Part shown: positions 1-64,000 of the stretch, one piece after another
How positions within the stretch are numbered: position 1 is the stretch's first letter
Layout of the letters: each line of letters begins with the position of its first letter
DNA from: Methanosarcina barkeri str. Wiesmoor
GTDB lineage: Archaea > Halobacteriota > Methanosarcinia > Methanosarcinales > Methanosarcinaceae
NCBI RefSeq assembly: GCF_000969985.1
Contig: NZ_CP009526.1
Span: forward strand, 930,001-994,000
DNA length: 64,000 nt
Direction of reading: 5' to 3'
Made by a program: the position numbers and the translations under genes
The notes under the pieces: generated by a model
The model's database searches: none
What the model saw: the letters and a program-made list of their open reading frames with translations, nothing else
What the model was told of the DNA's origin: nothing

Positions 1-49
1 GTCTGTTAAGGATAGTGTTAATGACTTTGCTTTCTCCTTTTACTGGCAT
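1..49 (-). CDS. Start of an unidentified protein (partial, runs off the window)
   Basis: Only the first 16 codons are inside the window, reading MPVKGESKVINTILNR. The ATG at 49-47 follows a strong ribosome-binding site (GGAGG, 7 bases upstream), so the start is well supported. It lies 76 bp downstream of ilvC on the same strand and may be the last gene of that operon. The 'ILNR' ending vaguely recalls the start of nitroreductase-family proteins, but too little is visible to name it. Confidence 0.55.
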   Translation of the reverse strand, partial: MPVKGESKVINTILNR

Positions 50-125
50 TACTTCCCCTCCGGATTGAATTTTATACTTCCAGATTTATGAATTTTCTGT
101 CTACGGGTTGTCAATTACTGTAGAA

Positions 126-1133
126 TCAGTCGTCGTCAATCTCTCTGTTGAGCCAGGGAATGTTTGCACGGATCTGCTTTCCGACGACCTCAAGCTGGTG
201 TTCCTTTTCCTGGCGTTCCATGGCTTTGAGTACTGGGTGGTTAACCATGCCTTCAAGCACGAATTCCTTGGCAAATTCGCCATTCTGAATTCTTTTCAGG
301 GCTTCACGCATGGCTTCGCGGGACTCATCATTAATAATCCTGGGGCCAACGGTCATGCCACCGTATTCTGCAGTGTTTGAAACGGAGTGCCACATTCTCT
401 CAAGCCCGCCTTCATAGATAAGATCCACAATGAGCTTGACTTCATGGCAGGTTTCGAAATAGGCCATTTCAGGCTGGTATCCTGCCTCAACAAGTGTTTC
501 AAAAGCGGTCTTGATAAGAGATGAAAGGCCTCCGCACAGGTCAACCTGTTCTCCGAAAAGGTCGGTTTCGGTTTCTTCACGGAAAGTGGTTTCATAGACA
601 CCTGCTCTTGTTGCACCAATTCCTTTGACGTATGAAAGAGCAATTTCCCTTGCATTTCCGGTTGCGTCCTGGTAGACTGCAATCAGAGCCGGCACTCCGA
701 TGCCTTCGGTGTAGGTTCTTCTTACAATGTGACCAGGTCCCTTGGGAGCAGCCATGAAAACATCAACGTCTTTCGGGGGGACAATCTGGTTGTAGTGAAT
801 ATTAAAGCCGTGTGCAAAAGCAAGTGCGTTACCGGCTTCCAGATTTGGCGCAATTTCAGAGTAATAGACCGAGGCCTGGTTTTCATCCGGAAGGAGGATC
901 ATGATAACATCTGCAGCTTTTGCAGCTTCTGCCACAGTCATGACCTTCAGGCCATCATTCTCGGCTTTTGCCCAGCTTGAGCTGCTTTTTCTGAGTCCAA
1001 CAATAACATTGAGTCCAGATTCATGGAGATTACGGGCGTGAGCGTGACCCTGGCTTCCATAGCCCATTATTGCGATAGTCTTGTCCTTAAGTGCATCAAA
1101 AGTAGTTTCGTTATCATAAATTATCTTTGCCAT
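126..1133 (-). CDS. ilvC: Ketol-acid reductoisomerase
   Basis: This NADPH- and Mg-dependent enzyme converts acetolactate (or acetohydroxybutyrate) to the dihydroxy acid in valine and isoleucine synthesis. The 335-aa protein has the length of the short class I family. An N-terminal Rossmann domain carries GYGSQGHA at residues 24-31, followed by RKSSSS in the cofactor-selecting loop. The catalytic histidine is in FAHGF (about 108). The metal ligands are Asp191 and Glu195 in DLFGE, with further acidic residues in FETCHEV (about 227-232). The ATG follows a GGAG site 8 bases upstream. It is the third gene of ilvB-ilvN-ilvC, 295 bp after ilvN, so it may have its own promoter or an intercistronic processing site. 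Identification is secure. Confidence 0.97.
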
Positions 1134-1428
1134 ATTAGATTCTCCTGATGAATTTTTTAGTTTTTGAGCAAAGCTCCTAATCTTTTTTGGGGAAGTATCT
1201 TAGGAAGTATAAATTGTGAGATCCGTTCGCTTCCCTGAGAATTAAGTTGACTTAAGTCGATTCTCAAGAAGTTGCTTTCTTCAGAAAGGGACAGCTTTTG
1301 AAGTTTCAGGAGATGCCTGAAAACCCAGGCCTACTTTTAATGAAGCTTTGGGGGTTCTAAAACGCTTCTGGCTGCCCCAATCTGTAAAAATAATTAAGCA
1401 GCTACCTTTCTTTACCTGTCCTTATTAT

Positions 1429-1914
1429 TTAAACCTTCTTTGGGCCACGAACCAGAGCAATCTTACCTGTCCGGACCATCTCCTTAATCCCGAACTGCCT
1501 GAGGAGTTTTTCAATTGCCTGAATTTTGGCTTCATCCCCGGTTACTTCAATAGTTATGGATTTAGGAGCTACGTCCACTATCCTTGCCCTGAAAATATTT
1601 GCAATCTGGATAATTTCGGTCCTCGCACTCACGTCGGCTGAAACTTTAATGAGGGCGAGTTCCCTTTCTACAGAGTCATCTCCTCCGATGTCCGAAACTT
1701 TGATCACATCAACGAGTTTGTTAAGCTGTTTTGTAACCTGTTCGAGCACATGGTCATCTCCATCAACTACTATAGTCATTCTGGAGGTTTTGGGGTCCTC
1801 TGTGACTCCAACAGCCAGGCTTTCGATATTGTATCCGCGTCTTGAAAAGAGCGAAGCCACCCTGGAAAGGACTCCAGACCTATTTTCCACAAGGACTGCC
1901 AGTGTATGTTTCAT
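1429..1914 (-). CDS. ilvN: Acetolactate synthase small (regulatory) subunit
   Basis: The 161-aa protein is the regulatory partner of IlvB and in this family confers valine feedback control. An ACT domain spans about residues 4-75 (starting [20 protein letters not shown], with the NIESLAVG segment). A C-terminal ALS small-subunit domain follows (about 80-158), including [13 protein letters not shown]. The ATG overlaps the ilvB stop by one base (TAATG), so translation is probably coupled and gives matched subunit amounts. The length is normal for the archaeal and bacterial family. The end is 295 bp before ilvC. Confidence 0.95.
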
Positions 1915-3680
1915 TACTGTTCCTCCAGGTCGAGAACTCTATCAGTTTTTGCCGTACGCAGATTGGGCATAGCGCAGGGAGTGTCTGCATGCTCTTCAAT
2001 ATCAAGGATTTCGTTGATTGCAGCTCCTGCCGGCACCATAGGATAAACATTTGCCTCGCATTCAACAATCACTTCGACAACAGCAGGCCTACCTGAATTG
2101 ACAGCTTCTTCAATTGCAGGCCTTACTTCAGACGGCCTTTCCGCACGCAGTCCAAGAGCCCCATAGGCCTCAGCAAGTTTGACGAAGTCAACACTGCCCT
2201 TAATAAATGTCTGGGAATACCGTTTGTCATAGAACAGTTCCTGCCACTGTCTGACCATACCCAGATAACCATTATTAATGATCACAGAAACAACCGGAAT
2301 GTCGTTCTGGACTACAGTTGCAAGCTCCTGAGAGTTCATCTGGAAAGAGCCATCACCTGCAATGTTAATAACCGTTTTATCCGGCTTGCCAACTTTTGCT
2401 CCTATGGCTGCAGGGAAACCGTAGCCCATTGTGCCAAGACCGCCTGATGTAATGAAAGTGCGGGGTTTTTTATACTTGAAGAACTGAGCAGCCCACATCT
2501 GATGCTGCCCGACCTCAGTAACTATAATTGCGTCCTTGCAAGCCTCAGATATTTGCTCGATGACAAACTGAGGCATTATGACATCAGATGACATCTGTTT
2601 ATAGGTAAGTGGATATTCCTTCTTCCACTGTTTTATCTTTTCAAGCCATGCTTCGGATTTGCAGCACTTGATATATTTATTCAGGGACTTAAGTACCTGT
2701 TTTGCGTCTCCGACGATTGGGATCTGGACATTTACGTTCTTTGAGATCTCAGCAGGGTCGACATCGATGTGGATAACCCTTGCATTGGGGGCAAAGGACT
2801 CGAGCTTTCCGGTCACACGGTCATCGAACCTTGCGCCCACGGCAATAATAAGATCAGATTCCTGGATAGCGTAGTTTGCAGACTTGGTCCCGTGCATTCC
2901 AAGCATCCCAACATGCAGTGGGTGTTCAGTCGGAATTGCACCAATTCCCAGGAGAGTAGTCGTAACCGGAGCATTAATTGTCTCAGCCAGCTCTACAAGC
3001 TCAGCGCTGGCATTAGAACTTATCACACCGCCACCTGCGTATATAATAGGCATGCAGGAATTTGCAATTTCCTCGGCGGCTCGTTTGATCTGCTGGGTGT
3101 TGCCTTTGTAAGTTGGCTTATATCCTCTAAGCTCTACTTTGTCAGGATAGTAAAAGTCGATCTCCGCGTTCTGTACATCCTTTGGAAGGTCAATTAATAC
3201 CGGGCCAGGCCTTCCGGTAGAAGCGATATGGAAGGCTTCTTTTACGATTCTCGGGAGTTCGTTTGCATCCTGTACGAGGTAGTTGTGCTTGGTAATGGGC
3301 TGGGTAATTCCCTTAATGTCGGCTTCCTGGAAAGCATCGTTACCTATCAGGAAGGTCGGTACCTGTCCTGTTAAGGCTACAATAGGTACTGAGTCCATAT
3401 ATGCAGTAGCAATTCCTGTTACCAGGTTGGTTGCTCCGGGACCTGAGGTAGAAACACAGACCCCGGTCTTTCCAGTTGCACGGGCGTACCCGTCCGCAGC
3501 ATGAGCTGCTGCCTGTTCGTGACGCACAAGTATATGGCGCAGATTCGAATCATAAATTTCGTTATAGAAGGGGATGATTTGCCCTCCTGGATATCCGAAG
3601 ATGGTGTCAACACCTTCTTCTTCCAGGCACTTAATCAGAGCCCTTGCGCCATTAACTTTTTCTGTTGACCCGGTTGTCAT
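1914..3680 (-). CDS. ilvB: Acetolactate synthase large (catalytic) subunit
   Basis: This TPP-dependent enzyme condenses two pyruvates, or pyruvate and 2-oxobutyrate, at the first common step of valine, leucine and isoleucine synthesis. The 588-aa protein has the three TPP-enzyme domains in order. The catalytic Glu is in [12 protein letters not shown] (Glu55). The central FAD-binding-type domain holds HIDVDPAEI. The C-terminal TPP motif begins [11 protein letters not shown] (about residue 441) and ends INNGYLGM. The ATG follows AAGGAG with 7-base spacing. It lies 285 bp downstream of the citramalate/isopropylmalate synthase gene on the same strand. The gap is AT-rich and probably holds its own promoter. 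Confidence 0.97.
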
Positions 3681-3965
3681 TATTTAACTCCTTTTTATTT
3701 CTTAATGGTGATTTAACTGGGGACTCACCTGAAGATGAGTACATTTCCAGTAAGGGTGTGTTCATTAGAAATATTTATCTCTCACACTCACATTTTTTCG
3801 TTATTAATTCTGTAAATATATCATAATCAATCATGTATATATGGATAAGGTTTTTCCTGATCCAGAAATATCAGCATTGCGTGATTTCAAGAATTTTTCC
3901 AGCAGGAAAAAGAGAAGAGGACAGAGAAGCCCTCCTGATAAATTTTTAAGTTCATTCTTTTGAAA

Positions 3966-5453
3966 TCACTCAGCCCGGATAAGGCGGTTCATGCCGTTCA
4001 TTACAGCTTCTACGGAGGCCATAATTATGTCCGTCCTGGCTCCGCTTGCGGTAACTTCTTTTCCATCCTTGGAAAGTTTTACCCTTACTTCAACAAGGGC
4101 ATCGGTTCCGCCAGTGATCGAGTCTACATGATACTCTTCAAGGATAATATCTTCCGCACAGGAACGTACAGCTCTCCGGATTGCGTTGATTACAGCATCT
4201 ACAGGCCCGTTTCCGATTCCTGCCTGTACAATAGCTTTATCTTTTACGTTAAGTTTTATCGATGCCGTTGGAGTCACACGGTTTCCTGACACAATGGTAA
4301 ACTCTTCCATTTTTACCAGAGGTTCCTTGTAAATATCAAGTACGTTTTCTGCAATGGTGTGCAGGTCAGCATCAGTTACGTGTTTTCCCTGGTCACCCAT
4401 TTGCTTGACCCGGTTGAAAATTTCTTCGGTCTGGGCATCGTCAGCTACAAGCCCCATTTCCTTTAAGGCAAGAGTAATCGAGCTGCGTCCTGCATGTTTT
4501 CCAAGTACGATCTGACGCTGCCTTCCGATATATTCTGGGGTCATCGGCTCATAGGTTGCCTTATCGGCAAGAAGGCCGTGAACATGGATTCCTGCTTCGT
4601 GAGTGAATGCGTTTCCACCTACAAGAGCTTTATTTGGTGATACGGGAATTCCTGTAAGCCGGCTTACAAGCCTTGAAGTCCGGTAGATCATCTCATGTTT
4701 GATACCTGTATTATACTTGTAGAGCCATTCCAGGCTCGTTACTACTTCTTCAAGGGATGCGTTTCCAGCTCTTTCACCTAACCCATTAACTGTTACATGG
4801 GCCTGTTTTGCCCCTGCAGCCAGGGCAGCAACCGTGTTCGCAGTTGCAAAACCGAAATCATTGTGACAGTGAATGCTAAGAGGAGCTTTCAGTGAAGAAG
4901 ACAGGTCCCGGAAAATTTTGGTTGTCCTTTCAGGTACCAGAAGGCCTACAGTATCGCAAAAGCATAACCTGTCAGCGCCTGCATCTATTCCGTCGGCATA
5001 GATGGTCTTTAGAAACTCAGGGTCTGCGCGCGAGGCATCTTCCCCGCTCAATTCCACAATCAGGCCGTGGTCCTTGGCATACTCAATTACATCAACTGCG
5101 ATCTGCCTTACTGCATCCCGACCCTTTTTGATTTTCGTCTTTATATGAAGGTCTGAAACAGGTGCTACAAGGTGGATAGAGTCAACATCACATTCCAGAG
5201 CACGGTCAACATCGGACTTTACGATCCTGCAGTAGCTGCAAATTTCAGCGTTAAGCCCTGCATTTGCAACAGCTCTGATAGATTCCCTTTCACCTTTGGA
5301 AGTGATTGCAGAACCGGCCTCAATTATTGAGACCCCCATTTCATCAAGCGCTCGGGCGATTAAAAGCTTCTTGTCCTTTGTAAGGGCAACGCCAGGTGTT
5401 TGTTCACCGTCTCTCAAAGTAGTATCCAGAAAGCGGACATTTTCGAATAATAT
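3966..5453 (-). CDS. cimA: (R)-citramalate / 2-isopropylmalate synthase family protein
   Basis: This enzyme condenses acetyl-CoA with a 2-oxo acid. Family members are citramalate synthase (pyruvate; isoleucine route) or isopropylmalate synthase (leucine). An HMGL-like TIM barrel carries RDGEQTPGV at its N-terminus, the metal-binding HCHNDFG and NGLGERAGNASLEE. A C-terminal LeuA-type dimer domain follows (about 350-480). EAGSAITSKGERE and LECDVDSIHL resemble, from memory, the Methanocaldococcus CimA, so cimA is preferred over leuA. No ATG, GTG or well-placed TTG start exists. The TTG at 5417 would delete the conserved FLDTTL strand before RDGEQ. The reading frame continues upstream through that strand to a TGA at 5462-5460, with a GAGGG site at 5461-5457. 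An ATA (5453) or ATT (5456) start is therefore likely. Confidence 0.8.
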   Translation of the reverse strand: MLFENVRFLDTTLRDGEQTPGVALTKDKKLLIARALDEMGVSIIEAGSAITSKGERESIRAVANAGLNAEICSYCRIVKSDVDRALECDVDSIHLVAPVSDLHIKTKIKKGRDAVRQIAVDVIEYAKDHGLIVELSGEDASRADPEFLKTIYADGIDAGADRLCFCDTVGLLVPERTTKIFRDLSSSLKAPLSIHCHNDFGFATANTVAALAAGAKQAHVTVNGLGERAGNASLEEVVTSLEWLYKYNTGIKHEMIYRTSRLVSRLTGIPVSPNKALVGGNAFTHEAGIHVHGLLADKATYEPMTPEYIGRQRQIVLGKHAGRSSITLALKEMGLVADDAQTEEIFNRVKQMGDQGKHVTDADLHTIAENVLDIYKEPLVKMEEFTIVSGNRVTPTASIKLNVKDKAIVQAGIGNGPVDAVINAIRRAVRSCAEDIILEEYHVDSITGGTDALVEVRVKLSKDGKEVTASGARTDIIMASVEAVMNGMNRLIRAE

Positions 5454-5510
5454 AATCCCTCAGTATTTTTTTTATTGAGATAGTTTCTTCGCAATACAGG
5501 AAAATAATAT

Positions 5511-5520
5511 CTATATAATA
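5511..5520 (-). promoter_or_regulatory. TATA-box promoter candidate for the cimA-like gene
   Basis: On the minus strand the sequence TATTATATAG lies here, in a very AT-rich stretch. An archaeal start site about 25 bases downstream would fall near 5490, giving a leader of about 40 nt before the proposed non-ATG start. This is inferred from sequence only. Confidence 0.4.
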
Positions 5521-5679
5521 CTTGTCATTTTATAATATTATGTCCTATTTTGCAAGCTCCAATCTATTAATACAAATATTACATATATTTTTCTCAGGAA
5601 CCCGGCTTTTTCAGGAAGGTATCCAAATTTACGCCGTGGTTCTCTGAAACTTTTCCTCAATAGGTAGACCATAGTATTT

Positions 5680-5697
5680 TTAGTTTCCAGTTAACAA
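5680..5697 (+). repeat. Left copy of an 18-bp direct repeat bounding the AT-rich island
   Basis: TTAGTTTCCAGTTAACAA occurs here and again, identically and in the same orientation, at 8795-8812. The left copy directly precedes the ATG of a broken integrase fragment. The pair encloses two AT-rich membrane-protein genes, which fits an element boundary (att-like or a shared upstream sequence). Confidence 0.6.
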
Positions 5698-6003
5698 ATG
5701 AAGAAACCTATACTGTTAATCTGGTATCAACTCAATTATACCATCATAGGTAACCAGAAAATCTTAACGAACTACTTAAGAAAGTGCAAAGCCGATGGAC
5801 TTGAAGAAGCAACCATCGCAACGGCTGAAGCTACCTCACACCATTTATTAATTGTTGTGGTGATAAGGATCTACAAACACTTACACCAGATGACATATAC
5901 GACTACTCGGATTTTATAGATAACTACAAACGGACAACTAAAGTCGGTAAAGTTATTAAGTACTCACCATTCACAAAACAGCGGATCAAAATGGAGCAGA
6001 CCT
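5698..6003 (+). pseudogene. Broken tyrosine recombinase (integrase), N-terminal fragment
   Basis: From the ATG at 5698 the frame reads NQKILTNYLRKCKADGLEEA followed by TIATAEATSHHLL. This is the pattern of the core-binding (SAM-like) domain of XerC/D-type phage integrases. Near 5850 a frameshift is needed to continue in the next frame, which reads INCCGDKDLQTLTPDDIYDY and runs to a TGA at about 6003. The catalytic domain with its Arg and Tyr residues is absent. The gene is therefore frameshifted and truncated and is probably the remnant of the element that brought in the following genes. Assignment is by motif pattern, without a database search. Confidence 0.6.
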
Positions 6004-6203
6004 GAAAATCAGTTTCTTGTGAAATCGTGTTTCCGTATATGCTTTTACTCTAACTAGATGGGCTAATGGGAGTGGAAACTTGTGTATTCCTATATTAATA
6101 GAACAACCGAGTTTAAAAAACAAGTAAGTATGCATTCATAATAAAATAGAAAAAGTTAATAATAAAAAGATTCAATTGGTCCTAATTTAGAAGGATTGAA
6201 CTT

Positions 6204-7064
6204 ATGGACATTACTCCAACCTTAGATGAAATAACCAGATGCATAAATTATTTTTTAACATTTCCTATTCCAGAAAAACTTTACCTTTTTTTAGGAATAT
6301 GGTACCCTTACCTTATTACATTTCTTCTTATTGCTATAGTATTTTATTTTATTAAACGCTCACTTACATTTAGATATTATATTGATGGTGATTACATCAT
6401 ACTCAAAATTGTTTTTGTTTTTCTTTTGGCGAGTGTTGTTTTTGTGCCATTATGCGGTATGAATTTACTCATGCCTAATATACCGTGGGCGATTATATTT
6501 ACATTCGGTTTCTTATTATTAACAATTTTTCTAATTATATTCAGTTTCTTCTACCATGGTATTATTCCCGATTATTTCCACTTATCTGAAGATAAACCAT
6601 TGTTCATACACGATATATTTATACCAATAGCAAAGGTTACTTCTTTATTATTTGTTTTTTGTCTTATACTCTCCGGCGTATTAGCTATAACATCCTATGA
6701 TGGAACTCTAAAAATTGGACATATATCTTATGATACTGATTCAGAGTATAAAATAGGACATCTAGTTGATATTCCTGTAAAAATGGGAGGGCCTGATACA
6801 GGATTGCTTATAACATTATCGAGTGAAAAGCCTGGGACCTTAAAAGGAATATCTTCTTTAAATTTGAGTTCAAGTGATTCAAATAATCAAATAAATAATA
6901 CATTAAAATCTAATGGCTGTTTGACTGGGAAAGCAATTGATGCAGGAGAATATAAAATTGATATTAACACAACTTCGTTAGATCCTGGATATTATAATTT
7001 AAGACTCGAGAATGCTAAATATAAGCAAATAAACTCAGTAAAGACCTTCTATTTATCAAAATAA
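6204..7064 (+). CDS. Unrecognised membrane protein with C-terminal extracytoplasmic domain
   Basis: I do not recognise the family. The 286-aa protein has four predicted membrane segments at about 34-50, 65-85, 93-117 and 141-163. A roughly 120-residue soluble tail follows, rich in Ser, Asn, Gly and beta-branched residues (ending GYYNLRLENAKYKQINSVKT). It looks like a beta-sandwich (Ig-like) domain, probably outside the cell. The ATG follows AAGGA at 8-base spacing. Codon use is far more AT-rich than the flanking housekeeping genes, and a broken integrase lies 200 bp upstream, both suggesting transfer. It is 24 bp ahead of another membrane gene on the same strand, so the two probably act together. 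Confidence 0.75.
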   Translation: MDITPTLDEITRCINYFLTFPIPEKLYLFLGIWYPYLITFLLIAIVFYFIKRSLTFRYYIDGDYIILKIVFVFLLASVVFVPLCGMNLLMPNIPWAIIFTFGFLLLTIFLIIFSFFYHGIIPDYFHLSEDKPLFIHDIFIPIAKVTSLLFVFCLILSGVLAITSYDGTLKIGHISYDTDSEYKIGHLVDIPVKMGGPDTGLLITLSSEKPGTLKGISSLNLSSSDSNNQINNTLKSNGCLTGKAIDAGEYKIDINTTSLDPGYYNLRLENAKYKQINSVKTFYLSK

Positions 7065-7088
7065 AATAAGAATTATTGCAGAGTGTAA

Positions 7089-8468
7089 ATGATATTTGAT
7101 ATTACAACTTATGCTTTAATTGCTGGTCTATGTCTAACTTTTGGTCAGTATTTTAACGATGACGACGACCTAGTGAATATAAAAATGAAAAATATTCTCA
7201 AACAAAGTGTACACTTTAATTATTTCTATATAAAAAACGTCTGTCAAATATTTATTGATATATTTGATAATCTTTACTCCGATACCCTCAAATATCCCAC
7301 AATTTCTAATTTTTTATGGAGTTCTATTTTTATTTGTTGGGGAGTTGTATTTTTATTTACCTTGTTTGGATATACCCTAAAATACACAAACACAATACAG
7401 GTTTTATCATTTAGTTCAGTATTTGGTCTTCTCTTTGTTATTTTAAGTATATTTGGTGGTCCTATCGGATTTAAAGAAAGCATCCTTACCCTTGATAATT
7501 TATATGATCATTTAACATATTCTATAAAGTATAAATTAAAATTAAAAAATAACCCTTATAGCGAATATCAAAATGAAAAGATTTCTTTAAAAAAATGTGT
7601 TTTTGCCAGTATGTGTTGGGCAATAGGTTTTGCTATCTTTTTTGTAGCAATGGGTATAATTATTCAACTAACTCCCAAATCATTAATAACAAGTGGCGGG
7701 TTTCCCGATATGCCCCTCCTCCATTTTGGGTATTCTGAATTTATAACATTTTATGGTTTAATCAGTTTAATACTCATTATCATTGTATTTTTCCCTACAG
7801 CTTATATGTATATTGTTTTCTCAGCTATGGAAAAATACAAATCATTTTTTAAAATTTCACCATTGGTTGTAATAATAAGTTCATTTATTACAATTGTACT
7901 ATGGTCTTTACTCAAACATGATTTAATATTTCCACTTTTAAAAGATAATAATTTATATGAACTCGTTCCGTTTTTCTTTCTAAATGTACTTACCGATTCT
8001 CTTAGTATATTGGAAACCCGCTATATGCTAAACAAAGCAATATCAGGATCTAGAAAAACATTAGTTTTATTTTTATCTTTAGATTTATTAGCTTCAAGTC
8101 TTATTTATCTTATCGTACCAATGTTAAATGGTGATTTAACTCTTTTTTTAGATGCTATTTCTTTCAATGGAAAAATGGCATGGGTAGGAATATTTTATTG
8201 GTCAAGTTTATTTACATCTCTTCTTTTCTATTTATACATATTAGGATTTTTTATATTACATATACTCTACAAGTGTAGCAATAATAAATATTTTGTAAAT
8301 AAACCAAACAAGTGGTTAGGGATAATTCTATTTTTAATAGTTACCACTGTTTATTTAATTCCAACAAAATTTGGTTTTGTCTTTCCAATATTACTACTAA
8401 TCACTTTTTTAATGCTGCTGAGTTTAGTTATAATAATAAAATCCAAAAAATTAAATTTCAATAGTTAA
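7089..8468 (+). CDS. Unrecognised multi-pass membrane protein
   Basis: The family is not recognised. The 459-aa protein has roughly eight to ten hydrophobic segments. Clear ones lie at about 75-95, 103-123, 172-193, 218-238, 325-346, 362-388 and 404-447. An aspartate-rich stretch, FNDDDDL, sits near residue 22, and a polar, charged loop of about 45 residues lies near 125-170. The segment LTDSLSILETRYML near 310 is the most motif-like part. It starts 24 bp after the preceding membrane gene with only a weak ribosome-binding site, consistent with coupling. Base composition is strongly AT-rich. No catalytic motif, P-loop or transporter signature could be seen, so no function is proposed. Confidence 0.75.
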   Translation: MIFDITTYALIAGLCLTFGQYFNDDDDLVNIKMKNILKQSVHFNYFYIKNVCQIFIDIFDNLYSDTLKYPTISNFLWSSIFICWGVVFLFTLFGYTLKYTNTIQVLSFSSVFGLLFVILSIFGGPIGFKESILTLDNLYDHLTYSIKYKLKLKNNPYSEYQNEKISLKKCVFASMCWAIGFAIFFVAMGIIIQLTPKSLITSGGFPDMPLLHFGYSEFITFYGLISLILIIIVFFPTAYMYIVFSAMEKYKSFFKISPLVVIISSFITIVLWSLLKHDLIFPLLKDNNLYELVPFFFLNVLTDSLSILETRYMLNKAISGSRKTLVLFLSLDLLASSLIYLIVPMLNGDLTLFLDAISFNGKMAWVGIFYWSSLFTSLLFYLYILGFFILHILYKCSNNKYFVNKPNKWLGIILFLIVTTVYLIPTKFGFVFPILLLITFLMLLSLVIIIKSKKLNFNS

Positions 8469-9042
8469 TTTATCAAAAATTAACGCGCGATTGAAAATGT
8501 CTATCGTCTTACCAAAAACTTCTACCGTGTTTTACTCTTTGTGACTCTAGGTAAAGCTTCATATTCAACCTGCTATTTTTCCTAAATTAGACTTTGAATA
8601 TACAGCCTGCTTCTGTGTTACTTCAGTAAGAGCCTATCCGAAAATTGTTGTAATTTACTTTGAGGATTGCCCTGACTTGAGGATTGCCCTGACATTGAGT
8701 ATGTGTTAATAACAGTTTTATTTTATTCTGAAAATTATGACAATTTTTTTCAAGTCGTTGTAAATCTGTGAGGTAAACAATATAGATAATTATATTAGTT
8801 TCCAGTTAACAACGTATTCTACTTTAAAAGGAATAATCTCTTTCTATGATCAATTCTTCAAAACATTAAAAATAAATATAGTAAAGAAGTTAGGGAAAAA
8901 AGAGAAAAGTAGGAGAAAAGAAGAAAAAGAAGAGAAAAAATGAGAAAATGATAAAACTGCAAGAGTTTTTCCCGCAACACAAAAAGCAAAGTGTATGCGA
9001 CTCTTGCGTAAAATTACCTATTGCAGTTACTTCAAAAGGGCT
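8469..9042. other. Intergenic region after the island, with remnants
   Basis: No gene is seen. A direct duplication of GAGGATTGCCCTGAC lies at about 8661-8693. The sequence GAGCCTATCCGAAAA near 8631 resembles insertion-sequence ends but has no partner here. The right 18-bp repeat is at 8795-8812. A purine-rich run of about 75 bases (8875-8950) reads as a pyrimidine/T-rich tract downstream of the minus-strand peptidase gene and may serve as its transcription end. Confidence 0.4.
8795..8812 (+). repeat. Right copy of the 18-bp direct repeat
   Basis: This is identical to 5680-5697 and in the same orientation. Sequence after it (AACGTATTCTAC) no longer resembles the integrase fragment that follows the left copy. 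Confidence 0.6.
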
Positions 9043-10116
9043 TCAGAAATATTTGCCTACGTTTTCTATTGCTTTCACAATAAGGGAAACGCACGCGTCA
9101 ATATCTGCCACATCCAGGACTTCAACAGGTGAATGGATGTATCGTGTGGCTATGCTGACTGTACCTGTAGGGATACCTTCTTTTGTAAGGTGTATTGAGG
9201 TTGCATCGGTTGTGCCTCCCGAACCAACGCCAAGCTGGTAAGGTATCTTATTTTCAGTAGCAGTTTCTTTAAGCCACTTAATAACCTGTGGGTGAGCTAT
9301 AAGGCCTCTTCCGGACGCATCGGCTAATGTAATTACAGGGCCTTTCCCGATTTCCAGGCAAGAATCGGTTTTAGTAATGCCCGGATGGTCTCCAGGAATA
9401 GTTGTGTCAAGGGCAAGCGCAAGGTCTGGAGAAACCCCAAAGGCAGAGGTTCTTGCTCCTTTTAACCCTACCTCTTCCTGGACAGTGCCTACGGCATAGA
9501 CATTTGCTCCAACTTTATGTTTGGAAAGCCGTTTCATAACCTCAATAAGGATAACAACGCCTGCACGGTTGTCAAGGGCTTTTGAAGTTATCTTTCCGTT
9601 TGCCAGAGGCACAAAGTCCCGGTCAATAGAAACTGCCGTACCTATCTCAATTCCAAGGTTCTCAGCATCTTCCCTGTCTTTTGCTCCGATATCGATGAAC
9701 ATATCGTCCAGCTTCACGGGCTTTTTCCTGTCATCCTCTTTCATTACATGAGGAGGCTTGGACCCGATGACTCCGGGAATTGGACCTTTTTTGCCGTGAA
9801 GTACAACTCTCTGGTTAAGAAGGGTCTGGTCAAACCATCCTCCGATCCCGACAAACCTGAGGAAGCCATTATCATCAATATACCTGACCATAAGCCCGAT
9901 TTCATCCATATGGGCAGCCAGCATTATGGAAGGGCCTTTTCCTTTTTTGAGAGCTATTAGGTTTCCCATGCAATCTTTGCGCATGGTATCAACATAGGGT
10001 TCAAGTTCCTTTTCAAGGAGTTTTCGGATGTCGTCCTCAAAGCCTGAGATCCCATGAGCATTGGTGAATTTTTCAAGCAGAGATTTTATTTTTTTAAGGT
10101 TTCCGCCTTTTTCCAT
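9043..10116 (-). CDS. M42-family metallo-aminopeptidase
   Basis: This belongs to the di-metal aminopeptidase family (tetrahedral TET-type, FrvX/YsdC-like) that trims peptides in the cytoplasm. Using the ATG at 10116 the protein has 357 aa. Metal and catalytic residues are all present: AAHMDEIG (His69, Asp71), ALDNRAG (Asp182), TVQEEVG (Glu214, Glu215), ALDTT (Asp237) and a late His in YIHSPVE. The upstream TTG at 10140 is less likely, because AGGAG lies 10 bases before the ATG at 10116 and within the longer version. It is a single gene with a pyrimidine-rich 3' end. Confidence 0.9.
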   Translation of the reverse strand: MEKGGNLKKIKSLLEKFTNAHGISGFEDDIRKLLEKELEPYVDTMRKDCMGNLIALKKGKGPSIMLAAHMDEIGLMVRYIDDNGFLRFVGIGGWFDQTLLNQRVVLHGKKGPIPGVIGSKPPHVMKEDDRKKPVKLDDMFIDIGAKDREDAENLGIEIGTAVSIDRDFVPLANGKITSKALDNRAGVVILIEVMKRLSKHKVGANVYAVGTVQEEVGLKGARTSAFGVSPDLALALDTTIPGDHPGITKTDSCLEIGKGPVITLADASGRGLIAHPQVIKWLKETATENKIPYQLGVGSGGTTDATSIHLTKEGIPTGTVSIATRYIHSPVEVLDVADIDACVSLIVKAIENVGKYF

Positions 10117-10574
10117 TTTCGAATATCTCCTGAATATCAATTAATTTAAAGTTCAAATTGATCTTAATGAGACAAATTATAATTTAATAAGGTTAATTAT
10201 AATTATCCCTTTATTATTTCCCTTTATTATATGTTTTTTTACAAACTCTTTGATAAATGATTTTTTACGATCTTTTTTGATAAGCGGTTCTTTTATAATT
10301 ATTCATTCTAAAGCAATTTTTTTCAAATCCTCTGATTGGCGATTAACCAGGTCATTTATACTTCAGATATACTTCAGATATACTTCAGATATTCTTAATA
10401 TCAACAAATTTTATACTGTTCGCTATTCAAGTATTCAGAATTAATCTGTTATTTTTATTTCTGACAAAAGGGCTCAAGATTAATTTCAAATGGAAATGGG
10501 AAACTTTTCAGAAGCTGTAAGGACAGAAACATTAAAATCCCTTCAGGTTTATTGAGGACTCAGGTGAAAATCAT
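10117..10574. other. Divergent intergenic region with a short tandem repeat
   Basis: This AT-rich spacer lies between the minus-strand peptidase and plus-strand prefoldin genes. It contains three perfect tandem copies of the 11-bp unit ATACTTCAGAT at 10358-10390. No ORF with a credible ribosome-binding site was seen. Promoters for both genes must lie here, but no single TATA box stands out. Confidence 0.4.
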
Positions 10575-10928
10575 ATGACTGCAGAATTACCTCCTCAAAT
10601 TCAGAATCAGATAGCACAGCTTCAGCAAATACAGCAGCAGATACAGGCTCTGGCTATGCAAAAATCACAGGTTGAAGCTATGCAAAAAGAGTCCAAGATG
10701 GCTCTTGACGAGCTAGGAAGACTCGCTGACGACGCAGTAGTCTATCGTAATGTAGGGGAGTTAGTAATAAAAACGAGCAAGGAAGAGTCCATTACAAAAC
10801 TGAAAGACAGGGAAGAAACACTCTCACTCAGGCTTCAATCCATATCCAGGCAGGAAGAAAGGCTCACATCTCGATTTAAACAGCTTCAGGAGCAGATTCA
10901 GCAGGCCTTAGGACCCAGGGCACAATAA
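10575..10928 (+). CDS. pfdB: Prefoldin beta subunit
   Basis: This is a subunit of the hexameric archaeal prefoldin (two alpha, four beta), a jellyfish-shaped holdase that hands unfolded proteins to the thermosome. The 117-aa protein fits the family length. It has N- and C-terminal Gln-rich coiled coils (residues about 8-45 and 78-112) flanking the beta-hairpin region VVYRNVGELVIKTSKEE, which is typical of the beta type. The ATG follows AGGTGA at 7-base spacing. It lies 138 bp upstream of a DHH-family gene on the same strand, a pairing that suggests cotranscription. Confidence 0.93.
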   Translation: MTAELPPQIQNQIAQLQQIQQQIQALAMQKSQVEAMQKESKMALDELGRLADDAVVYRNVGELVIKTSKEESITKLKDREETLSLRLQSISRQEERLTSRFKQLQEQIQQALGPRAQ

Positions 10929-11066
10929 TTTTATTTTTCATTCCAGCATAAAGGAATATTAAATAAAGTATAGCTTTGCCAAAAGTCATAAAAGACCATG
11001 CAAAAATCTCAAAATTCTTGAATCCAGGGAGATCAATGCCTGTAAAAACGATAGCCAGAGTGGACA

Positions 11067-12074
11067 ATGGAAGTTGATGAAGCGGAGTTTTTCAACCGGC
11101 TCCTTGACTATCGGAATATTTTGTATTTGTGCCACCGGAATGCAGATCCGGACGCGGTTAGCAGTGCTTTTGCCCTTTCCGAAGCTATTGGAGGCACTGT
11201 CGGACTTGTGGACGGCTGTAACCGTGTAGCTGCTGTGCTTATAGATAGACTTGACATTGAAGTTGTGGATAAACCCAATCCGGCTGATTATGGTTTTGTC
11301 GTTGTGGTTGATACCTCCACAAAAGCGCAATTAAATGATCTGGAGCTTACCAGGTATTGCGTGATCGATCACCATACAACTACTGCTCTGACAGAAAATG
11401 CCGAATTCTTCCTGCACAGGAACAGTACTTCTACCGTAGAAATAGTTTACAATATCTTAAAAGCAATGGGAGCACCTATTAACCGGCGGGTGGGGATAGG
11501 GATGCTCACAGGAATCGTAACGGATACCGGGCATTTCAAACATGCATCGGCAGCTACGTTCCGAACAGTCTCAAAAATCATAGAGAACAGCGGCGTTGAG
11601 TATGGGGAAGTGCTGGACCTTATGGCTGCTACCCCACAGGATATTTCCATGCGTATAGCTATCCTGAAAGCCGCAAGCCGTGTCGAGCTCGATAGGGTGC
11701 AGGATATGTTGATAGCATCTTCCCATGTCAGCTCTTTCGGAGGATCTGCATCTTCCATGCTCATTAATATCGGCGCAGATATTGCTTTTGTTGGTACATC
11801 CAAAGGTGAAAGCGTCAGGATAAGTGCAAGAGCAAAGCGTGATGCCGTAAATGCCGGGGTTAACCTTGGACAGCTAATGGAAGATGTAAGTAACGAATAC
11901 AACGGCACAGGCGGTGGACATTCCGGAGCTGCCGGAATCGATGTGATCGGTGACATGAAAGAAGTGCTGGATAAATGCAAGGAAAGAACAAAGAAAATTC
12001 TTGAAGCTTCTCTTGGAGGAACGTCAAAAGAGATCTCTTTTGAGGATAATATCGAAGAGTTTGAAAATGAGTGA
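11067..12074 (+). CDS. DHH-family phosphoesterase (RecJ / nanoRNase-like)
   Basis: The 335-aa protein has a DHH domain and a C-terminal DHHA1 domain. Visible metal-binding motifs are HRNADPDA (residues 23-30), VVVDTST (about 76-82) and the signature VIDHHTT (about 99-105). The DHHA1 substrate-binding motif is GTGGGHSGAAG (about 291-301). The family includes nanoRNases, pAp phosphatases and archaeal RecJ-like (GAN) nucleases, and the exact substrate is not decidable here. An in-frame TAG at 11052-11054 makes the ATG at 11067 the first possible ATG start. A 13-codon ORF with its own AGGGAG site (11036-11077) overlaps this start and might act as a leader. Confidence 0.85.
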   Translation: MEVDEAEFFNRLLDYRNILYLCHRNADPDAVSSAFALSEAIGGTVGLVDGCNRVAAVLIDRLDIEVVDKPNPADYGFVVVVDTSTKAQLNDLELTRYCVIDHHTTTALTENAEFFLHRNSTSTVEIVYNILKAMGAPINRRVGIGMLTGIVTDTGHFKHASAATFRTVSKIIENSGVEYGEVLDLMAATPQDISMRIAILKAASRVELDRVQDMLIASSHVSSFGGSASSMLINIGADIAFVGTSKGESVRISARAKRDAVNAGVNLGQLMEDVSNEYNGTGGGHSGAAGIDVIGDMKEVLDKCKERTKKILEASLGGTSKEISFEDNIEEFENE

Positions 12075-12083
12075 GTTCTCAAG

Positions 12084-12230
12084 TAAAAGGAGGTTTCATT
12101 TTTCTGAATATAGTCAAAAGAGGTTCATTTTTCTGAATATAGTCAAAAGAGGTTCATTTTTCTGAATATAGTCAAAAGAGGTTCATTTTTCTGAATGTAA
12201 TCAAAAGAGGTTCATTCTTCAGAATATACT
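12084..12230 (+). repeat. 29-bp tandem repeat, about five copies
   Basis: The unit AAAAGAGGTTCATTTTTCTG followed by AATATAGTC repeats at 12115, 12144, 12173 and 12202. A slightly longer first copy starts at 12084, and the last copies are more diverged. It begins 10 bp after the DHH gene stop, so it would lie in that gene's 3' end. The T-rich part of each unit could contribute to transcription termination. Confidence 0.85.
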
Positions 12231-12794
12231 TCAAAAATCCCTTAATTCATATATACTTGAAATCTTATTTTGTCTCATAAGACCAGAGTTCGACAACTAT
12301 ATCCGATAACTGAATCTGGTAACTAAATCCGGTAACTGAATACGGTAATTGAATCGTAACTGAATACGGTAATTGAATCCGGTAATTATAGAATTTATCG
12401 GCATGAGTAAAACTGCCGAATTATCATGAGATTTATATCTAATTACTCGATGAACTTTATCTCTTTATGCATCCAGCTTTCAGGTTTACTTTAAAAATCT
12501 TTTTTCGGCCTAACAGCTAATATTTATATGAGAATCTAGCTTAAACTTCATGTTAATCCAGCTAATCTTCATATTATATCTGCCGGAAGTATATCTCCGT
12601 TGAAATTAATAAACTTAAAAATAATAAACTCCGTAGTAAGAAAGCAATCGGAGTAATAAAGCAATATTAGAGAGATAAAGAGAACCGAAATATGACCTTA
12701 AAGCGGCATGAAATGAGATGTGCAGGAAAAAAGCTAGAAAATATCGGGCCTGATATCGAGAGCCCAGAACATAAGATATACAGAGTGTGAAAAA
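12231..12794. other. AT-rich intergenic region with degenerate repeats
   Basis: From about 12298 to 12391 a degenerate 12-14 bp unit of the form AACTGAATCCGGT recurs about seven times. The rest shows no credible ORF or structured RNA. The promoter of the downstream CoA-ligase gene presumably lies in the final 200 bp. Confidence 0.4.
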
Positions 12795-14099
12795 ATGCCA
12801 GAATACTGGGATCCTGAGATAGAGACAATGCCTGTAGAGGATTTGAATAAGCTGCAGGAAGAAAAGTTGAAGCAACTTGTACATTATGTGTATGAAAACT
12901 CTCCTTTTTACAGAAAAAAGTTTGATGAACACGGGGTTAAGCCGGAAGACATCCAAACTCTTGAAGATATCAGAAAGTTACCTTTTACAGTTAAGCAGGA
13001 TCTCAGAGATACCTATCCAACTGGTATGTTTTGCGTCCCTAACTCAAAACTCACTCGTTTCCACGCTTCTTCAGGTACGACAGGCAAACCTATAGTCGTA
13101 GGGTATACTCAGAATGACATTGATGAATGGGCAGAATCTCTCGCGAGAGGATTTACTTCTGTCGGACTGAAGAAAAATGACATCCTTCAAGTAAGTTACG
13201 GCTATGGGCTTTTTACAGGCGGGCTTGGTGCCCATTACGGAAGCGAAAAATTGGGTGCAACCGTACTTCCTACAAGCTCCGGAAACACCGAGCGCCAGCT
13301 TGAGCTTATGAGAGACCTTGATGTCACTGCTATAGCCTGCACGCCTTCTTACTTCCTTTATCTGATCGAGACTGCAAGGAAAGAAGGTATTAGTATCAGG
13401 GATGACACTAGATTAAAGATGGGATTTTTCGGGGCCGAGCCCTGGTCCGAAGAACTCAAAAAACGTATAGAAGACGAATCCGGAATTAAAGCTATTGATA
13501 TTTACGGAACGTCGGAAATGAGCGGTCCTCTCTTTACCGAATGCTCAGAACAGTGCGGGATTCATATCTGGGCAGACAAATTCCTTGTCGAGATTATTAA
13601 TCCCGAAACAGATGAGCCTGTTCCTGATGGCGAAATTGGAGAACTCGTAATCACGACTCTCAATAAAGAAGCTCTTCCTCTAATCCGCTACAGAGTAAGG
13701 GATCTTACACGAAAGCTCTCGGAGCCCTGCATGTGCGGAAGAACACATCCCAGGATTACACGCATTAGCGGGCGTTCGGATGATATGATTATCGTGCGCG
13801 GTATCAATGTGTTCCCAGGACAGGTAGAATCGGTCCTTATGAAGATTCCTGAAGTAGGGAACCATTTCATGATCATTGTAGACAGGATTGGACCCCTTGA
13901 CTCCATGAAAGTCCAGATCGAAATGCAGGAGTCTGCTTTTAGCGATAAAATGTCAGACATGATGGCACTTAAAAAGAAGATTTCAAGTGCACTTAAAAGC
14001 GTACTGAATCTCGCAGTCGAGGTGGAGCTAGTGGAGCACGGCTCCCTGCCCCGCTCTGAAGGAAAATCAAAGAAAGTTATCGACAAGCGAAAGATTTGA
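12795..14099 (+). CDS. paaK: Phenylacetate-CoA ligase family AMP-forming enzyme
   Basis: This is an ANL-superfamily acyl-adenylate/CoA ligase. The 434-aa length and sequence fit the PaaK group. The ATP-binding loop SSGTTGKP is at residues 92-99, followed by VSYGYGLFTGG, the AMP-site motif IYGTSEM (about 237-243) and the hinge region SGRSDDMIIVRG. The C-terminal domain ends EGKSKKVIDKRKI. Cys residues in EPCMCG near 312 are common in this group. In methanogens these proteins are usually followed by an ACT-domain protein, as here (441 bp downstream). They are thought to activate aryl acids such as indole-acetate or phenylacetate for reductive amino acid synthesis, though the substrate is inferred. 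A hairpin terminator follows. Confidence 0.85.
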   Translation: MPEYWDPEIETMPVEDLNKLQEEKLKQLVHYVYENSPFYRKKFDEHGVKPEDIQTLEDIRKLPFTVKQDLRDTYPTGMFCVPNSKLTRFHASSGTTGKPIVVGYTQNDIDEWAESLARGFTSVGLKKNDILQVSYGYGLFTGGLGAHYGSEKLGATVLPTSSGNTERQLELMRDLDVTAIACTPSYFLYLIETARKEGISIRDDTRLKMGFFGAEPWSEELKKRIEDESGIKAIDIYGTSEMSGPLFTECSEQCGIHIWADKFLVEIINPETDEPVPDGEIGELVITTLNKEALPLIRYRVRDLTRKLSEPCMCGRTHPRITRISGRSDDMIIVRGINVFPGQVESVLMKIPEVGNHFMIIVDRIGPLDSMKVQIEMQESAFSDKMSDMMALKKKISSALKSVLNLAVEVELVEHGSLPRSEGKSKKVIDKRKI

Positions 14100-14120
14100 A
14101 AGCTTCAAAGAGAGAAAACA

Positions 14121-14162
14121 AAACCTGCAACTATTACTGTCCTGCAGGTTTCACTTTTTTTG
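14121..14162 (+). terminator. Hairpin with T-run after the CoA-ligase gene
   Basis: AAACCTGCA (14121-14129) pairs with TGCAGGTTT (14143-14151), giving nine perfect base pairs with a 13-nt loop. It is followed by TCAC and then a run of eight T. It lies 21 bp after the stop codon and would separate this gene from the ACT-protein gene. Confidence 0.65.
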
Positions 14163-14223
14163 TGGACATTCTCTCAGATTTCTTTTATACTGTTGAACCA
14201 GACGTAACGTAAAGTTCTCATAT

Positions 14224-14290
14224 GTAATATAAAATAGCTAACAACGATGTAATATAAAATAGCTAACAACGATGTAATATAAAATAGCCA
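14224..14290 (+). repeat. 25-bp tandem repeat, 2.7 copies
   Basis: Units of GTAATATAAAATAGCTAACA plus ACGAT start at 14224, 14249 and 14274. The first two are identical and the third is partial with one change. They lie just upstream of TATA-like sequences near 14310 and could affect promoter spacing of the ACT-protein gene. Confidence 0.8.
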
Positions 14291-14540
14291 ATGCAGAAAA
14301 TATTTAAGCGTATATACAAGAACAATATCAGTATATAACACTCTAAATAGACGGTTTACTGCTGAGTTGATTATAACTGGTTATAAGCTTAAAAACTGTA
14401 TGTAAGCTTAAAGTATACATAGAGACTATATTATATTTGACATAGGGACTTATATTATACTCTGGTAAGAAGACTATAAAAAGAAGTAAGAGAGAATAGG
14501 AATAAACAGTATACGGACATAGAACAAGCAATATAAGGAC

Positions 14541-14990
14541 ATGGGTGCTGGAATGGAAGATAAAATTATAAAGCAAATTTCCCTTTTTGCGGAAAATAAA
14601 CCTGGCAGACTTGCAAACGTCGCAAATAAAATGAAAAGCGCCGGCATAAATATCAGGGCATTTACTATTGCCGAGTCAGGAGACTTCGGAATAATCCGCA
14701 TGGTTGTGGACAGATCCGACTATGCTCACAGAATACTCCATGATGCAGGGTTTACCGTTTCCGAAACCAGTGTTCTGGGAATCGAAATGAATGATGTCCC
14801 TGGCAGCATGTCCCGTATTGCAGAAGTGTTTGGAAAAGTCAAGATTAACATTGACTATGCATATGCCTTTGTCACCAGGGATCAGAAAGCCCTTTTAATA
14901 GTTAGGGTCAATGACATTGAAAAGGCAATTAAAACACTTGAAGAAGAAGGTATCAAGCTCATAAGCATGAAGGAACTTGAAAATATCTGA
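14541..14990 (+). CDS. Tandem ACT-domain protein
   Basis: The 149-aa protein is built of two ACT domains (about residues 8-75 and 78-145). The first opens ISLFAENKPGRLANVANKMK and the second reads VLGIEMNDVPGSMSRIAEVF. ACT pairs bind amino acids or similar ligands and regulate partner enzymes. This type is typically encoded beside PaaK-like ligases and indolepyruvate oxidoreductases, and here it follows such a ligase. Two starts are possible: ATG at 14541 (AAGGAC just upstream, rather close) or ATG at 14553, which begins MEDKIIKQ. The second fits the domain boundary. The regulatory role is inferred from the family. Confidence 0.82.
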   Translation: MGAGMEDKIIKQISLFAENKPGRLANVANKMKSAGINIRAFTIAESGDFGIIRMVVDRSDYAHRILHDAGFTVSETSVLGIEMNDVPGSMSRIAEVFGKVKINIDYAYAFVTRDQKALLIVRVNDIEKAIKTLEEEGIKLISMKELENI

Positions 14991-15230
14991 TTTTAACGAA
15001 AAAACGGACTTTCCCAAACAAGCGTTTTTAGAGAAAAACGAAATGATCCAGAATCTGACGCATTTGTGCTCCTGGGATTCTGGAGATACTTCTTTTTATA
15101 GCTTCTGGCTTCAGGACAAAACCTTAATAAGAGGGTTTATAGTCTGCAACACTTCTTTGAGATTCTAACCGGATAAATAGATATACGTGATAAATATAAA
15201 AACTACAAATAAAAATAGAACAAGAAAAAA

Positions 15231-15617
15231 TTGCCAGAGGAACAGGTTACCGGTTTGACTACAATGATGGAAAATAAAACTAACTTACAGGAGAACGCAC
15301 AAAACTCCTTGAAAAATAAACTTGGTGGAGTCCATACTACAATTATTGGGGGAAGGGCTGGTAAAAAACTTGTAAAGCTTGTAAGCCAGCACCCTGAAGT
15401 AAAAAAGGTAATCCCAACCGTAATTTCCGTAAAAGGCATTGCAGGAGGCAGCCTTACTGGAAAAGTACTGCGTGCGGATGCGAGAGGGAACTTGAGGCTA
15501 TTGCTCTCTGAAGGCAGGAGTTTTCAGGAAATAAGACTGGTAACAACAGTTGGGACCGCTGAAGAGGGAGATAGAATTATGGATGAACTGAACGAAATCT
15601 TGAAAACTGCCTTCTGA
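15231..15617 (+). CDS. DUF2103-like small conserved protein
   Basis: The 128-aa protein has the core GGVHTTIIGGRAGKKLVKL, then HPEVKKVIPTVISVKG, then a basic patch around KVLRADARGNLRLLL. It ends in a short alpha/beta segment. From memory this resembles the DUF2103 family of predicted metal-binding proteins in methanogens. The function is unknown. It may start at the TTG at 15231 or at an ATG at 15264 or 15267. Neither has a convincing ribosome-binding site, and conservation seems to begin only at about residue 28. It sits 23 bp upstream of the methanogenesis marker 12 gene and is probably cotranscribed with it. Confidence 0.65.
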   Translation: MPEEQVTGLTTMMENKTNLQENAQNSLKNKLGGVHTTIIGGRAGKKLVKLVSQHPEVKKVIPTVISVKGIAGGSLTGKVLRADARGNLRLLLSEGRSFQEIRLVTTVGTAEEGDRIMDELNEILKTAF

Positions 15618-15640
15618 GGCGTTAAAGGAGAGACAGGTAA

Positions 15641-16618
15641 TTGGCCTTTATAGGGATTGATCATGGCACAACTGCAATGCGTTTTGCTCTCATAGAAGGG
15701 GAAAGTACCCATACCTTTGAACTTGAGAGGGCTGAGGCAGCAGCCATGTCCGAAAATGAAATTTTGACCTCGCTTGAGGAGCATTTTGGAATTCGGCGTG
15801 AGACAATCAACCTTATTGCACTGACGTACTCGATGGGTGATGGTTTTTCCACAATTAAGGATGTCAGGAACCTTGAAGGAAGAGGGCTCAAGAGTATTGA
15901 AGGAGCGGGAAAAAAGACAGGAGGAGGCACAAGAGTTTTTGATGCCATCCGGCACTCGGGAGTTCCGGCAATAGCAATCCCTGGCCTTCATACGGAAAGC
16001 AAGGTAGATCCAAGAATGAAGGTATTTTCCCATCTTACAAGTCCCGAGAAACTGGGAATTGCTTACCACATTCTGTGCCTTGGTTATAATAACTTCGTGG
16101 TTTCCGATATAAGTTCAAACACTGTTACTCTTGCCATTGCCGACAGGAAGGTAATTGGAGCAATCGATGCTTGCATATTTGCCCCAGGTGTTCATCACGG
16201 ACCCCTTGACCTGCAAGCTATCAGGGATGTAGATAACGGATACCGCACCGCCAACAAGGCTTTTATGGAAGCCGGAGCTTTGAAAATGACTCCCTATAAA
16301 GATAGGGACGAATTGCTTCTTGCAGCCGAAGATGAAGAAAGTCCTGCTCTCCTGGCCCTTGATACTATTTCGCTGTTTGCAGCCATGGAAATTGCATCAA
16401 TGCAGCTTCTTCTTAAGGACTATGAAACAATCGGAGAGGTTTTTCTTGCGGGATCCGTAGGCGAATTTGAATATGTGCAGAAAAAAATCCGTGCACATCT
16501 GGGGCAAGAATGTCAGTGTCTTGGAAAGTGGCATGCTGCAATAGGCTGTGCTGAGATCGCACGGGATGTTTTTGCAGGAGAGAAAGAAATCCTTGGTGTA
16601 GAAGTTAACTACCCTTAA
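15641..16618 (+). CDS. Methanogenesis marker protein 12
   Basis: The 325-aa protein begins FIGIDHGTTAMRFALIE, the phosphate-1 signature of the ASKHA (acetate kinase/Hsp70/actin) fold. A later nucleotide-site-like glycine motif is VFLAGSVGEFEYV (about 267-279). Overall it matches the family known as putative methanogenesis marker 12, which is present in methanogens and has no proven biochemical role. A kinase or ATPase function, possibly in cofactor or enzyme maturation, is only suggested by the fold. It starts with TTG after GGAG at 10-base spacing and follows the DUF2103-like gene by 23 bp. The downstream NYN gene converges on it with a 39-bp gap. Confidence 0.85.
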   Translation: MAFIGIDHGTTAMRFALIEGESTHTFELERAEAAAMSENEILTSLEEHFGIRRETINLIALTYSMGDGFSTIKDVRNLEGRGLKSIEGAGKKTGGGTRVFDAIRHSGVPAIAIPGLHTESKVDPRMKVFSHLTSPEKLGIAYHILCLGYNNFVVSDISSNTVTLAIADRKVIGAIDACIFAPGVHHGPLDLQAIRDVDNGYRTANKAFMEAGALKMTPYKDRDELLLAAEDEESPALLALDTISLFAAMEIASMQLLLKDYETIGEVFLAGSVGEFEYVQKKIRAHLGQECQCLGKWHAAIGCAEIARDVFAGEKEILGVEVNYP

Positions 16619-16657
16619 AAAAGTGAGAACAGAATATCAAAAAAGGACAGGCATAAA

Positions 16658-17242
16658 TCAGGTCTTTTCTATGGATTCTTCATACATACTGTCCTGATAT
16701 TCCGATGCATCAATTTTTCTTTCACCTGACCCCATTCCATCGGACTCATCATAACTGCTCATTCTGTCTTTCTTCATAAGAATAACATAGTCCGCAGAAT
16801 TCTTTAACGCTGTGGAAAAACCGGGTTCAACTCCAAAAATGATAGTTTCTTTGCCGTGCTCATTTGCTTTGTTCAACAGCGGCTTGAAGTCAGCGTCCCT
16901 TGTAACGATTGCAAGAGTATCAATATTAGGATTATATACTAACTCCATGCCCTCTACTGCGAGGCGCACATCAACATCGCTCGAACAAATTATAGGTTCA
17001 AGTCCATGATTTTCGATAGCTTCCACAAGCTTGTCAGAGGCGTACTGGTTAAGAAAAACGCGCCCGATTTTGATATTCCCATAATCTTTCAGGACGTCCC
17101 TTATCTCCTCAAGATTTACATCAAATTCTTTTCTGAGAATATTCGGGCCATCCACTAAAAGTCCTATTTTCCGCCTGCCAACTTCTTTTTTCGAGCGGAG
17201 GTATTTTGATATTGAGTCGATTCCGCTTTTTACAGGTTTCAT
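16658..17242 (-). CDS. NYN-domain (PIN-like) protein, TIGR00288 type
   Basis: This protein of about 194 aa contains a NYN nuclease-like domain. GLLVDGPNILRKEF holds the first acidic residue, and VTRDADFKPLLNKANEHGK holds the paired acidic residues of the active site. A ladder such as DVDVRLAVEGMELV completes the PIN-like fold. Family members are predicted RNases in RNA processing or turnover, with no known substrate. The ATG at 17242, preceded by GAGG at 9-base spacing, is preferred over the TTG two codons upstream. The C-terminal 30 residues are acidic and low in complexity. It converges with the methanogenesis marker 12 gene. Confidence 0.8.
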   Translation of the reverse strand: MKPVKSGIDSISKYLRSKKEVGRRKIGLLVDGPNILRKEFDVNLEEIRDVLKDYGNIKIGRVFLNQYASDKLVEAIENHGLEPIICSSDVDVRLAVEGMELVYNPNIDTLAIVTRDADFKPLLNKANEHGKETIIFGVEPGFSTALKNSADYVILMKKDRMSSYDESDGMGSGERKIDASEYQDSMYEESIEKT

Positions 17243-17649
17243 TATCAATGTCCTCTGTGATCTTACAGTTCACGGAACCTGTACCTTATTTGTTTGCGCC
17301 ATATGATCATACAGCACTAACTCTGGGGGAAGCTACACTTCCAGCAGCCCTCCAATCTGCCGATACAGAGTTTATGCTTCCGCGATCAGTTTTTGAGGTT
17401 TAAAGTTCCGAATTTCTAAGATTTATATCTTGATACCGCAATTTTGCATTCAATCCGATGATACCTTATATCTGCTTTTTGTAGTAAAACATTTGCATAT
17501 TAAGGCAATCAAAGTTTGCAACTCTATCCTTCTATAAACGACTGGATTAAAACACCTGAGAATCTTCTTGTGAACATAGAGGAAGAAACTCCGGCAGAAC
17601 AAAAATCCCGATCTATAAAATGTAGATCTATAAAACGTATTAATTTTAT
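17243..17649. other. Intergenic region on the minus-strand side
   Basis: This is 400 bp between the NYN gene start and the end of the next minus-strand gene. A small hairpin (CTGGAAG..CTTCCCCCAG on the minus strand, near 17330-17350) and AT-rich promoter-like stretches are visible. No ORF with a credible ribosome-binding site was found. Confidence 0.35.
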
Positions 17650-18072
17650 TTATAAATTGTTGGAAAAGGGTCCCTTTTTTACTTCCCGAATAACGTATGG
17701 TGATTCCTTGAGTTCAAAAATGTTTTCCGTTCTTCTTCCTTTTTTGCGCCTGAGGTACTGGATTTCTCCAAGCTTCTCCAGGAAAGCCTCATAAACTTCC
17801 ATGAACTGCTCAAACTCCGGGTCAGTAAGCTCTATCACTCCTTCCCTTCCCGCAAGCCAGTCATAGACTTGGAGAAGATTAATTTCTCTTACCCTTTTCA
17901 GATTTTCATCTTCAGGTTTTTTTTCAAAGTACAGGGTCTTTTTCAACTCTGGGGACCAGGCTGCAAATAGTCTCCTGATATTCAAAATCAGGATAGGAAT
18001 TTTCTCTCCTGGCTCGGGTTTCGGATAGTAGTATGTGCCCTCTAGAAGGTCATTTCCTTCCAGAGTTACCAC
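17650..18072 (-). CDS. Unrecognised acidic/basic soluble protein after rhomboid gene
   Basis: This 140-aa soluble protein has no family I can name. It has a Pro-rich start (YYYPKPEPGEKIPIL), a helical middle with INLLQVYDWLAGREGVIEL, and a charged, Lys/Arg-rich end (RRKKGRRTENIFELKE). It begins at a GTG that overlaps the rhomboid stop codon by 7 nt (GTGGTAA), with AGGCAGG just upstream, so translation is very likely coupled to the rhomboid protein. It may be a cytosolic partner of that membrane protease, but only the gene arrangement suggests this. Confidence 0.75.
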   Translation of the reverse strand: MVTLEGNDLLEGTYYYPKPEPGEKIPILILNIRRLFAAWSPELKKTLYFEKKPEDENLKRVREINLLQVYDWLAGREGVIELTDPEFEQFMEVYEAFLEKLGEIQYLRRKKGRRTENIFELKESPYVIREVKKGPFSNNL

Positions 18073-18689
18073 CTGCCTATGTATCTGGATCTCAGAGCAT
18101 TTTCCTGAATTTTCTTTATGCGGAAACCCATATACAGACCTACAAAGAGACCGCTAAGGTGGGCTGTATGGGCTATCATGTCCGATGAGTTAATCATCAG
18201 AAAGTCAAATAGAGCAAAAAGCACCAGGGCATGTTTTAACTTCATCGGGACGAAGTAAACATATACACGAATATCCGGCTCAAGTATTGTAAGGGCTGCA
18301 AAGACTCCATAGATTGCTCCACTTGCGCCAACCATTGGGCCAGGAGATATATTGAAAATTGGCTGAGTTAAAAAGGTATATCCTATTGCCGATAAAATTC
18401 CGGCTGTGAAAAAAATTGCCAGAAGCTGTCTGTTCCCTATCCGTCGCTCAAGTGCAGTCCCGAAAAAGTACAGGACGAGCATGTTGAATAATAGATGGAC
18501 TAAACCGTTGTGTAGAAATATGTATGTAATAAGCGTCCATGGCCTTGTTATAAGATAATTTGGGTCAAAATAAAAAGCGTTAAAATAGGCATCACCTATG
18601 CCCGGAATCATTTCCAGGAAGAATGAAAGTGTGCAAAGGGCAATGATTGCTATTGACGGGCTTGCGAAAATATAGTCTTTACCTGCCAC
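18066..18689 (-). CDS. Rhomboid-family intramembrane serine protease
   Basis: This polytopic membrane protein has six or so hydrophobic segments and cleaves substrates within the membrane. The catalytic Ser lies in GASGAIYG (Ser123 with the start used here). The catalytic His is in HTAHLSG (His177). The supporting HNGLVHLLFN loop contains the conserved His and Asn. I chose the GTG at 18689 because GGAGGT lies 7 bases upstream. The longer TTG version (18740) adds 17 residues without a ribosome-binding site. The downstream 140-aa gene overlaps its stop codon. Confidence 0.88.
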   Translation of the reverse strand: MAGKDYIFASPSIAIIALCTLSFFLEMIPGIGDAYFNAFYFDPNYLITRPWTLITYIFLHNGLVHLLFNMLVLYFFGTALERRIGNRQLLAIFFTAGILSAIGYTFLTQPIFNISPGPMVGASGAIYGVFAALTILEPDIRVYVYFVPMKLKHALVLFALFDFLMINSSDMIAHTAHLSGLFVGLYMGFRIKKIQENALRSRYIGRW

Positions 18690-19783
18690 CCGTTCCACCT
18701 CCAGGGATGTAAGCTGCATTAAGGTCAAACATATTTCCAATTACTCTCCGGTTTATATTCTAATTACTTTCCGGTTTATATTCTATACTCTCCAATTTAT
18801 GTTCCAATATATTCTTCGGTTTAATATCATATAACACTGCCTTAAATTTGAAGCAATTATAAAATTTGAGGCGCTTAGAGTATCATCACCTGTAACCCAG
18901 ATGAAGAATCTCAGCTTAGAATGATATCGGTAATATCGTTTTCATTGACTTGATCATTGATATTTACATCACTTTAAAACTCTTAATTCTAATAACCGTT
19001 TATAAATTAATTGCGTGCTTACTTAAATGCTTTATACGTAAGCCAGTAAATTTTCCGGATACTATAGCTTAGCCGTCCACTTTATTTAAAATTCCGTTTT
19101 TCAGAGGCCTATAACTAAGTAAATTTCCCCTTGTCTAAGCTTTCGATAAAATAAACCGGAGGTTAAAACTCGTGGAAAGAGCAAAATCAATTCTTGAAGA
19201 GTTGTGCTCATTATGTTCAAGAATGAACCTATTCAAGAGTGAACTTATTGGTATTTAAGAGTGAACTTATTGGAGAATGGATTTATGCGATTTTTTAGCT
19301 GAATATATATTATTTTAACTAAAAAATAATCCGATTAATATTCAATTAATAATATTATATTTATGTGTTTCCTGTCAAAATGCAAAAATAGTTTACGGCG
19401 TTTACTGTGTAAAGCCATATGACAATGCTATGTCTATAAATAATTTTCCATTTATTTATTTGAGATATATTTATATAACTCGAAATATTATTTCAATTTT
19501 ATATCTCCTGCAAAGATAAGTTTTGTTTAAGGAGCAGTTCTTTATTTGGTAACAAATATTTACATAATAATTTGTTGTGAACACGAGTAAAAAGCGTAAT
19601 TGTTAATAATTAATAGCACAAAGAAGTAACACATCAGTGTTATAATGGTTTTTACTGAAAAACCCACATCTACAGGCACTAATCTCTTTTTTGTACCTAT
19701 AATTACAATAAACTTGTAAAGTCAACTGATTTTGAACATTCCCACTTTACCCATCTCGAAATGCGTGTTACAAATTAGAAAAT
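18690..19783. other. Long AT-rich region upstream of the cdh promoter
   Basis: About 1.1 kb without a recognised gene. It contains repeated short phrases (TTTCCGGTTTATATTCT near 18740-18785; AAGAGTGAACTTATTGG twice near 19223-19275). One 28-codon ORF with a strong ribosome-binding site lies at 19172-19258. Low complexity and AT-richness match the regulatory upstream regions seen elsewhere in this window. Confidence 0.4.
19172..19258 (+). CDS. Possible 28-aa small protein, or 5' remnant of a lost gene
   Basis: A GTG start is preceded by GGAGGT at 8-base spacing, one of the best ribosome-binding sites in the window. The frame reads MERAKSILEELCSLCSRMN and ends at TAA. Cys-x-x-Cys and a helical N-terminus make it look like real protein. 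Either it is a small protein or leader peptide upstream of the cdh operon, or the start of a gene whose remainder is lost. A 17-bp repeat straddles its end. Confidence 0.3.
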   Translation: MERAKSILEELCSLCSRMNLFKSELIGI

Positions 19784-19792
19784 ATTATATAG
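19784..19792 (+). promoter_or_regulatory. Promoter (TATA box) of the cdh operon
   Basis: ATTATATAG, in the context AGAAAATATTATATAGATTTG, is a good archaeal TATA element. Transcription should begin about 25 bases downstream (near 19815), giving a leader of about 365 nt. That agrees with the roughly 370-nt cdh leader described for Methanosarcina thermophila. Confidence 0.6.
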
Positions 19793-19814
19793 ATTTGGTA
19801 CGTTAAGACATTTA

Positions 19815-20179
19815 ATTAGTGTTTATTATCCATCGGTAGCGACCTCTGCTTAGGATTAAGGTCTCAATCGTTGGCAAAAACGGTTTTTTTGAGACAAAGG
19901 GCGTAAAAATGGCTTTGAAGTGTGAATAAGCCCTAAAAACGACTTTTATATGGAAATATTTCCTCTAAAAACGACTTTAGCTGGAAAAACGCTGGTAAAA
20001 TATTTGTTATTTGAAAAAAAGTGGTGAATAGTGTTTTACCAGATGCGTATTTACTTACACGGTTGTAACTTTAAGCAGACGGCAAGGAGTGTTTGGTAAT
20101 TACAAATATGCCGAAGAATTAAAAATTGCAATCGTCTTGATGAAGTCGACTTTATACAAATTTAGGAGGTAAAGCTCAA
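19815..20179 (+). promoter_or_regulatory. Long 5' leader of the cdh operon with iterated motifs
   Basis: The leader is about 365 nt. A hairpin is formed by GTCTCAA (19861-19867) and TTGAGAC (19889-19895). The motif YAAAAAYGRCTTT recurs at 19875, 19904, 19934 and 19966, spaced 29, 30 and 32 nt apart. A shortened form (GAAAAACGCTGG) sits at 19984. It ends in AGGAGGT, 8 bases before the cdhA ATG. In Methanosarcina the cdh leader is known to affect expression according to growth substrate. The iterated motif is a candidate for the element involved, but this is inferred. Confidence 0.6.
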
Positions 20180-22600
20180 ATGAGCAAACTAACTACCGGG
20201 AGTTTTTCTATAGAAGATCTGGAATCCGTTCAGATCACTATTAACAATATTGTAGGGGCAGCAAAGGAGGCTGCTGAAGAAAAAGCAAAGGAGCTCGTTA
20301 ACGCAGGTCCCACACTTTTTGCAGGACTTGAGTCTTATAGGGATGACTGGAACTTCAAACTGCTTGACCGTTACGAGCCTGTTATCACCCCTATGTGTGA
20401 CCAGTGCTGCTACTGTACCTATGGACCCTGTGATCTCTCAGGGAACAAAAGAGGTGCTTGTGGTATTGACATGCTTGGTCACAATGGGAGAGAATTCTTC
20501 CTCCGCGTGATTACAGGTACTGCCTGCCATGCAGCTCACGGCCGCCACCTGCTCGACCATTTGATAGAAACCTTTGGAGAAGACTTACCCCTCAACCTTG
20601 GGCAGTCCAACGTGCTTACCCCAAACATTACAATCAGTACCGGGCTTAGCCCGAAAACCCTTGGTGAAGTTAAACCGGCAATGGAATATGTTGAAGAACA
20701 ATTAACCCAGTTACTTGCAACAGTTCACGCCGGCCAGGAATCCGCAGAGATTGATTATGACTCCAAAGCCCTCTTCAGTGGTAGCCTTGACCATGTAGGC
20801 ATGGAAATTTCCGATATTGTACAGGTTACAGCCTATGATTTCCCGAGAGCTGACCCAGAGGCTCCCTTAATCGAAATAGGAATGGGAACAATTGACAAGT
20901 CCAAGCCTTTCCTCTGTGTTATTGGACACAATGTCGCCGGCGTCACCTATATGATGGACTACATGGAAGATCACGACCTGACCGACAAGATGGAGATCGC
21001 TGGGCTCTGCTGTACTGCAATAGACCTTACAAGGTACAAGGAAGCCGATAGAAGACCCCCATATGCAAAGGTCATCGGTTCAATGTCCAAGGAGTTAAAG
21101 GTAATCCGTTCTGGAATGCCAGATGTCATTGTTGTAGACGAACAATGTGTTCGTGGTGATATTGTACCTGAAGCTCAGAAACTCATGATTCCGGTAATTG
21201 CATCAAATCCCAAGATCATGTACGGGCTTCCGAACAGAACAGATGCCGACGTTGATGAGACCATTGAAGAACTTAGATCCGGAAAGATTCCAGGCTGTGT
21301 AATGCTTGACTATGACAAGCTTGGAGAAATCTGCATCAGGCTCACGATGGAAATGGCTCCGATCCGCGATGCTTCCGGTATCACTGCAATTCCAACAGAT
21401 GAAGAATTCACAAACTGGGTTATGAAATGTGCAGATTGTGGAGCCTGCATGATTGCGTGCCCAGAAGAACTGGATATCCCCGAAGCTATGGGATTTGCAA
21501 AGGAAGGAGATTACTCATATTTAGATATATTACACGACCAGTGTATCGGTTGTCGCCGCTGCGAACAGGTCTGTAAGAAGGAAATACCAATTCTCAACAT
21601 AATCGAAAAGGCAGCCCAGAAACAGATTTCTGAAGAGAAAGGCTTGATGAGAGCTGGCAGAGGCCAGGTGTCTGACGCTGAAATCCGTGCAGAAGGTCTT
21701 AACCTGGTTATGGGTACCACACCGGGTATTATTGCAATTATCGGATGCCCGAACTATCCAGAAGGTACCAAGGACGTTTACTACATCGCAGAGGAGTTCC
21801 TGAAAAGAAACTTTATCGTAGTGACGACAGGCTGCGGAGCAATGGACATTGGTATGTTCAAGGATGAGGATGGTAAGACTCTCTATGAGAGGTTCCCAGG
21901 AGGATTTGAGTGTGGGGGACTTGCCAACATCGGATCTTGTGTCTCTAACGCTCACATCACCGGTGCAGCCGAGAAGGTCGCAGCTATTTTTGCCCAGAGA
22001 ACTCTTGAAGGCAACCTCGCCGAAATTGGAGACTACGTCCTGAATCGTGTAGGTGCCTGCGGACTCGCCTGGGGTGCATTCTCTCAGAAGGCGTCTTCAA
22101 TCGGTACCGGATGTAATATTCTTGGTATCCCTGCAGTACTCGGTCCTCATTCCTCTAAATATAGGAGAGCTCTTATTGCCAAGAACTATGAAGAGGACAA
22201 GTGGAAAGTTTACGATGCAAGGAATGGACAAGAAATGGCGATTCCTCCAGCACCAGAATTCCTCCTGACTACAGCAGAAACCTGGCAGGAAGCAATTCCG
22301 ATGATGGCAAAGGCATGCATCCGTCCATCAGATAACAATATGGGCAGATCCATAAAGCTGACCCACTGGATGGAACTCCACAAAAAGTACCTCGGATCGA
22401 AACCAGAAGACTGGTGGAAGTTCGTCAGGAATGAAGCTGACCTCCCACTGGCTACCCGTGAGGCGCTCCTCAAGGAGCTTGAAAAAGAACATGGCTGGGA
22501 AATTGACTGGAAGAGGAAGAAAGTCATCTCCGGTCCAAAGATCAAGTTCGATGTCTCGGCACAGCCTACTAACCTCAAGAGACTTTGCAAGGAGGCCTGA
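20180..22600 (+). CDS. cdhA: CODH/ACS alpha subunit (carbon monoxide dehydrogenase)
   Basis: This is the nickel-iron CO dehydrogenase subunit of the acetyl-CoA decarbonylase/synthase complex. It oxidises CO to CO2 (or the reverse) during acetate cleavage and carbon fixation. The 806-aa length is that of archaeal CdhA. N-terminal cysteines in [12 protein letters not shown] (73-84) and Cys94 bind the B and D clusters. Two archaeal-specific ferredoxin-type 4Fe-4S motifs follow ([12 protein letters not shown] near 415 and [11 protein letters not shown] near 455). C-cluster ligand segments lie in the second half (such as TTGCGAMD and [11 protein letters not shown]). It is the first gene of cdhABC-cooC-cdhDE, with cdhB 5 bp downstream. 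Confidence 0.97.
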
Positions 22601-22605
22601 GTTAA

Positions 22606-23118
22606 ATGGTTGATACTACCAAGAACACAAAGCTCTTTACCAGCTATGGAGTGAGTACCTCAAGAACTGTATCTCCTGAAATGGCTGCAAAGCTTATCTC
22701 AAAAGCAAAGAGGCCGCTCCTTATGGTAGGAACCCTGACTCTTGAGCCAGAGATCCTTGACCGTGTAGTAAAAATTTCAAAGGCTGCAAATATCCCTATT
22801 GCTGCAACCGGGAGTTCTATGGCAAGTCTTGTTGATAAAGATGTAGATGCAAAGTATATCAACGCACATATGCTCGGCTTCTACCTGACCGATCCGAAGT
22901 GGCCCGGTCTTGACGGAAACGGAAACTACGACATGGTCATAGCCATAGGGTTCAAGAAGTACTACATCAACCAGGTACTGTCCGCAGCAAAGAACTTCAG
23001 TAACTTGAAAACAATTGCGATTGAACGAGGTTACATCCAGAACGCAACAATGTCCTTCGGGAACCTGAGTAAGGCAGATTATTATGCTGCTCTGGATGAA
23101 CTTATTAACGCATTATAA
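22606..23118 (+). CDS. cdhB: CODH/ACS epsilon subunit
   Basis: The 170-aa epsilon subunit binds tightly to CdhA, forming the alpha2-epsilon2 CODH component. Family work suggests a role in FAD binding or electron transfer. The Rossmann-like core is visible as KAKRPLLMVGTLTLEPEILD and ANIPIAATGSSMASLVD. The segment YDMVIAIGFKKYYINQVLS follows. It begins 5 bp after the cdhA stop, and its ribosome-binding site (GGAGG) lies within the end of cdhA, implying translational coupling. The next gene, cdhC, starts 24 bp later. Confidence 0.95.
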   Translation: MVDTTKNTKLFTSYGVSTSRTVSPEMAAKLISKAKRPLLMVGTLTLEPEILDRVVKISKAANIPIAATGSSMASLVDKDVDAKYINAHMLGFYLTDPKWPGLDGNGNYDMVIAIGFKKYYINQVLSAAKNFSNLKTIAIERGYIQNATMSFGNLSKADYYAALDELINAL

Positions 23119-23142
23119 CTTTGATTTAGGAGGCAAAATATA

Positions 23143-24558
23143 ATGGCAGAATTCCCATTTGAGATTTCCCCAATGTTTGAGGGAGAAAGAGTACGAAAGG
23201 ATGGAATGTTTGTTGAACTCGGTGGTCCAAAGTCCATGGGTCTGGAACTTGTCCGTGCAAAAGATCTTGACGAGATCGAAGATGACAAGGTTACAATTGT
23301 TGGTCCTGATCTCAAAGAAATGGAAGAGGGTAAAACCTACCCCTGGGCAATGATTTTCAACATCGGTGGAGAACTTGTTGAAGCTGACCTTGAGTCTGTC
23401 GTTGAAAGGCGTGTCCACGACTTCGTTAACTACTGCCAGGGCATTATGCACCTGAACCAGAGGTACGATGTCTGGATGAGAGTTTCCAAGGATACAGCTG
23501 CAAAAATGGATTCCTTTGATTCCTTCGGCAAAGCTGTCATGATGCTTTTCAAGACCGAGCTTCCCTTTATTGAGAAGATGCAGGTTACCTTCTACACCGA
23601 CGAGGCTGAAGTCGAAAAACAACTGGAAGAAGCAAAGGAAATCTTCAAGATAAGAGACGCCAGGACAAAGGACCTCCACGATGAGGATGTCGATGTCTTC
23701 TATGGATGTACTCTCTGTCAGGCTTTTGCTCCCACCAACGTCTGTGTTGTTTCTCCAGACAGAATCTCCCTCTGCGGTGCAATCAACTGGTTCGACGGCC
23801 GCGCAGCCGCAAAAGTAGACCCAGAAGGTCCGCAGTTCGCAATTGAAAAGGGTGAACTTATCAATGCCGATACCGGTGAATACTCCGGTGTCAATGAGAT
23901 TGCCAAGAAACTTTCCAGTGGTGAATATGACAAGATCAACCTCCACTCCTTCTTCGAATACCCGCACACTTCTTGTGGCTGCTTTGAAGTAGTCGGATTC
24001 TATATCCCTGAGGTTGACGGTATCGGCTGGGTTAACAGAGAATACCAGGGAATGGCACCCAATGGTCTTGGCTTCTCAACAATGGCTGGTCAGACAGGTG
24101 GCGGAAAGCAGGTCGTAGGTTTCCTCGGTATTGGTGTCAACTACTTCTATTCTCCAAAGTTTATCCAGTCTGACGGTGGCTGGAACAGAGTTGTCTGGCT
24201 CCCTGCTATGCTCAAGGAGAAGATTGCCGAAACCATTCCTGAAGACATTAAAGACAAGATCGCAACTGAGAACGATGCAACTGATATCGAGTCTCTGAAG
24301 GCTTTCCTGCAGGAGAAGAACCACCCGGTCGTTGCTAACTGGGCATCTGAGGAAGAAGAGGAAGAAGAAGAGGAAGAGGAAGAAGAGGAAGCAGCTGTTT
24401 CAGCAGCTCCAATGATGATGCCATCTGCCGGCTTCCAGATGCCTGCAATGGCTTCCATGCCAATGATGCCTGCTGGTAAAGCTGGTGGAATAAAGATCAC
24501 CTTCAAGAATGCAAAGATCTCCATTGACAAAATGATCGTCAGCGAGAAGAAGGAATAA
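23143..24558 (+). CDS. cdhC: CODH/ACS beta subunit (acetyl-CoA synthase)
   Basis: This subunit carries the A-cluster (Ni-Ni-4Fe4S), where the acetyl C-C and C-S bonds are made or broken. The 471-aa archaeal form lacks the N-terminal CODH-binding domain of bacterial AcsB. Cluster ligands are visible in FYGCTLCQAFAP, DRISLCGAINW and HTSCGCFEV. A run of 14 glutamates (about residues 404-417) is followed by an Ala/Met/Pro-rich linker (MMMPSAGFQMPAMASM). A short C-terminal piece, GGIKITFKNAKISIDKMI, completes it. The acidic tail separates the catalytic core from this last segment, probably as a flexible tether. AGGAGG precedes the ATG. The protein acts in the same complex as the neighbouring gene products. 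Confidence 0.97.
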   Translation: MAEFPFEISPMFEGERVRKDGMFVELGGPKSMGLELVRAKDLDEIEDDKVTIVGPDLKEMEEGKTYPWAMIFNIGGELVEADLESVVERRVHDFVNYCQGIMHLNQRYDVWMRVSKDTAAKMDSFDSFGKAVMMLFKTELPFIEKMQVTFYTDEAEVEKQLEEAKEIFKIRDARTKDLHDEDVDVFYGCTLCQAFAPTNVCVVSPDRISLCGAINWFDGRAAAKVDPEGPQFAIEKGELINADTGEYSGVNEIAKKLSSGEYDKINLHSFFEYPHTSCGCFEVVGFYIPEVDGIGWVNREYQGMAPNGLGFSTMAGQTGGGKQVVGFLGIGVNYFYSPKFIQSDGGWNRVVWLPAMLKEKIAETIPEDIKDKIATENDATDIESLKAFLQEKNHPVVANWASEEEEEEEEEEEEEEAAVSAAPMMMPSAGFQMPAMASMPMMPAGKAGGIKITFKNAKISIDKMIVSEKKE

Positions 24559-24567
24559 ATGTAGTTG

Positions 24568-24587
24568 GGCGACGATAGGTAATCGCC
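24568..24587 (+). other. Small hairpin between cdhC and cooC
   Basis: GGCGA (24568-24572) pairs with TCGCC (24583-24587) in the 60-nt gap between the two genes. There is no T-run, so it is more likely an mRNA-processing or stability element than a terminator. This is a weak call from base pairing alone. Confidence 0.3.
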
Positions 24588-24618
24588 TAATACGAAAAAC
24601 AATCCAACGGGGTATTCT

Positions 24619-25380
24619 GTGACACAAGTAATTGCAATAACGGGAAAAGGTGGGACTGGTAAAACAGCGGTAGCGGCTCTTTTGATCCGCTCCCTTTCCA
24701 AGAAAGGAAAGTTTCTACTGGCAGTTGATGCAGATGCAGACACTAACCTTCCTGAAACTCTTGGCTGTGAGAATGTAAAAACAATCGGAGATGCAAAGGA
24801 GTATTTACAGGCTGAGATAACCAAGCCAAAGCCTGACCATCCCGACATGAATAAAGAGGCGGTGCTTAAAAGCAAGATTTATGAGATCATCGAAGAAATG
24901 CCTGGTTATGACCTCCTGGTTATGGGCCGGCCCGAAGGGTCAGGTTGTTACTGTTATGTAAACAACCTTCTTCGGGGCATCATGGATAAACTGATCATTA
25001 ATTATGATGTGGTTGTCATTGATGCAGAAGCTGGTCTTGAGCATTTCAGCCGGAAGATTATCCGAGACATAGATGACCTAATTGTCGTAACAGACGCTTC
25101 TCGAAGGGGATTCCGGACTGCAGAGAGAATTCATGAACTTGTGGATGAACTCGACTCAAACATTGGTAGAATTCACGTTATTGCAAACAAGGTTACAGAT
25201 GCTAACCGCGAAAAGCTTGTCAAACTGGCAGAGGATCTTAAACTTAATATGATAGGTATGATCCCACTCGACCCAAAAATTGAGGAAATGGATATAAAAG
25301 GCATACCTCTCTTTCAAATCTCGGATGACTCGGTTGCTGCAGTAGAAATCGAAAATATCGTAAAAAAACTGGGATTCTAA
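24619..25380 (+). CDS. cooC: CooC-type nickel-insertion ATPase for CODH/ACS
   Basis: The 253-aa MinD/CooC-family ATPase is needed to mature the nickel clusters of CODH/ACS. The deviant Walker A loop is GKGGTGKT (residues 8-15). The CooC metal-binding pair Cys-x-Cys is at 110-112 ([10 protein letters not shown]). Walker B-like [15 protein letters not shown] and the base-binding VIANKVTD are in place. It starts at GTG after a GGGG site. Its position between cdhC and cdhD, as in other Methanosarcina cdh operons, supports a dedicated role in this complex. The stop codon lies inside a terminator-like hairpin. Confidence 0.92.
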
Positions 25381-25393
25381 TCCCGGTTTTTTT
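25369..25393 (+). terminator. Intra-operon terminator-like hairpin over the cooC stop
   Basis: CTGGGATT (25369-25376) pairs with AATCCCGG (25379-25386), allowing one T-G pair, and is followed by seven T. It spans the cooC stop codon in the middle of the cdh operon. It could make transcription of cdhDE partly independent of the upstream genes. Confidence 0.55.
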
Positions 25394-25441
25394 AGAGCTA
25401 TGTATTGTAGAAAACCGTGCAGGAAATAAGATACAGATACC

Positions 25442-25537
25442 TTTAAAATGCAGGTCCCCTGCCCGTTTTAAAAATTTGAAACAATATTTAAAATCATATA
25501 AAGTAATGGAGCAGAGTTTACTTCTGCCCCAATTTTT
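25442..25537 (+). other. Two further hairpins in the cooC-cdhD gap
   Basis: The first hairpin (25442-25472) has outer TTTAAAA/TTTTAAA and inner GCAGG/CCTGC arms with a 3-nt loop. The second (25508-25530) pairs GGAGCAGA with TCTGCCCC with one mismatch and is followed by five T. Together with the hairpin at the cooC stop they make the 257-nt gap strongly structured. Confidence 0.5.
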
Positions 25538-25585
25538 CTTTCCATATAGGGAAGAATCTGGAAGTAAAATCTGTATTATTTCTTA

Positions 25586-25593
25586 TTTATATA
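25586..25593 (+). promoter_or_regulatory. Internal promoter candidate for cdhDE
   Basis: TTTATATA is a perfect TATA-type element. A start about 25 bases downstream (near 25618) would give a leader of about 20 nt ending at the cdhD ribosome-binding site (GGTGAGG). It follows two terminator-like hairpins, which strengthens the case for separate transcription of cdhD and cdhE. Confidence 0.5.
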
Positions 25594-25637
25594 GTCACTC
25601 ATCAAAACGGAATATTTACGGAAAAGGTGAGGTTTAC

Positions 25638-26960
25638 ATGGCAAAGAAAGTTAAGTTATCAGATATGACAGACATGTTCAAGGACATGGAGATATTAGCC
25701 CTTGAAGGTGTAACCATTGAAGGGGACATTGAGCTTGATCTTAGTGGACTCGGAGGTGGCTTTGACCCGATGCTTGCTGCTCTCCTTGGGCAGGAGAATG
25801 CAGTACTTGCACAGCACTTCGCAAGACTTGCTAGCATGTTTGGTGTCCCTGTAGGTTTTGGTGCCGCTGGTGCTCCTGCCGCTGCTCCTGAAATTTCTCC
25901 TGCTCTTGCAGCCCCGAAACTTAAGGATCTCATTCCTGCCAAATTCGATGTTGCAAACATTTCAGAATGGGCAAGCCAGATTCAGGAAGTCCCAATAGGC
26001 AACACCTCTGCCGACGGCGGCAGCCGTGGCAAGAGGGTCATGCTCGGTGGCGAGAAAGCTCTTCCTTTCTTCCCTGACGCCCCAATGCCCAACAGGAACC
26101 AGGTTACCATTGATGTATTCGATATGAGAATTGGTCTTGCAAAAGCTGTCAAGGTGAACTATGATGAAGTAATGGACAGCCCTGGAGAATGGGCAAAGAA
26201 GAATGTTGAGAAGTTCAACGCCGACATGATTACAATCCACCTGATCTCAACAGACCCACTGATTAAGGATACACCTGCAAAGGAAGCAGCCAAGACTGTA
26301 GAAGAAGTACTGCAGGCTGTTGATGTTCCAATCGCAATCGGCGGTTCAGGTAACCCACAGAAAGACCCCGAGGTTCTTGCAAAAGCTGCCGAAGTTGCCG
26401 AAGGCGAGCGCTGCCTCATTGCATCTGCCAGCCTGAACCTCGACTATGCCAAGATTGCGGAAGCTGCATTAAAGTATGACCACGATGTTCTGTCCTGGAC
26501 CCAGCTTGATATGAACTCACAGAAAGAACTTAACAGGAAGCTCATGAAGCAGTGCAACGTTCCAAGAGACAGGATCATCATGGACCCAACCACTGCCGCC
26601 CTCGGTTATGGTCTCGACTATGCCTACACCAACATGGAGCGTATCCGCCTTGCCGCCCTTATGGGTGACGATGAACTGACTTTCCCAATGTCTTCTGGTA
26701 CCACTAACGCCTGGGGTGCCCGTGAGTCCTGGATGGTTAGCTCCCCACTGAAGGAAGATTCTGACTGGGGTCCCAGAGAGTACAGAGGTCCTATCTGGGA
26801 AATCATTACAGGTCTGTCCCTTGCCATTGCAGGAAACGACCTCTTCATGATGATGCACCCAACATCAGTTGCTGTCCTGAAGCAGATTACCCAGACATTA
26901 TTTGGTTCAATGGAGGCAGAGCCTGTTGACATTGCTAACTGGATCGGAGCGGAGGTGTAA
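25638..26960 (+). CDS. cdhD: CODH/ACS delta subunit (corrinoid iron-sulfur protein, small)
   Basis: CdhD (440 aa) pairs with CdhE to form the corrinoid iron-sulfur methyl carrier between tetrahydrosarcinapterin and CdhC. The start is the ATG at 25638 ([14 protein letters not shown]), with GGTGAGG 7 bases upstream. An earlier in-frame start at 25476 has no support and crosses the structured gap. An N-terminal domain ends in an Ala/Pro linker ([18 protein letters not shown]). It is followed by the TIM-barrel domain shared with corrinoid methyltransferases ([35 protein letters not shown]). It lies 3 bp before cdhE, so translation is coupled. Confidence 0.95.
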
Positions 26961-26963
26961 AAC

Positions 26964-28373
26964 ATGAAGATAAACAGCCCATTAGAAGCTTACAAATACC
27001 TCCCGCAGACCAACTGTGGAGAATGTGGTGAAGCAACCTGTATGGCATTTGCTTCCAAGCTGATAGACAGGTCCGGAAAGACAGCAGACTGCTCACCTTT
27101 GATGAAAGAGAAGAAGTTTGCAAAGAAGCTTGCAGAACTTGACAGGCTCCTTGCACCTGAGATTCGTGAAATTGAAATCGGAGTGGGTGACAGAGCAGTC
27201 AAGATCGGTGGTGACGATGTTCTTTACCGTCACAAATTGACCTTCTTCAACAAAACGAAGATGTTCTTCGATGTTACTGACACAATGGAAGAAGCTGCCC
27301 TTGTTGAAAGAGTAAAGAATATTGCTAACTTCCGTAAGTTCTATGTCGGTCGCAACCTGCTCCTTGACGGTGTGGCAATCAGGTCCGTATCAAACGATCC
27401 TGCAAAGTTCGCAGCCGCTGTTAAGAAAGTTGCAGAAGTTGGCATGCCAATGATCTTCTGTTCCTTTAACCCTGCAGTTCTTAAAGCAGGACTTGAAGCC
27501 GCAAAGGATGCAAACCCACTGCTCTACGCTGCAAACAAGGACAATTGGAAGGAAGTAGGCGAACTAGCCCTTGAATACAATGTGCCTGTCGTTGTTTCAG
27601 CTATAAATGACCTTGATGGCCTTAAGACTCTTGCAAAAACCTTTGCAGAGGCAGGTATTAAGGACATTGTCCTTGACCCCGGAACTTATCCAACTGGTAA
27701 AAGCATGAAGGAATCCTTTACCAACTTCCTGAAGATCAGGAGAGCAGGTATTATGGGAGATACCGAGATCGCATATCCGATCATGGCTCTGCCGTTTACT
27801 GCCTGGATGGCTGGAATTTCCGACCCTGTCAGCGCCTCATACTGGGAAACTGCAATGGCTGCCGTATTTACTATCAGGTACGGTGACATTATGATTCTCC
27901 ACAGTATGGAGCCATATGCCACGCTGCCTGAAGTCCACCTGGCCGAGACAATCTACACTGACCCAAGGACTCCTGTAGCTGTGGACTCAAAGATGTACAA
28001 GGTAGGAAACCCAACAGCGGACTCACCTGTGCTCTTCACCACAAACTTCGCTCTGACTTACTATACAGTAGAGAGCGACCTTTCCTCAAACGACATCGAC
28101 TGCTATCTGCTTGCAGTTGACACCGATGGTATTGGTGTGGAAGCCTCTGTTGCCGGTGGGCAGCTGACTGCTGACAAAGTAAAGGATGCCTTTGATAAAT
28201 CAGGCTTTGACCTTAAGAAGGATGTTACCCATAACAGTGTAATCATTCCTGGTCTGGCTGCACGTCTACAGGGCGACCTTGAGGACAAACTGGGCGCAAA
28301 TATTCTTGTGGGCCCAATGGACTCCGGAAGGCTGCCTGGCTTTATGGAGAAGAACTGGCCTCCAAAGAAATAA
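26964..28373 (+). CDS. cdhE: CODH/ACS gamma subunit (corrinoid iron-sulfur protein, large)
   Basis: CdhE (469 aa) carries the 4Fe-4S cluster and corrinoid used in methyl transfer. The N-terminal cluster motif is CGECGEATC, with a fourth Cys in TADCSP about 17 residues on. The middle is a TIM barrel (MIFCSFNPAVLKAGLEAAKD, VVVSAINDLDG). The C-terminal corrinoid-binding domain includes GVEASVAGGQLTADKV and ends LVGPMDSGRLPGFME. The ATG is 3 bp after the cdhD stop, with GGAGGTG overlapping the end of cdhD. It is the last gene of the operon and is followed by a strong hairpin terminator. Confidence 0.97.
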   Translation: MKINSPLEAYKYLPQTNCGECGEATCMAFASKLIDRSGKTADCSPLMKEKKFAKKLAELDRLLAPEIREIEIGVGDRAVKIGGDDVLYRHKLTFFNKTKMFFDVTDTMEEAALVERVKNIANFRKFYVGRNLLLDGVAIRSVSNDPAKFAAAVKKVAEVGMPMIFCSFNPAVLKAGLEAAKDANPLLYAANKDNWKEVGELALEYNVPVVVSAINDLDGLKTLAKTFAEAGIKDIVLDPGTYPTGKSMKESFTNFLKIRRAGIMGDTEIAYPIMALPFTAWMAGISDPVSASYWETAMAAVFTIRYGDIMILHSMEPYATLPEVHLAETIYTDPRTPVAVDSKMYKVGNPTADSPVLFTTNFALTYYTVESDLSSNDIDCYLLAVDTDGIGVEASVAGGQLTADKVKDAFDKSGFDLKKDVTHNSVIIPGLAARLQGDLEDKLGANILVGPMDSGRLPGFMEKNWPPKK

Positions 28374-28399
28374 TCAGAAAATAAAGTTGAATATTAATA

Positions 28400-28434
28400 T
28401 TCCGTGTCATAAAGACACGGAACTTTCTTTTTTT
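28400..28434 (+). terminator. Terminator of the cdh operon
   Basis: TTCCGTGTC (28400-28408) pairs perfectly with GACACGGAA (28414-28422) around a 5-nt loop and is followed by CTTTCTTTTTTT. It lies 27 bp after the cdhE stop. Confidence 0.75.
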
Positions 28435-28889
28435 AAAAATCGTTGAAATTATATTTTTGTTACTTTTCTAGTGAACTTCATACTAAGGTAGCTTTTAGCT
28501 TTCAGAAAAACGAGCCTATGTAACTTAATTTCTAATATTTTCTGATACTTTTAAACTCAAGAAATATTTATATAAGACAAACACTAATTTAATAGACATC
28601 TAAAATATAATTTTTAAATCGAGTTATAATCAAGTCATAACTTAGTTACATTATAAAGAATATGTACTCTTTGCTAATTTTGCACTCTAATAATTGGGGG
28701 AGCCTGAATACTAAAAGGAAATTAGCAAATCCAGCTATTTTTAAATAGCATGAGTAAGCTTAACAGGTCAATTGCTTAAATATACTGCAGAAATTTTCCT
28801 TCCTGATATTTTAAAAATTACTCTTCCAGGAAGGATATTGTTCAAGAATATTGTTACTATTCCAAGAAGATTATAAGTAAGGATTGCAG
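28435..28889. other. Intergenic region before the NMD3-like gene
   Basis: A clear TATA element, TTTATATA, at 28567-28574 predicts a start near 28600 and a leader of about 290 nt. A partial palindrome, CCTTCCTG..CAGGAAGG, lies near 28798-28836 and could form a hairpin in the leader. No ORF with a credible ribosome-binding site was seen. Confidence 0.45.
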
Positions 28890-29954
28890 ATGAATTTTAT
28901 CACATGCCCGAGATGCGGTAGAGAATGCTACAGGCTCTTTGACTCAGTTTGCAAGGACTGCTTTTTTGAGACTTTCAAGCTGATTGAATTGCCCAATGTA
29001 CTCCATGTAAGGATATGTTCAGCTTGCGGAGCACACTTTCATAGAGGCCGGTGGGAAGATGTTGGTAATATTGAAGATGTGGTGCTAAAAGCTGTAGAAG
29101 ATGCCCTTTTTATCCACAACGAAGCCGGAGATGTGGAAGTCTACCTTGAACCCAGAGAGATTACGCCTTATATGTATATGGTAAGAGCTGAAGTCGATGC
29201 AGTGGTCAGAGAAGAGCCGGTGCACGCAGAAGCTGAGACTGAGGTAAGGATTCAGCGAACAGCTTGCGATATGTGCAGCAGGGAGTCAGGAGGATATTTT
29301 GAAGCGATTATTCAGATCAGGGCAGCAGGCAGGTTTCCTACAGAAGATGAGATAAAACGCTCTATGGCTATTGCCAGAGAATCCATGGAAAGCATGAGAA
29401 AAAAGGGTGACCGACTTGCGTTTATAAGTGAAGAAGTGGAGCAAAAGGGAGGAATAGACTTTTACATGGGTTCCATGAATGCCAGCAGGCAGATATGTAG
29501 GCTAATCACCTCAGAACTTGGAGGTAACTTTTCTGAATCTCCTACCCTTGTAGGAATGAAAGATGGAAAGAATCTTTACAGGATTACTTTTGCTGTACGT
29601 CTTCCCGAATTCGGGCCAGGAGATGTGATAAGGTTCAGAGGAAAGATTATTCAGATTAAGAGTTCCGGAAAAAAGGTTAACGGGACTTCCCTTGAGGACG
29701 GCTCAAGATTTATCTCAACCCCTGAAGAATTAAAAGGAGCAGAGAAAATAGGCAACATGGGAGATACGGTTTTAACAGTGCTGGTCTCAATCGAAGACAA
29801 CGCAATTCTGGTGCTCGACCCTGAAACGTATGAGACTGTTGCCATAAAGAAACCTGTGTCGTTCAATGCAGAAGCAGGAAGTGATATTCCTGTCCTGAAA
29901 ACCCCTTATGGGATCTTTGCACTGGCGCATTCTGAGATTCCGCAGGCGAAATGA
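28890..29954 (+). CDS. NMD3-related zinc-ribbon protein
   Basis: This 354-aa archaeal homologue of eukaryotic NMD3 (the 60S ribosome export adaptor) probably acts in large-subunit assembly. Several zinc-finger pairs are visible: CPRCGREC near residue 6, VCKDC near 26, CSACG near 43 and CDMC near 129. A mixed alpha/beta domain follows and then a beta-rich OB-like region from about 240 (PGDVIRFRGKIIQIKSSG). The ATG at 28890 has AAGGA at 6-base spacing and is preferred to the TTG two codons earlier. The stop overlaps the next gene's possible ATG (ATGA). Confidence 0.85.
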   Translation: MNFITCPRCGRECYRLFDSVCKDCFFETFKLIELPNVLHVRICSACGAHFHRGRWEDVGNIEDVVLKAVEDALFIHNEAGDVEVYLEPREITPYMYMVRAEVDAVVREEPVHAEAETEVRIQRTACDMCSRESGGYFEAIIQIRAAGRFPTEDEIKRSMAIARESMESMRKKGDRLAFISEEVEQKGGIDFYMGSMNASRQICRLITSELGGNFSESPTLVGMKDGKNLYRITFAVRLPEFGPGDVIRFRGKIIQIKSSGKKVNGTSLEDGSRFISTPEELKGAEKIGNMGDTVLTVLVSIEDNAILVLDPETYETVAIKKPVSFNAEAGSDIPVLKTPYGIFALAHSEIPQAK

Positions 29955-31150
29955 ATGGTCCAGAAAGAGGAAACATGCAGAATATCCTTGTAATCGGATT
30001 TGATACCCGAAATATTGTCTGCTCTGCAAGTCGTGCTGGCTATACGGTCTGCTCTATAGATGCTTTCTGTGATCTTGACCTTCGGGAATGCGCTTATGCA
30101 TCAGCATTTCTCGAGTGCAGAACCATACAGGAACTGCACCAGCTCGAAGCTTCCCGGATAAAGGCTCATATGGCTGAGTTTGGACTTGAGTTTGATGCCC
30201 TTGTTCCGGGTTCGGGACTGGAAATGCTTGACCATAATGATTTCCCTTGTCCCGTACTTGCCAGCAGTCCGGATGCCATGCAGAAGGCCTCAGATAAACT
30301 TTATCTCTCAGAAAAGCTTGAAGACCTTGGAATCCCTCATCCACGCTGCTATTCCCCGGAAGAACTGGATGCAATAGAATATCCAGTTATGATTAAGCCA
30401 TCTTCAGGCGGAGGAGGAATTTTCAACCGAATTGCCAGGAGCAGACAGGAGCTTTTAGCCATCCTTGAGGAATTACACGGGCTTAATCCGGAGCTTACGG
30501 AAGAAACCATTGTTATTCAGGAGTTTCTGGAAGGAACACCTTCAAGTGTTTCCCTGCTTTCTACAAAGAACGAAGCTCTGTCAGTGGCTGTTAACGAACA
30601 GCTTATAGGAATACCCTGGCTTTCGCGGTTGCCCTTTGCTTATTGCGGGAATATAACTCCTTTCAGGACCAATCAAGCCGAGGAAATGGAAGCTCTTGCT
30701 GAAGAATTGGTTCTTGAGTTCAAGCTTCTGGGCTCAAACGGAGTGGATTTCCTGGCTTCAAAAAAAGGGCCTGTAGTACTTGAAATAAACCCGAGGTTTC
30801 AGGGAAGTCTTGATACTATCGAGAAGGCGATGAATATTAACCTTTTTGAGGCCCATGCTGGCTGCTTTAGAGGAGAACTTCCTGAAAAACCCGAAGCTAA
30901 AGGTTTTGCTGCAAGAGGGGTGATATACTCAGATCGAGAACTTTTTATAGATCGAAAGCTCATGGAGCTCATTCTGAGGAACAAAGGCGCTGACATTCCT
31001 TCTCAGGGGACCGTTATAGAGCCTGATGGACCTCTTACTTCCCTTTTTGCGTGTACCTCTACCAGGGAAGAGGCATTTATATCGCTTGAAAAAGGGGTAA
31101 ACAGGATAAGGGTTTTTATTGAAAACCAGATGAAAAGAGAGGATACCTGA
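29951..31150 (+). CDS. ATP-grasp family ligase
   Basis: The 399-aa protein has an ATP-grasp fold. An N-terminal Rossmann-like pre-domain begins QNILVIGFDTRN. The ATP lid is YPVMIKPSSGGGGIFNRIA and the metal-binding strand is GPVVLEINPRFQGSLD. It resembles COG2232, a group of predicted carboxylate-amine ligases in methanogens. The substrate is unknown, and coupling to a cofactor or peptide modification is possible. Two starts compete: the ATG at 29951 overlaps the preceding stop, while the ATG at 29975 has AGAGG just upstream and fits the domain start better. Confidence 0.8.
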   Translation: MNGPERGNMQNILVIGFDTRNIVCSASRAGYTVCSIDAFCDLDLRECAYASAFLECRTIQELHQLEASRIKAHMAEFGLEFDALVPGSGLEMLDHNDFPCPVLASSPDAMQKASDKLYLSEKLEDLGIPHPRCYSPEELDAIEYPVMIKPSSGGGGIFNRIARSRQELLAILEELHGLNPELTEETIVIQEFLEGTPSSVSLLSTKNEALSVAVNEQLIGIPWLSRLPFAYCGNITPFRTNQAEEMEALAEELVLEFKLLGSNGVDFLASKKGPVVLEINPRFQGSLDTIEKAMNINLFEAHAGCFRGELPEKPEAKGFAARGVIYSDRELFIDRKLMELILRNKGADIPSQGTVIEPDGPLTSLFACTSTREEAFISLEKGVNRIRVFIENQMKREDT

Positions 31151-31287
31151 GATTTGCCGAGAATATGTGAAAATTAAAAGTTAAGAATGTTCAATTTTTT
31201 CTGGCTAAGAAATATTTCCGGAAAAGGGGAATGTAAATTTTAATACTGGTATGTCCAATTCATACTGGCATTTGCGAGGTGAACATA

Positions 31288-31782
31288 TTGGTCGATTTAA
31301 ATGACAAGGTAATTAGAGGATACCTCCTGAGCCTTGTAGGGGAAGACGGGCTACAAATGATTGAAAAAATGCCTGAAGGCGAGGTTACGGATGAAGAAAT
31401 TGCGGCAAAGACCGAGGTTCTGTTGAACACCGTGAGGAGAACTCTCTTCATATTAAACGAAAACAAATTTGCGATATGTCGTAGGGAGAGAGATTCAAAC
31501 AGTGGGTGGTTAACATACCTCTGGCGCCTGGATTTTTCTGACATAGAGCACCAGCTTATGAAGGAAAAGAAAAAATTGCTCCGCAACCTGAAGACCCGCC
31601 TTGAGTTCGAAGAAAATAATGTTTTCTATATGTGCCCTCAGGGTTGTGTTCGCCTTCTTTTTGACGAAGCTACAGAAACCGAGTTTCTTTGTCCCATGTG
31701 TGGAGAAGACCTGGTCTTCTACGACAACTCCCATTTTATTGATGTCCTGAGAAAGCGTGTAGATGCTCTCAGTTCAGCGTAA
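31288..31782 (+). CDS. tfe: Transcription factor E (TFIIE-alpha homologue)
   Basis: TFE (about 164 aa) stabilises the open RNA polymerase complex. An extended winged-helix domain (about 1-85) reads TDEEIAAKTEVLLNTVRRTL. A coiled-coil linker (MKEKKKLLRNLKTRLEFEE) follows. The C-terminal zinc ribbon is CPQGC..CPMC. The TTG at 31288 lies 5 bases after GAGGTGA and is the best start. The in-frame GTG at 31279 is part of that ribosome-binding site. An HD-domain gene follows 10 bp downstream. Confidence 0.93.
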   Translation: MVDLNDKVIRGYLLSLVGEDGLQMIEKMPEGEVTDEEIAAKTEVLLNTVRRTLFILNENKFAICRRERDSNSGWLTYLWRLDFSDIEHQLMKEKKKLLRNLKTRLEFEENNVFYMCPQGCVRLLFDEATETEFLCPMCGEDLVFYDNSHFIDVLRKRVDALSSA

Positions 31783-31792
31783 GTGATCTCCC

Positions 31793-32305
31793 TTGATTAC
31801 CAGAACCGAAGCAATAAAACTGCTTGAGGAAAGCGGATGTGCCCCAAATGTGATAGAACACTGTAAGGAAGTCGCATCACTCGCAGTTGAAATTGCAAAT
31901 AAAGCAAAAGCAGCAGGGCATAACGTAAACCCGGAACTGGTAGAAGTCGGGGCTCTTCTTCACGATTTAGGGAGGTGTAAAACACATAAAATCGCTCATG
32001 CAGTAGAAGGGTACAGGCTAGCCAGGATCGAGGGAATCGAGCCCGAGATTTCCGAAATAATAAAAAGACATATCGGGGCAGGAATCTCAACAGAAGAGGC
32101 AAGGAGTTTAGGGCTTCCGGAGGACGATTATTTTCCACGAAGCCTTGAGGAAAAAATAGTTGCCCATGCCGATAACCTTGTTAAGGGAACGAGAAGAATT
32201 ACTGTAGCTAAGAGAATTGAGCTCATGCGTAAGCAAGAGGTACCCGAAAATGTGATTCAGAGAATAAATAAGCTTGCTGAAGAGGTCGAGAGACTTTTTC
32301 TTTAA
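31793..32305 (+). CDS. HD-domain phosphohydrolase, TIGR00295 type
   Basis: This 170-aa metal-dependent HD-superfamily protein shows His in HCKEV, the central pair HD in GALLHDLGRCK, IKRHIGAG, and Asp in AHADNLVKG. These are the metal-ligand set of HD phosphohydrolases. It matches a small archaeal family (TIGR00295) whose substrate, probably a nucleotide or phosphoester, is not known. It starts with TTG 10 bp after tfe and is probably cotranscribed. Neighbouring transcription and proteasome genes do not point to a specific job. Confidence 0.82.
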   Translation: MITRTEAIKLLEESGCAPNVIEHCKEVASLAVEIANKAKAAGHNVNPELVEVGALLHDLGRCKTHKIAHAVEGYRLARIEGIEPEISEIIKRHIGAGISTEEARSLGLPEDDYFPRSLEEKIVAHADNLVKGTRRITVAKRIELMRKQEVPENVIQRINKLAEEVERLFL

Positions 32306-32428
32306 ATTTTGGATTTTTCGAGATATCGGGAGTTTTGAATCTCCTGTAAACGAAAAGAAATAAAATTATTTTGCCAAATCTTCCTTCGAATTTAAATATA
32401 GACGCTTTCAATAAAAAAGAGAAGGAAA

Positions 32429-32438
32429 ACTTATATAT
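32429..32438 (+). promoter_or_regulatory. TATA box for proteasome beta gene
   Basis: ACTTATATAT (in the longer run ACTTATATATAGCG) is a strong archaeal TATA element. It predicts a start near 32462 and a leader of about 100 nt before psmB. Confidence 0.5.
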
Positions 32439-32562
32439 AGCGATATTAATAATGAGATAATGAAGTGCTAAATCCTGCTATTTAAGTTAAAAATACTTAC
32501 CTCACTAAAACATTTTTTTTAGCGACATTTTCTCATTTTTAACTTATTATGAGGGTATGTTT

Positions 32563-33198
32563 ATGGATAATGACAAATATCTAAAGGGCACAACTACCGT
32601 AGGAGTAGTTTGTACCGATGGTATCGTGCTCGCAAGTGAACAGAGAGCCACAATGGGGAATTTCATAGCAAGTAAAACTGCAAAGAAGGTTTACCAGATC
32701 GACGACCTTGTAGCAATGACTACTGCCGGTTCGGTAGGGGATGCCCAGCAGCTTGTGCGGCTCGTAAATGTGGAATCACAGCTCTATAAGATGCGTAGAA
32801 ACGAGTCGATGACAATAAAAGGTATTGCGACTTTAATGTCAAACTTCTTAAATTCCAACCGTTACTATCCCATGATGGTCCAGCTCCTTATAGGGGGAGT
32901 TGACAAAAATGGGCCTGGGATTTACTCACTTGACGCTCTTGGTGGAAGTATCGAAGAGACACGAATTTCGGCTACAGGTTCCGGTTCTCCCATGGCATAT
33001 GGGGTGCTTGAAGACCAGTACAGAGAAGATATGACTGTAAAAGAAGGCCTTGACCTTGCTATCCGGGCGATCCACAATGCGACTAAAAGGGATTCAGCGT
33101 CAGGAGAGAACATTGATGTAGTGGTGATTACTAAAGAGGCGTTCAGGAGGCTGGACCCTGAAGAAGTAAAATCCATAAGAGCTTCATTACCTAAATAA
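32563..33198 (+). CDS. psmB: Proteasome beta subunit
   Basis: This is the catalytic subunit of the archaeal 20S proteasome, an N-terminal nucleophile hydrolase. A short propeptide (MDNDKYLKG) is removed to expose Thr10 in TTTVGVV, the active nucleophile. Supporting residues Asp ([10 protein letters not shown]) and Lys (SKTAKKVYQ) are present, as is [12 protein letters not shown] near the C-terminus. The ATG at 32563 lies after GAGGGT with 6-base spacing, so the ATG two codons earlier is not used. The length of 211 aa is normal. The alpha subunit gene is not in this window. Confidence 0.96.
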
Positions 33199-33264
33199 CT
33201 TAAACTGTTGGTTTTTATTTTAACACTAAACTAACATCTTTTTCAACCTATCGTTTTTCCAATA

Positions 33265-33273
33265 TCTATATAC
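33265..33273 (+). promoter_or_regulatory. TATA box for the fttA gene
   Basis: TCTATATAC lies about 40 bp before the ATG. Transcription would start near 33298, giving a very short leader of roughly 10 nt. Confidence 0.4.
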
Positions 33274-33306
33274 TTTTCCATTTTTTGACAAAAAGGAAGA
33301 TTCTTG

Positions 33307-35220
33307 ATGCCTATTGAAGATGTGCTATTAGACCTCAAACATAAAATTGAGAAAAATCTACCCGCGGGAGTTACAATCACCGACGTGGAATTTGAAGGTC
33401 CTCAGCTTGTTCTATATACTGAAGAGCCCCGCAAATTCGCGGACGACGGGAACATTATTCGCAACCTCGCAAAAGAACTCAGAACGCGGATTGCCATGCG
33501 CCCTGATCCCAGGGTACTTGCAACTGCTGAAGACTCTATTTCTATAATCGAAGAAGTTGTTCCAAAAGAATCCGTAATCTCAAGCTATTATTTTGACCCA
33601 GATTCCGGAGAAGTAATTATTGAAGCTGAAAAGCCTGGTCTTGTGATAGGAAAGCACGGAGCAACCCTCCGTGAGATCACAAAGCAGATTGGCTGGATTC
33701 CAAAGGTTGTGCGGACTCCCCCTATCAAATCCCGTACAGTAAAGAATGTAAGGGAATTTATGAGAAACAACCTCAAGGAAAGAAAAGAGATTCTTAAATC
33801 AGTGGGGAGGAAGATTCACAAAGAGTGTACCTCTAAAGATCAGTGGGTAAGGGTTACATCACTTGGGGGCTGCAAAGAAGTGGGGAGGAGTTGTTTCCTG
33901 CTCTCTACTCCTGAGTCCCGAATCCTGATCGACTGCGGAGTCAATGTAGGTTCGGACGAAAACATGACTCCTTACCTGTATGTTCCTGAAGTTTTTCCGT
34001 TAAACCAGATCGATGCCGTGATAGTTACTCACGCCCACCTGGATCATCAGGGGCTTGTTCCTTTGCTTTTCAAATTCGGATATGAAGGGCCTGTCTACTG
34101 TACGCCCCCTACGCGGGATTTGATGGTGCTGCTCCAGCTTGACTACATCGACGTGGCAGCAAAAGAAGGGAAAAAGATTCCCTATGAGTCAGGCATGGTA
34201 GCAAAGACTCTCAAACACACAATTCCGCTGGACTACGAGGAAGTAACGGATATCGCTCCTGATATCAAACTGACTTTCCATAATGCAGGCCATATTCTGG
34301 GGTCAGCTATTTCTCATTTCCATATTGGAGACGGGCTCCATAATGTCGTCTTTACGGGAGACTACAAATATGAGAAGACGCGGCTTTTTGATCCTGCTGT
34401 CAATAAGTTTCCGAGAGTCGAAACTGTTGTCAGTGAAGCTACTTATGGAAATTCCAATGCTTTCCAGCCCTCACTTAAGGACGCCGAAAGGCACCTGCAG
34501 ATGGTAGTTAAGAACACTGTGGAAAGGGGAGGAATTTGTATCATCCCGGCTTTTGCAGTAGGTCGAAGCCAGGAAGTTATGATAGTGCTTGAAGAATCTA
34601 TAAGAAAAGGGCTGATTCCTGAAGTTCCGGTCTATCTGGACGGAATGATCTGGGAAGCAACGGCAATTCATGCTACACATCCCGAGTACCTGAATAATGA
34701 TCTGAGGAAACTGATCTTCCAGAAAGGCCAGAACCCCTTCCTGTCCGAATGCTTCAAGCCTGTTGATTCCCACGACATGCGCCAGAAGATAATTCAGAAC
34801 CCTCACCCCTGTGTAATCATCTCGACATCAGGCATGATGAACGGAGGGCCGGTTATGGAGTATTTCAAGGCCTTTGCCGACGAACCACGCAATTCTCTGG
34901 TGTTTGTAGGGTACCAGGCCGATGGAACAATCGGACGTAGAATCCAGAAAGGATGGAAAGAAATTCCGATGACAGGAAAGGGTGGAAGCACTGAAATCCT
35001 GAAGTTAAACATGGAAGTTCAGGTAGTTGACGGTTTCTCAGGTCACTCCGATAGGAGACAGCTTATGGATTACATCAAGAGGATGCAGCCTCGTCCGGAA
35101 AGAGTATTTACTGAGCATGGGGACGAAAAAGCTTGTGTTGACCTGGCAAGTTCAATTTATAAGAAACTGAAAATTGAAACCAGGGCGCTTACAAACCTTG
35201 AAACCGTAAGGTTACTGTGA
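33307..35220 (+). CDS. fttA: FttA / aCPSF1, transcription termination ribonuclease
   Basis: This is the archaeal CPSF73-like endonuclease that cuts nascent RNA and terminates transcription genome-wide. Two N-terminal KH domains (about 1-150) include the KH loop LVIGKHGATLREITKQIGW. A metallo-beta-lactamase domain carries THAHLDH (about 240-246). Further metal and beta-CASP motifs follow: HNAGHILGSA, VFTGDYKYE, VSEATYG and, near the C-terminus, FSGHSDRRQ and FTEHGDEKA. The length of 637 aa fits the family. The ATG at 33307 follows AAGGA. Its direct neighbours, psmB and a convergent HAD gene, appear unrelated. Confidence 0.95.
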   Translation: MPIEDVLLDLKHKIEKNLPAGVTITDVEFEGPQLVLYTEEPRKFADDGNIIRNLAKELRTRIAMRPDPRVLATAEDSISIIEEVVPKESVISSYYFDPDSGEVIIEAEKPGLVIGKHGATLREITKQIGWIPKVVRTPPIKSRTVKNVREFMRNNLKERKEILKSVGRKIHKECTSKDQWVRVTSLGGCKEVGRSCFLLSTPESRILIDCGVNVGSDENMTPYLYVPEVFPLNQIDAVIVTHAHLDHQGLVPLLFKFGYEGPVYCTPPTRDLMVLLQLDYIDVAAKEGKKIPYESGMVAKTLKHTIPLDYEEVTDIAPDIKLTFHNAGHILGSAISHFHIGDGLHNVVFTGDYKYEKTRLFDPAVNKFPRVETVVSEATYGNSNAFQPSLKDAERHLQMVVKNTVERGGICIIPAFAVGRSQEVMIVLEESIRKGLIPEVPVYLDGMIWEATAIHATHPEYLNNDLRKLIFQKGQNPFLSECFKPVDSHDMRQKIIQNPHPCVIISTSGMMNGGPVMEYFKAFADEPRNSLVFVGYQADGTIGRRIQKGWKEIPMTGKGGSTEILKLNMEVQVVDGFSGHSDRRQLMDYIKRMQPRPERVFTEHGDEKACVDLASSIYKKLKIETRALTNLETVRLL

Positions 35221-35266
35221 CCCCATCCGGGGCCCAATTCTTTTTTGAAGAAGTACCTGGATTTTT

Positions 35267-35929
35267 TCATACCTTGAACCCATGAGATGGCTCAAGGCTT
35301 AGAAGGTGTTGCATTAGCTGTTCGTGATCTCCTACCACAAGATCTGCCCTGTCAAGCTGTGAAGGTTTCAGATATGTGGGAATCCCTATACAGTAGATTT
35401 TGGCTTTTTTTGCAGCTTCTACACCCAGAATAGCGTTTTCTATTACTATGCATTCTTCCCGCTGCACATTCAGGAGTTTAACGGCTTTAAGAAAAGGATC
35501 GGGATATGGCTTTGAATTTTTAACATCGTCTCCTGTAACCACAATATCGAATATGCCGGGGAAAAGCTGGTCAACGATTTCGTGAACAATAAGATGGTCA
35601 GAGCCCGAGACTACTGATAGCAGGAAACGCGTTTTAAGGACTTCTAGACACTCTCTCATTCCGTCGAAGGCTTTCAGCTTAAAGACTCGTTTGAACTCCT
35701 TCCTGTAGATTGAAGTGATAGTTTCAAAATCATATGCTTCTGGTTCTTTTCTGGCTTTTCGGATAAGCAAAGGAAGGCCATTTTTGGGATTTGAACCTTC
35801 GATTGAATAAATATCCTGGTCCTGGATTTCCATACCCATATCAAAGAAAGCCTTTTTCCAGGCTACTGCATGGAAGGGCATGGAGTCCACAAGAACGCCA
35901 TCCATATCGAAAATTAATGCCTTTAACAC
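35267..35929 (-). CDS. HAD-family phosphatase / phosphoglucomutase-like hydrolase
   Basis: This 220-aa haloacid-dehalogenase-superfamily enzyme has a helical cap. Motif I is FDMDGVLVDS (Asp nucleophile and acid/base), motif II is SVVSGSD, and motif III Lys lies in DVKNSKPYPDPF. Motif IV is unusual: IENAILGVEAAKKA, with Glu-Asn where many members have Glu-Asp. The beta-phosphoglucomutase/phosphatase subgroup is the closest by pattern. The substrate is not known. It starts at GTG (35929) and converges with fttA; the 46-bp gap contains a short GC hairpin (CCCC/GGGG) followed by a T-run. Confidence 0.82.
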   Translation of the reverse strand: MLKALIFDMDGVLVDSMPFHAVAWKKAFFDMGMEIQDQDIYSIEGSNPKNGLPLLIRKARKEPEAYDFETITSIYRKEFKRVFKLKAFDGMRECLEVLKTRFLLSVVSGSDHLIVHEIVDQLFPGIFDIVVTGDDVKNSKPYPDPFLKAVKLLNVQREECIVIENAILGVEAAKKAKIYCIGIPTYLKPSQLDRADLVVGDHEQLMQHLLSLEPSHGFKV

Positions 35930-35974
35930 AGTTCTGACTCCAAAATTAAAGCTTAGTATTGAAATTAAGGTACT

Positions 35975-36058
35975 AGTGTTGAGTCGATCATCAAGAATTC
36001 AATGATTCCGAATAATTGCAATCGATTTTATACGATATTTTGTGGTTGACTCGACACT
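35975..36058. mobile_element. MITE-like palindromic element
   Basis: AGTGTTGAGTCGAT (35975-35988) is an imperfect inverted repeat of GTTGACTCGACACT (36045-36058), with 12 of 14 matching. The weaker match extends inward. The 84-bp unit has no coding capacity. A 14-bp direct repeat, TTGAAATTAAGGTA, lies on both sides (35959-35972 and 36084-36097). The ends resemble terminal inverted repeats of small non-autonomous elements, but no parent transposase is present. Confidence 0.45.
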
Positions 36059-37032
36059 GGGGAGATAAGGTAGCTAAGATTCCTTGAAATTAAGGTAAAA
36101 ACGGCTTTGAAGTCTTAAAGTTTTCCCGGAAAATCTCCGGCGGAACCATAGTTTTAAATTGCTTCTTATATTTTTAAACTCACGTTATACGTTAAATGAC
36201 TGTTTTATAAATATGTTAGGTTTATCACGATTTCAAATCGCCTATTAAAGTTTTAAAGCGTTTCTTATGACTTTATAATACATTTTCTATGAATTTTACA
36301 AGTTTCTTTTGTATTAACAGATCTTATGAATTTAACATGTTATATTGATTTTTCTTATTGATTTGGTATTTTTTTTCGGATTTTGTCACGTTATTACTTT
36401 TTAATGTGCCTTCTTATCTGTACTTTCCAAAACATGCATACTGAAGAAATTAATTTGAAGCTTTCTACGCAAACAAAATTTGGGAAAGTATCTGAGGTTA
36501 ATTGCCTGGGAACTATATCTAGAAACAGTTACATTAATTTAAAAAACATTAATTCAAAAAATTAAGCAAGAGCCTCTAAATTCCAGAGCAATACCGAAAC
36601 AGTTTTTAAGAGGGGAATTCTAGTTAAAAGTAATAATATAAACAGTTTGATTTAATTTCAAGACTCTCGTAGAAAGTTTTATCAAGAAAGTTTTATCAAA
36701 AACGAATCTCACTACAGTGTTAGCTTCTGAGGGCAAGCATGGCATAAAATGAATAAAAAATAGAAGATATGAAAATTGCCCTGACTTGGATGATCAGGAG
36801 AACTTTGCTGAGAAAAATAAAACTTCCAATAAAAAGTTATGTTTATATGTATAAACATTTTGGCAGTCCCTCACCCTTCATCCTTGAGAATTAGATGCTA
36901 AAGGAAATAAAAGAGTGAGTATATTAGAGTTATGGATGACATATTTAAACTTGATAAACAATTTAAGTATATCATTTAAATAAGTCCGAAACATTTAAGT
37001 TCGGCAGAGTGCCAACTTATTAAAGGTGATGA
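36059..37032. other. Long AT-rich region upstream of ftsZ
   Basis: At 36095-36112 the sequence GTAAAAACGGCTTTGAAG matches the motif repeated in the cdh leader (17 of 18 bases to 19903-19920). Possible promoter elements are TATGTTTATATGTATAAAC near 36838 and CATATTTAAAC near 36940. A phrase AAGTTTTATCAA is duplicated near 36675-36700. A 60-codon ORF at 36383 lacks a ribosome-binding site and was not accepted. Confidence 0.4.
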
Positions 37033-37203
37033 ATGAAAATCTTTGATAGATTTTGGAAGTTATCGCATAACTCCACTCAGAGTATTGAAAAATATGTGAC
37101 CCCCGATGTAAAGAGTGGGGAGTCAAATGTAGCAATAAGGCATAAATCCAGTCGAGGGGATAGAATTGCAGTCAATAGTACAGGAAGCAATGAAATTCAG
37201 TGA
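37033..37203 (+). CDS. Possible 56-aa small protein overlapping the ftsZ start
   Basis: The ATG at 37033 is preceded by AAAGGTGAT, a strong match to the 16S rRNA tail. The frame is open for 56 codons ([20 protein letters not shown]...), rich in Ser, Asn and Lys, and ends at TGA inside ftsZ, 38 nt past the ftsZ TTG start. I do not recognise it. If translated, it could couple ribosomes to ftsZ expression or be a small divisome partner. Confidence 0.4.
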
Positions 37204-38344
37204 AAAAGAGAAAGAATTTCGGAAGAATTCTTCCTCTGATGACGACTTTGAAGACTTTGGGCAACCGCGAATCATGATTGTCGGATGCGGGGGTGCAGGA
37301 AATAACACTGTAAACCGTCTCTATAACATGGGAATTGAAGGTGCGGAAACGGTCTGTATTAACACTGATAAGCAGCACCTTGACAACGTAAGGGCTGACA
37401 AGAAGATCCTGGTGGGTAAAACTCTCACGCGGGGGCTGGGAGCAGGCGGTTACCCCGAGACAGGAAAGAAAGCTGCAGAACTTGCAAGGGGCACACTTGA
37501 AGAAGTGTTAAAGGATGTTGACCTGGTTTTCATTACTGCAGGGTTAGGTGGAGGTACCGGAACAGGAGTTGCTCCTGTAGTTGCCGAAGTAGCAAAAGAA
37601 CAGGGAGCAATCGTTGTGGGAATGGTCTCCAGCCCCTTCAGAGTTGAAAGAGCTCGGATTTACAAAGCCGAAGAAGGCCTTGAAGATCTGCGCAGGGCAG
37701 CGGATACCGTAATTGTCCTTGATAATAACAGGCTGCTTAATTACGTGCCAAACCTTCCTATAGATCAGGCTTTTTCCGTAATGGACCAGCTAATTGCCGA
37801 GACTGTAAAGGGAATTACAGAGACCATCACAGTGCCCTCCTTGATAAACCTTGATTACGCCGACATCAGGACTATCATGAGCTGTGGCGGGGTTGCAGTT
37901 ATGCTTGTAGGTGAGTCAAAAAGCCAGGACAAGAGCACTGAAGTGGTGCGGACTGCCCTAAATCACCCCCTGCTTGATGTTGACTACAAGGGCGCAACCG
38001 GAAGCCTTGTCCATGTAACTGGCGGGCCTGACCTGAGTCTTAAGGAAGCAGAGGAGATTGCATCCATGCTTACCTATGAACTCTCTCCAAGTGCAAATGT
38101 TATATGGGGCGCAAGGATCAGGGAGGACTATGAAGGTAAGGTCAGGGTAATGGCCATCATGACAGGTGTGCAGTCTGCACAGATCCTGGGTCCTCAAGCA
38201 GCAGGTGGAATTCTGGAGTCCAGATCCGAAGCTGATCCTATGAAGGAAAGAAGATTTGGAAAAATGACGGCAGAAAGATTAAGGAATTCTACAGGGTCTT
38301 TTAGAAAGAATCATGACGAGTCAATCATTGATTTTATAAATTAA
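37166..38344 (+). CDS. ftsZ: Cell division GTPase FtsZ
   Basis: This tubulin-like GTPase forms the division ring, anchored in archaea by SepF (encoded at 53726). The 392-aa protein has the nucleotide-binding start [17 protein letters not shown] (about 32-48), the tubulin signature [12 protein letters not shown] (about 127-138) and the T7 catalytic loop region [11 protein letters not shown]. It starts at TTG with GAGGGG 6 bases upstream. The N-terminal 30 residues are charged and the C-terminal tail ends [10 protein letters not shown], a likely SepF-binding peptide. A possible 56-aa ORF overlaps its 5' end. A hairpin terminator follows. Confidence 0.96.
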
Positions 38345-38357
38345 ATCATACTCAGGT

Positions 38358-38400
38358 AAAAGCCCGGATTATCAAAGCTGAAAAGTTCGGGCTTTTCATT
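38358..38400 (+). terminator. Terminator after ftsZ
   Basis: AAAAGCCCG (38358-38366) pairs perfectly with CGGGCTTTT (38388-38396), with a 21-nt loop. The distal arm itself provides the T-run. It lies 13 bp after the stop codon. Confidence 0.65.
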
Positions 38401-38468
38401 CCCTTATACTTTTTTACCGATACGTTTCAAACAGATACTCTTTTTTATTAGCGCTTCTATCTAAAAAC

Positions 38469-39950
38469 ATGAAAATTTTGATTGCAACAGGGCGGCTTGC
38501 GGAAAATACCGTCAGGAAAGCAATCGGGGAAAAAGCCGATATCCTAGTAGCCGATATTGATATTGCTGCCTTTATCACCCCTCGAAAACTTGTTAAAACG
38601 TTTCAGGAAGCTGGGCTTTCGAAAGTTTATGACCTTATTTTGCTTCCAGGACTTGTAGCAGGAGATTTTTCAAAAGCTTCTGAAGAACTGGGGTGTAAAA
38701 TCCGGCTTGGGCCAAAGCACGCCTATGATCTTGGCTTTGTGCTCTCTTTTGCCGGAAAAATCGAATTTTCCGAAAAAGTTCCGGCCTGCGAACTACTTGC
38801 TGATGTTCGAAAAGAGATGGCTCTTGAGTTAATAAAGAAAAACGAAGAAGAAGCTTCCTCCTCCTTTACACTCAGAGGTGTAAAACTCGGAGGAAAAGCT
38901 CGCATGAAGGTTATGGGAGAAATTGTAGGGGCTTTGGAGATGGATGCTCCAACTCTCCAGGCAAAAATCGAAGCTTTTATCGCCCGGGGGGTAGATATAA
39001 TCGACCTTGGGGCTACCCTTAATACCCTGCCGGAGCAGGCTAAAAGAGCCGTATCCATTGCAAAAACCATTACAGAGACTCCAATCAGCATAGATACCCT
39101 TGATCCTGGACTGATAAAGGAAGGAGTAGAAGCAGGAGCAGACCTTGTCCTGAGTCTCAACAGCTCGAACCTTGAGACTGCAGGTCCGATCGTTGCCAGG
39201 GCAGGAATTGCAGTCGTGATAATCCCGGACGAGGAAAGAAGTCTGGAAAGCCTTATCTGGAATGTTGAAGCTGCCCGCAGGCTTGGAATTGAAAAAATTA
39301 TAGCCGATCCTGTGCTTGATCCCGTGGGTCACAATATAACCGAATCCATTGTACGCTTTCATGAGTTTCACAGGATATACCCTGAGGTTCCCGTGTTCTT
39401 CGGAGTTGGCAATGTCACTGAGCTTATGGATGTGGATACCATAGGAGTCAATGCCACACTCTGTGGAATCGGAGTAGAGGTCGGAGCAAGCATCCTTTTT
39501 ACCCCTGAGTTCAGTGATAAGGCTCAGGGTTCAATTCTGGAATTAAAACGGGCTTCTGAGATGATGTTGCTTTCCGGTATAAGAGAAAGCTCACCAAAAG
39601 ATCTCGGGCTTGATCTCCTCTGCATTAAAGAAAAACGAAGGCGTCCGGATTCTCCTCTCCCTGAAAATGCGATTCAAGCCAGGCTTTCGAAAGGCTGGCG
39701 TGTAGATCCTGCAGGCCCCATCCGCATTCGTACAGTACTGGACAGAATCAGTGGAAACGGCGGATTGATTGTAGCCGAACACGAGAAAGCTTCAGTTGTG
39801 GGAAAAAATGCCAGAGAAGTTATGAACACGTTGCTTGAACTGAAACTCGTCTCCCGCCTGGATCATGCCGCATATCTGGGAAGGGAACTGGAAAAAGCCG
39901 AACTTTCTCTGCAGTTTAACAGAAGTTATGCCCAGGACGATGTGTTCTGA
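38469..39950 (+). CDS. Dihydropteroate synthase-related protein (TIGR00284 type)
   Basis: The 493-aa protein has an N-terminal archaeal-specific domain ([20 protein letters not shown]; about 1-150). A DHPS-like TIM barrel follows, including [15 protein letters not shown] and [40 protein letters not shown] closes the barrel. A C-terminal extension of about 110 residues is basic. It matches the archaeal family once proposed to act in tetrahydromethanopterin synthesis because of its DHPS fold. The precise reaction is not established. The ATG at 38469 lies downstream of the ftsZ terminator, so it is a separate unit, with a lineage-specific gene 35 bp downstream. Confidence 0.85.
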
Positions 39951-39985
39951 GTGCAAAAACACAGACAAAATAAAGAAGTGAAAGA

Positions 39986-40444
39986 ATGAGACTCGAAGAC
40001 GAAGATAAACAGGCAATTTTTGAGATTGTAGCAGCTCGCTATTTCACAACACAGAGCTGGAAATGGGTAAACTTGAGGACGGATACTAACAAAATCCTCA
40101 AAGCTTTTGATGAGCTGAATGAACAATATGCTTCCTACTCTTACGTAAGCAGGGACTGGTATGTGGAAAATATGGGATCTAAGTATATTCACATGTGCAA
40201 CACCTGGGAAGAACTTAAAAACCTTGTTGTGTTCCTGAATACCCATGGAAGTGCTTTTAATTTCCTTGTAAATACAGGAAATCGAAAATCTTTCTGCATC
40301 GTAAGTGATACAAGGGATTTGAGTGAAGCTCAGGCAAATGCAATTAAAGAAGCTCAAAAACTCGGATACAATACGTTTATATTCCTGGCCTCGGTACCGG
40401 ATGAGATCGAGTTCCAGCTACTGCAGGTAAGGGGAGTTAACTGA
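39986..40444 (+). CDS. Unrecognised conserved-looking soluble protein
   Basis: The 152-aa protein has no signal peptide or membrane segment and no family I can name. Features are aromatic residues in AARYFTTQSWKWVNL, a helical centre (TWEELKNLVVFLNTHG) and an alternating beta/alpha end (KSFCIVSDTRDLSEAQANAI). The balanced composition and GC content resemble neighbouring housekeeping genes, so it is probably native rather than acquired. It follows the DHPS-related gene by 35 bp, with GAAGTG upstream of the ATG, and is probably cotranscribed. Confidence 0.75.
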   Translation: MRLEDEDKQAIFEIVAARYFTTQSWKWVNLRTDTNKILKAFDELNEQYASYSYVSRDWYVENMGSKYIHMCNTWEELKNLVVFLNTHGSAFNFLVNTGNRKSFCIVSDTRDLSEAQANAIKEAQKLGYNTFIFLASVPDEIEFQLLQVRGVN

Positions 40445-40979
40445 GATCTCCAGATCTGTTTAACTTTGACCTGTCTTTTTTTTGGTTTGACCGGAAAAAT
40501 ATATGTAGTAGTTTTTATCCTTTTAACTTTCTCATCCCACATTCCGCAGATGTACACACATGTGATATTTATTTGCCTAATTACCCAAAAGGATCAATTA
40601 ATGAATAGGATACTTTTTAATATATTGCCACGTTGGGCCAATCTATGGCATCCATGTGCACAGCTGCGGAAACTGATTCTTATGCTTCCGATTTTTAATT
40701 TTCAAGGTCCAAAACTTGCTTGATTATTCCGAATACTATGTTTGGAGGCGCAAGGTTGAGTTTTGGAAATAGATTTAAAAGTAACATTTTTATTTTTTTC
40801 TCAACATGCCATTTGAAAAGGACACATAGTACAATGGCTTCCTTTAGACATATAATGTCTAACTGATTAAAAAATAATCTAAGTTTCCGATGAACAAAAG
40901 CTATAAATATAACCAAATACTACAACGGTTACCGGTTTCCTATTCATTAAGTAGGGCAAATAAAAACCAAGGTAAAAAG
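40445..40979. other. Intergenic region before the nifH-like pseudogene
   Basis: This AT-rich region has no credible ORF. GCTATAAATATAACC near 40907-40921 is a good TATA-type element placed to transcribe the pseudogene. CGGTTACCGG near 40927 is a short palindrome that recalls GGTA/TACC nitrogen-regulator sites but has the wrong spacing. Confidence 0.35.
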
Positions 40980-41357
40980 ATGAGACAGATGGTAATCTAT
41001 AAAAATGGTAGAATTGGAAAATCTACTACAACGCAAAATCTGACTGCATTCCTTGAAACCATGGGCAATAAAATCTTGCTTGTAGGTTGTGGCCCGAAAG
41101 CAGATTCTACCAGAGTGATACTTGGTGGCCTGAGCCGTAAGACTGTACTTGATACTCTGAAAAGTGAAGGCGATGAAGGATTTCACTTTGAAACTGTCGT
41201 GCAGCCGGGCTTTGGCAACATAGAATGTGTGGAATCTGGAGGGCCAGAACCAGGTGTAGGATGTGCAAATCAAGGAATTATTGCTTCAATCGGGCTGCTC
41301 GAAAACGATCAGTTCAATGACATGGTAAAAAATTCTGTTTTCTTCAGTTCTTTATAG
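40980..41357 (+). pseudogene. Truncated, degenerate nitrogenase-reductase (nifH-like) gene
   Basis: The ATG at 40980 opens [20 protein letters not shown], clearly NifH-like (functional proteins read [14 protein letters not shown]). Two P-loop glycines are replaced (Lys-Asn-Gly-Arg instead of Gly-Lys-Gly-Gly). The switch Asp in VGCDPKADST is Gly. The cluster-ligand segment [14 protein letters not shown] is kept, but GRG after it is NQG. The reading frame stops at residue 125, within the strand that normally reads VFYDVLGDVVCGG, so the second cluster ligand and over half the protein are missing. It retains a TATA-like sequence and ribosome-binding site. It is probably a dead duplicate. Confidence 0.85.
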
Positions 41358-42351
41358 GAACCCGGAAACTTATTACCTTATTTATATGGTATATAAATAT
41401 TTAAAAAATACAATTTACAAATAGAACTGCTTTTTTTTATCAAAAGTTTGTCGATATCTTTATATATATAGGAACTTAACTGAAAAAACGTAGGTAGAAA
41501 CTTAACTGAAAAAACGTAGAACGAACCCGTTAAATGTAGAATACTCAGAGCTTATTTCCCAGCAAACTCCTATTTCCACGGTTCCATTTCTTTAGATTGT
41601 CCCGACAACATGCTATATATTTGCGTCTTGTTTGGATTCTTAGACTAGAACATATAGTATTAGGTGAAAGAGAAGGATTGTTGTAATAATAATTTCAAAA
41701 TTATCGCTAAGACAAAGGGTAAAAATACTTATATAAAAGCAACTGATTACGCTTTTGTCAAAATCAGGCTTTAACAATTCAAAACTCAATTTACTTCAAA
41801 ACTTATTATCCTAGAATTGCAAGCCTGACTAAACGATAGATTCAGGACTCATGGACGTTTACAAGTTAGTTTTAGAGCTAACTTTGCTGATCATGACCAC
41901 ATATCACTACTATAATTCATGTAATGTGCTTAAGCATATTACTTTGAGATTAGGAATACGTCGTGAATTACCTTATACTGCCCTTCCCGTTGGGGTAATT
42001 CCATTATGAGGCGCATCGGTATTAATGCAGATCAAAAATAATAGACTTAAGACCTATTTTGAAAACCTGGTATGAGGTGCATCGGTAGTAATGCAGACAT
42101 ACATACTTTGAATTCGTATTCAAAATGGAATAAAGCCTGAAAGTCTAATTATGTCATCTGCAGAATATAAATACACTTTGAATTTTAAGGTTTGCTGGGG
42201 AAGGGCAATTATATAGGTTCAACGCATTTAAAAGATCTTAACTCCCGCAAAATGCACAAAACCATAAAGATAATTGCTATTAAACTTTCGTTGAAATTAA
42301 CTTTTAACCAATTTATCTGTCAAAAATGTGATGAGAGAAGTGATCGGCTAA
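41358..42351. other. Regulatory region and long leader of a membrane pyrophosphatase
   Basis: AACTTAACTGAAAAAACGTAG is repeated in tandem near 41474-41520. A strong TATA element, CTTATATAAAAG, lies at 41728-41739 and predicts a start near 41763 and a leader of about 590 nt. Inside the leader the 26-base phrase TATGAGGYGCATCGGTAKTA..ATGCAGA appears twice (42005 and 42071). A palindrome, TTTGAATTCGTATTCAAA, lies near 42108. No credible ORF was found. Confidence 0.5.
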
Positions 42352-44841
42352 ATGGAGATTATAACCAGAAGTAAGGTGGTTAAGGCAACGCTACAAAGCC
42401 TTTTTTGCCTGACCATAATGTCGCTAACATCGGCAATAGCAGCTGCCAGTGAGGCGAATCTTAAAATTCCGAATTTAAGCCAGGAGCAAAACAATTTGCT
42501 GCTCTGGGGTATCGTAGTCTGTGTATTAGGTATGCTGTTTGGTCTTTACCAGTTTATGAAGGTGAAAAAAATCAGGGCACATAAATCCATGCTGGATGTG
42601 GCCGACACAATTTACGAGACCTGTAAAACTTATCTTATCCAGCAGGGTAAACTGCTGTGCATATTATTTGTTTTCATCGGCTTATGTATAGCCTTTTACT
42701 TTGGCTTCCTTCAGAAAATGCCTCTGAGCGGAGTACTGCTTATCATGGCCTGGACCATTTTAGGGATACTGGGTTCTTACACGGTTGCCTGGTACGGAAT
42801 TCGTATGAATACCCTGGCTAACAGCAGAACCGCATTCGTTTCCTTGGAGAAAAAACCCCTTAAACTATTAAACATCGCTCTCGATGCTGGGATGAGCATA
42901 GGCGTGCTTCTGGTCTGCGTTGAGCTAATAATGATGTTAATTATACTGCTGTTTGTTCCAAGGGAATTGGCTGGAGCAAGTTTTATAGGTTTTGCAATCG
43001 GAGAGTCTCTGGGGGCCAGCGCCTTACGTATTGCAGGCGGGATATTCACCAAGATCGCCGATATCGGTTCCGACCTGATGAAAATCGTTTTTGGAATAAA
43101 GGAAGACGATCCGCGTAATCCCGGTGTTATTGCCGACTGTACTGGAGATAATGCAGGTGATAGTGTAGGGCCAACCGCCGATGGATTCGAAACTTATGGT
43201 GTAACCGGAGTTGCCCTTGTTTCCTTCATAGTTCTGGCTGTACAGCCTGACCTGACCGGCATCCTGCTTACCTGGATCTTTGTCATGCGTATACTCATGA
43301 TTATTACTTCTGTAGCCTCTTTTTACATCAATAAGGCAATTAGCCAGGCAAGACTCAGTGGCAAAGACGATTTTGATTTTGAACAACCTCTGACCAGTCT
43401 AATATGGATTACCTCTATTTTTTCTATAATTGGAACCTTTGCCGTAAGCTATTACCTCTTGGGACCTAAATCCGGAGTGCCTGTTGAGTTGGAACATCTC
43501 TGGCTTGTACTCTCAATAATAATAAGCTGTGGTACTCTGGGAGCGGCTTTAATTCCCGAATTTACTAAAGTCTTTACCAGCCCAAATTCCAAGCACGTAG
43601 CCGAAGTTGTCAAAGCTTCCCGAGAAGGTGGCCCGTCTCTTAACATTCTTTCCGGACTGGTTGCAGGTAACTTCAGTTCATTCTGGATAGGTATGGTTTT
43701 CTTCTTGCTAATGTTCGTTGCCTACTATGCCAGTGGATACGGCTTGAGCGAGATAATGATTTATCCCTCCATATTCTCATTCGGACTGGTGGCTTTCGGG
43801 ATGCTGGGCATGGGCCCTGTTACTATAGCAGTTGACAGTTATGGACCGGTAACAGACAACGCTCAATCCATTTACGAGCTGTCTCTTATAGAAACCATTC
43901 CCAAAATAAAGGAACAGATCCAGAAAGAGTTCAACTTCAAGCCTGATTTCGATAAGGCCAAACACTATCTGGAAGCCAACGATGGAGCAGGAAATACCTT
44001 TAAGGCTACAGCCAAACCGGTCTTAATAGGCACAGCCGTGGTTGGTGCCACAACAATGATCTTCTCTTTGATCCTTGTTATTAAAGACGTGCTAGGGGTA
44101 CAACCTGAAGAAATCCTGACTCTGCTTAATCCATATACTATCTTCGGATTATTAGCAGGCGGCTGTGTGATTTACTGGTTTACCGGGGCATCAATTCAGT
44201 CCGTAACTACCGGAGCCTACCGGGCAGTTGAATATATCAAGAGAAATATTCAGCTTGATGAAAACGCCAGCCAGAAGGCATCCACGGAGAAATCAAAAGA
44301 AGTGGTAAAGATCTGCACCCAGTATGCACAGCAGGGTATGTTCAATATTTTTATTGCCATATTCTCATTTACTCTAGCATTTTCCTGTCTATCGGCTCCA
44401 ATAAGTAGGAATGACTCAGTGTCATTGTTTGTCTCTTATCTGATTTCTATTGCGGTATTCGGACTGTTCCAGGCCGTGTTTATGGCAAATGCCGGTGGGT
44501 GCTGGGACAATTCTAAGAAAGTCGTGGAAGTAGACCTTCAAGAGAAAGGCACCGATTTACATGAAGCTACTGTGGTGGGCGATACTGTTGGCGATCCTTT
44601 TAAAGATACTTCTTCAGTTGCCCTCAATCCAATCATCAAGTTCACCACGCTGTTTGGTCTGTTAGCTATGGAGATCGCTATTTCCGAGTCTTTCCGAAAC
44701 ATAGCTCCTTATGTAGGTGGTGTATTCCTTTTGGTTGCGTTATTCTTCGTCTGGCGCTCATTTTACGGAATGAGAATCCCTCTAAGGAATGAGAATCCTA
44801 ATATGGAGAAGATGAAGGAACCTGTTGCTGATCAAGAGTAA
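42352..44841 (+). CDS. Divergent membrane-bound pyrophosphatase
   Basis: The 829-aa polytopic protein hydrolyses PPi coupled to H+ or Na+ export. Active-site motifs are present in order: EDDPRNPGVIADCTGDNAGD (about 250-269), AVDSYGPVTDNAQ (about 493-505), and NAGGCWDNSKK with [11 protein letters not shown] near the C-terminus. Lys551 in GNTFKA occupies the position where Lys rather than Ala generally marks K+-independent enzymes. It is much longer and more divergent than the second copy 847 bp downstream, with an N-terminal extension and a charged C-terminal tail. Methanosarcina mazei is known to have two such genes (mvp1 and mvp2); this corresponds to the atypical one. GTGAT lies 7 bases before the ATG. 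Confidence 0.88.
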   Translation: MEIITRSKVVKATLQSLFCLTIMSLTSAIAAASEANLKIPNLSQEQNNLLLWGIVVCVLGMLFGLYQFMKVKKIRAHKSMLDVADTIYETCKTYLIQQGKLLCILFVFIGLCIAFYFGFLQKMPLSGVLLIMAWTILGILGSYTVAWYGIRMNTLANSRTAFVSLEKKPLKLLNIALDAGMSIGVLLVCVELIMMLIILLFVPRELAGASFIGFAIGESLGASALRIAGGIFTKIADIGSDLMKIVFGIKEDDPRNPGVIADCTGDNAGDSVGPTADGFETYGVTGVALVSFIVLAVQPDLTGILLTWIFVMRILMIITSVASFYINKAISQARLSGKDDFDFEQPLTSLIWITSIFSIIGTFAVSYYLLGPKSGVPVELEHLWLVLSIIISCGTLGAALIPEFTKVFTSPNSKHVAEVVKASREGGPSLNILSGLVAGNFSSFWIGMVFFLLMFVAYYASGYGLSEIMIYPSIFSFGLVAFGMLGMGPVTIAVDSYGPVTDNAQSIYELSLIETIPKIKEQIQKEFNFKPDFDKAKHYLEANDGAGNTFKATAKPVLIGTAVVGATTMIFSLILVIKDVLGVQPEEILTLLNPYTIFGLLAGGCVIYWFTGASIQSVTTGAYRAVEYIKRNIQLDENASQKASTEKSKEVVKICTQYAQQGMFNIFIAIFSFTLAFSCLSAPISRNDSVSLFVSYLISIAVFGLFQAVFMANAGGCWDNSKKVVEVDLQEKGTDLHEATVVGDTVGDPFKDTSSVALNPIIKFTTLFGLLAMEIAISESFRNIAPYVGGVFLLVALFFVWRSFYGMRIPLRNENPNMEKMKEPVADQE

Positions 44842-45688
44842 TAAAGAAATCAATTGCTGATCAATAGTAACGAGAAAGGAACCAAGCCTTGCAGCACCGG
44901 ATGTTGTGAGGCTTCCTCTACATAAACATATCACGAAAGAGTAAAATATTAATTTTTAATTTTTTATACTTTTTTGGCAAAGACAACGATTTCAACTCAT
45001 TAATTCTATGTTTAGGGAAACCAAAACTCTTTAACAGTGGTATTTAACTAATGACTAAAGAGAGGTTTGCATGAGTTCCATCGAAAAATACTAATCCTTG
45101 AGATATCTGTTAATTTTTATGATGTAACTTCATTCTTGTTGTGGATCTCATCTCAGAACTTGATTAACTTCAATATCACTGTTAACGTTACAACTTCAGG
45201 GTATGATATTTTTTGATTTCATATCTTGGAAAACTTTCTGCATGATTCCGTTTAAAAACCTTATTCTATCTAGCTAAAGAACCTTTCTGTTGCATCTTCT
45301 TTTTGGATTCCTCCCAATATACCTTTTTGTTAGATCTTTTTCTCTTCTTTTTCTTTCTATCTCTGTAGAGATAAGGTTCTGTGGATTCTAGAGTATTATC
45401 TGTCATAGGAGGGTATAATTTCCAAATTTATAATTTCAATATAATATTATTTTGGGGTTAATTCAAAAAATAAATTCCTTTGCTTTCGTTGAAATGAAGC
45501 CTTGAAATTCAGAATAGTATTTCAGAGCAACATCATACTGTTACTGAAAATATTATAAAACTAAATAAATATATATGCTATACTGGAGATAACGAGAGGA
45601 AACTCAAAACTACAGGACAGGAGTCGTTTGAAGGAATGGGAGAAAATAGAAACCTGAGTGGGTACCGAAACCAGAGGATAGGAAATTT
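44842..45688. other. Region between the two pyrophosphatase genes
   Basis: This is 847 bp with no clear gene. On the minus strand a 46-codon Lys/Arg-rich ORF (45266-45406) and further open stretches reading VFFDGTHANLSLVIS and FGFPKHRINELKSLSLPKKY (about 44930-45110) look like the broken remains of a protein gene, perhaps a transposase. AAATATATAT at 45567-45576 is a TATA candidate for the second pyrophosphatase, with a leader of about 90 nt. Confidence 0.35.
45266..45406 (-). pseudogene. Lys/Arg-rich ORF, probably a gene remnant
   Basis: The 46-codon frame begins MTDNTLESTEPYLYRDRKKK and continues with a strongly basic stretch containing KVYWEESKKKMQQKG. It has no ribosome-binding site (the upstream sequence is C-rich). 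Similar coding-like fragments continue downstream on the same strand in other frames. A decayed DNA-binding or transposase gene is the simplest reading, but it could be chance. Confidence 0.25.
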
Positions 45689-47704
45689 ATGGAAGGCTTA
45701 ATATTTATTGCTCCTTCAGCAGGCATTATAAGCCTGGCCTTCGCTACCTTTTTCGCTAACAATGTCCTCAAAGAACATACTGGAAGTAAAAGGATGCAGG
45801 AAATTGCTGGCGCAATTCAGGAAGGGTCCGTGGCCTATTTAAGTCGTCAGTACAGAACGATCGCAATGGTTTCGACCATGCTCATGGTCTTGATTCTCTT
45901 TTTGTTTGATGATGGGCTTAAAGTTGCAGTAAGTTTTCTGGCAGGAGCTATAAGTTCTACTGCTGCTGGCTATATTGGAATGAGTGTTTCGGTTCGAGCA
46001 AATGTCAGGACTGCTTACGCTGCTTCAAGCGGGATTGAAAAAGCGTTATCTGTTGCATTTCGAGGAGGGGCTATCACAGGGCTTGCTGTAGTAGGGCTTG
46101 CACTTCTTGGAACAAGCGGGTTTTATATTCTCTACGGGGACGTAAACTTGGTTGTAGGGTTCGGTTTTGGTGCCAGCCTTATCAGTCTTTTTGCAAGAGT
46201 AGGTGGAGGAATATTTACTAAAGCTGCGGATGTTGGCGCGGATCTTGTAGGCAAGATAGAAGTCGGGGTCCCTGAAGATGACCCGAGAAACCCTGCCGTA
46301 ATTGCTGACAACGTAGGAGATAACGTAGGCGATTGTGTAGGTATGGGAGCCGACCTTTTCGAGACCTATGTTGTAACTTCTCTGGCTGCGATGCTGCTCG
46401 GCTCCCTTATAGTAAATGTTTACGAAAATGCGATCCTTTATCCTCTTGTATTGGGATCAACCGCAATTTTTGCATCCATTATATCCATGTTCTTTGTGAA
46501 GCTCGGAAGAGAAGGAAATGTTATGAAGGCTCTTTATAAGGGCGTAGCTGGTTCAGTAATTATCAGCCTGGTATCATTTTACTTCGTTACCAATTCCCTT
46601 ATGGGCAATCCAGGGCTTTATTATGCGGCATTCATTGGCATCATTATTATGGTGCTTATGGTTGTTATCACGGAATACTACACCTCCACAAGATACAGAC
46701 CTGTCAAGAGTATTGCATCGTTTTCCGAAACCGGAGCTGCAACCAATATTATCTCAGGACTGTCCATAGGCTTTGAGAGCACGCTCTTGCCTACCGTGGT
46801 AATTGTTGTCGGGATTCTTGCCTCGTACTTTATCGTAGGTGGAACAACTAACCCGGAAATAGGTCTTTATGGGATTGCTATCTCAGCCGTTGCAATGCTC
46901 TCAACTACAGGTATGGTCGTTGCGCTGGATTCTTACGGTCCTATTACTGACAACGCCGGAGGAATCGTCCAGATGGCAAAGCTTCCAGCCCATATCAGGA
47001 AAGTCACGGATGCACTTGATGCGGTGGGAAACACTACAAAAGCGGTTACTAAAGGATATGCTATAGGTTCGGCTGCTCTCGGTGCACTTGCTCTTTTTGC
47101 GGATTACCGGAATAAGGTAAACCTTGGAGGACAGTCCCTGAACCTGGATGACCCGGTCGTGCTTGCAGGGCTGCTACTTGGAGCACTGCTGCCCTTCATA
47201 TTCAGTGCAGTAACCATGAGATCAGTAGGAAGAGCTGCATTTGAAATCGTAAATGAAGTTCGAAGACAATTTAGAGAGGTCCCCGGAATTATGGATGGGA
47301 CTGCAAGACCAGATTACGGACGCTGTGTTGACATCGCTACAAAAGCTGCACTTCAGAAAATGACACTACCAGGTTTTCTTGCCATACTCGCGCCCTTATT
47401 GGTTGGCTTCTTGCTGGGCCCGAAAGCCCTGGCAGGCCTCCTTATAGGGCTCATAGTAGTCGGGTTTATGGTCGCCCTTCTGATGGATAACGGAGGAGGG
47501 GCCTGGGATAATGCAAAAAAACTGATTGAAGATGGAGCACATGGGGGAAAAGGCTCGGAAGCCCATAAGGCTGCAATAGTAGGGGATACGGTAGGTGATC
47601 CTTTCAAGGATACTGCAGGACCTGCCCTTAACGCCCTTATTAAAGTCGTAAACATGGTAGCAATTCTCTTCTCTTCCCTTATAATGGGCAAAGGACTTTT
47701 CTAA
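45689..47704 (+). CDS. hppA: K+-independent-type H+-translocating membrane pyrophosphatase
   Basis: The 671-aa protein has the usual length and about 16 membrane segments. The catalytic motifs are canonical: [20 protein letters not shown] (about 192-211), [15 protein letters not shown] (about 411-425), and [12 protein letters not shown] with [14 protein letters not shown] at the end. The diagnostic segment reads [10 protein letters not shown], with Lys451 and a Thr three residues later, as in K+-independent proton pumps such as that of Rhodospirillum rubrum. It uses PPi from biosynthesis to energise the membrane. AGGAAATTT precedes the ATG. An orphan gene start lies 84 bp after its stop. Confidence 0.95.
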
Positions 47705-47787
47705 TGGAAGAATGTTCTATAAAAAGACTAGTGCTATACTTGACATATGAATAACGTTTATTAATCCTTAAAACTGGATAATTTTTT

Positions 47788-47815
47788 GGAGGGGCCTAAT
47801 GAAAAATTACCTGAC
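47788..47815 (+). other. Orphan ribosome-binding site and start codon
   Basis: GGAGGGG (47788-47794) lies 4-6 bases before ATG (47799), which opens MKNYLT and then runs directly into the antisense of the amidotransferase gene. The quality of the site and the abrupt change suggest the first codons of a gene whose remainder was replaced when the AT-rich amidotransferase gene was inserted. Confidence 0.4.
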
Positions 47816-48967
47816 TTATTCGAGTAATAATTCTTTAAGAATCATTTCTCCTTTACTTCCGTTTAAGTTAGAAACGTCTTTGATTCCGATACTATCAAGT
47901 AATTTTCGTATTTCATCTTTTTGTAGTTTATTCTCATCTTTTAGCCTTATGAGCGCTTTCTCACGAGTAATTAAACCTTCTCTCACCATTTTGGAATAAA
48001 AATCATCTTTTTCGGTCATGTTAAGTGTTTTTATATACATTAAATCTTTTAAATGACTTACACAGCAATCAAATCTCCAGGATGAACTAAATCTACTCGG
48101 ACTTTCCCATTTCAATTCGTGTTTAATTCTTGACAACACTTCATCTTCTTGCCACGGAATGTAATGAAATATATCTACAAATTTGATGTTTGGTGAAAGA
48201 ACTCTGGGTCCAAAACTATAAGGATTCCCATATAAAAATCCTGTTATCATTGTAGGAATACACATTGGGTGGCAATAAGACGGATTTTTTAATATTTCAT
48301 TCGTAATTCCTCCAAAACTTTTTACGCCAAAACTTTTTATTAAGAGATTACTGTAATCTTTCTCTGCTGAAACATTCAGTAATTCCCTTTTAAAAGATAC
48401 GTATTCATATGGATTACCTCCGGTTACTACACATTTCACGTCATACATTTTTGCGTATTTTATTATGTGTGGAAGAATCAGTTTACAAGCGATGCACATC
48501 ATAGGTATAGTTGCAGGAGATGGTTTGCGAAGCCACGAAATAAAATTATGTTTAAATGTTTTTTCGTGAACGTTATTTTTCAATTTGAAACTGACAATAT
48601 CAACGTTTAATGCTTCTACAGCATTGTCTATGTTGGCTTTAGCTTGGGGGTCAGTAAATGGATTTTCGTAATTAACTGCCAAAACTTTTAGGTTATAATC
48701 TTTTACAAGCTTAAGAAGTGTATAACTACTATCCCTTCCGCCACTGATTCCTAACACACAGTCATACTTGTTGCTGTCTTTTCTATGTGAGTACAATAGT
48801 TCTTTAAGTTTTGTTTCGCCCTCATATTGGACTTTTATGTGAGAATGGCAAAAATTACAAACACCATCTTTATCAAAAGTAATATTTGGTGTTGTTTCAG
48901 GTAATATACATCTACTACATCTTTTCAAGTGTTCACAATTTGTCGTAATTTCATCCCCCCACGACAC
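47816..48967 (-). CDS. N-acetyl sugar amidotransferase (WbpG/PseA-like)
   Basis: This 383-aa PP-loop ATP-pyrophosphatase transfers an amide nitrogen to an acetamido sugar during surface-glycan synthesis. A zinc-binding N-terminus carries CSRC (17-20) and CNFC (37-40). The PP-loop is SGGRDSSY (75-82). Further family segments are MMCIACK and FRFDCC-like WRFDCCVSHL. It normally works with a HisH/HisF-type glutaminase pair, which is absent here. The gene is markedly AT-rich, alone, and convergent with hppA, so horizontal acquisition is likely. The start is probably the GTG at 48967 overlapping its GAGG site; a later TTG beginning MKRCSRC is possible. Confidence 0.85.
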   Translation of the reverse strand: MSWGDEITTNCEHLKRCSRCILPETTPNITFDKDGVCNFCHSHIKVQYEGETKLKELLYSHRKDSNKYDCVLGISGGRDSSYTLLKLVKDYNLKVLAVNYENPFTDPQAKANIDNAVEALNVDIVSFKLKNNVHEKTFKHNFISWLRKPSPATIPMMCIACKLILPHIIKYAKMYDVKCVVTGGNPYEYVSFKRELLNVSAEKDYSNLLIKSFGVKSFGGITNEILKNPSYCHPMCIPTMITGFLYGNPYSFGPRVLSPNIKFVDIFHYIPWQEDEVLSRIKHELKWESPSRFSSSWRFDCCVSHLKDLMYIKTLNMTEKDDFYSKMVREGLITREKALIRLKDENKLQKDEIRKLLDSIGIKDVSNLNGSKGEMILKELLLE

Positions 48968-49632
48968 CTCTTTTTAATCTTAATATTCTGTAAATTTATA
49001 ATATGTTTTGACTAAATAAATTTATAATTAACAACTTCTTTTAAAACTAGTTTAATTTAATGATCAACATGTATATGTACAGAATAACTAGACTTAAAAT
49101 TAACTAATTTTAATAATAATTGATGAGTAAGTTCTTATGTGTTTCAGTTACCTTAGTTGCAACTTTTTCGGTTGCAGAGGAGCCTTAAAAAGATTCTCCA
49201 TGTTCCAGGTAATTGTAGGATATGTGAACATTGTATATTTTTGTATTGTAATGACAGGGCATAAAAAAGAAAGCATAGAATTTTACACGGTTGAAATGAA
49301 AACTCGATAGCATTAAACTTTTAGTTTTCTAATTAAACTTATTAAACCCATAGCTGTCTATAATCTGAATTAATAATTACTTATGCAAAGAATTATACTT
49401 AAAATTGAACTAATTTTTTTCCTAATCCAAAAGATTGTGTTTCTTGTTCGTTATGAGAACCTAAGTGTAAATAGTTGCGTTCAAGACTATGGATTACCAT
49501 ATCTATTAAGCCTGATTTTGTACTTCGAGTGCGTAAATCCTGACAAGTAAGTCCTGACAAGTAAGTCCTGATAATAAAAACAATCTTTTCTGAATTAACA
49601 CATTTGAACTAAAAAATAGTATGAGATTATTT

Positions 49633-49730
49633 AATGGCTTACAGTAAATGGCTTACAATAAATAGCTTACAGTAAATGGCTTACAGTAAGTGGCTTACAA
49701 TAAATGGCTTACAGTAAATGGCTTACAGTG
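49633..49730 (+). repeat. 14-bp tandem repeat, seven copies
   Basis: The unit AATGGCTTACAGTA repeats head to tail seven times with single-base variants (AATA, AGTG starts; CAATA ends). Copies start at 49633, 49647, 49661, 49675, 49689, 49703 and 49717. There are no spacers, so it is not a CRISPR array. Confidence 0.85.
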
Positions 49731-49864
49731 AGCTAAAAAGAACTGACAAATGGTTTCTAACTTATAAATGGTCTAAAGAACTCACGATTATTCATAAAGG
49801 CAAAATAAGCAGAAAAAATTGATGACTTTAAAACTTAAGTAGAACGGTAGATAAAAAGATCTAC

Positions 49865-49984
49865 TAATTAGTATAAGTAGTGTGAGCGGGTTGGGGAGTG
49901 GGGGGTCATATGGGGAGTGGGGGGTATGGTATGTGAAAAAAGTTTCCCGCTCACATTACACATTACCCCTATTCAAACTAATTA
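49865..49984. repeat. Palindromic element with a G-quadruplex-prone centre
   Basis: TGTGAGCGGG (49881-49890) pairs perfectly with CCCGCTCACA (49946-49955). Outer arms TAATTAGT (49865-49872) and ACTAATTA (49977-49984) also match. The centre contains four G-tracts, GGGGAGTGGGGGG given twice and separated by TCATAT, capable of a G-quadruplex. No ORF is inside. It could be a small non-autonomous mobile element or a structured regulatory site. Confidence 0.6.
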
Positions 49985-50250
49985 TATAAATAGCTATCCA
50001 TTCTATCCAACTTATTATAATAATAATGTCATATTTGCTTAGCAACCAGGGCTTAGCAACTGAATTTAATCTTTTTAACACATTTTTAACGCATTATTAC
50101 TATGCAATGAATAAAAGTCCTGCGAAGAGTTGAAGAAGACTTTAAAAATCGGCTCTAAGTATTTTAACCTTGGGAAGGATGATTTTCAAGATCTGCTGCG
50201 AACAAGAAACTACGGACGAGAAATTATAATATCTGGTTAAGGGTTTTTAG

Positions 50251-51364
50251 TGCTACCTTCACAGGCTTTTGATTTACGGAGCAGCCTTTACTATAATGGG
50301 ACTTTCGAATGCTGTTATCCCTATCCTTCCAGAGCTTGCGAACCTGAGTAATAATTCCTCTGGAGGATTCGCCTTAAGCCTGCGATTTTCCGCCTACTTT
50401 CTCGGAGCCCTGGGAACAATGCTACCTTTTTGGATTCTTGCGGACAGGTTCGGCAATTTTACGTTCATAGAACTCGGTATCATTCTTACGGTAATTTCAG
50501 GGTTGACAATTCTACTTTCTGAAAACCTCTGAATTCTTTTGATTGCAAGGTTTATAGAAGGTTCTGCCTGTGGAGCTTTCTTCCAGGCTTCCTTTGTCAT
50601 ATTATCCAAATTAAACAATCCAGGGCGCTATCTAGGAGAATTGACTTTTCTTTTCAATGCTGGCCTGGCGACAGGAGCATTTCTCTCGGGGTTGCTGGCA
50701 GATACTTACCTGAAAGGAGCAATCCTGGTCTTTACGATCCTTACTTTCTTTTTGATCACGTACCTGTTTTCCAGATACAGAAGACTGGTTGACCTTGAAA
50801 GCTCAGAGAAAGCAGGTACATTGAAAAGCTCTAGCCTTTTCAGAAAACCTTACAGAGAAACTAAGAAGCTACTCGACCGTAGCAATTTTGGGCTCTGGCT
50901 CAGTTCTTTTCTGCTTAACGGAGCCATTGGGGTGCTTGTAGCCTACTATCCTGACTACATGGGAACTATAACAAAAGCTCAACTTGGAATCTCGATTTCC
51001 AGTCTTTATGTCTGTGCAATGATTACCTCTCTGTTTGGAGGGCATTTTAAAGTAAAGGAAAAAACCTTAATTAAAATTGGACTAGGTTTTTCGGTCCTTG
51101 GTGCTCTCTGCAATAAAATATCCCTTGCTGGGATTTTCAAGCCTCGGAGGAGGATCAGGAGTTCCAACTGTAGGTTTTGCCCTCGCCGTTGCCAGAATGA
51201 ATGCTGACAGAGGTCTTGCAATGGAGTTTTTCAACACTACTATATATGCAGGGCTTTCTCTTGCCCCGATTATTGCAGGATTTTTTATAGATTTTGTGAG
51301 TTTTGAAAAGCTGTTTATAGCAAACGGATGTATCCTTGCAGTTGGTATTATATTGAAGATTTAA
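50251..51364 (+). pseudogene. Decayed MFS transporter gene
   Basis: This aligns end to end with the intact MFS gene at 51719-52873 (GLSNAVIPILPELA, RFIEGSACGAFF, FNAGLATGAFLSG, FNTTIYAGLSLAPIIAGF). It is broken three times. The start codon is lost: the aligned N-terminus begins right after a TAG at 50248. An in-frame TGA at 50530-50532 follows ILLSENL. A frameshift near 51115 moves the last transmembrane region into another frame. The in-frame stop is TGA, not the TAG used for pyrrolysine, so read-through is not expected. It is a recently dead tandem paralogue. Confidence 0.88.
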
Positions 51365-51412
51365 AGATTCGTATTGAAGATTTAAAGATTCGTATTGAAG
51401 ATTTAAAGATTC
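51352..51412 (+). repeat. 21-bp tandem repeat, three copies
   Basis: ATTGAAGATTTAAAGATTCG plus T is repeated at 51352, 51373 and 51394 (the last incomplete). The first copy includes the end of the MFS pseudogene. The rest of the region to 51718 is AT-rich with repeated TTTTTAGAAA phrases and no gene. Confidence 0.8.
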
Positions 51413-51718
51413 CTTTGTAGGAGTATTTAATCAGGTTTTATTTCAATAAGTTTACTTTTATTGAATATCAAGGGATATTGCGTAAGATATTTATTCTACG
51501 GAATTTTCTGATATTCAGGAGGGGGTTTTAGAAATAAGAATATTTTTTAGAAACAGTAGCCGTCTTTAAAAATAAAATTACTTTTTAGAATAATAGTATC
51601 TTTCAGTAGCTTTCAAAATAATAGTAATTCTTAAAAGTAAACGGTTTTAGAAATTAGGGAGAAATAAGGATCGAGTAGAATATCAGCATAGAGTTGAGTA
51701 CATATAATTGGAAGATCT

Positions 51719-52873
51719 ATGAACCTCAAAAAACTAACGCTTTATTCTTCAGTTTTTGCTCTCCAGGGACTCTCAAACGCGGTAATCCCTATTCTTCCGG
51801 AACTTGCTGGAGGGGATAGCGGAGATTTTGTGATTTCAAGCCTTATTTTTTCCGGATACTTTATTGGGGCTTTTCTTGCTCTTGTACCCCTCGGGGTTCT
51901 GGCAGACAGGATCGGAAATCTGAAGGTAATCAGATTCGGAATGCTTCTTACTACTTTAGCAGGTTTTGTTATTACATTTTCGGATATCCCATTGATTCTT
52001 GGGATTTTCAGGTTCTTGGAAGGGGTAGGTTGCGGAGCTTTTTTTCCTGCAGCTTTTTCCATAATTGCAGAATGGGATGACAGTCAGCAAAGTCTTGGGG
52101 AGTTTAACTTCCTGTTAAATGCTGGACTAGCTGCAGGTGTTTTCTTCTCAGGAATGTTTGCCGGTTTTGGAATTAAAACCGCAATAGCCAGCTTCACTTT
52201 CCTTGCAGGGCTCTCCTGCCTTTTCCTTCTCTCAAAAGTCGGAGAACTGCTTTCTCCGAACAGATACGGAAAAGAATTTACGCATTCAGGATACAAAATT
52301 CATGCAAATAGTCAGCAGGACACCTCTTTGCTTTCTGAATTAAAAAGTTACCTGGTAAAGTCCAGGAAAACCATGTTTCAAACCAATTTCGGAAAGATCT
52401 GGGGAATTTCTGTACTTCTTTATGGAGCCACAGGTCTGTTAAATTCGAACTATGCGGATTACAGTGCTAGCTTTCTGACAAAGCCCGAACTCGGGCTGGC
52501 AATTTCAGTTTCTTATCTGGCTGCAATGCTGAGTTCTCTGATTGCAGGCAGGGCAGATATCAACTCTAAGAACATAGTAAGGACAGGAATAATCCTTGCA
52601 GCAGCAGGTATCTTTCTCTCGGTGAAATTGCCTTTATTGGCTTTCTTCCTGATAGGAGCAGGAGGCGGAGCCGCAGTCGTGGGGCTTATTACGGCTGTTT
52701 CCAGTATCAGTTCAAGTGGTTTTGTAATGGGGCTTTTCAATACCGGTATTTATGCAGGGTTAGGGCTGGGCCCGGTTCTTGGGAGCCTTTTCCTTGGACC
52801 TTTAGGTTATGAGACCCTATTTTTTGTAAGTGCCGTTGCGCTGCTTTCAGTGTTCTTTGTGAAACTTACATAA
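51719..52873 (+). CDS. Major facilitator superfamily transporter
   Basis: The 384-aa integral membrane protein has about 12 hydrophobic segments, normal for MFS. The loop between segments 2 and 3 holds the conserved MFS signature as PLGVLADRIGNLKVIRFGM (about 61-79). A central cytoplasmic loop (about 185-220) is charged. The substrate is not identifiable; such carriers export drugs or import small metabolites. A broken paralogue lies 355 bp upstream. The ATG follows GGAAG at a short distance. It appears monocistronic. Confidence 0.85.
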   Translation: MNLKKLTLYSSVFALQGLSNAVIPILPELAGGDSGDFVISSLIFSGYFIGAFLALVPLGVLADRIGNLKVIRFGMLLTTLAGFVITFSDIPLILGIFRFLEGVGCGAFFPAAFSIIAEWDDSQQSLGEFNFLLNAGLAAGVFFSGMFAGFGIKTAIASFTFLAGLSCLFLLSKVGELLSPNRYGKEFTHSGYKIHANSQQDTSLLSELKSYLVKSRKTMFQTNFGKIWGISVLLYGATGLLNSNYADYSASFLTKPELGLAISVSYLAAMLSSLIAGRADINSKNIVRTGIILAAAGIFLSVKLPLLAFFLIGAGGGAAVVGLITAVSSISSSGFVMGLFNTGIYAGLGLGPVLGSLFLGPLGYETLFFVSAVALLSVFFVKLT

Positions 52874-53069
52874 TAATAATTTAAAGTTCCTGAATAAACA
52901 CTCTGAGGCTAAATGCGAAAATATGACAGAAATATAGTTCAGATAATTCCAGTTCTTCACATATGACATAAATGTATTTCAGATAACTCCAGAGCTCCAC
53001 ATAAGTTTTAAAAGGCACAAAAACCCTATGCTATAAATAAAATATAACATTTGAAAATCCGGTGATTAA

Positions 53070-53555
53070 TTGAAAGTAAAGTCAAGAGTTCAGCTAAGGA
53101 AGAATGTCAAGAACAAAATGTTGAAAGACCTCGTATCCACTTTCGGCGAAGAGCTGTCATATCTGGAAGACAAAACTCTGGAAAAGATTACCCTTGAGGA
53201 ATATTCCCTTATTCTGGTGGACGGCAAGCCTTTGCTTTTTGAAATAGAAGGACATGTTTTTCCTACCGTCCGCGGAGCTCTTGAGATGGAACTTCAAAAG
53301 CGTGTTGTAACCGTGGATAAAGGAGCTATCCGTTTTGTTTCAAACGGCGCGGATATTATGGCTCCTGGAATTGTGGGTGCCGATCCTGAAATAAAAGAAG
53401 GAGACCTCGTAATAATAGTGGAAGAGACTCATCAAAAACCTCTTGCAATTGGAAAAGCTATTATGGGGGGGTCGGAAATGGTCGAAGCTACTTCAGGTAA
53501 GGCCATAAAGTCTATATCCCATGTAGGAGACAAGCTCTGGAACACGGAATTCTGA
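53070..53555 (+). CDS. PUA-domain RNA-binding protein
   Basis: The 161-aa protein has an N-terminal alpha/beta domain (MKVKSRVQLRKNVKNKMLKD, about 1-75) and a C-terminal PUA domain (about 77-150). The PUA domain includes RVVTVDKGAIRFVSNGADIM and APGIVGADPEIKEGDLVIIV. It resembles archaeal MCT-1-like proteins, whose eukaryotic relatives act on ribosomes and initiation. The role here is probably in tRNA or ribosome function. It starts at TTG with GGTGATT just upstream. It is followed on the same strand by sepF (170 bp) and a ZPR1 gene. Confidence 0.85.
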   Translation: MKVKSRVQLRKNVKNKMLKDLVSTFGEELSYLEDKTLEKITLEEYSLILVDGKPLLFEIEGHVFPTVRGALEMELQKRVVTVDKGAIRFVSNGADIMAPGIVGADPEIKEGDLVIIVEETHQKPLAIGKAIMGGSEMVEATSGKAIKSISHVGDKLWNTEF

Positions 53556-53725
53556 TAGTTCCCATAAAATACATTTCATTGAACAAAACCTGTGGGCAGG
53601 AAACGCGACCTCCCTTAAATATAATGAAAATCCGGATCAGCTTTATAATAGCAAAATTAATTAATATAGATTTCAATATAGGACAGTGCGATTCGAATTT
53701 TAAAAAATATAATAGGTGCGCATAA

Positions 53726-54106
53726 ATGGCAAAACTTATCGACAAGCTCCTTGGCAGCAATGTAAAAAGTCCAACCAGTCCCGAGGATTACACCGAGATT
53801 GATCTCAGCAAATATGAAGAAGTTCTCGAGGACGAGCCTGCAGAAACTTATGTGAAGATCGCAGAAGTCTCGAATATCAACCAGGTATCTCAGCTCAAGC
53901 AGGAAATTTATAACGGAAATATCTTGATAGTAGATATTTCAAACATCAGAGGTGATGACCTGCTCAGAGATAGAGTTTTAAAAGAGTTGAAAGACGTTAT
54001 TATCGATGTCCATGGGGATATCGCAGGGGTCAAAGGAAATACAGTAATTGTAACCCCTACAGGCATTAAAATCGACAGATCCAAGATTTCTGGTGGAAAA
54101 TATTGA
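53726..54106 (+). CDS. sepF: Cell division protein SepF
   Basis: SepF anchors FtsZ filaments to the membrane in archaea that use FtsZ. The 126-aa protein has an N-terminal amphipathic helix (MAKLIDKLLG) for membrane binding, an acidic linker, and a SepF core (about 42-120). The core contains ILIVDISNIRGDDLLRDRVL and ends GNTVIVTPTGIKI. The C-terminus is basic. Its partner ftsZ is at 37166-38344 in this window. The ATG follows a GGTGCG site. The stop overlaps the TTG start of the next gene (TTGA), so the two are translationally coupled. Confidence 0.92.
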   Translation: MAKLIDKLLGSNVKSPTSPEDYTEIDLSKYEEVLEDEPAETYVKIAEVSNINQVSQLKQEIYNGNILIVDISNIRGDDLLRDRVLKELKDVIIDVHGDIAGVKGNTVIVTPTGIKIDRSKISGGKY

Positions 54107-54744
54107 ATCAGGATTTCTTTAATCAGGAAAGGTTTGAAACAAAAATTTGCTGCCCTCTGTGCCAGGCAGATCTGGTGATGACCTGGCAGAGAGATAACAT
54201 TCCCTATTTCGGGGAGATCATGCATGTCAGTGCAAGGTGTCAGTGCAGTTTCCGTTTTGCAGATACCATGATCCTCTCGGTTAAGGAGCCCATGCGCTAT
54301 GAGATGCCAGTTGAAACCGGTGAAGACCTGAATGCAAGGGTCATCCGTTCAACCTCAGGTACTATCCGCATCCCGGAAATGGGAGTTACCATCGAACCTG
54401 GCTCAGTTTCGGAGTCATATGTAACGAATATTGAAGGCGTACTGCAACGGGTCCGTGATGTTCTTCTGACCGCAAGCCGGTGGGTGCAGGGAGACGAAGA
54501 GAAATCTTCACGCAGCGAGGAGCTCCTTTGTATGCTTGAAGATGTGATCGAGGGAAAGAGAAAAATAACAGTCATAGTTGAAGATCCTTTTGGAAACAGT
54601 GCGATAATTTCAAAGAAAGTAAAGGCTACCAGACTCTCCGAAGAAGAAGCCGAGAAGCTAAACACCGGCATGGTCGTTTTCGATGTTAACAAATCCGAGC
54701 TCGTAAACGATGTCTCAGACAATGTTCAGCCCCTCGGAGACTAA
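54103..54744 (+). CDS. ZPR1-type zinc-finger protein
   Basis: The 213-aa archaeal ZPR1 protein carries a 4-Cys zinc finger at the N-terminus (CPLCQADLVMTWQ, then SARCQCSFRF). The ZPR1 beta/alpha domain follows, with RVIRSTSGTIRIPEMGVTIE and DPFGNSAII. Eukaryotic ZPR1 is a chaperone for the translation factor eEF1A, and the archaeal protein may do the same for aEF1A. It begins at a TTG overlapping the sepF stop by 4 bases. Coupling to sepF is conserved-looking but its meaning is unknown. Confidence 0.85.
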   Translation: MNQDFFNQERFETKICCPLCQADLVMTWQRDNIPYFGEIMHVSARCQCSFRFADTMILSVKEPMRYEMPVETGEDLNARVIRSTSGTIRIPEMGVTIEPGSVSESYVTNIEGVLQRVRDVLLTASRWVQGDEEKSSRSEELLCMLEDVIEGKRKITVIVEDPFGNSAIISKKVKATRLSEEEAEKLNTGMVVFDVNKSELVNDVSDNVQPLGD

Positions 54745-55194
54745 TTCTTTTTTCCGGTTTTTCACAGCCTGATAAATTCCGAGGGCATACTTCCAATATA
54801 GTTATTAACTTCTATTTCATAAAGGCAGGCATACTGATGGCTATGAAGGTAATTTCACATTAGAATGCCACATTCTCAAGGCTCCGTCTCTCAAAATGTC
54901 ACCCCTCAAAATGTGACTTCCTGGAAAACCTTCTATATTTCTGGAGAGACGGAAAACCAGGTCAATTTAAAAATCTATTTGATTAATTTAATATTTATTT
55001 GATTAATTTAGTATTTATTTGATCAACTTGCCTACATTGATTTAATTAATGTCTACTTGATCAAATTAACATCTACTTGGTCAATTTAAACACTTGTCTA
55101 ATTAGTTTGATAACTTGTTTGATTAATTTGAGTTTGTTCAATTAATTTAAGAATTTAAAAATTATTTCAGATTGCTATATAATACGGTGAAGGT
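54745..55194. other. AT-rich spacer with degenerate repeats before proS
   Basis: AAAATGTSAC is duplicated near 54894-54916. From about 54970 to 55150 a phrase of the form TTATTTGATTAATTTAGTAT recurs about seven times with drift (period about 18-22). A TATA-like GCTATATAATACG lies only about 20 bp before the proS ATG, too close for a normal leader. No gene seen. Confidence 0.45.
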
Positions 55195-56637
55195 ATGGCA
55201 GAAAGCGAAAAAGAAGCAGCACTCCCCCCAAAAGAGGAATTCAGCGAATGGTATAACGAACTCCTTTGGATGGCCGAAATAATGGATGTCCGCTATCCTG
55301 TAAAAGGATTATATGTCTGGTATCCTTTCGGCTTTGCAATCCGAAGAAACACATATAATATTATAAGAGAAATTCTTGACAATAGTGGACATCAGGAAGC
55401 TCTCTTTCCTCTTCTTATTCCCGAAAATGAGTTCATGAAAGAAGCCGAGCATATTAAAGGCTTTGAAGATGAGGTATACTGGGTAACCCACGGTGGAAGA
55501 GACACCCTTGATATCCCATTGGCCCTTCGCCCAACAAGTGAGACTGCCATTTATCCTATGTACAAAATGTGGGTCAGGTCCCATGCGGATTTCCCTATCA
55601 AAATCTATCAGATAGTTAATACTTTCCGTTACGAGACAAAACATACCCGTCCCTTGATAAGGCTTAGAGAGATTACTTCTTTTAAAGAGGCTCATACAGT
55701 ACATGCTACCTGGGAAGATGCAGAAGCTCAAGTTAAGGAAGCTATTGGGCTCTATACTGAAATATACCGCAGGCTTGGAGTTCCTGTGCTTCGTTCAAGG
55801 AGACCTGATTGGGATAAATTCCCGGGCGCAGATTATACCGATGCTCTTGATGCAATTATGCCTGACGGAAGGACCCTTCAGATTGGTACTGCCCATCATC
55901 TGGGGGATAACTTTGCAAAGACCTTTGACATTAAGTATGAAACCCCTGACGGTGAACAGCGTTATGCCTATCAGACCTGTTACGGGATTTCCGAAAGGTC
56001 AATTGCAGCTACGATTTCCATTCATGGAGACGATAAAGGGCTGGTTTTGCCTCCGGAAATCGCGCCTGTACAGGTTGTAATTATCCCTATTATCTTCAAG
56101 AAAGGAGCCGAGGAGGTACTCGCAGCCTGCAAGGATGTCAAGGAACGCCTAACTAAAGCCGGAATCAGAGTCGAAATCGATGCAAGTGACCTTCGTCCCG
56201 GAGCAAAGTACTACAAGTGGGAAATGAAAGGTGTACCACTAAGGCTTGAAATCGGGCCCAGAGACCTTCAAAATAATGTCGCTGTAGCTGTCAGGAGAGA
56301 TACCGGAGAAAAAGAACAGATCTCACTCCCTGAGATCGAAGCTGGCGTGAGCTCAAAGTTTGAGGCGATCCACGAAAACCTGTATCAAAAAGCGAAAGTC
56401 GAACTTGAAAACCGCATATTTGAATGTACTGAACTTGAAGAAGTAAAGAACAAAATTCAGGATGGAGTTGCAACAATTCCCTGGTGCGGAAAGAGAGAAT
56501 GTGGACGTGCTATGGAAGACGTGATAGGTGCAGGAATTCTTGGAATTCCTCTTGAGCAAAAAAGAGACCGAAAAGAAAAGTGCCCTATATGCGGGGAAGA
56601 AACCGAAACTCGTGTTTACGTGGCAAGAACATATTAA
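55195..56637 (+). CDS. proS: Prolyl-tRNA synthetase, archaeal/eukaryotic type
   Basis: This class II enzyme charges tRNA-Pro. The 480-aa form lacks the bacterial editing insertion. Catalytic motifs are visible: [14 protein letters not shown], motif 2 [18 protein letters not shown] and, near 280, [17 protein letters not shown] (motif 3 region). An anticodon-binding domain (about 290-395) includes [17 protein letters not shown]-terminal zinc-binding domain follows, with CGKRECG and CPICGEETE, and the typical end RVYVARTY. The ATG follows GGTGAAGGT. It is a single gene. Confidence 0.96.
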
Positions 56638-57285
56638 AACAAGAAAGTTACTCTGGCATAAATCGGAAAGCCGATATAGCACAAATTGGAAAGTCGATTA
56701 TTCCGTAACGCTACGGCTTTCATCTTTCTATTTTTATCTGTGCAGGTTATTATACAGTCTTTACAGTCTGAGTGAACCTGAAAACAAATTATCAGGTATC
56801 TGTTATATACGAAAACTTAATCAACTGATTTTTAATAAAAGCTCAATCAAAATCATGTGACTGACTCCGAAAAGAACAAGAAATAAAGTAAACTTAACTT
56901 GTTCAATATTAAATTATATTTGCTTATGGATAAATATTAAATAGTAAGTTGAAGAATTCTCATTGGATTTCATAAAGAATCAACCCTTCTTAAAAGCTGC
57001 TTGCCCGCAAGCCCTTAAAAAAGGCTTGAGCAAAAAACTGCTAAATCTAAAATGTCTTAGTCGGCGTGATCACAAGCCTTTTGAAAAAAGGTTTGACCGC
57101 AACCCTTTTCAAAAAACTGCTTGACCGCGACCCTTTTCAAAAAACTGCTTGACCGCAAGCCTTTTCAAAAAAGGCTTGACCGAAAACCTCAGTAACGACA
57201 AGATCAACATCGTAAAGGTTGTGGCTCAATGGTCGTGGCTCAACGGTTGTGGGTGAGTTGATTCTATTTATAAAGGAGATACGAT
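56638..57285. other. Intergenic region upstream of the CobT-like gene with hairpin array
   Basis: The first 360 bp are AT-rich without a gene. From 57001 to 57190 a family of repeated hairpins is present (listed separately). A duplicated GTGGCTCAA phrase lies near 57223-57245. AAAGGAGAT precedes the ATG at 57286. Confidence 0.45.
57001..57190 (+). repeat. Array of 27-28 bp hairpin repeats
   Basis: Units beginning TTGACCGC start at 57093, 57121, 57149 and 57176. Degenerate units lie at 57001 and 57025. CAAGCCTTTT (57156-57165) pairs perfectly with AAAAGGCTTG (57169-57178) around a 3-nt loop. Similar hairpins (CAAGCC..GGCTTG near 57007 and CAAGCCTTTT..AAAAGGTTTG near 57073) show it is a repeated RNA or DNA palindrome. 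Confidence 0.65.
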
Positions 57286-58335
57286 ATGTCCTGGATCGAA
57301 CCGGAAGTGACCAAAAAACCTAGAAGACCGATGTTTTTATGTGTGCTTTCCAATACCAAAACTGCACATATTCCCAAGCTTTCAGCTGCAGGGAAAACGG
57401 CTGAACTTACGGACTATACGCCTGCAGGAGATGCGGAACTTATGGACACAGGAAATATTATCAGTGTACCCGTTCTCCCCATGACTCCTCCCTATGACAC
57501 TCCTACTCCTGCAATTATGACCCGTTCGGCGTTGAAACTTACGGACGCTCCCTATAATTTCATTAATTCTGGCCTTATTGTAACTCCGGAAGTCCCGTGC
57601 ATTGACCTCAAGGCAAAGCCCGGAGAAGATATCCGGAAACCAGTTGCAGTCTACGACGTACAGGGGGTCTATGAGCGGGCAAAGTTCCTGGGCAAGAGGC
57701 TCCGAAACCAGGTGGACCATGTAGTCATTGGAGAAAGCATTCCAGGTGGTACAACAACCGCAATGGGTGTTTTAATGGCTCTAGGATACAATGGAAATGT
57801 CAGCAGCAGTGCTGATGAGAATCCCCTTAAGCTGAAGAAACAGGTCATTGAAGAAGGCTTGAAAGCATCAGGCCTGACTTTCGGCTGCCTGAAAGATGAT
57901 CCCATGAAAGCTATTGCCTGCATGGGAGATCCGATGATGCCTGCTGTTATAGGTCTTGTTGCAGGTTTCCAGAGCACTGATGTCAGTATTGTGCTTGCTG
58001 GAGGGACTCAGATGGCAGCAGTGTATGCACTGATAAAACATCTGGGTTTCAATACGGAAAAGCTGGCAATTGCGACTACCCGGTATGTTGTGGAAGATAA
58101 ATCCGCAAACTTTATTGAACTTACCAGAATACTTGGTGTACCTGCAGTCTACGTTGCAGACCCTGGTTTTGGAAAGTCCGAACTAAAAGGACTTCACAGG
58201 TATGAGACTGGTACGATCAAGGAGGGTGCAGGGGCCGGTGGTGCAATGTATCTTGCTGGCCTTTATGGAATCTCTCAGGACGAGTTCAGGTCCGAAGTAG
58301 AAAACGTTTGCAAACTGCTCAAAGCGGGGCATTGA
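57286..58335 (+). CDS. cobT: Nicotinate-nucleotide:dimethylbenzimidazole phosphoribosyltransferase-like protein (archaeal CobT)
   Basis: The 349-aa protein belongs to the archaeal CobT-like group (UPF0284/TIGR00303). In bacteria CobT activates the lower ligand base of cobamides. The conserved segment [20 protein letters not shown] (about 146-165) and [15 protein letters not shown] match. The C-terminal [16 protein letters not shown] contains the likely catalytic Glu. This would serve the corrinoid needed by CdhDE and methyltransferases. The ATG follows AAAGGAGAT at 4-7 bases. Methanosarcina corrinoids carry other bases, so the exact substrate is uncertain. Confidence 0.82.
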
Positions 58336-58672
58336 AAAAGCCGCTTTTGGACTGGTTTTACCGGTAGTAATCTCCTTAAATAATCTTCTTATCTCAACTT
58401 TTTTCTTATTTTTATAATTGCTTATTCTAGCAAGAAGTGTTGAAGAAGGATATGGAATTTTCATTTAAGGAAGATTGATGATTTTTTTCAAAAAACAAAA
58501 TGTATAAAGTTGTTTAATAAACAATAATTAATATAAAAAGAAACAAAAAGTTATTATATATTACAAAAATTATTAATAATAACTAAAAATTAGAAAAGAG
58601 AACTTAAGAGATATTGAAGCTCTTAGAAAGCTAATTTTTTCCAGCTTTTAAAACTAAACTCCTGTTTTCGAT
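58336..58672. other. Convergent intergenic region
   Basis: An AT-rich spacer between the converging cobT-like and zinc-ribbon genes. CTGGTTTTACCGG just after the cobT stop forms a short weak stem. Nothing else is recognisable. Confidence 0.35.
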
Positions 58673-58903
58673 TCAGGTCTCTATTACAGGTTCAGGCGTC
58701 TTCATAAGGTTTGAAGGCGAAGATGTCATGTCTATAGATGTCAGTTTCTGAGTGTGGAAGATGTCTACCTCCCCTGATAAGTATGTTTCCGAAATCATAC
58801 TTCCACAGTTTCGGCAATAATAGAAGACATTAGAACCCATGACTTGACGTTTTAATGTTGTCTGGCATACGCTGCAAAACATAGGAATACTTTCATTTTT
58901 CAT
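58673..58903 (-). CDS. Small zinc-ribbon protein (76 aa)
   Basis: The protein has one four-cysteine zinc ribbon, CSVC (10-13) and CRNC (30-33), followed by a polar tail of about 40 residues rich in Ser and Thr. The ATG has AGGA 6 bases upstream, a good site. It lies 9 bp downstream of an even smaller zinc-ribbon gene on the same strand, so the two form a tiny operon. The function is unknown; small archaeal zinc ribbons often bind nucleic acid or act as protein adaptors. Confidence 0.75.
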   Translation of the reverse strand: MKNESIPMFCSVCQTTLKRQVMGSNVFYYCRNCGSMISETYLSGEVDIFHTQKLTSIDMTSSPSNLMKTPEPVIET

Positions 58904-58912
58904 GCAGGGTCC

Positions 58913-59077
58913 TCATCCGTAAATCATGATAGAATCGAGCCTTGCGGTACCCACTTTTGTCCAGTACTTACAAACACTGCAGTACTCTATCTTTCCATCC
59001 GAACTCATTTTTAGTCTAGCGTGGCATTTTGGGCATATTTTTAGCCGTTTCGTAATTAATCCCCCTTGGATATCCAT
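58913..59077 (-). CDS. Small zinc-ribbon protein (54 aa)
   Basis: The frame reads MDIQGGLITKRLKICPKCHA and then CSVCKYW. It gives a 54-aa protein with CPKC (15-18) and CSVC (33-36), a complete zinc ribbon. The paired cysteines and the neighbouring zinc-ribbon gene argue strongly that it is real despite its size. No good ribosome-binding site precedes the ATG at 59077. AAGGGGG lies inside the first codons, so a later non-ATG start near residue 8 is possible. Confidence 0.65.
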   Translation of the reverse strand: MDIQGGLITKRLKICPKCHARLKMSSDGKIEYCSVCKYWTKVGTARLDSIMIYG

Positions 59078-59793
59078 TTTTTAAACTGCAAGATCAGGCG
59101 GTCAAAAGCCCGGAGATCGAAAAGATATCCTTATAGTCATAAAGGACCTGAAAGAATCTCCATCTATACTGGAAAACTACTGCCCCTAACCTTGAAGTTA
59201 CGTTTCAAAGCCGTTTTTGACCTTTAACTGACAACACATCAATTCCCCCGGACAGGACCCAGATAAAGGCGTTTTAAGCTAAACAATCGGATCGCTTAAA
59301 TCATACCTGTCCGACCTCGCTGCAAAATACTACAACAAGCTATCAAATATATTATTCCTGATAGGATATAAGTTTTAGCTCAAAATGAATTATCTTTTAT
59401 ATGATCAAGGGGTAAAAGGCTGCCTTCTGGTGAGATTGCACTTACTCAAAAGTGTACTGTTAAATGGGGATCAAAGTAAATCCGAATGTGGTGGCAGGTT
59501 TTATTGATAGGCACTCACGGCAGGTATTGGACAGGTATTAAATGGTATTTATCGGATAATAGTAATTTAATGCTATATTTGACAAGAATTCAATAAATAT
59601 ATTTGTTAATGGCTGTAAATAGTAAAAAAGTATATATAAATGAATGAAAAATAACACTAATGTAGTGAAAATAATTCAAATGAACTGACTAAAAAACAAT
59701 ATTTCTGACTAGATAGTATTATTCTAAGTTAACAACCACCTGCTTTATCAGATTTCTCAGCGCATAAATGGTTCTGAAAACCTCTCAAAGCGA
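59078..59793. other. Intergenic region, probable leader of the zinc-ribbon operon
   Basis: On the minus strand CAAAAACGGCTTTGAAA (59204-59220) matches the motif repeated in the cdh leader. CGGACAGG (59249-59256) and CCTGTCCG (59306-59313) form a perfect 8-bp stem with a 49-nt loop. A minus-strand TATA candidate, ATATAAAA (59395-59402), predicts a start near 59370 and a leader of about 290 nt. The remaining AT-rich sequence toward the tRNAs shows no gene. Confidence 0.4.
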
Positions 59794-59804
59794 AATATAT
59801 AAAT
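59794..59804 (+). promoter_or_regulatory. Promoter of the tRNA cluster
   Basis: AATATATAAAT is a strong TATA element. A start about 25-30 bases downstream (near 59828) would lie about 40 bases before the first tRNA. Confidence 0.5.
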
Positions 59805-59867
59805 AATATTATCGCTTTAGGAGTGTTCGCGATGAGGTGAGCAAAACGACCACATCCGATTGCATGA

Positions 59868-59940
59868 GCCGCTTTAACTCAGTTGGTAGAGTGTCTGGCT
59901 GTTAACCAGAATGTCGTAGGTTCGAGCCCTGCAAGCGGCG
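59868..59940 (+). tRNA. tRNA-Asn (GTT), copy 1
   Basis: The 73-nt cloverleaf has acceptor GCCGCTT pairing with AAGCGGC, anticodon loop CTGTTAA with anticodon GTT, and a T-arm containing GGTTCGAGCCC. The discriminator base is G. CCA is not encoded. It is identical to the copy at 60206-60278. Confidence 0.96.
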
Positions 59941-60059
59941 TAAAATTTTTGTATTTCTTATTTCTTATTATACTATTCTTCCCAGAATAGATATAACATA
60001 TGCAAAAACTTTATTATTTAAGCCATACTATAAGCTACTAAATATTATAGAATCAATAA

Positions 60060-60134
60060 GGGCCTGTAGCTCAGTCAGGTTAGAGCGCTCGGCTCATAAC
60101 CGAGCGGTCACCGGTTCAAATCCGGTCAGGCCCA
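60060..60134 (+). tRNA. tRNA with CAT anticodon (elongator Met, or Ile2)
   Basis: The 75-nt cloverleaf has acceptor GGGCCTG pairing with CAGGCCC, anticodon loop CTCATAA and T-arm GGTTCAAATCC. The discriminator base is A. CCA is not encoded. It lacks the features of archaeal initiator tRNA (AGC start). Elongator tRNA-Met and the agmatidine-modified tRNA-Ile2 share this anticodon and cannot be separated with certainty by eye. Confidence 0.9.
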
Positions 60135-60205
60135 TAAACTTTATACCCAAAGAATCTGTTGTATAAGAAGATTTGAGGGTAAAATAATAACTTTCCTATC
60201 GAAAA

Positions 60206-60278
60206 GCCGCTTTAACTCAGTTGGTAGAGTGTCTGGCTGTTAACCAGAATGTCGTAGGTTCGAGCCCTGCAAGCGGCG
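60206..60278 (+). tRNA. tRNA-Asn (GTT), copy 2
   Basis: This is identical in sequence to the tRNA at 59868-59940. The following 10-12 bases (TAAAATTTTTG) are also the same, so the duplication included the 3' flank. It probably belongs to one transcript with the other two tRNAs. Confidence 0.96.
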
Positions 60279-60770
60279 TAAAATTTTTGCATTTTTAATT
60301 TTCTTCAATAATTACTATTTTCTGATTATTTTTCACTTTTTGTTCTTTGAACATGGGATTTTGGAACTTATTCTACTCGATCCTGCTTTTGGTTCTACTT
60401 TGCTTGTTTTTTTATATCTACTTTGTCTGAACTCGCTTATTTTGTTCTCTCTAAGCTCGTTTTAGAGTTCATCTTGTCTTAGCAGGCTTATTATATTAAA
60501 TTTTTAAATTTTCTGGGTACAAAGCTTATTGTCGGGTACACAGTTTATTATCGAATTCATTATTATCAATCACCTGGAGAGTCAGAAGTTTCAGCAAAAT
60601 GTTAATAAATTTTACTCCTGAATAGATCTACAAACACTCCGTGGAAAAAATTATAAATTTCCCGAAAGGGATAAGGTAGTAAGAAGAATTATAGATAATA
60701 CATAAATACACTTTAACAGTATTATTACCATCCAAATAATTACGATTCGATAAAACTGAGGTTTATACAT
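60279..60770. other. Intergenic region between tRNAs and the aldolase gene
   Basis: AT-rich, with several T-runs after the last tRNA that may end its transcript. GGGTACAMAGYTTATTRTCG is duplicated near 60516-60555. No gene or clear promoter stands out; the aldolase promoter must be near its 3' end. Confidence 0.35.
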
Positions 60771-61694
60771 ATGGTTTCGATTAATAAAGAGGACGTAATT
60801 GTACCTTTAGACGTTCCAAAAGCAATGCGTGAAACGTATGTGAACAATTATATGGAGATGACACGAGGAACCGGCAGGCTAATGCTTTTTGCAGGCGACC
60901 AGAAGGTAGAACATCTCAACGATGATTTTTACGGTGAAGGAGTCCCCGAGGACGATGGTGATCCCGAACACCTTTTCAGAATAGCATCACAGTCAAAAAT
61001 CGGAGTTTTTGCAACCCAGCTTGGGCTTATTTCTCGCTATGGCATGGACTACAGGGACGTGCCATATCTTGTAAAGGTAAACTCCAAGACCAATCTTGTT
61101 GGGACAGCGCAGTCTGATCCTTTTAGTAACCTCTGGTATGACGTGGACCAGGTCGTTGAGTTTAAGGAAAACAGTGGGCTTAAGATTCTTGGCGTAGGAT
61201 ATACTATTTATCTTGGCAGCGAATTCGAAGCCGAAATGCTTGTTCAGGCGGCTCAAGTAATTTATGATGCTCACCAGCATGGCATGTTGTCCGTACTCTG
61301 GATTTACCCACGCGGTGAAGCTGTAAAAGATGAAAAAGACCCACACCTTATTGCAGGAGCAACAGGCATCGGAGCCTGCCTTGGTACGGACTTTGTAAAG
61401 GTCAATTACCCGAAAAAAGAAGGGGCAAAGTCTGCCGAGAGCTTTAAGGAAGCAATCAAAGCCGCAGGGCGTACTAAGGTTGTTTGCGCAGGCGGTTCCA
61501 GTGACGAAGCTGGAGCTTTCCTGAAAAAGCTCTATGATCAGATTCATGTTTCCGGAGCACAGGGAAATGCAACTGGAAGAAACATTCACCAGAGGCCTCT
61601 TGATGAAGCTGTCCGCATGTGTAATGCTGTCTATGCAATAACGGTTGAAGATGCAAGTGCCGAAGATGCTCTTAAGATCTATAAGGGTAAATAA
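60771..61694 (+). CDS. fba: Class I fructose-bisphosphate aldolase (archaeal DhnA/DeoC-like)
   Basis: This enzyme cleaves or forms fructose 1,6-bisphosphate in glycolysis and gluconeogenesis through a Schiff-base lysine. The 307-aa protein is a TIM barrel. LMLFAGDQKVEHLN (about 37-50) binds phosphate. The Schiff-base Lys is Lys210 in GTDFVKVNYP. VVCAGGSSDEAG and VSGAQGNATGRNIHQ form the second phosphate site. The ATG at 60771 has only a weak GAGGTTT site upstream. It precedes pyruvate kinase on the same strand (87 bp), a sensible glycolytic pair. Confidence 0.92.
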   Translation: MVSINKEDVIVPLDVPKAMRETYVNNYMEMTRGTGRLMLFAGDQKVEHLNDDFYGEGVPEDDGDPEHLFRIASQSKIGVFATQLGLISRYGMDYRDVPYLVKVNSKTNLVGTAQSDPFSNLWYDVDQVVEFKENSGLKILGVGYTIYLGSEFEAEMLVQAAQVIYDAHQHGMLSVLWIYPRGEAVKDEKDPHLIAGATGIGACLGTDFVKVNYPKKEGAKSAESFKEAIKAAGRTKVVCAGGSSDEAGAFLKKLYDQIHVSGAQGNATGRNIHQRPLDEAVRMCNAVYAITVEDASAEDALKIYKGK

Positions 61695-61781
61695 TAAAGC
61701 CTGCAGAAAAGCCCGCGAAGATCAGATATAAATTCTAAAGGCTGCATTGATAATAGGTTGGGCTGTAAAGGTCGTGAAAAT

Positions 61782-63215
61782 ATGCAAATTCCGGACCATA
61801 AAACAAAGATTGTCTGTACCATAGGCCCTGCTTCCTCTTCCGAAGAAGTGATCAGGAAACTTGTGCTTGCTGGCATGAACGTGGCAAGGATCAATTTTTC
61901 CCACGGGAGCTTCGAAAGCCATAGCGAAGTAATCCAGAGAGTCCGTAAGGTTGCAGAGGAGCTTGACAGGACAGTTGCGATTCTTGCCGACCTGCCAGGC
62001 CCGAAGATCCGTATAGGCAAACTGGAAAAAGAACCGATCATGCTCCATAAAGGAAACTCTGTGACCCTTACGGTTGCCGAAACTACAGGAAATGAGACAC
62101 GTATTCCTGTAAGCTACAAGCAACTTCCGGAAAGCGTGGTTCCAGGGAGCCTTATTTACTTAAGTGACGGTTTTATCCAGCTTCGATGCCTGGAAGTTTC
62201 GGGAAAAGATGTGCTTTGTGAGGTTCTTATCGGAGGGCAGCTCTATTCTCATAAAGGGCTAAATCTACCAGGGGCAAAGATCTTAGTTGATTCTGTAACT
62301 GGAAAGGATCTTGAAATTCTTGGGTTTGCCCTTAGTAAAGGGATCGACACTTTCAGCATTTCTTTCATAGAAAGTGCGGAAGATATTCGTAATGTCCGGA
62401 ATTTTGCTGCAGCTAGAGGAAAGTCTGTATATATTGTTTCTAAAATCGAACGCAGGCAAGCTGTAGAGAATATCCAGGACATTCTAAAAGAAACCGATGC
62501 TCTCATGATTGCCAGAGGGGACCTCGGGGTTGAAATACCTATTCAGGAAGTTCCTTCAGTCCAGAAGGAACTTATCCATAGTGCAAAACTTCTTGGAATT
62601 CCGGTAATTACAGCCACTCAAATGCTGGCTTCAATGACTGATAATATAAGGCCTACCCGCGCAGAAGCAACCGATGTAGCCAACGCAATCCTTGACGGCA
62701 CAGATGCGGTTATGCTTTCGGAAGAGACGGCAGTTGGTAATTATCCTGTGGAAGCTGTTGAAATGATGGCAAAAATTGCAAAAACCACAGAAGACTGGCG
62801 TTCCGGGACAAAATGGGGACTAGATGCTATTATCAAGGGCATAACGGCAAGAGATATGTCAGTGGATGAGGTAATAACCCTCCAGGTGCATGAAGCCTTG
62901 CAAAAGTTGCCGGTTGCGGCCGTACTGACTCCCACGAGAAGTGGAGCGACCCCCCGCAGGATCTCGCGCTTCAAGCCTGATACCTGGATCCTTGCTTTCA
63001 GCCGTGTCCCGAGAACCTGCGGCTTCCTCTCTTTATCCTATGGCGTTTATCCTATCACTGTGAATGAAAATATTGAAAGCTGGGAAAAAGAGACTACTGA
63101 GAAAGCCAAAGACCTTGGATTTGTAAAAAGCGGAGAGATTGTTATTTTCACCCAGGGTCCATCTTCAGGAAGCCCCGGAGGCACAAATATGCTTAAAATC
63201 CTTACCCTTAAATAA
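61782..63215 (+). CDS. pyk: Pyruvate kinase
   Basis: This enzyme makes pyruvate and ATP from phosphoenolpyruvate and ADP. With the ATG at 61782 the protein has 477 aa. Motifs in order are CTIGPASSSEE, MNVARINFSHGS and the K+/Mg-binding signature ARGDLGVEIP. TATQMLASM and PTRAEATDVANAILDGTDAV follow. The C-terminal domain begins about 340. The start was chosen because AGGT lies 9 bases upstream; the TTG at 61758 has no support. It follows the aldolase gene by 87 bp and may be cotranscribed. Confidence 0.95.
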   Translation: MQIPDHKTKIVCTIGPASSSEEVIRKLVLAGMNVARINFSHGSFESHSEVIQRVRKVAEELDRTVAILADLPGPKIRIGKLEKEPIMLHKGNSVTLTVAETTGNETRIPVSYKQLPESVVPGSLIYLSDGFIQLRCLEVSGKDVLCEVLIGGQLYSHKGLNLPGAKILVDSVTGKDLEILGFALSKGIDTFSISFIESAEDIRNVRNFAAARGKSVYIVSKIERRQAVENIQDILKETDALMIARGDLGVEIPIQEVPSVQKELIHSAKLLGIPVITATQMLASMTDNIRPTRAEATDVANAILDGTDAVMLSEETAVGNYPVEAVEMMAKIAKTTEDWRSGTKWGLDAIIKGITARDMSVDEVITLQVHEALQKLPVAAVLTPTRSGATPRRISRFKPDTWILAFSRVPRTCGFLSLSYGVYPITVNENIESWEKETTEKAKDLGFVKSGEIVIFTQGPSSGSPGGTNMLKILTLK

Positions 63216-63345
63216 AAAATGCGATATGTCTATTTGTGGTAGAGGGCTCCAGTTTAAACCCGCTTCTCTATCTGAGATCCAGTGTACTCGGTTTTATGAA
63301 ATAAATCTCAGGAAAAGTTCTTATCTCAACAAATATCAAATCATT

Positions 63346-63498
63346 ATGTTTAAGCCGATATATTTAGATACCAAGTACGTGATTTTTACCTTCAGAATGT
63401 TTAAGCTGATATATTTAGATATGAAGTGCATGATTTCTACTGTCAGAATGTTTAAGTCGACATGTTTAGATATCAGGTGCATGATTTCTACTGTCAGA
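63346..63498 (+). repeat. 51-bp tandem repeat, three copies
   Basis: Copies at 63346, 63397 and 63448 begin ATGTTTAAG and end TGTCAGA or TTCAGA. They are about 80-90 percent alike by eye. The unit is a multiple of three and is open on both strands, giving 17-residue repeats (plus: MFKLIYLDMKCMISTVR). No ribosome-binding site precedes a frame on either strand, so coding is doubtful. Confidence 0.75.
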
Positions 63499-63529
63499 AA
63501 AATTAACTTTATGTGATGAGGTTTCATTT

Positions 63530-64000
63530 ATGAAACAAAAGGACTCAGCAACAAAAAACCAGAGATATCTGGCTGTTTTTTTGGCATTAACAATGCTTTT
63601 GTCAGCCGGTGCGATCTTCTTTTCAGGTAACTCAAATAAAAATAATGAGAGTGATGATGTTTCCTCTTCCGGAAATATAGAGGAAAATAATACGATCGCT
63701 TTTTCTCAAATTCCTGGCAGGCAGGTCCACCATGAATTCAATTCCGTTGCGGATGGATTAAACATGTCTCCTGAAGGGGTAGTAAGTGCTTCATATGTAG
63801 ACCTGCAAAGAACGACAGGAACTCCATTTGAACAGGTCTTTGGGAATAAAACAATGATGTACTCTCTATATGGGGCAGACGTAACTAAGCGCTATGGAGC
63901 ACGTTATGCTGATGGTGAAGGGTTCGAACTCCACCAGATCCCGGAGCGGAAAATCTTAATGCCCTGGGGATTAGTCCAGTACGATAACTACAGTCTCCTT
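63530..64000 (+). CDS. Unidentified exported protein (5' part only)
   Basis: The first 157 residues are in the window and the gene continues beyond it. The N-terminus is a signal or anchor: basic KQKDSATKNQR, then the hydrophobic AVFLALTMLLSAGAIFF (about 15-32). A Ser/Asn/Glu-rich linker follows, then an apparently folded domain from about 60 (GRQVHHEFNSVADGLNMSPE). I do not recognise the domain. The ATG has GAGGT 7 bases upstream. It lies just after a 51-bp tandem repeat. Confidence 0.75.
   Translation, partial: MKQKDSATKNQRYLAVFLALTMLLSAGAIFFSGNSNKNNESDDVSSSGNIEENNTIAFSQIPGRQVHHEFNSVADGLNMSPEGVVSASYVDLQRTTGTPFEQVFGNKTMMYSLYGADVTKRYGARYADGEGFELHQIPERKILMPWGLVQYDNYSLL

Follow-up and report, generated by a model that had tools for sequence, protein, structure and literature searches.

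A probable relic of an integrative element at a conserved site upstream of leuA in Methanosarcina barkeri str. Wiesmoor

Integrative elements at intergenic sites of archaea

Archaeal integrated elements with an intergenic attB site are known, for example the prophage psiM100 of Methanothermobacter wolfeii (PMC8371274, section 19), and recombination at such sites is noted there, in a review of tyrosine recombinases, as untested. We analyzed a stretch of 64,000 nucleotides from M. barkeri str. Wiesmoor (the window), which holds an island of 3.1 kb between two 18-bp repeats. Since elements with intergenic att sites are already known in archaea, this island adds another example. Like the psiM100-type elements (PMC8371274) it has an AT-rich intergenic att site and not a tRNA gene, but a conserved block upstream of one biosynthetic gene serves as its att core, elements with different integrases have this core in common, and the island element is decayed. 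A second comparison concerns the SSV-type (suicidal) integrases (PMC8371274), which have the att site inside the integrase gene and are split by integration into intN and intC fragments. The island shares with them an N-terminal integrase fragment beside an att copy; its att site, however, lies upstream of the integrase gene, no intC fragment is present at its right end, and the integrase gene of its relative in another Methanosarcina genome (G002, see below) is unsplit by insertion. An SSV-type intN is therefore ruled out for the fragment, the G002 integrase being intact after insertion.

Repeats, empty sites and the conserved block upstream of leuA

The features of the locus are as follows (window positions).

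3966..5459, minus strand: isopropylmalate/citramalate synthase-type gene of the leucine pathway (leuA; start codon putative) with HMGL-like, HCS_D2 and LeuA_dimer domains
5663..5697, minus strand: conserved block, TTGTTAACTGGAAACTAAAAATACTATGGTCTAC in the leuA orientation, a probable BRE/TATA region of the leuA promoter
5680..5697, plus strand: attL, the 18-bp repeat on the leuA side, exact; empty-site homology stops exactly here
5698..5995, plus strand: left element end with the remnant of a tyrosine integrase N-terminus, from nucleotide and amino acid matches to G002
5996..6142, no strand: debris from the integrase break to the cargo block, including a short dispersed-repeat match (6077-6120)
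6204..7064, plus strand: cargo gene A (P0001, 286 aa), intact ORF, about four transmembrane helices and a C-terminal β-strand domain
7089..8468, plus strand: cargo gene B (P0002, 459 aa), intact ORF, polytopic membrane protein with about ten predicted transmembrane helices
8484..8745, no strand: spacer with short dispersed-repeat matches, of which 8553-8630 is found twice more in the genome
8746..8794, plus strand: right element end; when the repeat is included, it has 82% identity across 66 bp with the corresponding end in G002
8795..8812, plus strand: attR, the other 18-bp repeat, exact; empty-site homology starts exactly here
9043..10116, minus strand: M42-family aminopeptidase gene (Pfam Peptidase_M42, 8.7e-116), right host flank and neighbour of leuA in empty-site genomes

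An earlier note, made from the letters of the window, had described an island bounded by identical 18-bp repeats in the same orientation, which contains two AT-rich membrane genes and, immediately following the left repeat, a broken tyrosine-recombinase N-terminus; each of these features was recovered. Exact copies of TTAGTTTCCAGTTAACAA stand at 5680-5697 and 8795-8812, on the plus strand in both cases; two such matches were obtained in none of 100 shuffles of the window, even when three mismatches were allowed, and a search of the complete genome (4.9 Mb, two contigs) that tolerated up to two mismatches gave no third copy. The GC content drops from about 46% in the flanking genes to about 25–30% between the repeats, and GC3 is about 0.21 against about 0.42. 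The genes A and B, both AT-rich, are uninterrupted.

Comparison with other genomes reveals the uninterrupted site that the note had proposed to look for. A single 18-bp copy, with a gap of 411–666 bp between leuA and the M42 peptidase gene, is present in 12 Methanosarcina genomes. In all eight empty sites that were aligned, the flank alignments break at the repeat edges, with an overlap of exactly 18 bp; in two of the genomes (G007 and G018) these 18 bp are all that matches on the right at the repeat. The homology of the left flank to eight uninterrupted sites ends exactly at 5697, and at those sites where the right side could be aligned at the repeat, that of the right flank begins exactly at 8795. 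The direct repeats at the island ends correspond to the one copy of the empty site, as in integrative elements of tyrosine recombinases, and the exact overlap supports integration.

The 18 bp are themselves conserved. With at most one mismatch they occur in 29 of 31 Methanosarcina genomes, normally as one copy per genome, approximately 0.24–0.42 kb upstream of a gene of the leuA/citramalate-synthase type (in the window, Pfam HMGL-like 1.6e-80 and LeuA_dimer 7.9e-40), an orthologue of which adjoins the site at every Methanosarcina locus examined. The larger block TTGTTAACTGGAAACTAAAAATACTATGGTCTAC is nearly invariant across the 29 loci, and conservation falls at the att edge. Judging from this conservation alone, the block is probably the BRE/TATA promoter region of leuA, with the att core as its upstream edge; if so, leuA transcription should start about 25 bp downstream of TAAAAATA. 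No known RNA was matched when the leuA leader was compared with Rfam. Conservation upstream of leuA in nearly all genomes would also be expected if the repeat were a duplicated promoter element and no integration had taken place. This we consider very improbable: the empty sites hold one copy at which the flanks join, both island ends match those of an element with an intact integrase, and the integrase remnant adjoins attL. Duplication of a promoter without integration is effectively refuted by the empty sites together with the G002 element.

Related elements and other occupants of the site

The G002 genome carries at the same chromosomal site an element of 27.5 kb (C16:16351-43863; L026:8351-20000 and L027:1-15863), with an intact tyrosine integrase of 393 residues beside attL (L027:14652-15830; Pfam Phage_integrase, 2.5e-24). 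Its left end is 84% identical at the nucleotide level over 316 bp to window positions 5680-5994, and the integrase remnant (approximately 5698-5995) matches residues 1–95 of its integrase with 63–68% amino acid identity in two frames, or 81% when read across the frameshift. The remnant has lost its ATG, has suffered a deletion of one nucleotide and ends its match at about residue 95 of 393, without the catalytic domain. An integrase gene thus adjoins one att site in both cases, as an N-terminal remnant at attL in the window and as its homologue in the same position in G002. The two elements share the site, the left end with integrase and the right end, but that of G002 has an intact integrase, PolA, an NrS-1-polymerase-like protein, a DUF927 protein, restriction-modification and cas genes, and has no A or B. 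In full, its cargo comprises a type I restriction-modification system, an incomplete set of type I-E cas genes accompanied by a CRISPR array, and the three proteins just named; the array has 15 near-identical repeats, and cas1 and cas2 were not recognised. Integrases 73–83% identical are found at other locations in three genomes (G030, G014 and G017). No relative of the integrase was found in viral contigs, and in phage records only distant ones, with at most 38% identity among the best matches listed.

Because both of its ends match those of the G002 element, we take the island to be what is left of an element of that type, and since it lacks a functional integrase with a catalytic domain it is filed as a relic and not as an active element. 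The reading as a decayed integrative element, already advanced in the earlier note, is strengthened by the empty sites and by a relative that has an intact integrase and shares both ends; on these sequence comparisons the island is very probably the remnant, now immobile, of an integrative element akin to that of G002. No close intact integrase was found elsewhere in the host genome, which, the island integrase being truncated, probably cannot mobilise the island itself. The comparisons show that the element integrated by site-specific recombination at the conserved 18 bp upstream of leuA and duplicated them, and that the conserved block kept its copy on the leuA side. Decay of the integrase gene followed: it lost its start codon, acquired a frameshift and lost everything past about residue 95. 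The insertion may have regenerated the 18 bp as the upstream edge of the leuA promoter, in the way that elements targeting tRNA genes regenerate the tRNA gene. The island also lacks the replication genes that the full element has; they and the mobility genes may have been removed by deletion, possibly aided by dispersed repeats near the cargo borders, with A and B retained by selection as useful.

The site upstream of leuA is an integration hotspot, occupied by a provirus in G001, by the restriction-modification/CRISPR element of G002 and by a restriction-modification relic in G015. In the 5.75-Mb Methanosarcina genome G001 the occupant is a tailed provirus of 46 kb (C1:4680688-4726819; L028:1688-20000, L100 and L029:1-8819), with a large terminase (1.2e-161), a tape measure protein (6.3e-75), an integrase (3.9e-34) and a minor head protein; its right att copy has two mismatches, and the G001 flanks match the empty sites. 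Transposase-like genes also lie inside this provirus. It shares with the island the att core and an integrase adjoining attL, but it has viral structural genes and different element arms, and its integrase shares only about 40% identity with the one in G002, so that different integrases share one target. G015 (C216, L030:711-5139) has a second relic, a parallel case of integrase loss: it comprises a DUF262-type protein together with a truncated HsdR, which runs up to an N-terminal integrase fragment beside the att site. In two further genomes, G012 (L039:2300-12050) and G013 (L040:2650-15600), the interval from leuA to the M42 peptidase gene holds an apparent gas-vesicle cluster (GvpF/L-like and related ORFs) and no second att copy. 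In an incomplete literature search we found neither an account of the leuA site as a hotspot nor a description of a promoter-edge hotspot common to different integrases. For a methanogen genus that is amenable to genetics, the leuA site provides a clean, testable att site away from tRNA genes, and it is a possible landing site for genetic tools. Given the provirus and the defence genes that gather there, new defence systems of methanogens may also be sought at this site.

The two cargo genes

B starts 24 bp downstream of A in the same direction, and the pair is probably one operon for an envelope complex, in which A would be a four-helix membrane protein with a surface-exposed β domain and B, which carries the motif DSLSILETRYML, its partner of about ten helices (helices in both from a transmembrane scan). 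Consistent with the view of the earlier note that the cargo falls outside known families, neither protein was matched in Pfam, NCBIfam or PHROGs, nor by the PADLOC models, which place them in no known anti-phage defence system, and profile searches against PDB sequences yielded only weak matches and no convincing relative. Structure models (AlphaFold2 single-sequence with mean pLDDT 53 for A; pLDDT 37 for B) were too poor for a fold search. Among 186 genomes from the order, 17 have relatives of A, which are diverse archaeal proteins and mostly solitary, and 5 have relatives of B; a scan of genome contigs for B gave one relative, in Methanosarcina sp. 2.H.T.1A.6. No relatives of either were found in viral contigs and plasmids.

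The pair A-B was seen only in the window and in the genome G010, where it lies among other, unrelated chromosomal genes and without an integrase. The block common to the two corresponds to window positions 6143-8483, its edges being inside the island. The note had also proposed a search for the pair beside an intact integrase, and no such case was found. Around the G010 block no pair of direct repeats resembling att sites was recognised, and a search for an empty A-B locus in relatives of G010 met a G010 flank full of dispersed repeats. B, with a dN/dS of about 0.30 between the two copies, is under purifying selection. In A the C-terminal domain is 77–90% identical at the amino acid level to that of G010 (L031:11556-12413) and the membrane part 27–54%; as the latter also shows the higher synonymous divergence, the sequences suggest that the N-terminal part was exchanged.

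Since A and B are absent from the G002 element and from any integrase neighbourhood, and their G010 copies lie elsewhere, they may not have been brought by the element at all, being instead chromosomal accessory genes that came later, by insertion or recombination, into a relic whose decay had already taken place. The edges of the shared block within the island, its setting between unrelated chromosomal genes in G010, the short dispersed repeats near its borders in the window and the solitary chromosomal position of most A relatives agree with such a separate entry. On the other hand, neither a repeat pair nor a transposase surrounds the block to explain its movement, and turnover of cargo within such elements is ordinary; we regard a separate entry as a real, if rather less than even, possibility. 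Either way the island itself is best read as the relic of a G002-type element. Short dispersed repeats, resembling MITEs or IS ends, are found at window positions 8553-8630 and 6077-6120 and at about 8127-8192 of L031, and recur in Methanosarcina genomes. Those near the cargo borders are possible points of deletion or recombination.

Concerning function, A and B more probably than not have an ordinary role in the envelope or in transport, unrelated to defence, as neutral or niche-specific cargo. In favour of this, A has scattered relatives that are membrane proteins specific to their lineages and encoded next to housekeeping genes, and no defence family was matched by PADLOC; the defence genes in other occupants of the site, however, make defence cargo plausible without showing it. 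Because those occupants carry restriction-modification and CRISPR-Cas genes, our best guess at a specific role, suggested by location, is surface defence or superinfection exclusion, to which we give a low probability. More doubtful still is the combined proposal that the leuA site is a genus-wide Methanosarcina hotspot where the att sites of different integrases each incorporate a copied promoter edge, and that A-B is a new two-gene system of envelope defence or superinfection exclusion left by its decayed carrier. In a further genome, G053 (C119, L073:6650-9096), a distant relative of B lies directly after a gene for a polymer-forming (bactofilin-like) repeat protein with membrane helices.
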